Positions 1-36,182 of a stretch of DNA of 36,182 nt are shown here, piece after piece. The stretch comes from Candidatus Saccharimonadota bacterium. Its GTDB lineage: Bacteria; Patescibacteriota; Saccharimonadia; Saccharimonadales; JAQGHD01. The notes beneath the pieces are model-generated. The model had not been told where the DNA came from. It saw nothing but the letters and a program-made list of their open reading frames with translations, and made no database searches. The position numbers and the translations under genes are program-made. The stretch is from contig JAQGHD010000026.1 in assembly GCA_028288965.1 (NCBI GenBank), positions 1 through 36,182 of the forward strand, in the 5' to 3' direction. Each line of letters begins with the position of its first letter. Within the stretch, counting starts at the first letter, position 1.

Positions 1-2
1 TG

Positions 3-893
3 GTGCGGCGCTACATGATAGACAATAAAGTACCGGGTTTTGTCACCAAGGGTGATGCCAATAAGTCGCCCGATGTACCAATACCCGCTGGGCTTATTAA
101 GGGCCGGGCCATCTGGCACGCTCCACATCTTGGCCAGGCCATGAATTGGGTCAAAACACCTATAGGCCTGGCGCTGCTCATTTATATACCAGCGTTGGTA
201 GTTGTTACCGATGAGCTAAAACGCCTAGCGGCCTATTACAAAAGCCGAGAAGGCTATATTTCGCCTCTGCTTTTGGCACGCCGGCGCAAGCAGGCGCCGA
301 GCCGTCTGCTGCCAAGCGTTATTATTGCGGTGAGTGTGTTGGTGGGGGCGCTCCTGTGGCGAGCTGGGGCGGCGTTGGCAGCCCTACAAAGCACCGTAAC
401 GCTTAGTAATAATGTACTGGCCACGGCTGGGGTAACACCACCTCCGCCACCAACTGGTGGAATTCTGTTGGTAGATGTTCAACTGCGCTGCGGCACCGAG
501 AACACGGCTACCACCAATGCCGATCCGTATATTCAGATCTATAACAACTCTGCCCAAACTGTATCGCTGGCCGGCTGGACGGTGCAGGACAATAACGGTG
601 TCATTGCCACGCTGCCGGCCGATGCCGACCTGGCACCTGGGCACCGCTGGACACTCAATCTGACCGGTCTGTCTACTACTGGCAACCAAGGCCTGCAATA
701 CGCTGGCGATCGGCTGACACTGCTCAATGCTAGCAACCAAAATATCGATAGTCTCAGCTGGTCCGCGGACACCAGTATTTTTAACCCGTCGGTCCAATCC
801 ATGCAAGCTGGCAGCGACGCTGCCCGCACACCGCAAACAACCGACACTAACACGGCTGCCGACTGGCAAGTAGCCCAACGTGGTTGCCCTTAA
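3..893 (+). CDS. Signal peptidase I (SipW/archaeal-type) C-terminal part fused to a lamin-tail (LTD)-like domain; 5' end probably outside the window
   Basis: GFVTKGDANKSPD..VP..LIKGRAIWHAPHLGQAMNWVKTPIG is typical of the C-terminal half of S26 signal peptidases, followed by TM segments and an LTD-like beta domain (PYIQIYNNSAQTVSLAGWTVQDNNG...LAPGHRWTLNLTG). The catalytic Ser region is not in the window. Confidence 0.7.
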   Translation: MRRYMIDNKVPGFVTKGDANKSPDVPIPAGLIKGRAIWHAPHLGQAMNWVKTPIGLALLIYIPALVVVTDELKRLAAYYKSREGYISPLLLARRRKQAPSRLLPSVIIAVSVLVGALLWRAGAALAALQSTVTLSNNVLATAGVTPPPPPTGGILLVDVQLRCGTENTATTNADPYIQIYNNSAQTVSLAGWTVQDNNGVIATLPADADLAPGHRWTLNLTGLSTTGNQGLQYAGDRLTLLNASNQNIDSLSWSADTSIFNPSVQSMQAGSDAARTPQTTDTNTAADWQVAQRGCP

Positions 894-941
894 TAAGCAT
901 CAGCATTTTACTTTACTCCTTAAGCGTATACTGGGTTCAAT

Positions 942-1739
942 ATGGCTAAGAGGGAATTAGACGGACCAGATTTAGAAGCAATCGACCTGGCTGCTTTGCA
1001 GATGAATCCAGAATTGGAAACGGAGCCACAGAGCAGTAGGGGCGATAGGTTTAATGAGTTTGTATATCGGCATCGCCGCAAACTTGGAGCAGGCGCGGTG
1101 GGGCTTATTGCTTTTGCGGCTGCTGGCCGGCTTTACGATGGTTTTACAGGAGTGGCTAGACCGACGCTTGCTAAAGACAAAACCGAACAACCGCCCATTA
1201 AACTGTTAGCACCTCCGATTGCGCCGGCTGGGACTTTTGATACCAAACAGGCAACCTATATTTGTGTAGACGTAAAATCACATACCGTTCAGCCCAACGA
1301 CACGTTTTTTGCGGTGACTACCGGTGGGCTGCATCGCCCAGAGCTCCATCATTTCATGAATCGAATTTTTGCCAGAAACCTTGTGTTCTTAGCTGAGCAA
1401 GCCAAAACAGATCCAGCCTTAGCTAACCCAAATCATATTCCAATTGGGCATACGTTTCAGTACTTAGCGGACTGTATTAAGGTAGATGCTATCTATCCAC
1501 CAATTGTTGGGTCTCCTGATGAGGGTGCATACACGCGGTGGGTTCACTTCCAAACCTACATAGGTACCGACGAGGCTTTACACCCCGGTGTAAGTGTTAA
1601 ATACCTCACCAACTCAGCTGGTGAGTTCAAGGCGGTCGTTGACTGCCTGCCCAAACTTAAGCCCAAGATGCCCGGGCCCAGTTGCGAAGATTATGTCCTA
1701 GGCAGCCCGCCCGAAACAATAATTATCCCGGCTCCTTAG
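942..1739 (+). CDS. Membrane-anchored hypothetical protein
   Basis: 265 aa; one N-terminal TM (KLGAGAVGLIAFAAAGRLYDGF) and an extracellular Cys-containing region; -10 TATACT at 927-932. Confidence 0.7.
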   Translation: MAKRELDGPDLEAIDLAALQMNPELETEPQSSRGDRFNEFVYRHRRKLGAGAVGLIAFAAAGRLYDGFTGVARPTLAKDKTEQPPIKLLAPPIAPAGTFDTKQATYICVDVKSHTVQPNDTFFAVTTGGLHRPELHHFMNRIFARNLVFLAEQAKTDPALANPNHIPIGHTFQYLADCIKVDAIYPPIVGSPDEGAYTRWVHFQTYIGTDEALHPGVSVKYLTNSAGEFKAVVDCLPKLKPKMPGPSCEDYVLGSPPETIIIPAP

Positions 1740-1783
1740 CTAATCTGTTACGTGTGCGGCCAAACAGATGTATACTTTAAGGC

Positions 1784-4459
1784 ATGAGTGAGGCAAAGAC
1801 ACAACCAAAGGCTCCAACCAAAACACTCAAAAAGCTGGCCGTTATAGATGGTAAGAGTGTGTTTTACCGTGGCTATTACGCTATGCCTAATCTTAGCACC
1901 AAAGATGGCACGCCCACTGGCGGCGTCTACGGCTTTGCAGCTATGGCGCTAGAGCTTATTAAGCGGCTCAAACCAGATTACGTAGCTGTGGCCTGGGATA
2001 AGCCCAAAACCAACATTCGCCATCGGCTGGCACTTTACCCAGAATATAAAGCCGGTCGTAAACCACCACCACCAGATTTTTATGAACAAATTCCGTTGCT
2101 GCATGAACTCCTGCGAGCCTTTGGCTGGCCGCTGTATGAACTAGACGATTACGAGGCCGATGACATTATGGGCACATTAGGGGTGCAGGCTACCGAAAAG
2201 AATATAGAGACCATGCTCATCACGAGTGATCTAGACATGCTGCAACTTATAGATCCACACGTGCACATATATGCGCTCAAAAAAGGCTTCAGTAATATTG
2301 AGTATTACCACCCAGAGAGTTTTGAGGCCAAGTATGGGCTTAAGCCTGAACAATTTTTGGATCTCAAAGCCTTAAAAGGGGATAGCAGCGATAACATCCC
2401 CGGTGTACCAGGCATTGGCGAAAAAACAGCCATTCAGCTGCTGCAAGATCACAAGACACTAGACGGCGTCTACCAAAATCTGGACCTTATTAAAGAATCT
2501 GTGCGCAACAAGCTAGAAGCCGGCAAAGACCTGGCCATATTGAGTAAAAAACTTGCTGCCATATGGACCGATGCGCCCATTAAACTTGACCTAAAAGAGG
2601 TAGATGGTAGCAAGTGCGATCCGCACGAAGTTCAAAAAGTTCTGCAAAAGCTAGAGTTCCGCACCCTAGTGCGCCAACTGCCCGACGCCATGCAGATTCC
2701 AGAAGCGGAAGTAGAGCGCAGCAGTGTTAGCCACGGCTTTACGGGCAAGAACATTATTATCGATAGCCCCGCTAAGCTCAAAGAGCTAAAACTGCCTGAT
2801 AGCAAAGAACTCTATATGTATACTCGCTCCAAAGGCAAACACGGCCGCGACCCCAGCGTGCTGATGATGAGCACAGACGGCAAAACCGTCTACACTCTAG
2901 ATCTCACCAAGCTTAATAAAAAGCAGGTGGCGCAGGCTTACTCCAAAACTTCGCCACTGATTGGCTACGATGTTAAATCTACCCTCAAAGTGCTGATGGA
3001 ACTTGGCGTAGCTGAGACCGATCTGCCGCTCGTAGGGCACGATGTTTCCATTGCCTCATTCCTGCTCAATCCGCTGACCCGTGAACAAACCCTTACCGAA
3101 GAAGCCCAAACCGAACTGGGTTATGAAGGCTCCAGTCTAGAAGAATTAACTGATCAAGAACTTATAGAGCGGGGCGGGGAAGTCATCGCCATCGTTAAGG
3201 CCCTGTATGACGAACAAGCCAAAGCCCTGGCCAAAATTCCTAAGCTCGCCAAAGTGGCGCAGAACGAAGAATGGCCGGTGATTCCGGTGCTGGCCGCAAT
3301 GGAGCACACCGGCATTTTGCTCAATACCAAGTACCTCCAGGCCATGGGCGAGCAAGTTGCAGACATGATTAGCGACCAGCAGCAGCAAATTTATGGTTTT
3401 GCCGACAGTGAGTTCAACATTAGCAGCCCCGGGCAGCTGGCCGAGATTTTGTTTGTGAAGCTCAAACTGCCCACCACCGGGATCAAAAAAGGAAAAACGG
3501 CCTACAGCACCGCCGCCAGCGAACTAGATAAACTGCGCGGCAGCCACCCCATTATTGATCTCATTACTCAGTACCGTGAGGTCACCAAACTCAAAAACAC
3601 CTATATAGACACCTTGCCAGCCCAGGTAGACGAAAAATCTCGTGTGCACACCACCTATAGCCTGACGGTGGCCCAAACCGGCCGACTCAGCAGTAACGAT
3701 CCAAACCTGCAAAACATCCCTGTGCGCACAGACCTCGGCAAACGTATCCGCACCGCTTTTGAGGCTGGCCCCGGTAACGTGCTAGTAAGTGCCGATTACA
3801 GCCAGTTTGAACTGCGCCTGGCAGCCTACCTCAGCGGCGATGAAAAACTGATAGAACAGTTTAACAACGATGTAGACGTGCACCTAACCACGGCTGCCGA
3901 AATAACCGGACGCAGCCCAGAAGATGTCACCAAACAGATGCGACGCGACGCCAAAGTAGTGAACTTTGGGGTCATGTACGGCCTGAGTACCCACGGCCTA
4001 GTAGCTGCCACCGGCATGACGTATGACGCCGCCAAAAACTTTATAGAAAAATACTTTGAGGTCCGACCCAAACTGCGTGACTATATAGAATCCGTTAAGG
4101 AACAGGCCCGCACCAAGGGCTATGTAGAAACCATCCTGGGACGGCGCCGGCCCACGCCAGACATCAAATCCAGCAACTTTGTGGTGCGCGAAGCTGCCAT
4201 GCGCGCCGCTGTAAACATGCCCTTCCAGGGCAGCGCCGCCGACATCATGAAACTAGCCATGATCCAGGTGGCCGAGAAACTAGCTGGCACTCCTTGCCGC
4301 ATGCTCCTGCAAATCCATGACAGCCTAATTGTAGAGTGCCCAGAGGCAGAGGCAGACCAGACCGCCAAACTACTGAAGGACACCATGGAAAACGCCTACA
4401 AACTGCCGGTGAAGCTGACCGTAGACACCAGCACCGGCAAAAACTGGGGCGAACTATAA
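1784..4459 (+). CDS. polA: DNA polymerase I (5'-nuclease + polymerase; central 3'-5' exonuclease domain degenerate)
   Basis: 5' nuclease motifs (VIDGKSVFYRGYYA; DDYEADDIMGTL; GDSSDNIPGVPGIGEKTA) and polymerase motifs (ADYSQFELRLAAYLSGD; RRDAKVVNFGVMYGLS; QIHDSLIVECPE). Confidence 0.97.
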   Translation: MSEAKTQPKAPTKTLKKLAVIDGKSVFYRGYYAMPNLSTKDGTPTGGVYGFAAMALELIKRLKPDYVAVAWDKPKTNIRHRLALYPEYKAGRKPPPPDFYEQIPLLHELLRAFGWPLYELDDYEADDIMGTLGVQATEKNIETMLITSDLDMLQLIDPHVHIYALKKGFSNIEYYHPESFEAKYGLKPEQFLDLKALKGDSSDNIPGVPGIGEKTAIQLLQDHKTLDGVYQNLDLIKESVRNKLEAGKDLAILSKKLAAIWTDAPIKLDLKEVDGSKCDPHEVQKVLQKLEFRTLVRQLPDAMQIPEAEVERSSVSHGFTGKNIIIDSPAKLKELKLPDSKELYMYTRSKGKHGRDPSVLMMSTDGKTVYTLDLTKLNKKQVAQAYSKTSPLIGYDVKSTLKVLMELGVAETDLPLVGHDVSIASFLLNPLTREQTLTEEAQTELGYEGSSLEELTDQELIERGGEVIAIVKALYDEQAKALAKIPKLAKVAQNEEWPVIPVLAAMEHTGILLNTKYLQAMGEQVADMISDQQQQIYGFADSEFNISSPGQLAEILFVKLKLPTTGIKKGKTAYSTAASELDKLRGSHPIIDLITQYREVTKLKNTYIDTLPAQVDEKSRVHTTYSLTVAQTGRLSSNDPNLQNIPVRTDLGKRIRTAFEAGPGNVLVSADYSQFELRLAAYLSGDEKLIEQFNNDVDVHLTTAAEITGRSPEDVTKQMRRDAKVVNFGVMYGLSTHGLVAATGMTYDAAKNFIEKYFEVRPKLRDYIESVKEQARTKGYVETILGRRRPTPDIKSSNFVVREAAMRAAVNMPFQGSAADIMKLAMIQVAEKLAGTPCRMLLQIHDSLIVECPEAEADQTAKLLKDTMENAYKLPVKLTVDTSTGKNWGEL
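4436..4459 (+). repeat. Direct repeat copy 1 (24 bp, ggcaaaaactggggcgaactataa), 3' end of polA
   Basis: Identical to 4970-4993; flanking bases differ on both sides. Confidence 0.97.
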
Positions 4460-4993
4460 ATGGCCACATTATTTTTAATGTTAGGGCTGCCAGGAAGCGG
4501 TAAAAGTCATTTTGCTTCAAACTTGGCAAAAGAGGCAGGTGCCATCTGGCTTAACTCAGATTTGATGCGCGCTGCGATGTTTGAGAAACCACAAGACATG
4601 ACCGATCCAAAGCTGCGTTACGATGCCGTTTTTGGAGCGATGGACCATGTTGCGCGGCTCGTATTACAAGTAGGCGTCGATGTTATCTATGACGCCAATA
4701 ATCACAAACGAGCATTCCGGCACCAGTTTCAGGAATTAGCTCATGAGGTTGGAGCTGGAACGCTCTTAATATATATGCAAACACCAACGGAATTGTCTGA
4801 CAAACGCGCATCAGAACGCCCAGTGGTTGGCCATCAAGTAGCCATGAGTGCCGAGAAGCTAGCTAAGCATAAAAGTTTGTTGGAGGCCCCAGAACCAGAT
4901 GAAGCAACCGTACTAATCGATGGCACCATTCCATTTGCTCAACAGTACGCAAGTTTCAAAGAGCAATTTGGCAAAAACTGGGGCGAACTATAA
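4460..4993 (+). CDS. P-loop kinase (AAA_33/polynucleotide kinase-like)
   Basis: Walker A GLPGSGKSHFA; length and layout typical of small AAA_33 kinases; ATG directly abuts the polA stop codon. Confidence 0.85.
   Translation: MATLFLMLGLPGSGKSHFASNLAKEAGAIWLNSDLMRAAMFEKPQDMTDPKLRYDAVFGAMDHVARLVLQVGVDVIYDANNHKRAFRHQFQELAHEVGAGTLLIYMQTPTELSDKRASERPVVGHQVAMSAEKLAKHKSLLEAPEPDEATVLIDGTIPFAQQYASFKEQFGKNWGEL
4970..4993 (+). repeat. Direct repeat copy 2 (24 bp), 3' end of the kinase gene
   Basis: Perfect copy of 4436-4459, offset exactly 534 bp, same reading frame (GKNWGEL stop). Confidence 0.97.
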
Positions 4994-5011
4994 TTTCATG
5001 ATTGATCCAAG

Positions 5012-5725
5012 ATGAAAGCCACCAAACACAAAGTAACGCACGTTTACCAGCCCACCAATAACACCTGTGGCTATGCAGCCTTGGCCATACTGCTATCGCA
5101 CTATGGCAAGCAAGTAGCGGTGGATGAGTTGCTAAAGGTGGTGCCGCATCCGGTGCATGAGGATGGGCAGGAGGGCGGCAGCATTACTCCACAGCTGGCT
5201 GCTTGGGCGCTCATGCAAGGTTTTCAGACGCATATGTATTCGTTTGATTGTTTGGTGCTTGATCTGTCCTGGAAAAAGCTGAGTGAACCACAAATAGTCG
5301 AGCGACTTAAAGCCGTTCGGGGCAAGCGTGATCCCCAGGTTGCTAGCAAACACTACGCAGATGAGTATATCGATGCCTATCTGGACATGCTCAAAGCGGG
5401 CGGCAAACTCACCATTCAACCGTTTGTCACGACCAAATTACTGTACAAGCTTTTAGAAAAGGGACCGGTGTATGCCAACATTTGTTCCACTGCTCGAACA
5501 GGAGAAGGTCGAAACAGAAACGTAGGCTTGCGCAAATCGGTGGTGGACGATGTAAATGGCACAGTTTCTAACCACAGCATTGTGCTGTATGGTAACGACA
5601 CTAATGGCAACTTTTTGGTAGCTGACCCCTGGGAAGGCATGATGACTGAAGATCCAGAAACCATGATTTGCGCTATTACAGCTGCCCAAATTGAATGTGA
5701 CAATATGTGTTTTGTCATTGAGTAG
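5012..5725 (+). CDS. C39-like papain-fold cysteine peptidase
   Basis: YQPTNNTCGYAALAILLSHYG (Gln/Cys motif), NHSIVLYG (His), FLVADPWEG (Asp): C39-like catalytic layout. Confidence 0.7.
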   Translation: MKATKHKVTHVYQPTNNTCGYAALAILLSHYGKQVAVDELLKVVPHPVHEDGQEGGSITPQLAAWALMQGFQTHMYSFDCLVLDLSWKKLSEPQIVERLKAVRGKRDPQVASKHYADEYIDAYLDMLKAGGKLTIQPFVTTKLLYKLLEKGPVYANICSTARTGEGRNRNVGLRKSVVDDVNGTVSNHSIVLYGNDTNGNFLVADPWEGMMTEDPETMICAITAAQIECDNMCFVIE

Positions 5726-5754
5726 TATCTAAACAGAGGTGCTATCATGAGCAC

Positions 5755-6258
5755 ATGAAGAAGTCGCTCTGGTTGGGAGTAATCGTATTGATTCTGCTAG
5801 CGGGTGTTGGAGGCTATCTACTGCGGGGTAGGCAGTCAAAAAGTACGCCAGCTGCCGCAAGCAATGCAAATTCTACTGCCCAAACTTCAGGGACCACTAT
5901 AGATTACTCGGGCAAAAGCCTAACAGCTTTTCCAAATGAGCTATTGAGCAATAAAAGTATTATGTCGCTTGATCTATCTAATAATCAGCTCACCACTTTG
6001 CCAGCTGGCATACAAAATCTTGCTAACCTACAGCAGCTCAATGTCAGCAACAACCGCCTAACGTCTATTTCGGCCGAAATTGGCCAGCTCAAACACTTAA
6101 AAACACTGAATTTTAACAATAACCGGCTCACCAGTTTGCCGCCGGAGCTCGGCAACCTTACCCAATTGCAGGTGCTCGATATAAGCGGAAATAACCTTAG
6201 CCAAAACGATATCGGCGCAGTCCGCTCCAAGCTACCAAATACGCAAATCAAAACATAG
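5755..6258 (+). CDS. Membrane-anchored leucine-rich repeat protein
   Basis: N-terminal TM (WLGVIVLILLAGVGGYLL), then several LRRs (LDLSNNQLTTLPAGIQNLANLQQLNVSNNRLTSI...). Confidence 0.85.
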   Translation: MKKSLWLGVIVLILLAGVGGYLLRGRQSKSTPAAASNANSTAQTSGTTIDYSGKSLTAFPNELLSNKSIMSLDLSNNQLTTLPAGIQNLANLQQLNVSNNRLTSISAEIGQLKHLKTLNFNNNRLTSLPPELGNLTQLQVLDISGNNLSQNDIGAVRSKLPNTQIKT

Positions 6259-6368
6259 TGAGAGCAAAATCATACCCAGGCCGAAGCGCTTGATCCGCAG
6301 CTGATGCATAGCGACACCTCTATCAAATAGGGCAGAGGTGGGCCAACAGATGCTATGATTAACTCAAC

Positions 6369-6938
6369 ATGAAAGACGTACTCCTGGTTGTGGCCGGTCT
6401 GATCACTATCGGCTCGATAATTCCGTACATCATGGATATTATCCGGGGCAAAACCAAGCCGAATATCGTTTCATGGATAACCTGGACCCTTATCACTGGT
6501 GTGGCAACCGTTGCTGAAATCGGGGGGGGCGAATACCGAACAGCAATCTTTACCGGGACAGCAGTGCTGGAAACACTGACGGTAGTTATTCTTGGTATCA
6601 AGTACGGTCACGCGCATTACACACTTTTCGACGTTGCGTGTCAGGTAGGGGCGTTGTTTGGGTTTGTGCTCTGGGCGATATTTAACTCCCCAGCGGCCGC
6701 CGTGCTGTTTTCTGTACTTATTGATTTTATAGGTGCATTACCAACGGTAAGACACGCATGGTTACGCCCCCATGAAGAAACATGGGTTACCTTTGCCCTG
6801 GCGGGTGTTGGCGGCTTACTGGCAATTTTTGCTCTGACAAACTACAACTGGACGAGCCTCACGTACGCTGTTTACATAGTGTTAATTAACATTGTTTTTA
6901 GCTTTGTAATAATTACTCGTGGCAAAAAGTTGCTATGA
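6369..6938 (+). CDS. PQ-loop/SemiSWEET-like multi-TM membrane protein
   Basis: About 7 TM; two similar segments with PQ-loop-like motifs (SIIPYIMDIIRGKTKPNIVSWITW; GALPTVRHAWLRPHEETWVTFAL). Confidence 0.55.
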   Translation: MKDVLLVVAGLITIGSIIPYIMDIIRGKTKPNIVSWITWTLITGVATVAEIGGGEYRTAIFTGTAVLETLTVVILGIKYGHAHYTLFDVACQVGALFGFVLWAIFNSPAAAVLFSVLIDFIGALPTVRHAWLRPHEETWVTFALAGVGGLLAIFALTNYNWTSLTYAVYIVLINIVFSFVIITRGKKLL

Positions 6939-6945
6939 TTGAATT

Positions 6946-7134
6946 ATGAGTGAATTTCAAGAGCCACCACTTTCTGAATTCGATGAGATTATTCACTATG
7001 CCTATGCCCATGAGCGGCGCATGGAAAAGATTGGTAACTTTCTGCAACGCTTTGTAGACATTGCCGCGGCGCCCTACACACTTCTGGCCGTTATGCGTGA
7101 CAATAAAGAAGGCTCGCGTAATCACCATCCTTAA
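6946..7134 (+). CDS. Small hypothetical protein (62 aa)
   Basis: Extended -10 TGCTATGAT 6 nt upstream of the ATG; plausible coding sequence. Confidence 0.55.
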   Translation: MSEFQEPPLSEFDEIIHYAYAHERRMEKIGNFLQRFVDIAAAPYTLLAVMRDNKEGSRNHHP

Positions 7135-7178
7135 TGCTCATGCTTGGTATATAGCGCAGCAATGATACTATTATTTGC

Positions 7179-7754
7179 ATGAAGAATCTTAGAGGTGAAG
7201 TAAGCGCCTTTAGTGTGCTACTTAAAGACGCTATTGTGGAAAATAATTTCCCTGATGAGTGGTTTAAGAAGTTAAACCACGCTGGTGTGCGTCCTGCCAA
7301 TCAAGATCCGGCCCATAAAATTCCTAAAATTCTGGAAATAACACCCTTGATCTTACAGCGTGAGCCAATAGGTATTGCTCGCCTGGCTGGCAGGCTGGCA
7401 ACCAGTTTTGGCTCGGTTAAGTGGCTGGAGTTCCGAGGCTTTGATCCTGAGGCTGCAGAGGCAAAATATTGCTTTGATCACTTGGCTTTTTACCATAGCG
7501 ATCCTCAAGAAATTCGCAAACAGCTGCTCAAGAAAAATATTTTCCCCAATATGCGCACCGCCCATCGTATTACATCAGTGCACGTAGCTTTAACTGCTGA
7601 CCAATACTTAGAATTTACCAATGTGTCGCTGTCCACAGTGGTATCAGACGAATTTAATCGTCAAATAGCACCATCCAGCTACCGGGCTGGCGAAACACCT
7701 CCCCTTGAGGACATGTTTGCCCAAATAGAAGATTGGTTAGCTGAAACAAACTGA
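7179..7754 (+). CDS. Hypothetical protein
   Basis: 191-aa ORF, longest in the region; ends in TGA. Confidence 0.7.
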   Translation: MKNLRGEVSAFSVLLKDAIVENNFPDEWFKKLNHAGVRPANQDPAHKIPKILEITPLILQREPIGIARLAGRLATSFGSVKWLEFRGFDPEAAEAKYCFDHLAFYHSDPQEIRKQLLKKNIFPNMRTAHRITSVHVALTADQYLEFTNVSLSTVVSDEFNRQIAPSSYRAGETPPLEDMFAQIEDWLAETN

Positions 7755-7835
7755 TTAAATGCCAGCAAGTGTTAAAAATCTCGAAGCGCCCACACTAAAC
7801 ACACGCGTATAATTATTAGTTTAAAAATAAACGAC

Positions 7836-7864
7836 TTGACTTCAAAAGTTACCATGTGTTTAAT
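7836..7864 (+). promoter_or_regulatory. Sigma70-like promoter TTGACT-N17-TTTAAT
   Basis: 17-nt spacer; 31 nt upstream of the ATG at 7896. Confidence 0.5.
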
Positions 7865-7895
7865 CAGAGTTCGATACTTCTGATACGTAACCATA

Positions 7896-8519
7896 ATGCA
7901 TAACTTAAATAACATGCCACCTCCAGCAGAGATGGCGACTAATCAACTCTTTCACCTTTCAGCAGACGAACAGGCGCTTAACTTTGCCCAAGCCAACGAA
8001 GTTACTTGGGCAGCTTATAAACGCTTTGTGGCTCGGTGTGCTTCTGAATTTTGGGATGAAGCCGGCGAGCCGGATGCACCGATACGAGATTACGACATCT
8101 TAGAGGCCGCCAGTTATACAGTGGGCGCCCTGATTCTGGTGCGTTATAGCACACAGCGCGATAGCTATTTTGCTTCGGTCACTGACTTACATGACGGGCA
8201 CCTTAACGACTGGGTAGACGTACCCGGGATTGTGCACCCTAACACCAAGAGCCCGGATCACCGCAAGGTTACCATTTTATTGCCTGAGCCGCCAGAAGTG
8301 GCCGAGCTAGAGCAGCTATACGACGGTACGGTGGCTGTACGTGGGCTGAGTGTTGTGCAAGCAGCAAGATCTCCCCGGAAAATACTGCTGGATAACAAGT
8401 ACGGCAATTACTACAAGCATGAGCTTATGGATCGAATGCATGAGCTGTCGGGACTAGCTACGCTGGTAGAAGAAGTTGAGCAGCACGCTGCGCCAAACGA
8501 TTACTCCTCAGCCGCCTAG
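7896..8519 (+). CDS. Hypothetical protein
   Basis: 207-aa ORF downstream of a plausible promoter. Confidence 0.7.
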   Translation: MHNLNNMPPPAEMATNQLFHLSADEQALNFAQANEVTWAAYKRFVARCASEFWDEAGEPDAPIRDYDILEAASYTVGALILVRYSTQRDSYFASVTDLHDGHLNDWVDVPGIVHPNTKSPDHRKVTILLPEPPEVAELEQLYDGTVAVRGLSVVQAARSPRKILLDNKYGNYYKHELMDRMHELSGLATLVEEVEQHAAPNDYSSAA

Positions 8520-8536
8520 GTTGTTACAATACAGGC

Positions 8537-9115
8537 GTGATTAAAGCCGTTATATTTGATTGTTTTGGCGTTTTGGTGACCGAAGGCTGGGAACCCTTCC
8601 TGCATAAATATTTGCACGGGCAGACCCAGAAATTAAACCAGGCGCATAAGTTGGGCGAGCAGCTTAACTTGGGTCAAATTACTTACAACCAATTTATCGA
8701 TCAAACAGCGGATCTGGCCGGGGTTACATCAGAAGTGGCCCGAAGTTTTATAGATAAAAACCTGGCTAACACACCCCTGTTTGACCATGCCTTCCAAGAA
8801 CTTAAAGGTACATATAAAATTGGCATGCTATCAAACGCTGGCGATAATTGGCTAGAGATGATGTTTACGCCCCAGCAACTGCAGCTCTTTGACGATATTG
8901 TGCTGTCCTATAAAGTCGGGATAATTAAGCCCAATCCCGAGATCTATCAGCTATCAGCCAAGCGCTTAGGTGTGGAAGTAGGGGAGTGTGTGCTGGTTGA
9001 TGATTCCGCGCGGCACGTGGCTGGTGCCCTAGCGACAGGCATGCAGGCTATTTTGTACAAGGATTTTGATCAAATGAGGCGTGAGCTCGAGGCGCTGTTG
9101 ACAAGTGTAGCTTAG
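8537..9115 (+). CDS. HAD-superfamily hydrolase (HAD-IA-like)
   Basis: Motif I IKAVIFDCFGVLV; motif II MLSNAG; Lys and acidic motifs SYKVGIIKPNPEIY...CVLVDDSARHVAGA; GTG start. Confidence 0.85.
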   Translation: MIKAVIFDCFGVLVTEGWEPFLHKYLHGQTQKLNQAHKLGEQLNLGQITYNQFIDQTADLAGVTSEVARSFIDKNLANTPLFDHAFQELKGTYKIGMLSNAGDNWLEMMFTPQQLQLFDDIVLSYKVGIIKPNPEIYQLSAKRLGVEVGECVLVDDSARHVAGALATGMQAILYKDFDQMRRELEALLTSVA

Positions 9116-9155
9116 GGGCGTATACCGTTAAGTAAGCGTAAAAGGAAAAACCAAC

Positions 9156-9347
9156 ATGATTAGTATAGAAACTGAATTTGGCATAACAGAGGTGTGCAAC
9201 GATGGAGGCATGATGGTTTTTGGGCTAGGGGCCTTCACAGTTGAAGCCGCCCAAGCAGTTGATAAGGAAGTAGAAGTCATTGATTTGACCGATTTGCACG
9301 ATCCAGCCAGTTTTGCCACCCGGCTCTTTGACGAGCTAGACAGCTAG
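9156..9347 (+). CDS. Small hypothetical protein (63 aa)
   Basis: Preceded by an AAAAGGA SD-like sequence; convergent with the next gene. Confidence 0.55.
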   Translation: MISIETEFGITEVCNDGGMMVFGLGAFTVEAAQAVDKEVEVIDLTDLHDPASFATRLFDELDS

Positions 9348-9583
9348 CCGATCCGGATAATTATTTTCTTGGTGGTGTGAGCCGCTTGGCGAATATCTTC
9401 TATATAGAGTCTGAGTGTACCCGCCAGACTGCCACCGCTGGCAATTATGACAATATCTTTATTTTGTAGTCCCACGGTCACATCGGCATCAAACTTAGTT
9501 TTAATATAATCTTTTATGGCTTTAAGCTCGGCTGGCTCGGCCCAGTTTTTGTCTTGCAGTAAGGTGTGGAGTGAATCGGCCAT
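9344..9583 (-). CDS. Small protein, possibly DUF721/DciA-like
   Basis: 79 aa; beta-rich VTVGLQNKDIVIIASGGSLAGTLRLYIEDIRQ...KIIIRIG pattern resembles the DUF721 core. Confidence 0.4.
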   Translation of the reverse strand: MADSLHTLLQDKNWAEPAELKAIKDYIKTKFDADVTVGLQNKDIVIIASGGSLAGTLRLYIEDIRQAAHTTKKIIIRIG

Positions 9584-9606
9584 GGGTTCATTATACCTAA
9601 ATTGGC

Positions 9607-11415
9607 TTAGCGGTAACCTTGGGCTTGTTTGTCAAACATTTCTTTATACAAACCATTTTTTATCTTCATGAGCGCATCATGTGAACCAGTTTCTTTGAGT
9701 GTCCCATCTTCAATAACAAATATAATTTTAGCAGTGCGAACAGTGCTGAAACGGTGCGAAATAATAATGGTGGTTTTATCCTTACTATGCTGTTCAAGTG
9801 TTTTAAAGATGGCATATTCACTTTTGGCATCAACGGCTGCTGTGGGTTCGTCGAGTATTAACATACTTGCATCCCGGAAAAGGGCTCTGGCGAGAGCAAT
9901 ACGCTGCCACTGGCCTCCGGATGGCTCAATGCCATCAGTAAAACCAACTTCCAAAATTTGTAGGTACTTTTTAGGGTAGGCATTAATAAATTTTGTCGCG
10001 TCAGCCAGCTTGGCCGCCTTATGAACTTGCTCGTCATTATTGAAATTCTCTACTCGACCAAGTGCAATATTATCTCTGACAGAGAAGGGGTAGTCATTAA
10101 AATACTGGAAGAGTACACCTACATGGTGGTAGTAGCTCGGTAAATCTAGTTCTTTGATGTTCGTGCCATTTATCAAAATTTCGCCTTCCGTGACATCATA
10201 AAAGCGAAGCAATAGGTTAATAATTGTAGTTTTCCCGGCACCGTTTTCACCAACAAAGGCTATTTTGTCGCCTGGATTGATACTGAAGGAGATATTCTTT
10301 AATGCTGAGGCTTTGTTGCCAGGATAGTTGAAGGTTACATTTCTAAATTCAATATTGAGTTGAGTGTTTGGTGCAAGCAAAACGGGGTGGAGCGGTCGTG
10401 GGAGGACGGGTTTGGTATCAAACAGCTGGAAAAGATCTTTCATGAACTCATTTTGATCATTCAAAAAAGCAAATGAGTTAACAATTAATCCAAGCGAACT
10501 ACTAAACTGAGTGATAATACCCGAATAAAAGGTAAAACCAGCCAGGTTTAGACTGCCTTGAATAACTTTTCTAATCAGCCAAATAGTTATTCCCACCAGT
10601 ACGACCATCTCTGTTAATAGACTTAAAAAAGCTCGTCCTTGAACTTTACGCATGCGACGCAGCTGCTCATCATAGAATTCGTTATGTAGGTCACCCAGCC
10701 GCTTAAGTAAAAAATTCTTAGTGCCAAAAATTTTAGTTTCGGGCAGCTTGTCTTTATAGGTCAAGAAGTGCATGATTCGCCACGCTAAACGGTTTTTATC
10801 ACCTTTTTCACCCCATAAGGTCCACTTAAGCTTGCTGAGCCAGCGCTCGGTAATAAAGCCGGGAAGTAGTGACAGGATCATTATAGGCACCAGCCAGGGA
10901 GCGAACCCCAGCACAATGAGAAGTGTAGAAATGAGTCTTGCCGAGGAGTGAAACAATTGCAGAATGTAGTTGGCAAAGTTTTGGGGAGTATAGGTGTATT
11001 GCTCATTTAGTTTAATAAGCACTTTTTGAAATTCAACGTCGTGGTGTTGGGGCATATCTAAATTAGCAACTGCAGCATTAAAATCTACAGACATTCGAAC
11101 ATACCATTTAACCCATGCTTGTCGTTCGATAAGACCTAGCCAACGCCAGGCAAAACGTTCGGCAAACAACGCCCCTAAGCTAGCGATAACCAGGCCGTAA
11201 AGAGTCTTAAGCACAATTGTATGCCCCTGGGAGACACTTGCTAGCTGCCCAATAATGCGGCTACCAAAATAGAGAGCTACTACGCTTGAAATGACTTGGA
11301 TCAAAGCAAGAAGTGCATAACTCATTAGCAGCCCTTTACTGATCTGCCAATACAGTTTTAGAGCTGAGACAACATTGCGAGATAGCGAATACGAATGTTT
11401 AGCACGATTTGTCAT
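9607..11415 (-). CDS. ABC transporter, fused permease and ATPase (exporter type)
   Basis: N-terminal 6-TM-like region; Walker A VGENGAGKTTII, signature PSGGQWQRIALARAL, Walker B MLILDEPTAAVD, H-loop ISHRFSTV. Confidence 0.93.
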   Translation of the reverse strand: MTNRAKHSYSLSRNVVSALKLYWQISKGLLMSYALLALIQVISSVVALYFGSRIIGQLASVSQGHTIVLKTLYGLVIASLGALFAERFAWRWLGLIERQAWVKWYVRMSVDFNAAVANLDMPQHHDVEFQKVLIKLNEQYTYTPQNFANYILQLFHSSARLISTLLIVLGFAPWLVPIMILSLLPGFITERWLSKLKWTLWGEKGDKNRLAWRIMHFLTYKDKLPETKIFGTKNFLLKRLGDLHNEFYDEQLRRMRKVQGRAFLSLLTEMVVLVGITIWLIRKVIQGSLNLAGFTFYSGIITQFSSSLGLIVNSFAFLNDQNEFMKDLFQLFDTKPVLPRPLHPVLLAPNTQLNIEFRNVTFNYPGNKASALKNISFSINPGDKIAFVGENGAGKTTIINLLLRFYDVTEGEILINGTNIKELDLPSYYHHVGVLFQYFNDYPFSVRDNIALGRVENFNNDEQVHKAAKLADATKFINAYPKKYLQILEVGFTDGIEPSGGQWQRIALARALFRDASMLILDEPTAAVDAKSEYAIFKTLEQHSKDKTTIIISHRFSTVRTAKIIFVIEDGTLKETGSHDALMKIKNGLYKEMFDKQAQGYR

Positions 11416-11469
11416 AGAAACTCCTGAAAATTACAAAATAGAGGTTAGAGATTGGCGAAAAGATTTATG

Positions 11470-11504
11470 ACAATAACGTGAATAGAAGCATGATTCATTA
11501 TTGT
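11470..11504. promoter_or_regulatory. Interrupted dyad (acaataa-cg-tgaat-N9-attca-ttattgt) between divergent genes
   Basis: 7+5 bp complementary arms; overlaps the expected -35 region of the mutM promoter. Confidence 0.5.
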
Positions 11505-11529
11505 ACCACGCTGTTACAATGTAAGGACT

Positions 11530-12402
11530 ATGCCAGAACTTCCAGAGGTGGAAACCATTCGCATTGGACTTGCTCGGCTGCTGCCAGGCCGCCAGGTTAC
11601 TGGTGTTACGCATGACACCGTCAAGAGTTTTCCAAATGCCGCTGCCGACGTGGATCGCTTTTTGGTGGGAGCAAAAGTGGAGCAGGTAGTTCGGCGCGCG
11701 AAGGTTTTGCTTATAGAACTATCCAGCAAATACAGCCTGGTTATTCATTTAAAAATGACGGGGCAGCTGGTGTTTAGGGGCGAACAAAATTTTGGGGCAG
11801 GGCACCCAAGCCGTAGCCTGATTGGCGAACTACCAGATAAATCTACCAGAGTCACGTTGGAGTTCAGCGGCGGCGATCGGTTGTTCTTTAACGATCAACG
11901 TAAGTTTGGTTGGATGAAATTGATCCCCACGGCCGAGGTACCCAACATCGACTTTATGCGGCGCTTGGGCCCCGAGCCACTGGCGGCTGAGTTTACGTCC
12001 CAAGATTTTATTACCCGCCTTCGCCGCCGACCTGGCAGCAACATCAAAGCCGTGCTACTCGATCAAACGGTGATTGCCGGCGTGGGCAACATCTACGCCG
12101 ATGAAAGCTTGTGGGGTGCCAAGATTCATCCTAGTTCACTGGTTGTGCATGTTTCTGATAACAAACTAGCCACTCTGTATAAGGAGCTGAAATACGTTTT
12201 GGAGCTCAGTATTGCCAAAGGTGGTTCAACAGATAAAAACTATGTCGATTCGGAGGGCAAAAAGGGCAGTTACCTTGCTTTTGCCAGAGTCTTTCGACGT
12301 GAGGGATTAGCTTGCCCGCGCTGCGGCACAACCATTATCAAAACCCGGGTGGCTGGCCGCGGCACCCACCTTTGTCCGCACTGTCAAAGGGTAGCCACAT
12401 GA
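11530..12402 (+). CDS. mutM: Formamidopyrimidine-DNA glycosylase
   Basis: N-terminal MPELPEVETIRIGL; helix-two-turn-helix VIAGVGNIYADESL; C-terminal zinc finger CPRCG...CPHCQ. Confidence 0.96.
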   Translation: MPELPEVETIRIGLARLLPGRQVTGVTHDTVKSFPNAAADVDRFLVGAKVEQVVRRAKVLLIELSSKYSLVIHLKMTGQLVFRGEQNFGAGHPSRSLIGELPDKSTRVTLEFSGGDRLFFNDQRKFGWMKLIPTAEVPNIDFMRRLGPEPLAAEFTSQDFITRLRRRPGSNIKAVLLDQTVIAGVGNIYADESLWGAKIHPSSLVVHVSDNKLATLYKELKYVLELSIAKGGSTDKNYVDSEGKKGSYLAFARVFRREGLACPRCGTTIIKTRVAGRGTHLCPHCQRVAT

Positions 12403-13316
12403 TCATCACTCTTACCGGGCCAAATAGCTTTTTGCTAAAGGCCGAGCTCACTACGCGTACGGACAGCTTCTTAAAGCAGTATGGTGATATGGGGCTGGAA
12501 CGCTACGATGGTGAGCGGCTGGATCCCAATACTTTTTTAAATAATGTACAGTCCATGCCGTTTTTGGTAGATAAGAGATTAATAATTGTGCGCGAGCTCT
12601 CGGCCAATAAAGTACTGGCTGAGCAAATCGAACACATTATTGCTAACGTGCCCGACAGCACCGAAGTTATTTTGGTGGAACCGCACCTGGATAAACGGCT
12701 CAGCTATTACAAAACGCTCAAGAAAAAGACCGAGTTAAAAGAGTTTAATGAGCAAGATGATGGTCAACTGGCCAGCTGGTTGGTGGGTGAAGCTAAGGCT
12801 CGCGGGGGCCAGCTAAATTCAGGCGATGCCAGACTATTGGTGGGGCGCATCGGGGCTAACCAAGCCATGCTCAGTAATGAGTTAGATAAACTGATTGCAT
12901 ACGACGGACAGATTACGCGGCAATCGATTGAACTGCTCAGTGAAGCTTCACCGCAGAGTACGATCTTTCAGTTGCTCGATGCCACGCTGGCCGGCAACTA
13001 TAAACAAGCCCTGCAGCTCTACGAGCAGCAGCGCCAGCTCAAAGTGGAGCCGCAAGCCATTCTGGCACTGCTTGGCTGGCAATTGCACGCCCTGGCGCTG
13101 CTTAAAACGGCTGGGCAGAGAACACCCGAGCAGATTGCCCGTGAAGCCAAGCTTAACCCCTTTGTGGTTCGTAAAAGCCAAGCGGTAGCTAATCGGCTGA
13201 GCTTACCTCAACTCAAGCAGATGATCGCAGACACGCTCCAACTTGATATCAAGCTTAAAACCCAGAACATTGACGCCGACGAGGCCGTGACTAACTTACT
13301 TATTAGTTTTCGCTAA
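12399..13316 (+). CDS. holA: DNA polymerase III delta subunit (HolA)-like
   Basis: Start refined to MIITLTGPNSFLLKAEL (ATGA overlap with the mutM stop); delta-subunit-like layout, including FQLLDATLAGNYKQALQLYEQQ and LALLGWQLHALALLK. Confidence 0.85.
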   Translation: MIITLTGPNSFLLKAELTTRTDSFLKQYGDMGLERYDGERLDPNTFLNNVQSMPFLVDKRLIIVRELSANKVLAEQIEHIIANVPDSTEVILVEPHLDKRLSYYKTLKKKTELKEFNEQDDGQLASWLVGEAKARGGQLNSGDARLLVGRIGANQAMLSNELDKLIAYDGQITRQSIELLSEASPQSTIFQLLDATLAGNYKQALQLYEQQRQLKVEPQAILALLGWQLHALALLKTAGQRTPEQIAREAKLNPFVVRKSQAVANRLSLPQLKQMIADTLQLDIKLKTQNIDADEAVTNLLISFR

Positions 13317-13329
13317 TAAATGCCCAAAG

Positions 13330-13662
13330 CTACTTTTTAGCTGGAGCTTTTTTGGCCGTGGGCTTTTTAGCAGGGGCTTTGGCCTTGGCAGCTGGTTTTG
13401 TGGCTTTTGCAGCTGGCTTGGCACCGGCAGCTTTGGCGTGCGCAGCTAGACGCTTCTTGAGACGAGCGGCTTTGTTCTTGTGAATAATGTTCTTTTTTAG
13501 AGCCTTATCAATGGCACTTTGCGCTTGGCCTTGAGTCTTGGCGGAAGCCGCAGCATGGAAATCTTTAACAGAGGCGCGTAAAATTCGCTTAACTTTACTG
13601 TTTCGCACACTTGCTTTCTTGGCGGTCCGAACACGCTTCTTAGCTGATTTAATAATCGGCAT
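13330..13662 (-). CDS. rpsT: Ribosomal protein bS20 with Ala/Lys/Pro-rich C-terminal tail
   Basis: MPIIKSAKKRVRTAKKASVRNSKVKRILRASVKDF; AAKRL-type helical end, then low-complexity KPAAKATKPAAKAKAPAKK. Confidence 0.93.
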   Translation of the reverse strand: MPIIKSAKKRVRTAKKASVRNSKVKRILRASVKDFHAAASAKTQGQAQSAIDKALKKNIIHKNKAARLKKRLAAHAKAAGAKPAAKATKPAAKAKAPAKKPTAKKAPAKK

Positions 13663-13829
13663 ATAATCCTTATCTTACGTTTGTAGTGATAATAGACGGC
13701 TAACTATACAGGGGTGAAGGCAATTTGTAAAGAGATACGAGCGGGCCAGGGCAGGCACAGGCACGTTTTGCTTGCTAAGCATGAGCGGGTATGGTACGCT
13801 GCCTCTGTAAAGTCTAACAAAAAACCAAC

Positions 13830-15443
13830 ATGGAAAACGACAACAGAAGCGTCCGACAACAGATAGTTGATCGCGTCAAAGAGGCTAGCAATGTATTAGT
13901 GACCGTGAGTGCTAATCCATCGGTAGACCAATTGGCCGCTTGTATTGGTATGACGCTAATGCTCAACAAGATGGGCAAGCACGCCACGGCTGTCTTTAGC
14001 GGTAAAGTACCCTCCACCATCGAATTCCTGCAACCAGAGAAAACGCTTGAGAAAAACACTAACAGCTTGCGCGATTTTATTATCGCCCTGGATAAATCTA
14101 AGGCCGACAAACTTCGCTACAAAGTAGAAGACAAGCTAGTTAAGATTTTTATTACTCCGTACAGAACATCTATTAGCGACAAAGACCTAGAGTTTAGCCA
14201 AGGCGACTTTAACGTCGATGTAGTTCTAGCCATTGGCGTGCAAAAACGCGAAGATTTAGACCAAGCCATTATTGCCCACGGTCGTATTTTGCATGATGCC
14301 ACGGTAGTATCGGTTAATAAAACTGCCACTGATGCACTCGGTTCACTAAACTGGCAGGAGCCAAACTCCAGTAGCTTATCCGAAATGGTAGCTGGCTTGA
14401 GCGATGATTTGCAGCCAAATCTGCTCGATGGCCAGATGGCCACAGCGCTGTTAACCGGTATTGTGGCCGAGACAGAACGCTTCAGAAATAGCAAAACTAC
14501 CCCGCAAACTATGGCCATCAGCGCCAAGCTTATGGCGGCCGGGGCCAATCAACAGCTAGTGGCTTCAAAACTAGATAAACAGCGTGATATTTCTGACTCA
14601 GGCGAAGCTCCAGGCGCGGTCAATCAAGGTGATAAGCCGAAGGCTCCTGGCGATGATGGTTCGCTGAGCATTGATCATGGGGCAGGTGGGCCAAAAGAAA
14701 AAGACGCTTCCGAAAATCCCTCTGAAGACACAGCGCCACCTGAAAAATCGTTGAGTCAGATTCGTATTGATGAGCATGGGCAGCTGTCTCCTTTGCCAAG
14801 CAGCCCAGAAGATAAAAAGAAGTCAGAAGATTCAGGCGGCTTAATGCTCGACCCGCCCAGGCTCGGCGGTACCCTCACCGCGAGCGGTCAGCCCGACGAT
14901 CTTGATCCTATGAGCTTGCCACCCCTGCAGCCCCCCATTTTGTCACGATCGCCAAACGAGCCGCCTAAAATTACCGACGACGAAACACTGGTAGAGATAG
15001 AAAAATCTATCCATAGTCCACATGTGGCCCAAGAGGAACAAGCCGCAGCGGCTGAACCCCAGGGAGAAGTTCTAGACGAAGCCCGCGATGCCGTTCAAGA
15101 AGCCATTCAATCATCTCCGCCAGCTCAGCTTGAGCCCATTGAATCACTGGGTGCTCAACCAGTAGACCTGGATCTACTTGGTAACACTCCCGCGCCACCA
15201 CCTAACGCCATGCCTGGTGGTGCCACATCTGACAACCCATTTAACTTGCCATCTAATTTAGTGCCACCGAGCACTGGCTTACCCCCGGCCCAAACTGGGA
15301 CTTCGGCGCCAGCTACGCCTCCACCTCCGGTGCCACCACCGATTTTGCCATCACAATACATACCTCCAGCTATCACTCCCACCCTGCCAACTGCAGAAGA
15401 GTTCGAACAGCAGCACGAGCAAGATGGGAATCAACCTAACTAG
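13830..15443 (+). CDS. DHH phosphoesterase-like (NrnA/RecJ-related) protein with degenerate active site and long Pro-rich tail
   Basis: SANPSVDQLAACIGMTLML aligns with HxNPDGDAxGS; TALLTGIVAETERFRN matches the DHH-family xALYxGIxTDTGxF motif; gene lies directly upstream of truB. Confidence 0.65.
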   Translation: MENDNRSVRQQIVDRVKEASNVLVTVSANPSVDQLAACIGMTLMLNKMGKHATAVFSGKVPSTIEFLQPEKTLEKNTNSLRDFIIALDKSKADKLRYKVEDKLVKIFITPYRTSISDKDLEFSQGDFNVDVVLAIGVQKREDLDQAIIAHGRILHDATVVSVNKTATDALGSLNWQEPNSSSLSEMVAGLSDDLQPNLLDGQMATALLTGIVAETERFRNSKTTPQTMAISAKLMAAGANQQLVASKLDKQRDISDSGEAPGAVNQGDKPKAPGDDGSLSIDHGAGGPKEKDASENPSEDTAPPEKSLSQIRIDEHGQLSPLPSSPEDKKKSEDSGGLMLDPPRLGGTLTASGQPDDLDPMSLPPLQPPILSRSPNEPPKITDDETLVEIEKSIHSPHVAQEEQAAAAEPQGEVLDEARDAVQEAIQSSPPAQLEPIESLGAQPVDLDLLGNTPAPPPNAMPGGATSDNPFNLPSNLVPPSTGLPPAQTGTSAPATPPPPVPPPILPSQYIPPAITPTLPTAEEFEQQHEQDGNQPN

Positions 15444-15480
15444 CTAATTTGTGTGAGGCTTACGCTACAATGGTGCCCAT

Positions 15481-16164
15481 ATGGACGGTTTACTATTAAT
15501 TGATAAACCAAAGGGTTGGACTAGTTTTGACGTGGTGGCCAAAGTCCGCGGCATTCTCAAACAATCCGGTGTAGCCAAGCCCAAAGTTGGGCACACTGGC
15601 ACTCTAGATCCGCTGGCCACTGGCTTGCTGGTGCTTTGCTTGGGTAGTTACTGCAAACGCGCTAGTGAATTCTCTAAGCTTGATAAAACCTATGAGGTGA
15701 CCATGAAGCTTGGCCAAACCAGCACGACAGGGGACGAAGAAGGGGAGATAACAGCTGTTTCGGTCACCCAACCCACTCCGGCGGCCCTAACGCAAGCCCT
15801 AGGGCTATTTACTGGTGAGCTTGAACAAACTCCGCCTATCTATTCGGCTATCAAAGTAAACGGTCAGCGAGCCTACAAGCTTGCCCGGGAGGGCAAAGCA
15901 GTAAAGTTAGAACCACGTCTGGTCAAAATTTACAGCATTCATCTAACTAGCTATAACTATCCGGAGGTAATTTTTACAGCCAGCGTTTCTAGCGGTACAT
16001 ACATACGCTCACTGGCGACAGACATCGGTCAAACCCTAGGCACTGGTGCGTATTTAACCCAGTTACGCCGGACAAAAGTAGGCCAGTTTTCCATAGAATA
16101 TGCCCAGCCCATGCCAGAACTTAGCGCCGAAAACATATACGCTAGTATAATAGTTACAAATTGA
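15481..16164 (+). CDS. truB: tRNA pseudouridine(55) synthase
   Basis: LLIDKPKGWTSFDVVAKVR; KVGHTGTLDPLATGLLVLCLG; SAIKVNGQRAYKLAREG; YIRSLATDIG. Confidence 0.97.
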   Translation: MDGLLLIDKPKGWTSFDVVAKVRGILKQSGVAKPKVGHTGTLDPLATGLLVLCLGSYCKRASEFSKLDKTYEVTMKLGQTSTTGDEEGEITAVSVTQPTPAALTQALGLFTGELEQTPPIYSAIKVNGQRAYKLAREGKAVKLEPRLVKIYSIHLTSYNYPEVIFTASVSSGTYIRSLATDIGQTLGTGAYLTQLRRTKVGQFSIEYAQPMPELSAENIYASIIVTN

Positions 16165-16210
16165 CAAATAGGTGCAAGACGCGTTAGCTAGAGTTATATA
16201 GGAGAGAGCA

Positions 16211-16873
16211 ATGGTTAATAAAATTGTAGAAGATTTGAGGAAGGATCATGAGGCCTTTGAGGCTGCTGAGTCGAGCAGACGCATAGCATTAGAAGAGTTG
16301 AAAAACTTACAAACCAAAGTAATTCGGGTTCAAGTAGCCTGCGCCAGAATTTTGTTTCAGCACGGTCTTGAGGACAATTTAGTAGGGTCATACTCAATAC
16401 ATCCATTGTTGACAAACTACAACATGCCATCATTACTGGATTTCATGCCCCTTGCGCCTGAGCGTAAAGCTGCTCATTTATTAAGCATGCGTAGTGGAGA
16501 GCGTTTGATTCATGAGGCTTTAGCTACGCCACTAGATATAAGTGAATTAAGCGCAGACGATGATGTTAATCCCTTGAAGTTACAAGTCCATCGGTTCCGG
16601 AAGCCAGTAAATCAGTACGGGGTGCCTTCTCTAAAATCGGCAGTCTATGTGGCCGAGGTTATGATGCCCGCCGAAAATTTTAACTCTTCCAGAAATATAG
16701 CCGTAAGATATAGTTTTGCTAAAAACACTGATGGGTACCGTCAGCAACCATGGGATTTGGAAAATATTAACTTATCTTCACATCGAGCTAAAGAAGTTAT
16801 CCAAACCCTTGATGATCACGTCACTGAATTTGGTGAAATCTTAGCCAATATTGACCAAGCAGCTACCCCTTGA
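16211..16873 (+). CDS. Hypothetical protein
   Basis: 220-aa ORF with an AGGAGAG SD 8 nt upstream. Confidence 0.75.
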   Translation: MVNKIVEDLRKDHEAFEAAESSRRIALEELKNLQTKVIRVQVACARILFQHGLEDNLVGSYSIHPLLTNYNMPSLLDFMPLAPERKAAHLLSMRSGERLIHEALATPLDISELSADDDVNPLKLQVHRFRKPVNQYGVPSLKSAVYVAEVMMPAENFNSSRNIAVRYSFAKNTDGYRQQPWDLENINLSSHRAKEVIQTLDDHVTEFGEILANIDQAATP

Positions 16874-16909
16874 AATAATTCGCCACATCTGATACAATTC
16901 GTCCAAGAT

Positions 16910-17176
16910 ATGATAAGTAGTGAGAGTAAAAAAGCCGTGATTGCTGATCTGGCCGCCCACAAAACTGATGTGGGTAGTTCGAGTGTGCAGGTAGGAATTT
17001 TGACCAAGCGCATTGCCGAACTGACCGAACACCTCAAGGTCAACAAAAAAGATCACGCTGCTCGCCGGGGGCTATTACAGATGGTTGGCCAACGAAAGCG
17101 ACTATTGCACTACATTTCTGAAAAAGACAGCCAAACATATTTAGACCTAATTAAAAAACTCGGCATCCGCCGCTAA
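16910..17176 (+). CDS. rpsO: Ribosomal protein uS15
   Basis: DVGSSSVQVGILTKRIAELTEHLKVNKKDHAARRGLLQMVGQRKRLLHYI. Confidence 0.97.
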   Translation: MISSESKKAVIADLAAHKTDVGSSSVQVGILTKRIAELTEHLKVNKKDHAARRGLLQMVGQRKRLLHYISEKDSQTYLDLIKKLGIRR

Positions 17177-17193
17177 GTGCCCAGACTTAGTTG

Positions 17194-17312
17194 TCTCGAA
17201 ATATCGAGATAGCTAGCTTGTGCACATTAAAGCAAGGCTCTCATTGGCATAGACCAGATATACATTAGCTCGTTAGAGCACAAGGAGCACGTATATTTGC
17301 ACTATGCACGTG
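17194..17312 (+). promoter_or_regulatory. Structured pnp leader: at least three small hairpins
   Basis: tctcga-aata-tcgaga (17194-17209), gctc-gtta-gagc (17268-17279), cacgt...acgtg (17288-17312). Confidence 0.5.
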
Positions 17313-17333
17313 AGGCTTTAGAAAGAGAGCAAT

Positions 17334-19469
17334 ATGGGAACAACTAATCCCTTTGGTAAGAAAATAGTAACTGTGGAAACGGATCTTTGTGGGCGTAAGC
17401 TCAGCTTAGAAGTAAACCGCGTGGGCTTTCGCTCAACGGCCTCTGTGCTGGCTCGCTATGGCGAGACGGTGGTATTGGCTACGGCCATGGTCGGCCCCCA
17501 TTCAGTTACCGGCATGGATTACTTTCCTTTAAGTATTGATTACGAAGAAAAGTTTTATGCCGCCGGCAAAATCAGCGGCAGCCGCTTTGTAAAGCGAGAG
17601 GGCCGTCCCTCTGACGACGCCATCTTAATTGGCCGTTTGATTGATCGCCCAATTCGCCCTTTGTGGCCAAAAGGTTATCGCCGTGAAGTGCAGGGTGTAA
17701 CCACTGTTTTAAGCATGGACCCCAGCTTTAGACCAGACATGGTGGCTATGATAGCTATGAGTGCTGCCTTTATGCTCACAGGAGCGCCATTTGATGGCCC
17801 TGTAGCCGGACTTCGGATTGGTTTGGTAGATGATAAGCTCACAGCTTTTCCATCGGCCGAGCAGCTTGATAACGGTCCATTAGATCTGGTTGTAGCCGGC
17901 ACGCAAGATGCCATCATGATGGTAGAAGCCGGTGCCAACGAGGTAACCGAGGAGCAAATTGCCGAGGCGCTGGAGTTTGCGCACAGTGCCATGCAGCCAG
18001 CCATCAAATTGCAACAAGAATTAGTCAAGAAAGTTGGCGTCACCAAACAAGAATATGAGCTAGCACTGCCTGATGAAGCCATTCAAAAAAAGGTAGACGC
18101 GTGGGTAGAGGGTAAGTTTGGCGAAGCTATCCGGGCACCGTACCCCGAGCGAAACGAGCTGGTTAACAGCTTACGCACGCAGTTGCACGAGTCTTTTGCG
18201 GCCGAACTCGATGAGGATTTCTACCATGAAAAACGAGCCCAGTACGATGAGGCCTTTACCATGGCGCTCCACAAAGATGTGCGGGCTGGTATCCTAAAGG
18301 ATCAAATTCGTCCCGATGGCCGTAAATTAAATGAAGTTCGCCAATTAAGCAGCGAAGTTGGTTTGTTGCCCAGAGCACACGGTTCAAGTTTGTTTACCCG
18401 CGGTATGACCCAAGCCCTCAATATTATCACCGTAGCGCCCATGTCCTACGCTCAGGTGATTGACACCATGGAAAAAGACGTCGAAAAGCGCTTCATGCAT
18501 CACTACAATGCGCCGGGCTACACCGTTGGTGAAGTTCGCCGTCTGGGCAGCCCCGGCCGCCGAGAAATTGGCCACAGTGCGCTGGCTGAACGCGCCTTAT
18601 TACCGGTGATTCCGGCCGAAGATGTATTCCCATACGCTATTCGCTCGGTTACAGAAATTATGAGCCAGAACGGAAGCACCAGTATGGCAGCCACTTGCTC
18701 TAGTTGTTTAGCCCTTATGGACGCCGGTGTACCGCTGCTACGCCCAGTCAGCGGCATAGCTATGGGCCTGATGCTCGATGGCAAAAAGGCTTACATCTTA
18801 ACTGATATTGCCGATGCCGAAGATTTTGCCGGAGATATGGATTTCAAGGTAGCTGGCACTTCAAAAGGTATTACCGCACTCCAGATGGATATGAAGGTTC
18901 ACGGACTGGGTACCGATATCCTTAAGGATGCACTCCAGCAAGGCAAAGCTGGTCGGCAGCATATTTTAGACCACATGATCAGCACTATGCCCGAGCCACG
19001 CAAGGAAATGAGCCCCTACGCACCGCGCGTCGAATCTATAAAGATCAACCCCGACAAAATTCGTGAGGTGATTGGTAAGGGTGGTGAGACCATCAACAAG
19101 ATCATTGCCGAAACTGGGGCCGAAATTGATATTAAAGACGACGGTACGGTCTTTATCGCCAGTCCCAACAAGGAATCTATCGATGGTGCCGTGCAGTACA
19201 TCAAGAACTTAACCGAGGATCCAGAAGTTGGCACTATTTACGAGAATTGCCGAGTGGTGAGTGTGCTCGACTTTGGCGCGTTTGTAGAAATTTTGCCAGG
19301 CAAAGAAGGCTTGGTGCATGTTAGTGAAATGAGCGAAGAGCGCGTCAACAAGCCAAGTGATGTGGTCAAAGAAGGCGACACCGTAACCGTTAAATTGGTG
19401 GCCATAGACGAGCGCGGCCGCTTGGTACTCAGCATGAAGCAAGCTAAAAAGACAGCTGACAAAAAGTAA
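17334..19469 (+). CDS. pnp: Polyribonucleotide nucleotidyltransferase
   Basis: Two RNase PH-like domains, KH domain (INPDKIREVIGKGGETINKIIAETGAEIDI) and S1 domain (DFGAFVEILPGKEGLVHVSEMS). Confidence 0.98.
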   Translation: MGTTNPFGKKIVTVETDLCGRKLSLEVNRVGFRSTASVLARYGETVVLATAMVGPHSVTGMDYFPLSIDYEEKFYAAGKISGSRFVKREGRPSDDAILIGRLIDRPIRPLWPKGYRREVQGVTTVLSMDPSFRPDMVAMIAMSAAFMLTGAPFDGPVAGLRIGLVDDKLTAFPSAEQLDNGPLDLVVAGTQDAIMMVEAGANEVTEEQIAEALEFAHSAMQPAIKLQQELVKKVGVTKQEYELALPDEAIQKKVDAWVEGKFGEAIRAPYPERNELVNSLRTQLHESFAAELDEDFYHEKRAQYDEAFTMALHKDVRAGILKDQIRPDGRKLNEVRQLSSEVGLLPRAHGSSLFTRGMTQALNIITVAPMSYAQVIDTMEKDVEKRFMHHYNAPGYTVGEVRRLGSPGRREIGHSALAERALLPVIPAEDVFPYAIRSVTEIMSQNGSTSMAATCSSCLALMDAGVPLLRPVSGIAMGLMLDGKKAYILTDIADAEDFAGDMDFKVAGTSKGITALQMDMKVHGLGTDILKDALQQGKAGRQHILDHMISTMPEPRKEMSPYAPRVESIKINPDKIREVIGKGGETINKIIAETGAEIDIKDDGTVFIASPNKESIDGAVQYIKNLTEDPEVGTIYENCRVVSVLDFGAFVEILPGKEGLVHVSEMSEERVNKPSDVVKEGDTVTVKLVAIDERGRLVLSMKQAKKTADKK

Positions 19470-19483
19470 GGGGAGCACGCACT

Positions 19484-19708
19484 ATGAAATCAATGTGGCA
19501 ACAATATGGTCCTAAATCCCAGCGCCAGCACTTCAGCTGGAGTGCTGTCTCGCTGGTGTTAGCCTACGTAATTGGCTCGATGGCCATTAACTCAGGCAGC
19601 CTGGGGCAGTACTTTCTGACGCTGCTATTGTTCTACTTTTTTGTTCATTTTTTGATATCGGGTTTTCGTACTTCCACCTCTGGTAAAAGCCGGAATAAGC
19701 ATGAATGA
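19484..19708 (+). CDS. Small membrane protein
   Basis: 74 aa with two TM segments; SD AAGGGGAG upstream; 8-bp overlap with the next gene. Confidence 0.6.
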   Translation: MKSMWQQYGPKSQRQHFSWSAVSLVLAYVIGSMAINSGSLGQYFLTLLLFYFFVHFLISGFRTSTSGKSRNKHE

Positions 19709-20279
19709 TAAACAAGCTAAACTAGATAAAATAAAGGCGGAAATTCTAGCCAAGAATACCTGCCCAGACCTTGCCAAGCAAGCCACCCAGCTAGTATTTG
19801 GCGATGGCAATCCGGATGCCGACCTGGTCTTTGTTGGCGAGGCGCCGGGTAAGAACGAGGACTTGCAGGGCAAGCCTTTTGTGGGGGCAGCCGGCAAGTT
19901 CTTAGACGAAATGCTCGGCATGATTGGGCTAGATCGGGGCGACATATACATTACAAATATAGTAAAATACCGTCCACCGAGTAACCGTGATCCCTTGCCT
20001 GAAGAAAAAGCCGCGTTTTTGCCATTTTTGGAGTCTCAGCTAGAGGTAATTCAACCCGTACTGGTAGTGACACTTGGTCGTCACAGTATGAATTGCTTCT
20101 TGCCGGAACTGCAAATAAGTAAAGTTCACGGACAGCCCAAGCGGAAGAACGGACAAGTATATTTACCGCTATTCCATCCCGCCGCGGCGTTGTATAACGG
20201 GGCCATGAGACAAACCTTAATTGATGACTTCTCTTTGGTGCCGGCAATATTAGAAAAAGTTAACGAGAGTAATAAATGA
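19701..20279 (+). CDS. Family-4-like uracil-DNA glycosylase lacking Fe-S cysteines
   Basis: LVFGDGNPDADLVFVGEAPGKNEDLQGKPFVGAAGKFLDEML...YITNIVKYRPPSNRDPLPEE...LFHPAA. Confidence 0.93.
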   Translation: MNDKQAKLDKIKAEILAKNTCPDLAKQATQLVFGDGNPDADLVFVGEAPGKNEDLQGKPFVGAAGKFLDEMLGMIGLDRGDIYITNIVKYRPPSNRDPLPEEKAAFLPFLESQLEVIQPVLVVTLGRHSMNCFLPELQISKVHGQPKRKNGQVYLPLFHPAAALYNGAMRQTLIDDFSLVPAILEKVNESNK

Positions 20280-20284
20280 AAAAA

Positions 20285-20335
20285 GCCCTTTAAGCTGCAT
20301 ATGCTAGGGCCCCGTGGCGAGAGATCGCTCATGGG
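20285..20335 (+). promoter_or_regulatory. Structured RNase J leader: two tandem hairpins
   Basis: gccct...agggc (20285-20310), then cccgtg-gcga-GAGA-tcgc-t-catggg (20311-20335), 6-7 nt before the SD AAAGGA. Confidence 0.55.
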
Positions 20336-20352
20336 TACACGAAAGGAAATAT

Positions 20353-22407
20353 ATGGATAAACAACCTAAATCACGGCCACCAGCTCCAAGGAACCGGCCA
20401 CAAAATCAAAATAATAACCGCTCGCCCAAATCGGTGAGTAGTGGACGAAGCGTTTCGCGCGGGGCTGCCATTCGGGCACAAAAACGTACCCAAGAAGATG
20501 CTCAACGTATTGCTAATCAATATGTAGCTGCTACGGCCCGGCCAGAGGGTGGCAAGCGAGCTAACTTTATAGATGACAGCCCTCGGCTAAAGATTATTGG
20601 TCTGGGTGGTATGGATGGTGGTGGCTCAAAGAACATGATCCTGGTGGAATACATGAACGACGCTGTTATCATTGATGCCGGTAACGACCTGAGCGTCGAT
20701 TTACCAGGCATTAACTACGGAATTGCTGATACAGCCTACCTAGAGACTATTAAGCCCAAGCTGCGCGCTTACGTGATCACCCATGGTCACTTGGACCACA
20801 TTGGTGCGTTGCCACACATTGTGCCGAAATTTCCCGCGCCAATTTACGGCAGTCGCTTTACGATTGGCCGCGTAGAAGAAATTTTTGGTAACTTTGGCCT
20901 GCCGTTGCCAGAAGGCTTCGAGCTACAGACCATTACCATGAACGAGAATACTCACGAACGGCTCAAAATCGGTAGCTTTTTTGTGGAACTGGTGCGGGTC
21001 ACGCACTCCATTCCTGGCAGCACCGTGGTGGTAATTGATACACCAGTTGGTCGGATTATTAACACTGGTGATTTTCGGCTTGACCCCAACCCCTTGGACC
21101 ACGAGCGGACTGATACTCAGCGGCTGATAGAGCTTGGCAAAGAAGGCGTCTTAGCACTACTTAGCGAAAGTACCACTGCCGAGCGACCGGGTCGCACACC
21201 GAGTGAGAGCATTATCGAACAGAGCTTTGTCGACATTATCGATCAAGCACCAGGCCGTATTTTTGTCGGCTTGTTTTCAACTAACATGAACCGCGTACAG
21301 ATGATCATTAACGCCGCTGTGCACCATGGCCATAAAGTTGCCATGGACGGTCGCAGTATGATTAGCACCCTGGAAATGGCGGTGCGTAATGGTTTTGTCA
21401 GTATTCCAAAAGGTACCTTCGTGCCCATCGCCAACGTACCCAGTATGAAGGACGATAAAGTGGTGGTGGTGGCTACTGGCAGCCAAGGTGAGCCCAGCTC
21501 CGCCCTCATGCGCATGAGCGCTGGCGAACATCGTCACATCAAGCTTAAAGAGCAAGATACCGTGGTACTAAGTTCAACGCCAATTCCCGAGAGTGGCAAC
21601 GATGCCCTGATTGGCAATATGGTGGATGACATGCTGCGTAAAGGGGTGCACGTCTTTCGGCACGAGACACACGAAGTAGACGGTGTGGGTCCGTTACACG
21701 TCAGTGGTCACGCTAGCATGGACGAGTATAAAGAGATGATCGACATGACAAAGCCCAAGTTCTTTATTCCAATTTATGGGGCCTATCGTGCCAAGCAGCG
21801 CCACATTGAACTGGCAGTAGAGCAGGGCATCCCTCGTGCCAACACCATCAATGCCGAAAATGGCCAAGTCATCTCACTTACCAAAGACAAAATGGAGGTT
21901 GGCGGCGAAGTACCACACGGCACCATTTTAGTAGATCAAACTGGCGCTATTGTCAGCAACATTGTAGTTAAAGACCGGCTGATGCTGGCTGAAGAGGGCT
22001 TGGTAGCTATTGTGCTGACGGTAGACCGCAAAAACGGACAGCTCTTAACCAGTCCGGACATCATTAGTCGCGGGTTTATTTATATGCGGGATAACGAAGA
22101 TCTCATGAACGGCCTGAGAGCCGAGCTCCGTCGAGCTGTCTCGCAGCGCTTTAAACGCGTTGATTTAGATCGCTTCAAGCAAGAAATTAAAGAGCACGTT
22201 ACGCATTTCCTCTACGAACAAACCCAACGCAGCCCGATTGTCATTCCAGTGGTAAATGTCATTACCAACGGCAAAAACGTCAATGTGGCCACCGACAGAG
22301 GCCCTGAACAACAAGGCACCAAACCAGAAGAACAAACCGAAGATCTGCAAAAACGCTTCCAGCAAATGCGCGCCAAACTGCTCAACCAAGACGCTCGCGT
22401 CGATTAA
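20353..22407 (+). CDS. rnj: Ribonuclease J (beta-CASP metallo-beta-lactamase)
   Basis: Start refined to MDKQPKSRPP (SD aaagga upstream); THGHLDHIGALPHI; NTGDFRLDPNP; HVSGHASMDEY; C-terminal domain. Basic disordered N-terminus. Confidence 0.96.
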   Translation: MDKQPKSRPPAPRNRPQNQNNNRSPKSVSSGRSVSRGAAIRAQKRTQEDAQRIANQYVAATARPEGGKRANFIDDSPRLKIIGLGGMDGGGSKNMILVEYMNDAVIIDAGNDLSVDLPGINYGIADTAYLETIKPKLRAYVITHGHLDHIGALPHIVPKFPAPIYGSRFTIGRVEEIFGNFGLPLPEGFELQTITMNENTHERLKIGSFFVELVRVTHSIPGSTVVVIDTPVGRIINTGDFRLDPNPLDHERTDTQRLIELGKEGVLALLSESTTAERPGRTPSESIIEQSFVDIIDQAPGRIFVGLFSTNMNRVQMIINAAVHHGHKVAMDGRSMISTLEMAVRNGFVSIPKGTFVPIANVPSMKDDKVVVVATGSQGEPSSALMRMSAGEHRHIKLKEQDTVVLSSTPIPESGNDALIGNMVDDMLRKGVHVFRHETHEVDGVGPLHVSGHASMDEYKEMIDMTKPKFFIPIYGAYRAKQRHIELAVEQGIPRANTINAENGQVISLTKDKMEVGGEVPHGTILVDQTGAIVSNIVVKDRLMLAEEGLVAIVLTVDRKNGQLLTSPDIISRGFIYMRDNEDLMNGLRAELRRAVSQRFKRVDLDRFKQEIKEHVTHFLYEQTQRSPIVIPVVNVITNGKNVNVATDRGPEQQGTKPEEQTEDLQKRFQQMRAKLLNQDARVD

Positions 22408-22413
22408 GTCAGA

Positions 22414-22442
22414 TTGACAAATGATGTAAAAATTGCTATAAT
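22414..22442 (+). promoter_or_regulatory. Consensus sigma70 promoter TTGACA-N17-TATAAT
   Basis: Both hexamers perfect; -10 ends 9 nt before the ATG at 22452. Confidence 0.85.
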
Positions 22443-22451
22443 AATTTTACT

Positions 22452-22805
22452 ATGTCTATTGAAAAAGAGAGTCAATTCTTCCAAGCTGAGCGCCTAGACG
22501 AGGAGTTTAGGCAGTGGCAACAGCGAGACGCTGAAGATGCTTACCCTCATTCGGAGGGTATGTTGCATGGTCCATATCCCGACCCTGACCCAACAATAAA
22601 AGTAAGCAATATCCGATACCGACTTATGGAAGAGGCAGAAGGGGATCCCGTCTTATATCAGTTATTTATGCTCAGATATTCACTGGTTAAAGATATAAAT
22701 GAACGCAATGATCCTCGAGCCGCTCGAGTTTATCATGAAAACTGGATGCCAATTCGCGAAGCAATATTGAAACGTAAGCAAGAGGTTGCCGCGTCCAAAA
22801 AATGA
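22452..22805 (+). CDS. Hypothetical protein
   Basis: 117 aa; directly downstream of a consensus promoter. Confidence 0.75.
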   Translation: MSIEKESQFFQAERLDEEFRQWQQRDAEDAYPHSEGMLHGPYPDPDPTIKVSNIRYRLMEEAEGDPVLYQLFMLRYSLVKDINERNDPRAARVYHENWMPIREAILKRKQEVAASKK

Positions 22806-22822
22806 TATAATAAATAACACTT

Positions 22823-25012
22823 ATGGCTAAGAAGAAAAAACAAAAGAGAAAAAAAGTAGACCAGGCTCCCAGTGAGCAAGCCACGTTTGCACCGTATGCA
22901 GTCGGTTTATTGCTAATGGTGGCCGCCTTATTTTTGCTTATGGGTGGCTTTGGCACTGGCGGCACATTACCGAAAGAGCTGTTTCGGGCTACCTACTGGC
23001 TCTTTGGCGTCGCAGCTTTCTTGCTCCCTGTTATTTTGGCCTATTTTGGCTTTATAAAATTTACCACAGAAGAAAAGAAGATTCCCTTGCTCAAGCTGGT
23101 GAGTATGCTGGCCCTGCTGGTGTCTGGCGCCAGCTGGTTTTACGTTGGCTTTGCCACGCCAGATGCCTTAGGCCCAACCGATATTGGTCCGGGCGGAAAA
23201 GTCGGCCAAGGCATTGGCCATGGTGTTTTAGGAGCCCTGGATAAAATGCCAGCGGCTATTTTGTTTTTTGTGTTGGCCCTGCTGGCCTTTTTCTTTACCT
23301 TTGGTATTTCGCCAAAAATTTTGCTTAGGCTTGGTGATTTATTTAAGCGAGCACCCAAAGAAGAAGGCGAGCTGGCCGATCTTAAGCAGCATGCCGAGCA
23401 CACCAACTTTACCCTAAACGAGGGAGTACCGGTGGAGCACAGTTCGGCACCGCGACTATCGACCTTTAAAAATAGTGCCCAGAAAGTAGCGCCGACCGAC
23501 ACCAAAGCCCTGACTACTGCCAGTGATCCGGATTGGCAATTTCCTTCAGTGAATTTACTTAATCAAAAGCAAGACAAAGCCAATGCTGGCGATGTAGAGG
23601 GTAATGCCAACATCATCAAAGAAACATTCGATAACTTTAATATAAATGTCGAGATGGAGGGTGCCAACATTGGCCCGCGGGTCACGCAATATACGCTCAA
23701 GCCGCCAGCCGGCGTCAAGCTCACTAAGATTGCCGCGCTCGATAATAACTTAGCACTTGATCTAGCCGCCCAATCCATCCGCATAGAAGCGCCAATTCCT
23801 GGGAAGCGCGCTGTCGGGATTGAAGTGCCAAATATCAAAGCTGCTACCGTGCGCTTGGCGAGTGTTATCACCAGCAGTCAGTGGCAAGAACTCAGTAATT
23901 CCTTAGGATTTGCCATTGGTAAAGATATTTCTGGAATACCGGTGGTGGCATCCTTAGATAAAATGCCGCACCTGTTAGTTGCCGGCCAAACCAACTCCGG
24001 TAAGTCGGTGATGATCAACACCATTTTAATGAGTTTGCTGTATCGCAATAGCCCCAGCGACCTAAAGTTAATTTTGGTTGACCCCAAGCACGTTGAGTTG
24101 GCTCCCTATGACGAAATTCCGCATCTGCTGACTAGCGTGATTACCGAACCAGAAAAATGTATAAGTGCGCTAAAGTGGGCAGTTGCCGAAATGGAACGCC
24201 GCTACCGGACACTGGCCGAAGCCAAACACCGTAACCTGAGTGAATACAACCAAGCGGGCAAGGGCGAAAATATGCCCTACATTGTGATTGTGATTGATGA
24301 GTTGGCCGATCTTATGATGATGGCCGCTCGTGATGTAGAGGCTTTGATTGTGCGCATTGCCCAAAAAGCCCGCGCCGTGGGGATTCATTTAGTGATTGCG
24401 ACCCAGCGACCCAGTGTCGACATTATTACTGGGCTGATTAAAGCTAACATCCCGGCTCGGATTGCCTTTACCGTGGCTAGCCAGGTAGATTCGCGGACCA
24501 TTATTGACCAAGCGGGGTCTGAAAAGCTGCTTGGCCAAGGTGACATGTTGCTCAGTACGGCCGATATGGCTAAGCCCAAGCGTGTCCAGGGTGCCTTAGT
24601 GGAAATAGATGAAGTCCAAAAGGTAACTGACTTTTTGCGTATGCAGCGTCCGCCCCAGTATGATGATGAGATTATTAGCCAGCCGGTTCAACTCAATGGC
24701 CGCGGTGGGGTAGTCACGGATTACGGTGCCAATGATGCTGATGATGACATGTGGAAAGATGCTGTACGAGTGGTCATAGAGGGCCGTAAGGCCAGCACCA
24801 GCTTGCTGCAACGCCGGCTGCGGGTAGGCTATGCCCGGGCTGCTCGTTTGATAGAAACCATGGAAGAACAGGGTATTGTTGGCCCAGCCGATGGTTCCCG
24901 CCCGCGTGAAGTGCTAGTCAGTAACATGGACGAAGTTTTTGCCGAGCGTTCTATCCCATCCTCTACCAAGGATATTTACGATGAGATTCCTGATGTGGAG
25001 CCCGAAGAATAG
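22823..25012 (+). CDS. ftsK: DNA translocase FtsK/SpoIIIE
   Basis: N-terminal TM segments; Walker A LLVAGQTNSGKSVMINTILMSLLYR; VIDELADLMM; RIAQKARAVGIHLVIATQRPSVDIITGLIKANIPARIAF; C-terminal gamma winged helix. Confidence 0.97.
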   Translation: MAKKKKQKRKKVDQAPSEQATFAPYAVGLLLMVAALFLLMGGFGTGGTLPKELFRATYWLFGVAAFLLPVILAYFGFIKFTTEEKKIPLLKLVSMLALLVSGASWFYVGFATPDALGPTDIGPGGKVGQGIGHGVLGALDKMPAAILFFVLALLAFFFTFGISPKILLRLGDLFKRAPKEEGELADLKQHAEHTNFTLNEGVPVEHSSAPRLSTFKNSAQKVAPTDTKALTTASDPDWQFPSVNLLNQKQDKANAGDVEGNANIIKETFDNFNINVEMEGANIGPRVTQYTLKPPAGVKLTKIAALDNNLALDLAAQSIRIEAPIPGKRAVGIEVPNIKAATVRLASVITSSQWQELSNSLGFAIGKDISGIPVVASLDKMPHLLVAGQTNSGKSVMINTILMSLLYRNSPSDLKLILVDPKHVELAPYDEIPHLLTSVITEPEKCISALKWAVAEMERRYRTLAEAKHRNLSEYNQAGKGENMPYIVIVIDELADLMMMAARDVEALIVRIAQKARAVGIHLVIATQRPSVDIITGLIKANIPARIAFTVASQVDSRTIIDQAGSEKLLGQGDMLLSTADMAKPKRVQGALVEIDEVQKVTDFLRMQRPPQYDDEIISQPVQLNGRGGVVTDYGANDADDDMWKDAVRVVIEGRKASTSLLQRRLRVGYARAARLIETMEEQGIVGPADGSRPREVLVSNMDEVFAERSIPSSTKDIYDEIPDVEPEE

Positions 25013-25018
25013 CCACGT

Positions 25019-26473
25019 ATGAAGCAGCACGAGCATCCGTACCAAAAAAGAATGCGATCACTGCGCCATATCGGCACGGTGCAAATTGCCATTTTAGTCG
25101 GCATTATGGTGGCAATAGTTGGTGTGCGCTTGCAAACGCTGGGATTGGCATACACGGGTGATCACGCGGCCTGTTCGCCGGTATCTGTCAGCAAAACTAC
25201 TGTCCAAACCAGTGAAACGTTTTCCGCCAACATTACCATGCTCAACAATGGTACGACTACCTGGACACCGGCTAGATATGAATTAAACGACGTCTATGGT
25301 TACTGGAATTACAGAGGTACCAGTTTATCTAAGACCAACGTGAGCCCAGGCAGCTCATTCACCTTCCGGGTGACAGCCACGGCTCCCACTACCGCCGGCA
25401 GCTATCCCTTTGGCGGCCGCATGTGGCTGATTGGCGTGGGGGCCATTCATAACGCTTGTGCGCCACTATCAATTACTGTTAAGGCCCCATCTCCAACTCC
25501 TAACCCCACACCAAACCCAACTCCCAATCCGACTCCGACACCCACCCCAACTCCTAAGCCCACTCCAAAACCCGTCACTAAACCGGGTACCCAACCATCT
25601 GGCTCTGGTCAAACGCAGACGGCCACCCCAGATACTACTGCTCCTTCTACTCCAACCGATTTTACAGCCGTTTCGGATGATACCAACAAAACCATTGTGC
25701 TACAGTGGCAGGCCGCAACAGATGACAGAGGCGTTAGCGCCTATCAGCTAGAGCGTTCTAGCGACCAACAAAACTGGAGCGTACTAAGCGATAAAATTAC
25801 CGATCTTCGCTACGAGGACACTAATGTAGACTTCACGACCCATTACTATTATCAATTAAAGGCGCTGGATGCGGCGGGCAATAGCTCGGACTATGTTAAA
25901 GCTGATTCAACGGCTTCTGGCTTTAAGGCCAATACCCAACCCAATAGTGACACTCAAATCACCTCAGAAGATAAAATTGCCACGGTGCTGATCCTATCAG
26001 GATCCCTCGATGCCGAATCCTTCTGTACCCTTGATTCTTCCACTAACACCCTAGCTCCCAATATCAGTGGCTACAAAACGATAACCGGGCCGTATGAACT
26101 AATTTGCCGTGACAGCGCTGGTACGCCGCAGCTAAGCTTTAAAAAGCCACTGAGCTTAACCGCGCAGTTATCGGCGGCTCAGGTGAAGGGGATAAAGGCC
26201 GCAGCCTATTTTGGGCACAAAGACAGCTGGCAGCCACTCAAGATTAAGGCGCACGATAAAAAGAAATATGTTGATAACGTCGAGCTCAAAGATTATCGCA
26301 CCTTTGCCATATTAGGAAAGCAAAAGAAGGCTTCGGTGCTAGTGGTGATCTTTAAGATAATAATCGTTATTGGCGGCCTTATATTCTTGGTATTGTTTGG
26401 TCTGCGCTTTATGGTTCGTAAAAAAGCCGAGCGCGAATACGAAGATTACCTACGCAAATCCCAAGGCCTTTAG
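25019..26473 (+). CDS. Surface protein: NBR1-like Ig domain, Pro-Thr linker, fibronectin type III domain, C-terminal TM
   Basis: TFSANITMLNNGTTTWTPARYELN... domain; PTPNPTP linker; FN3 (VLQWQAATDDRGVSAYQLERSSD...YYYQLKALDAAGNSS); C-terminal TM and basic tail. Confidence 0.75.
   Translation: MKQHEHPYQKRMRSLRHIGTVQIAILVGIMVAIVGVRLQTLGLAYTGDHAACSPVSVSKTTVQTSETFSANITMLNNGTTTWTPARYELNDVYGYWNYRGTSLSKTNVSPGSSFTFRVTATAPTTAGSYPFGGRMWLIGVGAIHNACAPLSITVKAPSPTPNPTPNPTPNPTPTPTPTPKPTPKPVTKPGTQPSGSGQTQTATPDTTAPSTPTDFTAVSDDTNKTIVLQWQAATDDRGVSAYQLERSSDQQNWSVLSDKITDLRYEDTNVDFTTHYYYQLKALDAAGNSSDYVKADSTASGFKANTQPNSDTQITSEDKIATVLILSGSLDAESFCTLDSSTNTLAPNISGYKTITGPYELICRDSAGTPQLSFKKPLSLTAQLSAAQVKGIKAAAYFGHKDSWQPLKIKAHDKKKYVDNVELKDYRTFAILGKQKKASVLVVIFKIIIVIGGLIFLVLFGLRFMVRKKAEREYEDYLRKSQGL
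25487..25573 (+). repeat. Low-complexity Pro-Thr/Pro-Asn/Pro-Lys linker repeat
   Basis: Encodes PSPTPNPTPNPTPNPTPTPTPTPKPTPKP. Confidence 0.9.
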
Positions 26474-26531
26474 CGCCAATCACTTGCTAAAGCTATAGCA
26501 GTTCTTCTACTATTACTATATAAACTTTGGA

Positions 26532-27284
26532 GTGATTGTGCCTGCAGAACTTCTCCTGACTCCTCAAGACGAATTAACGCATCTGCCGCTCCCTTTACTA
26601 CCCCTAAATCTCAACCACGAACATGAAATCCGTGATCGGCATCATCATGCTCATCCGCGGAGGAGTCCCTTATTGGAGGGGCTTGGTGGGACAGCCGTTC
26701 GGCACAGCCGGGTGCAACGCACGGCTTATGCGGATCATCATTGGGAAACACAAGGCTATCATAGTGTCTTTGGTGGGCCCGAGCTGCCACAAACAGCCGA
26801 AGAACAATTCAAATGGGTGACCTGGGCCAGCGCCGGCTATATTCCCGAGCAAGCCGTTGCCATGACTCTTGATGGCTATAAACGCGTAATGTTATCAACC
26901 CAACAGCGTGCTCAGCTATGGGGAAACAATGAAATATGGGTGGCTTCAAGGGGAGATGTCAAAAGCTTTATGGTTGATTACTTGATTAATCAGGGCTACG
27001 GCGAACTTAATGTTAAGCGTGCGCTCGAAAAGTTCCTCAAAGCGTCTGACAGAGGACGAAAAATTGAACTGGCGAGTTTTATACTGTCTCAGCTCAGCGA
27101 ACGAGCGGTATCACCCATTCATGACAGCTATAAATTTGCTCGCCGGCAAGGTTTTATTCACGAGTCTAAACCTAGGACTTCTAGCCGGTTAGTAAAACGT
27201 ACGGTCATGTCCTCCCGAAAAAGCATGAATCAAGTAATCGGCAAACTGGAACTAAATGGTGCTGCCTACCTGCAGGTCGCTTAG
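26532..27284 (+). CDS. Hypothetical protein with His-rich N-terminal stretch
   Basis: 250-aa ORF, GTG start; N-terminal LNHEHEIRDRHHHAHPRR. Confidence 0.65.
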   Translation: MIVPAELLLTPQDELTHLPLPLLPLNLNHEHEIRDRHHHAHPRRSPLLEGLGGTAVRHSRVQRTAYADHHWETQGYHSVFGGPELPQTAEEQFKWVTWASAGYIPEQAVAMTLDGYKRVMLSTQQRAQLWGNNEIWVASRGDVKSFMVDYLINQGYGELNVKRALEKFLKASDRGRKIELASFILSQLSERAVSPIHDSYKFARRQGFIHESKPRTSSRLVKRTVMSSRKSMNQVIGKLELNGAAYLQVA

Positions 27285-27288
27285 GCAG

Positions 27289-27317
27289 TTGCTTAATTCA
27301 CCTCTGTAAGCTATACT
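27289..27317 (+). promoter_or_regulatory. Promoter TTGCTT-N17-TATACT for the rpsF operon
   Basis: 17-nt spacer; about 76 nt leader to the rpsF GTG start. Confidence 0.6.
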
Positions 27318-27393
27318 CTCTTAGTTATTAATAACTTCAGCTTGCGTCCCCCAGTGAGCGCAGGCCATAAGACCAGAAGGAAGGAATATACCA

Positions 27394-27783
27394 GTGCAAC
27401 AGTACGAAATTGCCGTATTGTATCACCCAGATCTAGAAATAGATCTAGATAAAGCTACCGCCAAAGTCGAGAAGATCTTCAAAGACAACGGCGGTAAGGT
27501 GGTCAATATGGATAACTGGGGTAAGCGCAAGCTAGCCTACACCATCAAAAAGCAAGATCACGCCGTGTACGTATTTTATACGGTTGAATTGCCAGCTGAG
27601 AGTGTGCGTAAGTTAGAAAGCACTATGAACATTACCGATGAGGTGATCCGTTTTCTGATTACGCGCCCCGATCTTAAAGCTATCGCCAAGGCCGAAGCCG
27701 CTAAAGCCGAAAAGGCTAAAAAAGCCGCTGAGCGTGGTGATCGAGCCGAAGCCGAAGAAGAAACCAACACTAAAGAAGAGTAA
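27394..27783 (+). CDS. rpsF: Ribosomal protein bS6
   Basis: YEIAVLYHPDLEID...WGKRKLAYTIKKQDHAVYVFYTVE; GTG start with AGGAAGGA SD. Confidence 0.95.
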   Translation: MQQYEIAVLYHPDLEIDLDKATAKVEKIFKDNGGKVVNMDNWGKRKLAYTIKKQDHAVYVFYTVELPAESVRKLESTMNITDEVIRFLITRPDLKAIAKAEAAKAEKAKKAAERGDRAEAEEETNTKEE

Positions 27784-27871
27784 ATCGCTCGTGCTTGACT
27801 TAGGTCCAGCGCGGAGCTAACGTAAGAATACTAATTAACGCATAAGACATAGTTCTTATAAGGAGGGCGTG

Positions 27872-28366
27872 ATGGCAGCAAGAAGCCTCAATCAAGTAAA
27901 TTTAATGGGGAATCTCACTCGGGATCCCGAACTACGGCAAACACCGAATGGCCAAAACGTTTGTAGTTTTAGCCTGGCACTGAACCGCAGTTACAAAGAC
28001 GCTTCGGGCGAATGGCAAGAAGCCACCGATTACATTGACATCGTAGCCTGGGGACCACTAGCGGAGCGGGTAGCCCAATACCTGAGCCGCGGTCGTCGGT
28101 GTTTGGTAGTTGGCCGGCTTCAAAGCCGCAGCTGGGAACAAGATGGACAGAAGCGCAGCAAAGTAGAAGTGTTGGCCAATGACGTGACATTTCTAGACAG
28201 CCGTGGCAGTAGCGACAATAGTGGTGGTAACAGCTTTGACCAAACTGCTCCAGCGGTCGCTGCTCCAGCCAGCAAACCAGCTCCCAGCAAGACTAAGAAG
28301 AAAGACGACGTCGTCATAGAAGACGTCGGTGATGAACCAATCAACCTAGATGACATACCATTCTAA
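27872..28366 (+). CDS. ssb: Single-stranded DNA-binding protein
   Basis: SLNQVNLMGNLTRDPELRQTPNGQNVCSFSLALNR; acidic C-terminus; AAGGAGG SD. Start at 27869 or 27872 (adjacent ATGs in the track), low certainty. Confidence 0.95.
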   Translation: MAARSLNQVNLMGNLTRDPELRQTPNGQNVCSFSLALNRSYKDASGEWQEATDYIDIVAWGPLAERVAQYLSRGRRCLVVGRLQSRSWEQDGQKRSKVEVLANDVTFLDSRGSSDNSGGNSFDQTAPAVAAPASKPAPSKTKKKDDVVIEDVGDEPINLDDIPF

Positions 28367-28379
28367 AGGAGAACAATAG

Positions 28380-28583
28380 ATGGCAAAGATATTTAAACAC
28401 CGAACGGACGTAGCTTACTTTGACTACAAGGACTTTAAGACCTTGCAACGCTACGTTAACGTATATGGACAGATCGAGTCTCGCAAGAAAACCGGTTTGA
28501 CCGAGAGTCAGCAGCGCCGCCTGAGCAAGGCTATCAAGCGGGCTCGCCATATTGCACTATTACCATTTGTATCTAACGGGTAG
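28380..28583 (+). CDS. rpsR: Ribosomal protein bS18
   Basis: VAYFDYKDFKTLQRYVNVYGQIESRKKTGLTESQQRRLSKAIKRARHIALLPFV; SD AGGAG. Confidence 0.96.
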   Translation: MAKIFKHRTDVAYFDYKDFKTLQRYVNVYGQIESRKKTGLTESQQRRLSKAIKRARHIALLPFVSNG

Positions 28584-28590
28584 GGCAGGC

Positions 28591-29157
28591 ATGGCTTTAG
28601 GTGTAACCGATCTCAAGAAAGGGACGATTTTTCAGTGGGAAGGCGTGCCCTATAAAGTGGTGGACTATTCCCAAAAGGTAGTGGGACGCGGCGGCTCGAT
28701 TGTAAATGTACGTATTAAAAGCCTGGTAGATGGCCGCGTGCTAGAGAAAACCTTCAAGGGTAACGAGCAACTCGACAGAGCCGACGTTACTAATAAGAAT
28801 GTCCAGTACCTCTATAACGATGGGGTTAACTTTTATTTTATGGATCAAGATAGTTACGAGCAATTTGAGCTGCCTGTGGACGTAATTGGTGACCAAGCTG
28901 GCTACATGAAAGAGGGTGATAGTGTGCAGGCCCAGCTATTTGATGGACAGGTTATCAACATTGAGCTCCCAAAAAACGTGCCGCTTAAAGTTACCTACAC
29001 CGAGAACGTTGTAAAGGGCGATACCAGCTCATCTATAACCAAAGACGCCGAACTAGAAACGGGCATACGCGTACGGGTGCCAGCTTTTATCAAACAGGGA
29101 GATCTAATAAGTGTAGATACTGCCAATGGTACCTACCGCGAGCGTGTGAAGGGCTAA
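28591..29157 (+). CDS. efp: Elongation factor P
   Basis: Start refined to MALGVTDLKKGTIFQWEGVPYKVVDYSQKVVGRGG; VLEKTFKGNEQLDRADV; C-terminal OB domains. Confidence 0.95.
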   Translation: MALGVTDLKKGTIFQWEGVPYKVVDYSQKVVGRGGSIVNVRIKSLVDGRVLEKTFKGNEQLDRADVTNKNVQYLYNDGVNFYFMDQDSYEQFELPVDVIGDQAGYMKEGDSVQAQLFDGQVINIELPKNVPLKVTYTENVVKGDTSSSITKDAELETGIRVRVPAFIKQGDLISVDTANGTYRERVKG

Positions 29158-29883
29158 ATGGCTAAGCAGCGGCTCGACCAAGCGCTGGTAAGTATCGGAC
29201 TGTTGGCAACCCGTAGTCAGGCGGAGAGCTACATCAAACTCGGACACGTAACCGTCAATCGCCAGGTAGTGCGTAAGCCCGGACAGCTGGTTACAGATAG
29301 CGATGTCCTAAAACTGACTACCAAAGAGCAGTACGTCAGTCGGGCCGGGCTTAAATTGGCCTCTGTAACCAAAACGCTGGGACTTTACTTTAAAGATAAG
29401 GTGGTGCTTGATGTTGGGAGTTCCACGGGTGGTTTTACTGATTATGCCTTGCAACATGGAGCGGCTAAGGTCATAGCCGTAGAGGTGGGTAAGGACCAGC
29501 TCCATCCCTCGCTTCGTGGAAATCCTCGTATTGAACTCCACGAACAAACAGACATAAAAACTATTACCGAACTATCTACTCCGGCTGACATTGTGCTCAT
29601 AGACGTATCGTTTATTTCGTTACGAGATATTTTGCCATATATTACTAAACTTGTTCAGCCCCAAGCCCAAATTGTAGCCATGGTTAAGCCCCAATTTGAA
29701 GCCAGTGGCAGTGGGGTAAAACACAAAGGTATCATCAAAAACGACCGAATTCGTCGCGAAATTTTGAAAGATTTTGAGGCTTGGGCACAAAAGTTATTCA
29801 TAACTGCAGACAAAGCAGACTCATCAGTAACAGGGGCAAAAGGCAACCTAGAGCGATTTTACTTACTAAAAGTAGTCAACTAG
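29158..29883 (+). CDS. tlyA: TlyA-family rRNA 2'-O-methyltransferase/hemolysin A-like
   Basis: N-terminal S4 domain (RLDQALVSIGLLATRSQAESYIKLGHVTVN) and FtsJ-type methyltransferase (VLDVGSSTGGFTDYALQHGA). Confidence 0.93.
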   Translation: MAKQRLDQALVSIGLLATRSQAESYIKLGHVTVNRQVVRKPGQLVTDSDVLKLTTKEQYVSRAGLKLASVTKTLGLYFKDKVVLDVGSSTGGFTDYALQHGAAKVIAVEVGKDQLHPSLRGNPRIELHEQTDIKTITELSTPADIVLIDVSFISLRDILPYITKLVQPQAQIVAMVKPQFEASGSGVKHKGIIKNDRIRREILKDFEAWAQKLFITADKADSSVTGAKGNLERFYLLKVVN

Positions 29884-29914
29884 CAAAACTCAAAAACATA
29901 CTACAACACACAAA

Positions 29915-29943
29915 TTGACAAAAAGGCGAAACTACGCTATAAT
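29915..29943 (+). promoter_or_regulatory. Consensus sigma70 promoter TTGACA-N17-TATAAT
   Basis: Both hexamers perfect, 17-nt spacer; upstream of the serine hydrolase gene at 29979. Confidence 0.85.
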
Positions 29944-29978
29944 GAAGCTATTAAAACCTAAAACAAAAATAAAACAAA

Positions 29979-30980
29979 ATGGCTTTATTAAGTTCCACAA
30001 TCAACGGTTACTGGTTAGCTACCGACTACGACCTGAAGCAATTCAGAGAAAAATTACTGCTGGCTTTTATTCGTTTAAAGTCGGCTTCTTACGGGTTGGT
30101 ACTCACCAACATCTTAACAGGCCTATTCATTTTACAGCTGGTCTACATTTTGCCATTTAGTCAGGTATACGCCATGAGCAATAACATCACGACAGCTGAT
30201 ACTGGGTATCAAAGGGTGCAAGCCCAGCTGTCACAACGGGCCCTAACGCCTGTACCCAAAGAGCAACCTAAACCAGTTGCCCCGGCAGTGGCCGCTCCAC
30301 CTAAAGTCCAGACCCTACAGTCAATTGTGAGTGCTTGGCAGGCAAGCCATAAGGGAGAATACAGTATTGTTATGCGCAGCCTTGATGGCAGGACCAATGC
30401 CGCCTACGCTGGAAATACTCAGTTTGTCAGCGCTAGTATTTATAAGCTGTACGTGGCCTATGCGGTTTACACCAAGATGGCCGCCGGGGAGATGCAACCA
30501 GGAACCGTAACCTCTACGGGCTCTAACGTGGACTACTGCCTAAATGCGATGATTGTGGTGTCGGACAACGACTGTGCCCATGCCTTACTCAATATGGTGG
30601 GACCCAACACGGCAGAAGCCATGGTTCATCAGCATGGGTTTACCAATACGTTTCTAGCTAGTCAGACAAGTTTTATTACTACCGCAAGGGACACAGCTCA
30701 GCTGCTCACTGAGTTAGAATCAGGCACATTGATCAGGGCTGATTACCGGCAAAGTTTGCTGGGACACATGAGCCAACAGATATACCGAAGCGGCATCCCG
30801 GCCGGATCAAAAGGTATACGCGTAGCTGATAAAGTTGGCTATATAGATAGCTACAACCACGATGCTGGAATTGTCTACCATCCAAGCGGTAAGTACGTGT
30901 TGGTCATCCTAAGCTCGGGCTCTAGTTATGCCAACATTGCCGATTTGACTCGTCAAATCAATGCTTACATGAGTAAGTAA
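29979..30980 (+). CDS. Membrane-anchored class A beta-lactamase-like serine hydrolase
   Basis: TM segment; SIYK (SxxK) in FVSASIYKLYVAYAVY; SDN in VVSDNDCAHALL; KVG in place of KTG. Confidence 0.85.
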   Translation: MALLSSTINGYWLATDYDLKQFREKLLLAFIRLKSASYGLVLTNILTGLFILQLVYILPFSQVYAMSNNITTADTGYQRVQAQLSQRALTPVPKEQPKPVAPAVAAPPKVQTLQSIVSAWQASHKGEYSIVMRSLDGRTNAAYAGNTQFVSASIYKLYVAYAVYTKMAAGEMQPGTVTSTGSNVDYCLNAMIVVSDNDCAHALLNMVGPNTAEAMVHQHGFTNTFLASQTSFITTARDTAQLLTELESGTLIRADYRQSLLGHMSQQIYRSGIPAGSKGIRVADKVGYIDSYNHDAGIVYHPSGKYVLVILSSGSSYANIADLTRQINAYMSK

Positions 30981-31033
30981 CCTCCAAAAAGTCCGTTGGC
31001 TACCACAGTAACGCTTATGCTATGCTGGCACAT

Positions 31034-31687
31034 ATGTATTATCGCAATCGGGCTGAGGCTGGTGAGAAATTGGCTGAACGACTTTTAAAGTACCAGGCTC
31101 AGAACTGTACTGTCGTAGCCTTGAACGACGGAGCAGTGATTGTTGGCAGCCGCATCGCTGCGGCGCTAAAATGCCCAATTACTTTGCTATTAGTTCAAGA
31201 CATAAGCATTCCTGGTGAATTTGACCCCTATGCCAGCATGAACCAGGACGGCGGCGTGGCCTATAACAGCAAGTATTCCGAGAGCGAGCTCGAAGACTTT
31301 AAAGGTGAGTACCACCAGTATATTGAGCAAGAAAAATTAGATATTTTTTATAAACTAGCCATGGATTTGGACAGCACCGGGCTAATTCGGCATGACTTGC
31401 TCAGAGGCCGCTATGTGATCATGGTCTCCGATGGGCTTAATGGCACCTATGAACTCGATGCTGCAGCCTACTACCTTAAGCCAGTAAAGACTAAGAAGTT
31501 AATAGTTGCCACACCCTTGGCTGATATCAATGCAGTGGACCGCATGCACTTGCTGGCCGACGAAGTTATTTGTCTGGACGTGGTCGACAACTACATAGAG
31601 ACCAACCACTATTACGACGAGAACAATTTACCCGATCACCACATGGTGCTCAAATCCGTTCGCAACATCGTCAGCGCTGCTATATAA
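31034..31687 (+). CDS. Phosphoribosyltransferase-like protein
   Basis: VVALNDGAVIVGSRIAAALKCPI and RGRYVIMVSDGLNGTYELDAAAYYLK match the PRTase fold. Start refined from the track's 31022 because a TATGCT -10 (31021-31026) overlaps that ATG. Confidence 0.7.
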   Translation: MYYRNRAEAGEKLAERLLKYQAQNCTVVALNDGAVIVGSRIAAALKCPITLLLVQDISIPGEFDPYASMNQDGGVAYNSKYSESELEDFKGEYHQYIEQEKLDIFYKLAMDLDSTGLIRHDLLRGRYVIMVSDGLNGTYELDAAAYYLKPVKTKKLIVATPLADINAVDRMHLLADEVICLDVVDNYIETNHYYDENNLPDHHMVLKSVRNIVSAAI

Positions 31688-31688
31688 A

Positions 31689-31717
31689 TTGACTTTTAGT
31701 TATAAAAGTGATATATT
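31689..31717 (+). promoter_or_regulatory. Promoter TTGACT-N17-TATATT
   Basis: 17-nt spacer, upstream of the gene at 31742. Confidence 0.7.
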
Positions 31718-31741
31718 AGTACTGTTATTTAATAAATAAAA

Positions 31742-32449
31742 ATGTCAAAAGACTCAACCTTAAGACCATTGCAGCCAGTCCGTATGCTCGAAGCCGGTAC
31801 GCCCACGCAAGTGAGTGATGCCCTTGATAAACTGCTTCGTTCAGAAGTACCAGGCTTTATAATTCGTGCCGCTAACCAACGCCAAGACCCTTTAGAGGTG
31901 CACCAAGTCATTAGCCAAGAACTCAACAATCAAGTTGCGGCTCGACGCCCCCAAATGGTAACTAACCTGTCGGCTGTACTTAGAGGAAATCCGGCTTTTG
32001 ACCAAAATGATCGTGACCCGGATAAGCGGGGGCGCAGGGTATTTCACTTTGACGGGTCTTACGCTGACCATCCCAGCCTGCGTTACAACACAAGAGATGT
32101 TGCCGTGCACACGACTGATAAGGGCGCGCCAACTGTAATTTTAGCTGAACCGGGACCAGCCTTTCCTTTACTGGTAAGACAGGCCAAGCACACAAGTCAT
32201 GGACGTGAGCAAATGTATGCCCAGGCAACAGACTTGCTCAAAAAAGGCATGGTAGATTCTGATATTACTTCGCCAGATGTCCACGTGGCCAAGGCTACTC
32301 GCGGTGATACAGTGGTGATGGGTGTCCAAGAAGGTGACATGACTAAAGATGTTTGGCACGCTTTTGTCAGCGACAACCAAGCGGGCCCCCGGACTTTTCA
32401 CGCTTCTGAAATCAACTCACATCAAGTGATTGATAAAAACGATCTTTAA
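31742..32449 (+). CDS. Putative 2OG-Fe(II) oxygenase/cupin-like protein
   Basis: HFDGSYADHPS (HxD) followed by DVWHAFVSDNQAGPRTFH (distal His and Arg), layout of a TauD/PhyH-like double-stranded beta helix. Confidence 0.5.
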   Translation: MSKDSTLRPLQPVRMLEAGTPTQVSDALDKLLRSEVPGFIIRAANQRQDPLEVHQVISQELNNQVAARRPQMVTNLSAVLRGNPAFDQNDRDPDKRGRRVFHFDGSYADHPSLRYNTRDVAVHTTDKGAPTVILAEPGPAFPLLVRQAKHTSHGREQMYAQATDLLKKGMVDSDITSPDVHVAKATRGDTVVMGVQEGDMTKDVWHAFVSDNQAGPRTFHASEINSHQVIDKNDL

Positions 32450-33519
32450 ACGTTAAAACGGAATTCTACAACATCGCTTTCACGCATAACGTACGTTTTT
32501 CCCTCGGTACGGACTTTGCCGGCAGAGCGCGCTGCAGCCAAAGAACCGGCCGCAATCAAATCATCGTAGCTAACAACTTCTGCAGCAATAAAGCCGCGTT
32601 CAAAATCACCATGAATCACCCCAGCCGCTTGCGGAGCCGTGGCGCCCTGGGCAATGGTCCAGGCCCGGACTTCTTTATCGCCCGCCGTCAGGTAGCTTTG
32701 CAGACCGAGTGTATCGTAAGCCGCGTGAATGAGTTGGTCTAGGCCCGGTTGAGCTTGACCGTAACTTTCTAGCAGTTCCTGGGCATCGGCCTCATCCAAA
32801 CCTTGCAATTCGGCCTCTAGCTTGGCGCAGATAAAAACACTAAACGCCCCAGGTACTAGCTGGCGCAAGGCGTCTTTTTGGGCTGTATCGGCTAGCGTGG
32901 TTTCATCGACGTTAAAGACATAAATTACCGGTTTAGCGCTCAGCAAGAACAGATCGCTCAGTTGCTCCAGCTCGATATCATTCGCCGCCGAAAGGGGAGT
33001 GCCGCTGTCTAAATACGCCTGGGCCTTTTTTAAAGTGACCAGCACCGGCCCCAGTTTGGGGTTGGCTTTGGCCTCTTTTTCTACCTTTGGCAGGCGATTG
33101 GCCACAGTTTGCAAATCGGCCAGCACCAGTTCGGTATTGATAACTTCAATATCCTTGGCAGGATTATGCTGCTCATCCACGTGCTGTACGTTAGGATCAG
33201 CAAAAGCCCGCACCACGTGGGCAATGGCTTGACTGCTGCGAATATTGGCCAAAAACTGATTGCCCAGGCCCTCGCCCGTAGAAGCACCGGCCACCAGCCC
33301 GGCAATATCTACAAACGTCACCGTGGCTGGCTTTATGGGTGCACCGTTATACAGCTCACTCAGTTTACCCAGGCGCGGGTCTGGAATAGCCACCATGCCA
33401 GTGTTGGGCTCAATAGTGGCAAAAGGGTAGTTAGCTGCCAAAATATTATTGTCAGTCAGGGCATTAAACAGGGTGGACTTCCCAACGTTGGGCAATCCGA
33501 CTATACCTATGCTTAGCAT
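32446..33519 (-). CDS. ychF: Redox-regulated ATPase YchF (OBG-family)
   Basis: Start refined to MLSIGIVGLPNVGKSTLFNALT; NYPFATIEPNTGMVAIPDPRL; VDIAGLVAGASTGEGLGNQFL; C-terminal TGS domain. Confidence 0.97.
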   Translation of the reverse strand: MLSIGIVGLPNVGKSTLFNALTDNNILAANYPFATIEPNTGMVAIPDPRLGKLSELYNGAPIKPATVTFVDIAGLVAGASTGEGLGNQFLANIRSSQAIAHVVRAFADPNVQHVDEQHNPAKDIEVINTELVLADLQTVANRLPKVEKEAKANPKLGPVLVTLKKAQAYLDSGTPLSAANDIELEQLSDLFLLSAKPVIYVFNVDETTLADTAQKDALRQLVPGAFSVFICAKLEAELQGLDEADAQELLESYGQAQPGLDQLIHAAYDTLGLQSYLTAGDKEVRAWTIAQGATAPQAAGVIHGDFERGFIAAEVVSYDDLIAAGSLAAARSAGKVRTEGKTYVMRESDVVEFRFNV

Positions 33520-33626
33520 ACAACCCGATCTTTTAATTTCATCTGTTAATTTTAACATGCTTGGGGAATGCCAACTGAGTTTACAGAGGTAGCACAATAT
33601 GATGGAAAATGGTATTCTCTAACTAA

Positions 33627-35018
33627 ATGACTGATGACTTACTAACGCAACCTGCACAACGAGATGTTATTGAGAGTTTTGCTGCTGAAATTCGTAAGAG
33701 CAAGATGGAAGTTAAGGGCAATAAGCAAGCTATACCGTTTCGACCAGATGTTTTAACCAAAAAGGTTAGGCAAGTCTACTTAGTACCTACGACACTTCTT
33801 CGTTTTCGCCAAGAAAATGGTCGTATCGCTTCCGATGTCGAAAGCTACGAAAAATCTCACGAACCTCTAGACGAAACGAAAAAGAATGACCAGGATCAGT
33901 TGCGTAAGTTTTTGGAGGATAAAGATCCTGAGAAGACTGAAGAACTTGTAAGAAGCCTTGAGCATGACACTCAACAAGAGCCAGCAGTAATTACTGCCGA
34001 TGGTTTTCTTATCAATGGAAATAGGCGAAAAATGGCGCTTGAAATTCTTCAGGAACGCACGCACGACCCCTCTCAGTTCTCACATATGAAGGTTGTCATT
34101 TTGCCCGACAGGGACGAAGAAGGTGGCGAGCCTACGAAAGTTGATATTGAGCTTCTTGAGAATGCCTACCAGTTTCACCATGAAGGCAAATCAGAGTATT
34201 ACAACTTTGACAGGGCTCTTTCTATCAGGAGAAAGGAACAGGAAGTCGGTATCCCTCTAGAAATGCAGCTAAAACAGGATTCAAAATATGCCAAGCTGAC
34301 CGATAAGAAATTTGAGCAAGAGGTAAAGAAGTACAGGGACGATTATCTTGGCCCACTCGAATGCATTGATAAATATCTAGAGTACATTGGTAGGCCTGGT
34401 GATTATAGCGCTATTTCAGGTGGTAAGGCGGATCGAATGGGCAGCTGGCAGGCGTTCCTCGACTACTACAAGTCTGTAGACCGCAATCTTAGAGAAGTGA
34501 AAACACGTCTGAAAATGAATGTTGAGGATTATGAGGTAAGTGCAGTTGAAGATGCTGCGTTTAAAATTCTTCGTCAGCGTGACTTTGGTGGTAGCAGTAA
34601 TGCTTTTGTACCAAACAAGATCAACGACATTATGCGTAAACTTCCAAGGGTCTTGCAAAATGCACAGGCCAAAAAAGAACTGCTTAAGCTAAAGTCTGTT
34701 CCTGATGGAGAAGGAGTGGACGATGCAGAGTGGATAGAGGAGAATCATAAACGAGTTTCCCATCTAGTAACCGAAGCATTTCGACAAGTTAATAACCAGA
34801 ACGAGCGCGAAGAACCCATTGCTAAGCTTGAACGCGCGCTCAATCTTTTGAACTCTGAAGATATAGACCCAAGCGGTGTGCCTATCTCAAACCTACCAGA
34901 GGGCCTAAAAGTCATCAACGCACTAAAAGATAGGGTTGAGGAGTTGAAGGATGGTTTCTGGCATGCAAACAAAAAATCTAATGATGCAATGGATCATCTA
35001 AAGTTTCGATCCAGCTAA
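33627..35018 (+). CDS. ParB/Srx-fold N-terminal domain protein, putative defence or DNA-modification component
   Basis: VRQVYLVPTTLLRF...QQEPAVITADGFLINGNRRKMALEILQER: ParB-like GxRR motif; long helical C-terminal region; no ParA neighbour. Confidence 0.75.
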   Translation: MTDDLLTQPAQRDVIESFAAEIRKSKMEVKGNKQAIPFRPDVLTKKVRQVYLVPTTLLRFRQENGRIASDVESYEKSHEPLDETKKNDQDQLRKFLEDKDPEKTEELVRSLEHDTQQEPAVITADGFLINGNRRKMALEILQERTHDPSQFSHMKVVILPDRDEEGGEPTKVDIELLENAYQFHHEGKSEYYNFDRALSIRRKEQEVGIPLEMQLKQDSKYAKLTDKKFEQEVKKYRDDYLGPLECIDKYLEYIGRPGDYSAISGGKADRMGSWQAFLDYYKSVDRNLREVKTRLKMNVEDYEVSAVEDAAFKILRQRDFGGSSNAFVPNKINDIMRKLPRVLQNAQAKKELLKLKSVPDGEGVDDAEWIEENHKRVSHLVTEAFRQVNNQNEREEPIAKLERALNLLNSEDIDPSGVPISNLPEGLKVINALKDRVEELKDGFWHANKKSNDAMDHLKFRSS

Positions 35019-35034
35019 TTTACGAAGGCGTTAT

Positions 35035-36182
35035 ATGTTATTAGATTTACAGGACGATGAGCTTGTCCTGAGTATTAGCTCTTCACTAGCAACGTATCAA
35101 AAACGTCAATTTAGCTACTATGGCGCTCGGCAAGATACTGAGGGTTCTTTTCACTTTAAGGATGCATCAGCAGAATTGGTCAACCGTCTAATTGCATTTT
35201 GTGAGGCTGAAGAGCTTAAGATCGATCTCACGCCTCCCGTTCAGGGATTAGTCGTTAAGCATCAAAGTGAGCAGTCTTATCATCAGCAGTTCATCTCGAA
35301 TGCTGGTAATTTTAAAAATGGTAAATATAGTAAAGAAGACTACGCTGCACATGTAAACTTCCTAAACAAACATATTCAAAGAAAGCTACTTGATCATCAG
35401 GTAAAAGCATCTTACCACCTGTCGTTAGTAGGCAATGGCGCAAACTTTTCTGTACCAGGTAGCGGAAAGACAACGGTTCTACTCAGTTATTATGAAAAGC
35501 TCAAAACAATGCATAAGGTTGATGTACTTTTTGTCGTAGGGCCTCCAGCATGTTTTGGTCCGTGGAGAGATGAATTCAAGGTTGTATTGGGTAGAAACCC
35601 TAATGAATGCTTGCTTGCTGGTGGCAGCCAGACCGATAGAAAAAGGCTTTATTCGTATCCACCCGAAGGTGCTGAACTCTTTCTGACCACCTTTCAGACC
35701 TTACAGAATGATTTCGGTCTTGTTAAGTCGATGCTGGCCAAGGATAATCTAAGAGCTTTGCTTGTGATTGACGAAGCTCACTATATTAAGCAAGTCGATG
35801 GTAGATGGGCGAATGCAGTGCTTGCTATTGCACCTGCAGCAAAATATAGATGCGTGCTAACAGGTACTCCTGCGCCACATAGCTATAAAGATTTGTTTAA
35901 TCTCTTTGCCTTCCTCTGGCAGGAGCACTCACCAATTAGTGACGAGGATCATGCGAGGCTGGAAATTTATGAAAAAAATCACGACTACGAAAGAGCTGGT
36001 AAGCTCTTGGCTCCAAAGCTAGATCCACTTTTTTATAGAGTACGCAAGAAAGACCTAGGCTTAATGCCTCAACACATGAATGTTGTGCCACTTAAGATGC
36101 GCCCAGCAGAAAAGGCAATTTACGATGTTGTTATAGGTAATGTCAGAAGGCTTACGACCAGAGATTACTTAAAGCAGATGGA
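35035..36182 (+). CDS. SNF2-type superfamily 2 helicase, 3' truncated by the window edge
   Basis: My translation from ATG 35035 stays open to the end: MLLDLQDDELVLSISSSLATYQKRQF...; Walker A ANFSVPGSGKTT; LLVIDEAHYIK; VLTGTPAPHSYKDLFNLFAFLW; SNF2-like RVRKKDLGLMPQHMNVVPLKM. Confidence 0.88.
   Translation, partial: MLLDLQDDELVLSISSSLATYQKRQFSYYGARQDTEGSFHFKDASAELVNRLIAFCEAEELKIDLTPPVQGLVVKHQSEQSYHQQFISNAGNFKNGKYSKEDYAAHVNFLNKHIQRKLLDHQVKASYHLSLVGNGANFSVPGSGKTTVLLSYYEKLKTMHKVDVLFVVGPPACFGPWRDEFKVVLGRNPNECLLAGGSQTDRKRLYSYPPEGAELFLTTFQTLQNDFGLVKSMLAKDNLRALLVIDEAHYIKQVDGRWANAVLAIAPAAKYRCVLTGTPAPHSYKDLFNLFAFLWQEHSPISDEDHARLEIYEKNHDYERAGKLLAPKLDPLFYRVRKKDLGLMPQHMNVVPLKMRPAEKAIYDVVIGNVRRLTTRDYLKQM

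Follow-up and report, generated by a model that had tools for sequence, protein, structure and literature searches.

The two genes that close the window, which is the whole of contig C24 (36,182 bases), raise the question of which system a ParB-like protein and a SNF2-type ATPase could serve together. The source genome comprises 915,775 bases in 30 contigs and is 94.4% complete; its size and its relatives are consistent with a candidate-phylum bacterium of reduced genome. A first-pass annotation of the window had described a 463-residue ParB-like gene located after ychF and followed, 16 bp further on the same strand, by a SNF2 gene; both genes (ORFs 33627-35018 and 35035 onwards) and the upstream ychF, encoded on the opposite strand, were confirmed. 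The pair had been placed at a right edge. It does lie at the end of the window, but the contig stops where the window stops, so that this edge is an assembly break and not a biological border. The features of this region are:

32446-33597, strand opposite to the pair: ychF (ORF call, Pfam)
33627-35018, plus strand: ParB/Srx-fold-like protein, 463 aa, first gene of the island (ORF, PHROG, AlphaFold2 model, relatives)
33966-33980, plus strand: C-motif-like loop TQQEP, residues 114-118 (Q116 invariant in an alignment of 40 relatives)
34017-34028, plus strand: P motif (Box II, GxxR) GNRR, residues 131-134 (invariant in the same alignment)
34158-34172, plus strand: ENxxQ motif, residues 178-182 (E178 and Q182 invariant in the same alignment)
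35035-36182, plus strand: SNF2-type ATPase, first 382 residues, open at the contig end (ORF, Pfam)
35035-35379, plus strand: N-terminal region of about 115 aa of the SNF2 protein (family-wide in the SNF2 alignment)
35455-35472, plus strand: Walker A motif PGSGKT, residues 141-146 (nearly invariant alignment columns)
35770-35781, plus strand: Walker B motif DEAH, residues 246-249 (SNF2 alignment)

The window also encodes a 333-aa protein (29979-30980, plus strand) with a serine beta-lactamase-family domain (PF13354, 1.8e-34), which is perhaps a cell-wall serine hydrolase and does not imply resistance, and a 235-aa protein (31742-32449, plus strand) for which Pfam gave no significant match.

The ParB-like ORF (33627-35018), which contains ITADGFLINGNRRKMAL, encodes a protein that has no significant match in Pfam, where the ParB family does not match either. 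Weak ParB-like matches were obtained in PHROGs (phrog_620, 0.001), no PADLOC model matched the protein at E 1, and no specific family was found for either protein of the pair in PADLOC, NCBIfam or PHROGs. The ddrB-ParB family was matched by 2 of 40 members of the ParB-like family, the best at 8e-4, and sequence searches of the PDB with the ParB-like protein and with the NOV_C protein presented below, as single sequences or as profiles, gave no match. The AlphaFold2 model of the ParB-like protein (pLDDT 89.3) has ParB N-domains as all of its ten top PDB matches, the best of these fold matches being weak (E 0.042, probability 0.99). Furthermore, plasmid relatives of the protein carry ParB annotations. 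On the basis of the PHROG matches, the plasmid annotations, the conserved nucleotide motifs and the fold matches, the first protein of the island is considered ParB/Srx-fold-like, with a weak fold match in the predicted model. Full-length relatives are found across many phyla and are mostly 30-47% identical.

In CTP binders the C motif is GLQEP and the P motif is defined as GxxR; folds of the ParB-CTPase type bind CTP, ATP or GTP, and sequence cannot tell which (PMC12704722). The TQQEP, GNRR and ENxxQ motifs of the window protein appear to match the C motif, the P motif and the ENLQR motif of ParB-CTPase proteins, respectively, the last counterpart having been mapped by eye against known ParB sequences. 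E78 of Bacillus subtilis ParB belongs to the GERR motif, whose glutamate, needed for CTP hydrolysis in that protein, is replaced by asparagine in the window protein (GNRR). Hydrolysis by B. subtilis ParB requires both E78 and E111 (PMC8494293). As the GERR glutamate is exchanged for asparagine and the E111 site would be kept as E178 if the motif mapping is right, it is possible that NTP hydrolysis by the ParB-like protein is slow or absent.

The part of the SNF2 protein encoded in the window is matched in Pfam by SNF2-rel_dom (2.4e-16), its best ATPase match, and by ResIII (1.9e-10). The GSGKTT, DEAH and TGTPAP motifs read in the first-pass annotation are all present, its N-terminal region of about 120 aa is real and recurs throughout the family in the alignment, and the Walker A, DEAH and arginine-finger motifs are intact. 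The helicase core is distantly similar to ZorD, PbeA, DrmD, DpdE and BrxHII (PADLOC, NCBIfam), the NCBIfam matches lying far under the curated cut-offs.

An extension to the right had been expected to reveal a nuclease, a methyltransferase or another effector beyond position 36182. When the contigs of the genome were searched with the SNF2 proteins of relatives, each of them matched only two places at E 1e-3, namely the window and, on the minus strand, the terminal ~600 bases of contig C12, where the following feature is encoded:

C12, 24299 down to 23652 (9999-9352 of locus L046), minus strand: C-terminal 215 residues of the SNF2 protein (Helicase_C 2.4e-8, QSLDRIHRVGG)

According to the alignment with complete relatives, ~28 residues, or about 84 bp, are missing between the two halves, and the genome yielded no further copy of either half, the remaining matches up to E 10 being at chance level. 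Proceeding inwards from this end of C12, the C-terminal SNF2 half is followed by genes for a NOV_C nuclease of the PD-(D/E)XK type and an N4/N6 DNA methyltransferase and, 207 bp further, by a glycosyltransferase-like gene. Both kinds of enzyme that had been anticipated are thus encoded in the same genome, across an inferred join of ~84 bp, and the genes after SNF2 are not housekeeping genes. It is very improbable that the C12 genes do not continue those of the window and belong instead to a mis-binned contig or to a second system. No overlap or paired reads attest the join, and synteny gave no proof of it, since the flanking glycosyltransferase occurs in a useful context in 0 of 61 relatives, those of the same order included; but both contigs break inside one gene, their halves are complementary, no other SNF2 half of this family was found in the genome, the island genes on both contigs have a GC content of 40-43% against 48% for the genome, and many relatives share the gene order, so that C24 and C12 are very likely contiguous. 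The low GC content also suggests horizontal transfer, and the four-gene island was probably acquired in this way; no repeats of at least 11 bases common to both island borders were found. About 2 kb past the island, C12 encodes a 1175-aa protein (L046 1825-5352, minus strand) that combines Ig-like domains with a glycosyl hydrolase 99 domain (9.5e-12) and is unusual-looking in a reduced genome.

The NOV_C (formerly DUF3883) protein of C12 has 316 aa (PF13020, 1.8e-9). Residues E182, E189, D216, E232, V233 and K234 are invariant in 47 of 47 NOV_C proteins, and E249 is present in 46 of them. The AlphaFold2 model of the NOV_C relative from locus L090 (35% identical, pLDDT 93) has the type II enzyme R.SwaI as its nearest PDB structure, followed by Hjc resolvases, with modest fold-match scores (best E 9.4e-3). 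An intact PD-(D/E)XK nuclease is the most plausible reading of the NOV_C protein. Its N-terminal part shows much lower conservation (18% versus 34% mean pairwise identity), which would fit a recognition role, and may read sequence or methylation state. The methyltransferase (330 aa; PF01555, 6e-42), whose best solved relative is the PvuII N4-cytosine methyltransferase (1.1e-26), has intact TSPPY and DPFVGSGTT motifs. As in a restriction-modification system, the island combines a linked DNA methyltransferase with intact motifs and a linked nuclease with an intact predicted active site.

A scan of one genome per species returned 272 relatives, the best 80 of which were kept as loci. Among these best 80 of 272, SNF2 adjoins ParB in 76, and the contig ends within ParB in the remaining four. 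With locus classes derived from neighbour clustering and from a few Pfam-identified representatives per cluster, the effectors of the best 80 of 272 loci are NOV_C (56), PNP (7), HNH-ParB (7), MutH (3) and type III Res (2), five being unassigned, and the methyltransferases are of the beta-class, D12, C5 or type III Mod types. The ParB-SNF2 pair is constant, and the nuclease or effector and the methyltransferase are exchanged. The arrangements are as follows: (i) group A, nearest to the window (mostly 30-47% identity), encodes ParB-SNF2-NOV_C and then a methyltransferase that is either beta-class, like that of the window island, or D12; (ii) in Bacteroidota and in a single Ignavibacteria genome, ParB is preceded by a PNP_UDP_1 protein and NOV_C is missing; (iii) another, mainly Bacteroidota, clade has an HNH domain at the ParB N-terminus; and (iv) group B encodes a C5 methyltransferase with ParB-SNF2-NOV_C, often together with Vsr or a DpnII-like enzyme, three copies from candidate phyla encoding MutH in place of NOV_C and lactobacilli encoding type III Mod-Res-ParB-SNF2. 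Where a DpnII-like enzyme co-occurs, the main restriction activity may not be that of NOV_C. Loci L072, L073, L078, L079, L082, L084, L107, L115 and L148 match the window island in their four genes and in gene order and strand. The PNP locus L077 reads PNP-ParB-SNF2-D12, and L090 is complete, with ParB-SNF2-NOV_C and a methyltransferase. In a quick tree of SNF2 proteins (75 rows, SH-aLRT support only), the effector state changes at least eight times and the methyltransferase state at least nine times, and the window protein falls within group A, where it clusters at 97 with two Pelagibacteraceae sequences on long branches. The ParB family is present in 4 of the 393 genomes of the class to which the source genome belongs, the other three having C5-type methyltransferases nearby.

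Several loci show further arrangements. In a Thermoplasmata archaeon, a 719-aa DUF1156-N6_N4_Mtase protein (L120 7528-9687) precedes ParB and represents a further methyltransferase type at the core. In Glaciecola, a 304-aa protein without a Pfam match (L105 8834-9748) lies before ParB at the effector position, in a clade otherwise composed of HNH-ParB loci; it is possibly a new effector or adaptor. Two ParB-like genes occur near one SNF2 gene in L121 and L132, in tandem in the former, which is from Nanoarchaeota.

In a tblastn search of plasmids and phages, ParB lies beside SNF2 and restriction-modification genes in most of the records inspected; on plasmids, phages and chromosomes these neighbours are type III mod/res, C5, MutH/Sau3AI-type, DpnII-like, Vsr and Mrr genes. 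One record (L002) encodes mod-res and ParB with no SNF2 annotated after ParB. A broad search (A1) found the ParB family on 13 viral or plasmid contigs, two distant ones of which also retain NOV_C; a narrower motif search of viral contigs (A2) found no relative, and blastn found no Escherichia coli relatives. A ParB-like protein with many relatives on plasmids or phages, one of which, the distant viral/plasmid-like locus L165, encodes a ParA-like ORF about 3 kb from ParB, could be imagined to serve the partition or replication of a mobile element. The probability of such a module is next to negligible, as no canonical ParB_N match was found in the window protein or in the genome, the constant partners are SNF2, nucleases and methyltransferases, and many copies are chromosomal. 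The first-pass judgement that a ParB-like gene without ParA does not indicate chromosome partitioning is in line with the relatives, which sit in restriction-modification neighbourhoods and not with parA or rep, with L165 as the exception. ParABS partition itself was rejected, with no PF02195 match in the protein or the genome and no parA beside the pair. At E 0.001, PF02195 was absent from the source genome and present in 10 of 14 control genomes; a standard ParB may be missing from chromosome partition in the source lineage.

The Vsr repair genes beside several C5 copies are what a methylation-linked regulatory or repair unit might leave, in which SNF2 would remodel DNA for the methyltransferase and the nuclease would repair it. 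Such a unit is extremely improbable, because loci in which PNP, HNH, MutH or type III Res substitutes for the nuclease would be hard to account for. Another alternative is that the ParB-SNF2-effector triad is a sensor of damage or invasion that triggers an abortive-type effector, the linked methyltransferase being an antidote or a mark and not one half of a sequence-specific restriction enzyme. PNP_UDP_1 proteins replace NOV_C in seven loci, and a match to the CBASS PN-superfamily effector model (4.9e-19) was obtained with the one tested; for PNP effectors, the listed activity is degradation of (d)ATP (PMC10952713). In the HNH-fused ParB clade, where a motif pattern identified the HNH domain in seven loci, PADLOC in the one tested (L108) and Pfam, at a borderline level, in L110, the L108 protein matches CBASS endonuclease effectors (2e-20). 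In addition, the Pelagibacteraceae loci L114 and L117 encode ParB-SNF2-NOV_C with no recognised methyltransferase in the examined flank, so that methylation may not be obligatory. We nonetheless regard the abortive mechanism as unlikely for the island, since the window copy has a nuclease and an adjacent same-strand methyltransferase and most loci have linked methyltransferases in the manner of restriction-modification systems.

The first-pass proposal of a defence or DNA-modification island is supported by the nuclease and methyltransferase of C12 and by the restriction-modification neighbourhoods of the relatives. Probably, the pair makes up the first two genes of an island of four, an ATP-dependent restriction-modification-like defence system composed of ParB-like, SNF2, NOV_C and N4/N6 methyltransferase genes. 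The set of genes and its order over a single short assembly gap, the intact motifs and the conserved pair with exchangeable partners are directly observed, and a restriction-modification-like defence built on the ParB-SNF2 core is the best reading of the function they encode. In such a system, the methyltransferase would mark host DNA at a given sequence and so protect host sites. The NTP-bound ParB-like protein could clamp DNA or serve as a licensing switch, loading the SNF2 motor onto DNA or keeping it there; powered by ATP, this motor would translocate and deliver the NOV_C nuclease, whose variable N-terminal part would possibly sense sequence or methylation state, and unmethylated phage or plasmid DNA would be cut by NOV_C. 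In relatives, the same core would drive another weapon in place of the nuclease, and the match of the PNP and HNH replacements to CBASS effector models suggests a sensor and motor with an exchangeable weapon. It is conceivable, and proposed here tentatively, that ParB-SNF2 is the sensor-motor core of an undescribed defence superfamily of wide distribution, where a ParB clamp switched by NTP would, together with a SNF2 translocase, read methylation state and fire interchangeable effectors (PD-(D/E)XK, HNH, MutH-like and type III nucleases, and an ATP-destroying nucleosidase).

Among known systems, CglI and NgoAVII comprise a DNA methyltransferase together with a nuclease and a helicase-like ATPase, the last two being separate parts and the ATPase being required for cleavage (PMC4267653, PMC5737866). 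The island likewise has separate methyltransferase, nuclease and helicase-like ATPase genes and, by analogy, would work most like these systems. It is not counted as a member, because the CglI/NgoAVII ATPase is described as a DEAD-family one and ParB is not mentioned for these systems, whereas the island has a SNF2 ATPase, a NOV_C PD-(D/E)XK nuclease and a constant ParB-like fourth gene. The analogies with Dnd/Dpd, DISARM and MORC/Z1 clusters drawn in the first-pass annotation stand as loose resemblances, but their defining parts are missing from the island, and MZB/DUF1998 and PglZ from the genome. DISARM, Zorya I, Dpd and BREX type 3 share with the island a SNF2 ATPase in an anti-phage or DNA-modification cluster and a distant similarity of its helicase core to DrmD, ZorD, DpdE and BrxHII, respectively. 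DISARM was rejected (DrmB-type MZB/DUF1998, PF09369, not found in the genome; no DrmC-like gene in the island), as were BREX (PglZ, PF08665, not found in the genome) and Dpd/Dnd (no DpdA or DndACDE/DndB among the island genes and no PADLOC match for the ParB-like protein). Zorya differs in that no ZorA or ZorB is found among the island genes, and MORC/Z1 clusters in that no MORC or Z1 protein is found there. Dnd/Ssp and GmrSD/BrxU (ParB-superfamily DndB, DUF262) also have a ParB/Srx-like NTP-binding protein in a defence cluster, but the island lacks sulfur-modification genes and has the GNRR motif. CBASS shares the PNP nucleosidase and HNH effector classes with relatives of the island; its core differs, being a cyclase instead of ParB-SNF2, and no cyclase or SAVED was identified among the clustered neighbours. 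A 2013 HEPN survey described DUF3883 as a novel REase domain fused to a SNF2 helicase in restriction-modification operons (PMC3710099); the island differs from this fusion by its separate genes and its ParB partner, and the passages on this fusion do not describe a ParB-SNF2 core with exchangeable effectors. No description of a ParB-SNF2 system was found in the open-access literature, and reports in subscription journals or REBASE may exist. The island thus looks like an undescribed kind of restriction defence, of which the association of SNF2 with DUF3883 in restriction-modification operons is already known (PMC3710099).

The pair spans many bacterial and archaeal phyla, plasmids and phages, and its ParB domain was unmatched by PADLOC in the proteins tested. 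Classical restriction systems consist of a methylase and a nuclease, with or without a helicase. Here, the constant pair would be a ParB-like nucleotide switch and a SNF2 motor, and the weapon and the methylase vary, including a CBASS-type PNP that does not cut DNA. If this is true, methylation-based recognition of self and non-self can be wired to effectors other than restriction enzymes, and the tentative superfamily would unite restriction-modification with CBASS-like abortive immunity in a single system. ParB-fold proteins would then act in immunity, perhaps as NTP-dependent DNA clamps.
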